From an uncultured Chryseolinea sp. (GTDB lineage: Bacteria > Bacteroidota > Bacteroidia > Cytophagales > Cyclobacteriaceae), in the NCBI GenBank assembly GCA_946478915.1, contig CAMLER010000300.1, forward strand, positions 1 through 6,465: 6,465 nucleotides of DNA, written 5' to 3'. The notes beneath the pieces were generated by a model, which was not told the origin of the DNA, did not search any database, and saw only the letters and a list, made by a program, of their open reading frames with translations. How positions within the stretch are numbered: the first letter of the stretch is position 1; each line of letters opens with the position of its first letter. Below are positions 1 to 6,465 of the stretch, in pieces. A program made the translations under genes and the position numbers.

Positions 1-1
1 T

Positions 2-682
2 CTTTTCGAATTCCAGGCTTCACGGGCGTTTGCTGACGATAACATATGGCTGGCGAACGATTTCGACAATGCTGTAGGAGCCTTATCCGTATTCTGGGGA
101 TTTTACAGCAACCAGTTTAACTTGTTTGGTAAATCTCCTTTCGTGGCCACAGAAAAACTGGCAGATATTTTTGAAGATGGAGATCCCAGGAAGGAGCTGT
201 CTCTCGATCCCGATACCCGTGCGTTTAAAAAATATGTTACGCGCGACGCTCTAAATCAGGGAGGGTCGAGCTCTACTAACAACCCAAGGATCTTGCGTTA
301 CGCCGATGTGTTGCTGCTGAAGGCTGAGGCTTTGAATGAATCGGGAGGCTCGACATCGGAGGCTATCGAAATGATTAATATGGTACGAGAACGGGCAAGA
401 GGAAATGGAAGCACACCAGCAGATTTATCTACTGCACAAACCGATCGCGCGGTAATCCGGCAATGGATCATGGACGAGCGATTACGAGAATTAGCAGGAG
501 AGGGCCAGCGGTGGTTTGATCTTAGACGATGGGCTCTTGCAGGAATGGTAACGCTCGATAACAACTTCTTTAGTTCAGATATTCCAGGTGCCATGAATTT
601 TAGAGAAAGGAATCTGAATTTTCCTATCCCGAATAATGAGACCAATGCAAATCCGAACATTACACAGAACGATGGATATTAG
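2..682 (+). CDS. SusD/RagB family outer-membrane nutrient-binding lipoprotein, C-terminal part (5' end outside window)
   Basis: The reading frame is open from base 2, so the gene enters from the left edge; about 226 codons are visible, against roughly 500-550 for a full SusD-like protein. Family hallmarks are clear: LRYADVLLLKAEALNE at about residues 94-109 of the fragment (the SusD RYAEVLLxxAEA helix), DERLRELAGEGQRWFDLRRW at about 157-176 (the conserved E/LAxEGxRWFDLRRW segment), and the C-terminus NPNITQNDGY, close to the usual NPNxTQNPGY ending. SusD-like proteins are lipoproteins on the outer face of the outer membrane and form the lid of a SusC TonB-dependent transporter, capturing glycans or other nutrients. 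The signal peptide, lipobox and substrate-binding N-terminal TPR part are not in the window, so the substrate cannot be inferred from it. The deacetylase downstream suggests a glycan locus. The TTG at 122 is an internal leucine codon and not the start. Family call is very secure; substrate unknown. Confidence 0.96.
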   Translation, partial: LFEFQASRAFADDNIWLANDFDNAVGALSVFWGFYSNQFNLFGKSPFVATEKLADIFEDGDPRKELSLDPDTRAFKKYVTRDALNQGGSSSTNNPRILRYADVLLLKAEALNESGGSTSEAIEMINMVRERARGNGSTPADLSTAQTDRAVIRQWIMDERLRELAGEGQRWFDLRRWALAGMVTLDNNFFSSDIPGAMNFRERNLNFPIPNNETNANPNITQNDGY

Positions 683-720
683 TTCCGCTTTGTTAAGTAA
701 GTAATGAACAGTTCTGAAGG

Positions 721-800
721 AAGGAATAAGGAATAGGGTATAGAGTAACGGCGCGCAATTTGCGACCTACCTATTATTCCATATTCCTTATTCCTTTTTT
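721..800 (+). terminator. Long hairpin with T-run downstream of the susD-like gene
   Basis: Bases 721-734 (AAGGAATAAGGAAT, itself AAGGAAT twice) are perfectly complementary to 783-796. With two mismatches the stem extends inward to 742/775. The right arm runs into six T at 795-800. A small internal inverted repeat, CGCAA-T-TTGCG, lies at 754-764 in the loop. The position 38 bp after the stop codon and the T-run fit an intrinsic terminator for the susD-like transcript. The left arm is purine-rich and lacks a matching T-run for the opposite strand. Function is inferred from structure only. Confidence 0.65.
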
Positions 801-846
801 CTAAGATAACAAAATAGAACTTATAATGAACCATACAACGGTTACG

Positions 847-877
847 AAAGCTGGACAGAAAATGATCAGCTTTTTTT
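847..877 (+). terminator. Weak terminator- or attenuator-like hairpin just before the deacetylase gene
   Basis: AAAGCTG (847-853) pairs with CAGCTTT (867-873) across a 13-base loop, and the right arm continues as T to 877. It ends only 28 bp before the preferred ATG of the deacetylase, so it could damp read-through from the susD side or lie in the deacetylase leader. The stem is only 7 bp and partly A/T, so chance is possible. Confidence 0.3.
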
Positions 878-905
878 GTAGGTTGTGATACCTGTTCTTT
901 TAAGT

Positions 906-1694
906 ATGATGACGTTTAGACTTCTATTTTGCCTGATGCTTGCACCTCTTGTAGGCGCAAGCCAATATGAACTTCCCTGGAATGGTAAGAAATGCGCAGT
1001 GGTCCTTACGTACGATGACGCGCTGAATGTGCATCTCGATAGTGTGGTTCCTGTACTGGACTCATTGGGATTCAAGGGAACATTTTACTTGTCTGGATAT
1101 TTTCCCGGATTTAGAAATCGTGTTGATGACTGGCGTATTGCAGGCAAATCAGGCCATGAATTGGCCAATCACTCGCTCTTTCATCCGTGTATTGGTAATA
1201 CGCCTGGAAGGGAATGGGTAAAGCCGGACTATGATCTAAGTACTTACACAACTCAAAGGCTGGTTGATGAATTGCGTATGACGAATACGTTACTGGAATC
1301 GCTAGACGGGAAACGAGCGCGCACTTTTGCTTATCCATGTGGTGATACCAGGGTTGGTGGCAACTCCTACATAGAAAAAATAAAAGAGGATTTTGTTTCG
1401 GCTCGCGGTACCGCCAAAGCGATGCCTAAGATTGATAAGATTGATTTATACAATGTGCCCGCCTACGGAATTAATGGTGAGACCGGCGATGAACTTATCG
1501 CCTTGGTCAAGAAAGCAATCGAGGAGAAGGCCCTGCTGGTATTTTTATTTCACGGCGTGGGAGGGGAGCATAATCTTAACGTTTCGCTACAAGCCCACAA
1601 TGAATTGTTGCAATACTTAAAGTCAAAAGAAAAGGAAATTTGGGTTGCTCCATTCATGGAGACGACGGAATTTGTGAGAAATAAGATTAAGTAG
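906..1694 (+). CDS. Secreted polysaccharide deacetylase, NodB/CE4 family
   Basis: A 262-residue protein from the ATG at 906. A second ATG follows at 909, and a GTG at 885 would add 7 residues. The 906/909 starts are preferred because they place a compact signal peptide (TFRLLFCLMLAPLVGA, cleavage about after residue 18) at the N-terminus. There is no lipobox cysteine, so export to the periplasm or outside is expected. CE4 motifs, numbered from 906: LTYDD at 34-38 (catalytic base and metal-ligand Asp pair), NHSLFH at 88-93 (metal-binding H89 and H93), TFAYPCGD at 140-147 (motif 3), and LVFLFHGVGGE at 211-221 with the late catalytic His at 216. The segment EIWVAPFMET near the C-terminus fits the family's last strand. 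These enzymes hydrolyse N- or O-acetyl groups from chitin-like sugars, peptidoglycan or xylan; which one cannot be told. Its place after a susD-like gene on the same strand suggests a glycan-locus enzyme, though 223 bp and a hairpin separate them, so it may have its own promoter. Confidence 0.9.
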   Translation: MMTFRLLFCLMLAPLVGASQYELPWNGKKCAVVLTYDDALNVHLDSVVPVLDSLGFKGTFYLSGYFPGFRNRVDDWRIAGKSGHELANHSLFHPCIGNTPGREWVKPDYDLSTYTTQRLVDELRMTNTLLESLDGKRARTFAYPCGDTRVGGNSYIEKIKEDFVSARGTAKAMPKIDKIDLYNVPAYGINGETGDELIALVKKAIEEKALLVFLFHGVGGEHNLNVSLQAHNELLQYLKSKEKEIWVAPFMETTEFVRNKIK

Positions 1695-1761
1695 CCACGA
1701 AGTCCCAAATGGAGCAAAGGCTTTACAATTGCCTTTAACTATCCTTTGAGCCTTCGTGGCT
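1693..1761. terminator. Nested inverted repeat between convergent genes, probable bidirectional terminator
   Basis: AGCCACGAAG (1693-1702, overlapping the deacetylase stop codon) pairs perfectly with CTTCGTGGCT (1752-1761). Inside it AAAGGC (1716-1721) pairs with GCCTTT (1731-1736). The element fills most of the gap between the deacetylase and the convergent ompA-like gene, which fits a shared terminator. Neither side has a long T-run directly after the outer stem, so it may instead be a rho-assisted end, an RNA-stabilising hairpin or a dispersed repeat. Confidence 0.5.
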
Positions 1762-1773
1762 GACCCTTCCAGG

Positions 1774-3072
1774 TTACTTTTTTACAAACTCTACTCTTCG
1801 ATTCTTGGCTTTGTTTTCTGGGGTGCTATTGTCCGCGATCGGTTGGGTAGATCCATATCCTTTGGTGGATAGTCGTGCTGCGTCGATTCCCATGCTCACC
1901 AATTGCTGCTTCACAGTTTCAGCGCGACTCTGCGATAGCTTGTTGTTCAGATCAGCGGAGCCATCACTATCCGTATGTCCTCCGATTTCGAACTTCATAG
2001 ACGTATTATCTTTAAGCATTTTGGCGATCTCATTGATAGTACCCATAGATTCCGGTTTGAGCGTTGCTTTGTTGACGTCAAACTGTATACCATAAGCGAT
2101 GAATTTGCCGCTGGTTACAACTTTGTTGTATGCATCGCTTCCGCCCGCAGCGATCCTTATATTTTTGATCAATACCGGATCGCTTTGATTTTGTATTTCG
2201 AATGTTACCATTCCAGCACCGGCCTTAATTTGATTTACTATAGCAATGCGATGTTGATCCAGATAAACCTTACCAATATTTTTATTCACATAGATTGCTA
2301 CTCGTCTCCACGCATCCTGTTTTGCGCTTATTGCCGCAGGAGGGAATTGTCGGTGTCCACCGGCAGATGACTCGTCGCGGTTCATCGTAAAATCAATTCC
2401 GCCATTGCCCAAAATGTTGTCCAGTGCAATGTAGTATCTTGACGTTCCGTCCCAGCTGCGTTCTGCGTCGGCCGAAGTTCGGAAGTATAATGAAATGGTA
2501 CTTGGAATATCATTTGCTGCGGTAGCTAACACATCAAATTCCAGTGTGAATTGTTCTGGTAGATAACTTTCATTTTCCATCAGCGGTCTCATGCTAACGT
2601 TCCCATTAATCGGTACAAACAGCACCTTCTCGTTTCCGTGCGTTTGTATTTCAATGCTGCCATCGTTCACAAGCATGCGGCCGGGGATTTCAGCATCAGT
2701 TTCGCCAGCCATGTCGTAGTAAAAGATAATTTTGTCGCCGGGTACAAAATCATAGTTTTTATATGACGCCACTGTTACAGGATTTTTATCCGACGGTTTT
2801 TCAATTTCTTTTGGAGATGTGCTTGCGTTTTGTTTTTCAGTTGAACTGGTAGCTTGATTGTCATTTGACTGTTCCTGTTCGTCGCCATTACCCTGCAAAC
2901 CTTCTTCGACTTCGTCCAGCGCTTTCTCCGTTGCTTCACCCGCTTCGTCAACGGCCCTGTTTTCGGCGGTCGACTTCACCCTGTCACCAATACGGCGAAG
3001 AACCTGCGCTTCTAACGAGGTACCTATCGTACACAAAAGAAATGCTATAAAAAGATGTCTGTACAGTTTCAT
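1774..3072 (-). CDS. OmpA-family envelope protein with a central jelly-roll-like region
   Basis: A 432-residue exported protein. Residues 1-23 form a signal peptide (hydrophobic LFIAFLLCTIG, probable cleavage around SLEAQ). Residues about 24-60 form a charged helix-prone segment, followed by a low-complexity Gln/Asn/Ser/Glu linker to about 97. Residues about 105-310 are rich in beta strands, with features such as FTLEFDVL, WRRVAIYVN and GKVYLDQHRIAI. These resemble a LamG/concanavalin-like sandwich, but that assignment is by eye. Residues about 323-432 are an OmpA C-terminal peptidoglycan-binding domain: IQFDVNKATLKPES, FEIGGHTDSDG, LSQSRAETV and the terminal AKNRRVEFV. D368 and R383 have the 15-residue spacing of the diaminopimelate-binding Asp and Arg of OmpA. 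No N-terminal eight-strand OmpA barrel is apparent, so it is likely a periplasmic or membrane-associated protein that holds the cell wall. It is the last gene of the minus-strand cluster and shares a promoter module with the response-regulator gene. The ATG at 3072 is well supported by the signal peptide. Confidence 0.88.
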   Translation of the reverse strand: MKLYRHLFIAFLLCTIGTSLEAQVLRRIGDRVKSTAENRAVDEAGEATEKALDEVEEGLQGNGDEQEQSNDNQATSSTEKQNASTSPKEIEKPSDKNPVTVASYKNYDFVPGDKIIFYYDMAGETDAEIPGRMLVNDGSIEIQTHGNEKVLFVPINGNVSMRPLMENESYLPEQFTLEFDVLATAANDIPSTISLYFRTSADAERSWDGTSRYYIALDNILGNGGIDFTMNRDESSAGGHRQFPPAAISAKQDAWRRVAIYVNKNIGKVYLDQHRIAIVNQIKAGAGMVTFEIQNQSDPVLIKNIRIAAGGSDAYNKVVTSGKFIAYGIQFDVNKATLKPESMGTINEIAKMLKDNTSMKFEIGGHTDSDGSADLNNKLSQSRAETVKQQLVSMGIDAARLSTKGYGSTQPIADNSTPENKAKNRRVEFVKK

Positions 3073-3103
3073 TATCTAATCTTTAGTTTGGTTTAGTGTT
3101 TAA

Positions 3104-3134
3104 CAAATTTATTTTTGAGTAAGAGCACATTCAA
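3104..3134 (-). promoter_or_regulatory. Predicted Bacteroidota-type promoter of the ompA-like gene
   Basis: Read on the minus strand, a TTG at 3134-3132 is followed after exactly 20 bp by TAAATTTG at 3111-3104, a full match to the -7 consensus TAnnTTTG; TTG with 17-23 bp spacing is the known -33 pattern for this phylum. Transcription would start near 3098, giving a leader of about 25 bases before the ATG at 3072. The palindrome next to the TTG strengthens the call. Confidence 0.65.
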
Positions 3135-3150
3135 TATAACTTAAGTTATA
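3135..3150 (-). promoter_or_regulatory. 16-bp perfect palindrome, predicted operator of the ompA-like gene
   Basis: TATAACTTAAGTTATA is a perfect inverted repeat directly adjoining the TTG element, centred about 45 bp before the predicted transcription start. The wider 23-bp stretch 3130-3152 recurs at 3848-3870 with a single change. The size and symmetry fit a dimeric regulator such as a NarL/LuxR-type protein binding as an activator. The adjacent response regulator is the obvious candidate, but this is inferred from proximity. Confidence 0.65.
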
Positions 3151-3161
3151 GCAGGTAAAGA

Positions 3162-3806
3162 TCAGGTCGTTGATCCACCAAAGACTTTTAACAAAGCTTC
3201 GGTCCGATTTTGAACATGAAGCTTTTCATAAATCTTATGGATGTGTTGCTTAACCGTTCCGGTTGTGATGCCCAATTTGTGGCCGATCTCTTTATACAGG
3301 AGTCCGCGGGATAGTAGTTCCAGAATTTCCTTTTCGCGCAGGGAGAGATTGAATCCTTCGGTGTCATGGGGAGCGGGAGTCTTCTGAAAATTCTGAACGA
3401 GTTTCCGAGCGATATGACTATTCATTGGTGAACCGCCCTGGTGAAGTTCTCGCACTGCTTCCAGAATCTTTTCCGGTGGAGTATTTTTAAGGAGGTACCC
3501 GCTTGCGCCAGCAGCCAGTGCGTTGAAAACATTCTCACTGTTTTCATAAATTGTGAACATCATGAATTGTGTTCGCAGGTGCAATTTTTTTAATTCTCGT
3601 ATGGCTTCAATTCCAGACCTACCCGGAAGGTTGATATCCATTATAACAATATCGGGTGGGCTTGCAGGCAGATGTTCAAGTGCACTTTCCGCGTCTGTGT
3701 AGACTGACAAGCACTTAAAATCTTCGGCACTGTCAAAGATTTTTTGCATTCCATACCGAACATCATCCAGGTCTTCAACAATACTTACGGAAATGAGATC
3801 CTTCAT
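3162..3806 (-). CDS. Two-component response regulator, NarL/FixJ (REC + LuxR-type HTH)
   Basis: A 214-residue protein of normal length for the family. The receiver domain spans about residues 4-122: acidic pair E11/D12, phosphoacceptor D57 in IVIMDINLPG, T85 in MMFTIYE, and K107 in GYLLKNTPPEK. A short linker (about 135-152) leads to a LuxR/GerE helix-turn-helix at about 153-210, with LSLREKEILELLSRGLLYKEI and the recognition-helix region GITTGTVKQHIHKIYEKLHV. All key residues are present, so it should be an active, phosphorylation-controlled DNA-binding protein acting in the cytoplasm. The gene lies 57 bp downstream of the histidine kinase gene on the same strand, its evident cognate partner. 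It starts at the ATG at 3806 with no Shine-Dalgarno, as is usual in this phylum. Its own predicted promoter and palindrome sit at the end of the kinase gene, which suggests autoregulation and transcription partly independent of the kinase. Confidence 0.95.
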   Translation of the reverse strand: MKDLISVSIVEDLDDVRYGMQKIFDSAEDFKCLSVYTDAESALEHLPASPPDIVIMDINLPGRSGIEAIRELKKLHLRTQFMMFTIYENSENVFNALAAGASGYLLKNTPPEKILEAVRELHQGGSPMNSHIARKLVQNFQKTPAPHDTEGFNLSLREKEILELLSRGLLYKEIGHKLGITTGTVKQHIHKIYEKLHVQNRTEALLKVFGGSTT

Positions 3807-3821
3807 GCTAAATCAAAAAGT

Positions 3822-3852
3822 CAATTATACAAATCCATAGCGCTCATTTCAA
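3822..3852 (-). promoter_or_regulatory. Predicted promoter of the response-regulator gene
   Basis: On the minus strand a TTG at 3852-3850 is followed after exactly 20 bp by TATAATTG at 3829-3822, which matches TAnnTTTG at all but one defined position. Spacing and relation to the palindrome are identical to the ompA-like promoter. The start would fall near 3816, leaving a short leader of about 10 bases before the ATG at 3806. Confidence 0.58.
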
Positions 3853-3868
3853 TATAACTTAGGTTATA
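3853..3868 (-). promoter_or_regulatory. Second copy of the palindrome, predicted operator of the response-regulator gene
   Basis: On the plus strand it reads TATAACTTAGGTTATA, one base different from the perfect palindrome at 3135-3150, so one symmetric pair is broken. It directly adjoins the TTG element of the predicted regulator promoter and includes the kinase stop codon (3864-3866). The flanking GC at 3869-3870 is also shared with the other copy and lies in the last kinase codons. Confidence 0.62.
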
Positions 3869-5783
3869 GCGTAAGCGGTATGCTTAGCTCCGCCACTGTA
3901 CCCACGTCGTTGCGGATACAAAAAGTTCCGTTGATTGCACCCATTCGGGCTTTCATGTTCTTTAAGCCATTGCCAAACCGACGCTCTGACGATAGGTCAA
4001 TTCCTTTTCCATTGTCGTGAACTGTAATCTTTAGTTTCTTGGTGAACGAAAAGCTTATTTCTACCCGGGTAGCGTTCGCGTGTTTTGCAATATTGTGCAG
4101 GAGTTCCTTAATGACCAGGTAAATGTTCCTGCGTTCTAACCCGCTGATTTTAATAGCAGGAATTTCGTCAGGAATGCAAAAGGTATAGTCGAGATCTACC
4201 GCACCCAGGAATTCTGACATATGGTTTCTGATGTAAGCCACAAGGTCTTCCACCGTGTCATACTCCGAATTCATACTCCAGATAATTTCATTTACGCTAC
4301 CCATAAGTTTGCGTGCTGTTTCGGCTATTTTTTTTGTTTCGGAAACCGGGTGGTCACCTGGTTGACGCATCCCTTCTGCGAGAAAAAGTATGGATGTTAT
4401 ACTACCTCCAATATCGTCATGCATGTCAGCAGCTATCCGGTTGCGTTCCAATTCTCTGCCTTCCAATTGAGCCTTTAATTTGGCCAGGTCTTGTTCTTTT
4501 TGTAGAGCCTTAACGTATTGCTCGTGATACTGCTGCTTTTGCCGGTAGAGTCGATATCCATATAAAAGAAGTAAAGCAATTGTAACGATACCAGCCGCCG
4601 AGGCGATCAGCCATATATTTTTCTTTCGTATGTTCGCTTTGCCTGCTTCAATTTCCAGCAGCTTTTCTGCCATTTCTTTTTCCTTATTTGCAACTTGATA
4701 CTTGTGTTCAAGTTCATTCACTGCTTTTTTCAGCCCAACGTTGTTCAGCGAGTCATTTAATGCTGTGTGTTTTGAAAGATAATGGTAAGCTTCTTTATGT
4801 TGACCCAGGTTAGCTTTTATATTAGCGAGGACCGGGTACTGCTGATTTAACCTGTCGAAAAAGCCGTGCGTTTCGCTGATTTCTACTGCCTCCGTAATAA
4901 ATTCATCTGCTTGGAGAAAATGTCCGAGTGCGAGATAATTGTTCGCAAGCCCTTGCAACGATGAGGCTATTGTTTCCGTATGGCGCATTTCCTTTGCCTC
5001 TTTCAGCGTCAGATTGAAGTAATTATTGCTTTTGTCGTAATCCTTTTTCTGATAGTGGAGATTGCCAAGCGATAAATAAGCATTGACGATATTGCTTCGG
5101 TCTTTAATTGCTGCTGCGAGGGACAATCCCTTCGTAGCCAGCGCAATTGCTGAATCGTAATGATGTAGGGATCCGAGCGTTCCCGCCATGTTGATCAACA
5201 CACCTGATTGCGTCAGCGTGTCCGTAATGGCTTCGCTGATCTTCAGTGATTTGCTAGCGTAGTTCAGCGCCTGGTTGTACTGCTTGGTGACATCAAAAAT
5301 TACAGCCAGGTTTTGATAGACGATGTTGAGAAAAGATGCTTGATTTAACCGTTCGAAATATTCAGCAGCTTCAAGATAATATTCTGTCGCAGCGGAAAAC
5401 ATTCCCTGATAGTTGTATACGTTGGCGGTATTCACCAACGATTTGGCAACATTTAGTGAGTCATTTTTCTCTTGCGCGAGGGATAGCGACCACAGATTGA
5501 GCTCAAGGGATTTGTCAAAATCTCCCTTGAGGTTCAGTGCTGCTGTATGGTTCCGCGCATACCGGTGCATGGTCTGATAATCTTTAGACGTTTTGCTGAG
5601 TGCACCAGCTAATGTGTAGTAATACAGCGCGCTGTCGAGGTTGACGGACTCGAGGGTTATTGCGTGATCGATGTAGCGGTTTGCTTTCTCTTTGTTATCG
5701 GCGAGGGGAGAAGATTGAGTGAACCCGCTATTGAGAATACCAGACAATAAAAGCGTGAAATACCAGAAAATCAATTTAGTCAT
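3864..5783 (-). CDS. TPR-containing sensor histidine kinase (HisKA_3 / HATPase_c)
   Basis: A 639-residue membrane kinase. Residues 1-22 are a signal peptide (LIFWYFTLLLSGIL, ending ...GFTQ). Residues about 35-345 hold around seven TPR-like helical pairs, e.g. LVNTANVYNYQGMFSAATEY (116-135), YQNLAVIFDVTKQYNQALNY (156-175) and YLSLGNLHYQKKDYDKSNNY (236-255). A charged coiled coil runs at about 355-386, then one membrane helix at about 389-409 (NIWLIASAAGIVTIALLLLYG) and a second coiled coil at 412-447. The dimerisation/phosphoacceptor domain has ERNRIAADMHDDIGGSITSI with H455. The ATP-binding domain (about 550-639) has the N-box KELLHNIAKHANAT (N564), the G1 box HDNGKGID (D590) and the G2 box FGNGLKNMKARMG. 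The TPR array therefore faces the periplasm and the kinase the cytoplasm. The signal is unknown; the TPRs suggest a protein or cell-wall-linked cue. It should phosphorylate the regulator encoded immediately downstream. All catalytic motifs are intact. Confidence 0.94.
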   Translation of the reverse strand: MTKLIFWYFTLLLSGILNSGFTQSSPLADNKEKANRYIDHAITLESVNLDSALYYYTLAGALSKTSKDYQTMHRYARNHTAALNLKGDFDKSLELNLWSLSLAQEKNDSLNVAKSLVNTANVYNYQGMFSAATEYYLEAAEYFERLNQASFLNIVYQNLAVIFDVTKQYNQALNYASKSLKISEAITDTLTQSGVLINMAGTLGSLHHYDSAIALATKGLSLAAAIKDRSNIVNAYLSLGNLHYQKKDYDKSNNYFNLTLKEAKEMRHTETIASSLQGLANNYLALGHFLQADEFITEAVEISETHGFFDRLNQQYPVLANIKANLGQHKEAYHYLSKHTALNDSLNNVGLKKAVNELEHKYQVANKEKEMAEKLLEIEAGKANIRKKNIWLIASAAGIVTIALLLLYGYRLYRQKQQYHEQYVKALQKEQDLAKLKAQLEGRELERNRIAADMHDDIGGSITSILFLAEGMRQPGDHPVSETKKIAETARKLMGSVNEIIWSMNSEYDTVEDLVAYIRNHMSEFLGAVDLDYTFCIPDEIPAIKISGLERRNIYLVIKELLHNIAKHANATRVEISFSFTKKLKITVHDNGKGIDLSSERRFGNGLKNMKARMGAINGTFCIRNDVGTVAELSIPLTL

Positions 5784-5853
5784 TCCTCACAAGCCAAAAT
5801 CACCGGGAATCTATCAGGATTAATTTAAACACATGCGCACATGTACTAATAAG
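5784..5853 (-). promoter_or_regulatory. Leader region of the kinase gene with a CACATG direct repeat
   Basis: This short gap lies between the kinase ATG and the repeat array. It holds CACATG at 5830-5835 and again at 5838-5843, separated by CG; the same bases also form an inverted pair ACATG/CATGT (5831-5835/5840-5844). It could be a regulator site, but no convincing TTG/TAnnTTTG promoter was found, and the 16-bp palindrome seen before the next two genes is absent. The kinase promoter must lie here or inside the repeats. Confidence 0.25.
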
Positions 5854-5910
5854 TTTTGAGGTCTTTGGCTCTTTTAGGTTCATGGGCTCAATTTTTTTTT
5901 CCGGGTACGC
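5854..5910. repeat. Internally deleted partial copy of the ~287-bp tandem repeat
   Basis: TTTTGAGGTCTTTG at its start matches the end of the full unit (about 6167-6180). It then jumps to GGCTCTTTTAGGTTC, matching 6021-6035, and continues through a longer T-run (5892-5900) to GGGTACGC. From there it jumps into the CGGACG that opens the next unit. It therefore looks like a unit that lost two internal blocks, the joins falling at short similar sequences. No coding sequence is apparent. Confidence 0.65.
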
Positions 5911-6195
5911 CGGACGTCCCTTTTGATCCCGTCATCCTGAGCGTGTGCCGCATTACAGAATCTCATTGTAATGCCACTCCAGGGCGTGCAACTCTTGCGA
6001 AGGATCCCGTGGAAGTCTCTGGCTCTTTTAGGTTCCGGGACTCAATTTTTTTCTAGAGTACGCATCGAACGGATTTTTTTGATAAATATGCATTCGATTC
6101 ATTCCAGCATGAATGGCCCCAGGGCGAAGTGATATTGCTGAAGACGTGAACACTTGTAAAGCTCCCTTTGAGGTCTTTGAATTTGCAAGGGAGAC
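5911..6195. repeat. Non-coding tandem repeat, full copy (285 bp)
   Basis: It runs from CGGACGTCCC to just before the next CGGACG at 6196. Against the following copy I count about 23 substitutions and 3 single-base indels over some 270 bases, i.e. about 90% identity. Single-base indels and no three-base pattern argue against coding. Landmarks include GTCATCCTGAGCG (5931-5943) and GCGAAGGATCCC (5997-6008), a pair of blocks resembling dispersed intergenic repeats I recall from other Bacteroidota. A hairpin AGTCTCTGG/CCGGGACT (6014-6022/6035-6042) is followed by CAA and seven T. Two small hairpins lie at 6097-6114 and 6123-6139. The short ORFs here are on both strands and match no family I recognise. 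Confidence 0.8.
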
Positions 6196-6465
6196 CGGAC
6201 GCCCTCTTTTGATCCCGTCATCCTGAGCGTCTGCCGCATTACCGAATTTCATTGTGATATCACTCCAGGGCGCGCAACTCCTGCGAAGGATCCCGCGGAA
6301 GTCTCTGGCTCCTTTAGGTACCTGGACTCAATCTTTTTTCTAGAGTACGCATCGAACGGATTTTGTTGATAATTACGCATTGGATTCATTCCAGCATGAA
6401 TGGCCCTAGAGCGAAGTGATATCGCTGAAGGCGTGCAACACTTGTAAAGCTCCCCTTGAGGTCTT
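6196..6465. repeat. Non-coding tandem repeat, second long copy, cut by the window edge
   Basis: It follows the previous copy directly, with an offset of 286 bases at GTCATCCTGAGCG (6217) and 288 at the final GGTCTT (6460-6465). The last 18 or so bases of the unit (matching 6178-6195) would lie beyond the window, so the array probably continues. The hairpin ATTCAT/ATGAAT is conserved at 6384-6401. The stem AGCGA/TCGCT at 6410-6426 keeps pairing despite two changes. This copy also has a 10-bp palindrome GTGATATCAC (6254-6263) that the first copy lacks. No gene seen. Confidence 0.8.

Follow-up and report, generated by a model that had tools for sequence, protein, structure and literature searches.

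The NarL protein of Escherichia coli acts from a 7-2-7 site located just upstream of the -35 element at yeaR, and its site abuts the -35 element at ogt, where the native promoter also needs a second, upstream site, as described in the relevant part of PMC7419079. The FimS/FimR system of Porphyromonas gingivalis is reported to pair a periplasmic-TPR sensor kinase with a regulator that activates cell-surface protein genes. For promoters of the Bacteroidota sigma factor sigma-ABfr, PMC7366714 gives a consensus with TAnnTTTG at -7 and TTTG near -33. Few binding sites of NarL-type regulators seem to have been described in this phylum, and a literature search for the motif or regulon considered here, which mostly covered sources other than subscription journals, returned no report of this operator among the matches listed. 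Our analysis of a 6,465-nucleotide stretch of DNA from an uncultured Chryseolinea sp. (in its entirety, the window) makes it probable that a NarL-type regulator activates both its own gene and that of a surface protein by binding to a NarL-like site that adjoins the -33 element. This interpretation, self-activation combined with activation of an ompA-like gene, was put forward in a preliminary description of the locus and appears well supported at the level of sequence, with the corrections given below. Its appeal is that sequence is enough to read off the site, where it lies in the promoter and two likely direct targets, and to check these across genomes.

Judged by its sequence, the window encodes a two-component system consisting of a TPR sensor kinase and a NarL-type regulator. 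On the minus strand, the kinase gene (5783-3864) is followed by the genes for the regulator (3806-3162) and an OmpA-like exported protein of 432 residues (3072-1774; assigned by Pfam and homologues), the proposed second target; beyond the latter, the plus strand carries a polysaccharide deacetylase gene and the end of a SusD gene. The kinase (639 residues) has a TPR region as well as HisKA_3 and HATPase_c domains in Pfam, a single membrane span as judged by eye, and the H-box and N/G-box motifs RNRIAADMHDDIGG, HNIAKHANAT, DNGKGI and GNGLKNM. The regulator (214 residues) combines a PF00072 receiver with a PF00196 GerE/LuxR helix-turn-helix domain, whose recognition helix reads TTGTVKQHIH, and the motifs PDIVIMDINL, FMMFTIYENS and ASGYLLKN contain the phospho-acceptor aspartate and the conserved threonine and lysine that are the functional residues of receiver domains. 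The solved structure closest to it by sequence is that of NarL (1a04; E 1.2e-29, aligned residues 6-207).

The two 23-bp repeats noted previously, at 3130-3152 and 3848-3870, are present and identical at 22 of 23 positions. Both contain a candidate operator on the minus strand. Copy 1, TATAACTTAAGTTATA (3135-3150), lies upstream of the OmpA-like gene and is a perfect 16-bp palindrome with an exact 7-2-7 layout (TATAACT-TA-AGTTATA); copy 2, TATAACCTAAGTTATA (3853-3868), lies upstream of the regulator gene and has perfect 6-bp arms and a broken seventh pair, such that six of the seven arm pairs are formed. As claimed, each copy abuts a TTG on the minus strand (3132-3134 and 3850-3852, respectively), a candidate -33 element labelled after PMC7366714, and this TTG is followed after 20 bp by a TAnnTTTG-like box. 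The candidate -7 box of the OmpA-like gene, TAAATTTG (3104-3111, minus strand), is exact and starts 23 bp past the palindrome, 31 nt ahead of the ATG; its counterpart at the regulator gene, TATAATTG (3822-3829, minus strand), has one mismatch and lies at the same distance from the palindrome, 15 nt ahead of the ATG. The arrangement is indeed hard to attribute to chance, with four strand-matches observed against a mean of 0.13 and a maximum of 2 in 200 dinucleotide shuffles, and a search of the window with up to three mismatches retrieved the operator at these two places only. The modules had also been called identical, a description that we do not retain because the 46 bases past the palindromes have only 14 in common. 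The preliminary description did not mention that copy 2 contains the kinase stop codon TAA (3864-3866) in the form TA[TAA]C. In the window, one stretch thus doubles as predicted operator and kinase end, so that the regulator would own a promoter inside the kinase-regulator unit. At 11 of 20 regulator-upstream sites, including that of the window, the gene ahead ends with the TAA of TA[TAA]C.

The spacing between site and box recurs beyond the window. Among 34 distinct site contexts, including the two in the window, an exact TAnnTTTG occurs 22, 23 or 24 bp past the site in 3, 15 and 1 cases, respectively, and at no other distance between 5 and 47 bp; at nine of the 34 sites, no box within one mismatch is found at 22-24 bp. 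The TTG abutment holds for both copies in the window, but as a general feature it is confined to 19 of the 34 sites. With the box read as the -7 element, the 23-bp spacing would centre the palindrome, and hence a bound dimer, near -42.

The closest relative of the locus was identified in a contig search with an alignment of five kinases (80 loci of 124 relatives kept). In this best match, from Chryseolinea sp. H1M3-3, the kinase and regulator are 61% and 72% identical to those of the window, and TATAACTTTGGTTATA occupies the same position ahead of the regulator, 22 bp before TATTTTTG. Between the two loci, the palindrome arms are identical at 12 of 12 positions, compared with 1 of 4 in the spacer and 12 of 46 in the flank leading to the start codon. 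Scattering of the palindrome at random across a host genome would have spoken against its proposed role, but the 6.9-Mb genome of H1M3-3 contains just two exact copies of TATAACN4GTTATA, one of them before the regulator and the other in front of a small lipoprotein-like gene, 91 bp away from it and with only a one-mismatch box at 24 bp. Behind its regulator, the H1M3-3 locus has neither an OmpA gene nor a second copy of the site, and the best OmpA-like gene of this genome (34% identical) is located elsewhere.

For a broader comparison, regulator homologues were collected from the 80 kinase loci and three further ones, as well as from the orders of Flavitalea (26 of 298 genomes matching) and Chryseolinea (8 of 341 matching). 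After removal of short or identical sequences, with close pairs kept, 69 alignments yielded 63 distinct regulators, including that of the window; a partial regulator among those dropped (L006) has an exact site. We defined a site as at most one mismatch to TATAACN4GTTMTA and separated regulators with the helix [GS]TV[KR][QC]HIH from all others, a split that was fixed after most loci had been seen and whose members include related, non-independent proteins. In the 200 bp upstream, a site is present for 19 of 31 helix-matching regulators versus 1 of 32 others, compared with 3 of 118 upstream regions of other open reading frames at the same loci; in the 350 bp downstream, the counts are 14 of 31 versus 0 of 32. 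Counting either side, the ratio is 23 of 31 versus 1 of 32 (Fisher P 1.7e-9, a value that assumes an independence absent among related regulators). Ten of the 31 have sites both upstream and behind, and eight have none within one mismatch on either side, some of these showing two-mismatch variants. Nine loci were fetched after the split: L183, L185 and L188 have an upstream site, L187, L189 and L190 have none at up to one mismatch, L186 has weaker variants only, and L182 and L184 duplicate genomes already covered. Mapping the site label onto a tree built from the 63 proteins takes 9 changes, against a mean of 19.5 after shuffling; L021 and L028 carry the TATAAC site outside the clade of the window, beside L049, which has TACAAC. 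The palindrome is thus kept at orthologous and paralogous regulator loci, the comparison that the preliminary description had proposed, and the records of its carriers are titled Chryseolinea, Cytophagales, Chitinophaga, Flavitalea and Crocinitomicaceae. Its recurrence beside related regulators in distant bacteria most likely reflects a switch for activating the regulator gene and a neighbouring cell-surface gene, as far as sequences can indicate.

In 16 related regulator-bearing genomes, which were partly picked for a known regulator copy, without second copies playing a part in the choice, 21 of 38 distinct exact TATAACN4GTTMTA places fall at the kinase-regulator locus by manual tally. Ten of the 17 places elsewhere lie inside open reading frames and look like chance occurrences; of the other seven, L138 and L153 are followed by an exact box after 23 bp. 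When 395 genomes from across the class, drawn without regard to regulators, were scanned for the palindrome together with a box (gap 18-26 bp), five matches were obtained against seven control matches, which makes the scan uninformative by itself; two of the five are known regulator sites. A comparison of kinase orthologues (E <= 1e-60) was abandoned because too few genomes of the family had one (4 of 295).

Second copies of the palindrome may point to downstream targets. Pairs of palindromes before and behind a regulator, with at least 11 of 12 arm bases in common (a threshold set post hoc), were found for 11 of 75 regulators, whereas 20 resamplings gave 0-4 (mean 1.55) and a within-ORF control gave 1 of 75. 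The pair at L189, one of the 11, looks like chance by its letters. Many of the genes behind sites appear to encode exported proteins. At L002, a site copy precedes an OmpA-like gene (5747-6820) whose product is 32% identical to that of the window over 342 residues, with no box within one mismatch at 22-24 bp, and a site also precedes a gene for a beta-propeller with a secretion tail (at 9636). Other sites are followed by a beta-barrel gene (L139), by an OmpA-family gene 219 bp away and lacking a box (L152), and by genes for two lipoproteins that are 53% identical to each other (L111 and L138). This lipoprotein gene keeps site and box both beside the kinase (L111) and on a contig apart from the regulator (L138), where the site is followed after 23 bp by TACTTTTG. 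OmpA-like genes at E <= 1e-85 were found in 2 of 248 genomes (L191 and L192), and the 300 bp ahead of each contain no palindrome of the TATAAC type or with perfect 6-bp arms; L191 has no regulator nearby, and L192 has a 40%-identical NarL-type regulator, cut by the end of the locus, two genes upstream. The proposal that the OmpA-like gene is a target therefore draws on the window and L002 and does not extend to L191 and L192, and several other kinds of genes occupy the downstream position.

The type of palindrome also varies with the recognition helix. Regulators with a KHVY helix have TACC...GGTA palindromes, a loose pattern set after some sites had been seen, in 6 of 9 cases, versus 1 of 32 regulators with QHIH or CHIH and 4 of 33 others. 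Their palindromes sit in a similar geometry, with TTG, a 20-bp gap and then a box of at most one mismatch at L177, L179 and L195. L049 (helix ETVRTHVH) has TACAACTAAAGTTGTA twice (TACAAC-N4-GTTGTA), located 23 bp before TATTTTTG and CATCTTTG. In Flavitalea sp. BT771 (G684), four regulator paralogues were found, three of which are flanked on both sides by a palindrome of their own, which is of the TATAAC type at L156, of the TACCAC/T type at L195 and CTACATGATGATGTAG, present twice, at L200. The alignment pairs the TVKQHIH segment of the window with TVKVHVK in NarL, whose residues K188, V189 and K192 reportedly touch bases in the NarL-DNA crystal. It is tempting to speculate, although we consider the matter almost evenly balanced, that one promoter grammar is common to a large branch of Bacteroidota NarL-type regulators. 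In this grammar, a 15-16-bp inverted repeat would abut the -33 TTG, 23 bp before TAnnTTTG, the gene order would be kinase, operator, regulator, same operator and exported protein, and the half-site would be set by the three helix residues at the positions of NarL K188, V189 and K192. In such a code, K/R-Q-H would correspond to TATAAC, R-T-H to TACAAC, R-K-Y to TACCAC and R-F-K to CTACAT. Only two (L195 and L200) of 11 further, more distant paralogues in G684, G687 and H1M3-3 have their own palindrome on both sides, so that pairing is not a general rule for NarL-type regulators; this result and the misses at L191 and L192 weigh against the proposal, and the same observations slightly reduce our confidence in self-activation and surface-protein activation in the window. 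If the grammar is real, the operators and direct targets of unstudied regulators in this branch could be predicted from sequence. The shift of the palindrome with the helix thus offers a testable specificity code and a route to propose direct targets.

In the mechanism that we propose, a signal would reach the sensor kinase upstream of the regulator, and the phosphorylated regulator would most likely occupy the inverted repeat TATAAC-N4-GTTATA (7-2-7) in dimeric form. At an operator that adjoins the -33 element, 23 bp before the -7 box, the dimer near -42 could contact RNA polymerase and stimulate transcription from starts predicted by the -7 boxes. An internal promoter, with an operator lying over the last kinase codons, would let the regulator activate its own gene, generating positive feedback, and the OmpA-like gene would be activated as well. 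Alternatively, it could bind the same sites and act as a repressor, with the dimer over -33 blocking RNA polymerase in negative autoregulation. The site does adjoin the -33 element, where a bound protein can also block, and we infer the direction of regulation. However, the fixed 23-bp spacing to the -7 box suits an activator that touches polymerase and is unneeded by a blocker, NarL is described as activating ogt from a site that abuts -35 (together with a second, upstream site that the native promoter needs) and yeaR from one just upstream of -35, and FimR, the partner of a TPR kinase in the same phylum, is likewise reported to activate a surface-protein gene, making repression unlikely.

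We think it considerably less probable still that a DNA-binding protein other than the neighbouring regulator reads the palindrome. While 17 of the 38 exact places in the 16 genomes are away from the regulator locus, ten of them within open reading frames, the type of site tracks the regulator's own recognition helix, and the three self-paired paralogues of G684 speak for cognate binding. The palindrome could, in principle, also be an RNA hairpin, serving as a terminator or attenuator, or a mobile short repeat: it is palindromic and located near gene ends, and a 6-bp stem is possible in the transcripts of both copies. Yet this stem reaches only -2.5 kcal/mol, no T-run follows it, the box keeps a fixed distance, and the 6.9 Mb of H1M3-3 have only two exact places, leaving this explanation highly improbable.

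Several known systems can be compared with the locus. The regulator belongs to the same family as NarL by sequence (1a04, E 1.2e-29), and the NarL operators at yeaR-yoaG and ogt (NarL II) are, as far as described, likewise 16-bp inverted repeats readable as 7-2-7 that abut or lie just upstream of the upstream promoter element. In contrast, the half-site in the window is TATAACT and fits the NarL heptamer, TACYYMT, at positions 1, 2, 6 and 7 only, the promoter is of the Bacteroidota -33/-7 type, and one operator lies ahead of the regulator's own gene. FimS/FimR resembles the system in the window, by description, in combining a TPR sensor kinase (TPR and HisKA_3 in Pfam for the kinase studied here) with a response regulator whose target, predicted in the case of the window, is a surface-protein gene; it differs in that its targets are fimbrial genes, and the portion of its description consulted mentions no TATAAC-type operator. 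Finally, the boxes in the window fit the TAnnTTTG/TTTG consensus given for the sigma-ABfr promoters of Bacteroidota in PMC7366714, to which the window adds an upstream palindrome locked 23 bp from the -7 box.

In the window, the putative regulator-binding site that precedes the response regulator gene, a TATAAC-N4-GTTATA inverted repeat at 3853-3868 (minus strand), extends into the coding region of the sensor kinase, whose stop codon is located at 3864-3866. The same overlap, with the stop codon being the TAA within TA-TAA-C, is found at 11 of the 20 regulator-upstream sites in the loci compared, the window included. In several loci from other genomes (among them L008, L109, L110, L183 and L185), the palindrome is separated from the regulator start by just 31-33 bp, such that the coding region begins immediately past the position of the box, the TAnnTTTG-like candidate -7 element. 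Given this spacing, the sequences suggest that the corresponding regulator mRNAs could be near-leaderless.

CTACATGATGATGTAG flanks a third regulator paralogue of Flavitalea sp. BT771 (L200, on G684:C19) both upstream and downstream, and an exact TATAACTTTTGTTATA is present at position 2106 of the Chitinophaga rupis locus L137, 99 bp ahead of an 81-codon reading frame similar to the DNA-binding part of the regulator. Locus L192, identified through its OmpA-like gene, shows a different gene order: on the reverse strand (61-3985), a NarL-type regulator is followed by an unnamed exported protein, and this in turn by the OmpA-like gene; no TATAAC palindrome was found in the 300 bp upstream of this OmpA-like gene.

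The window also contains inverted repeats directly after gene ends, at 716-801 (27 nt, 85%) and 1693-1761 (17 nt, 88%), which are possibly terminators. Past the kinase gene start, at 5858-6465, a unit of ~287 bp is imperfectly repeated in tandem (copies 90-97% identical).

Both in the window (1-1694) and in L001 (7050-12803), the locus of the closest relative, Chryseolinea sp. H1M3-3, the kinase-regulator pair is adjoined by deacetylase and SusD genes, accompanied in L001 by a SusC-like gene, whereas an OmpA gene intervenes between the pair and these neighbours only in the window.
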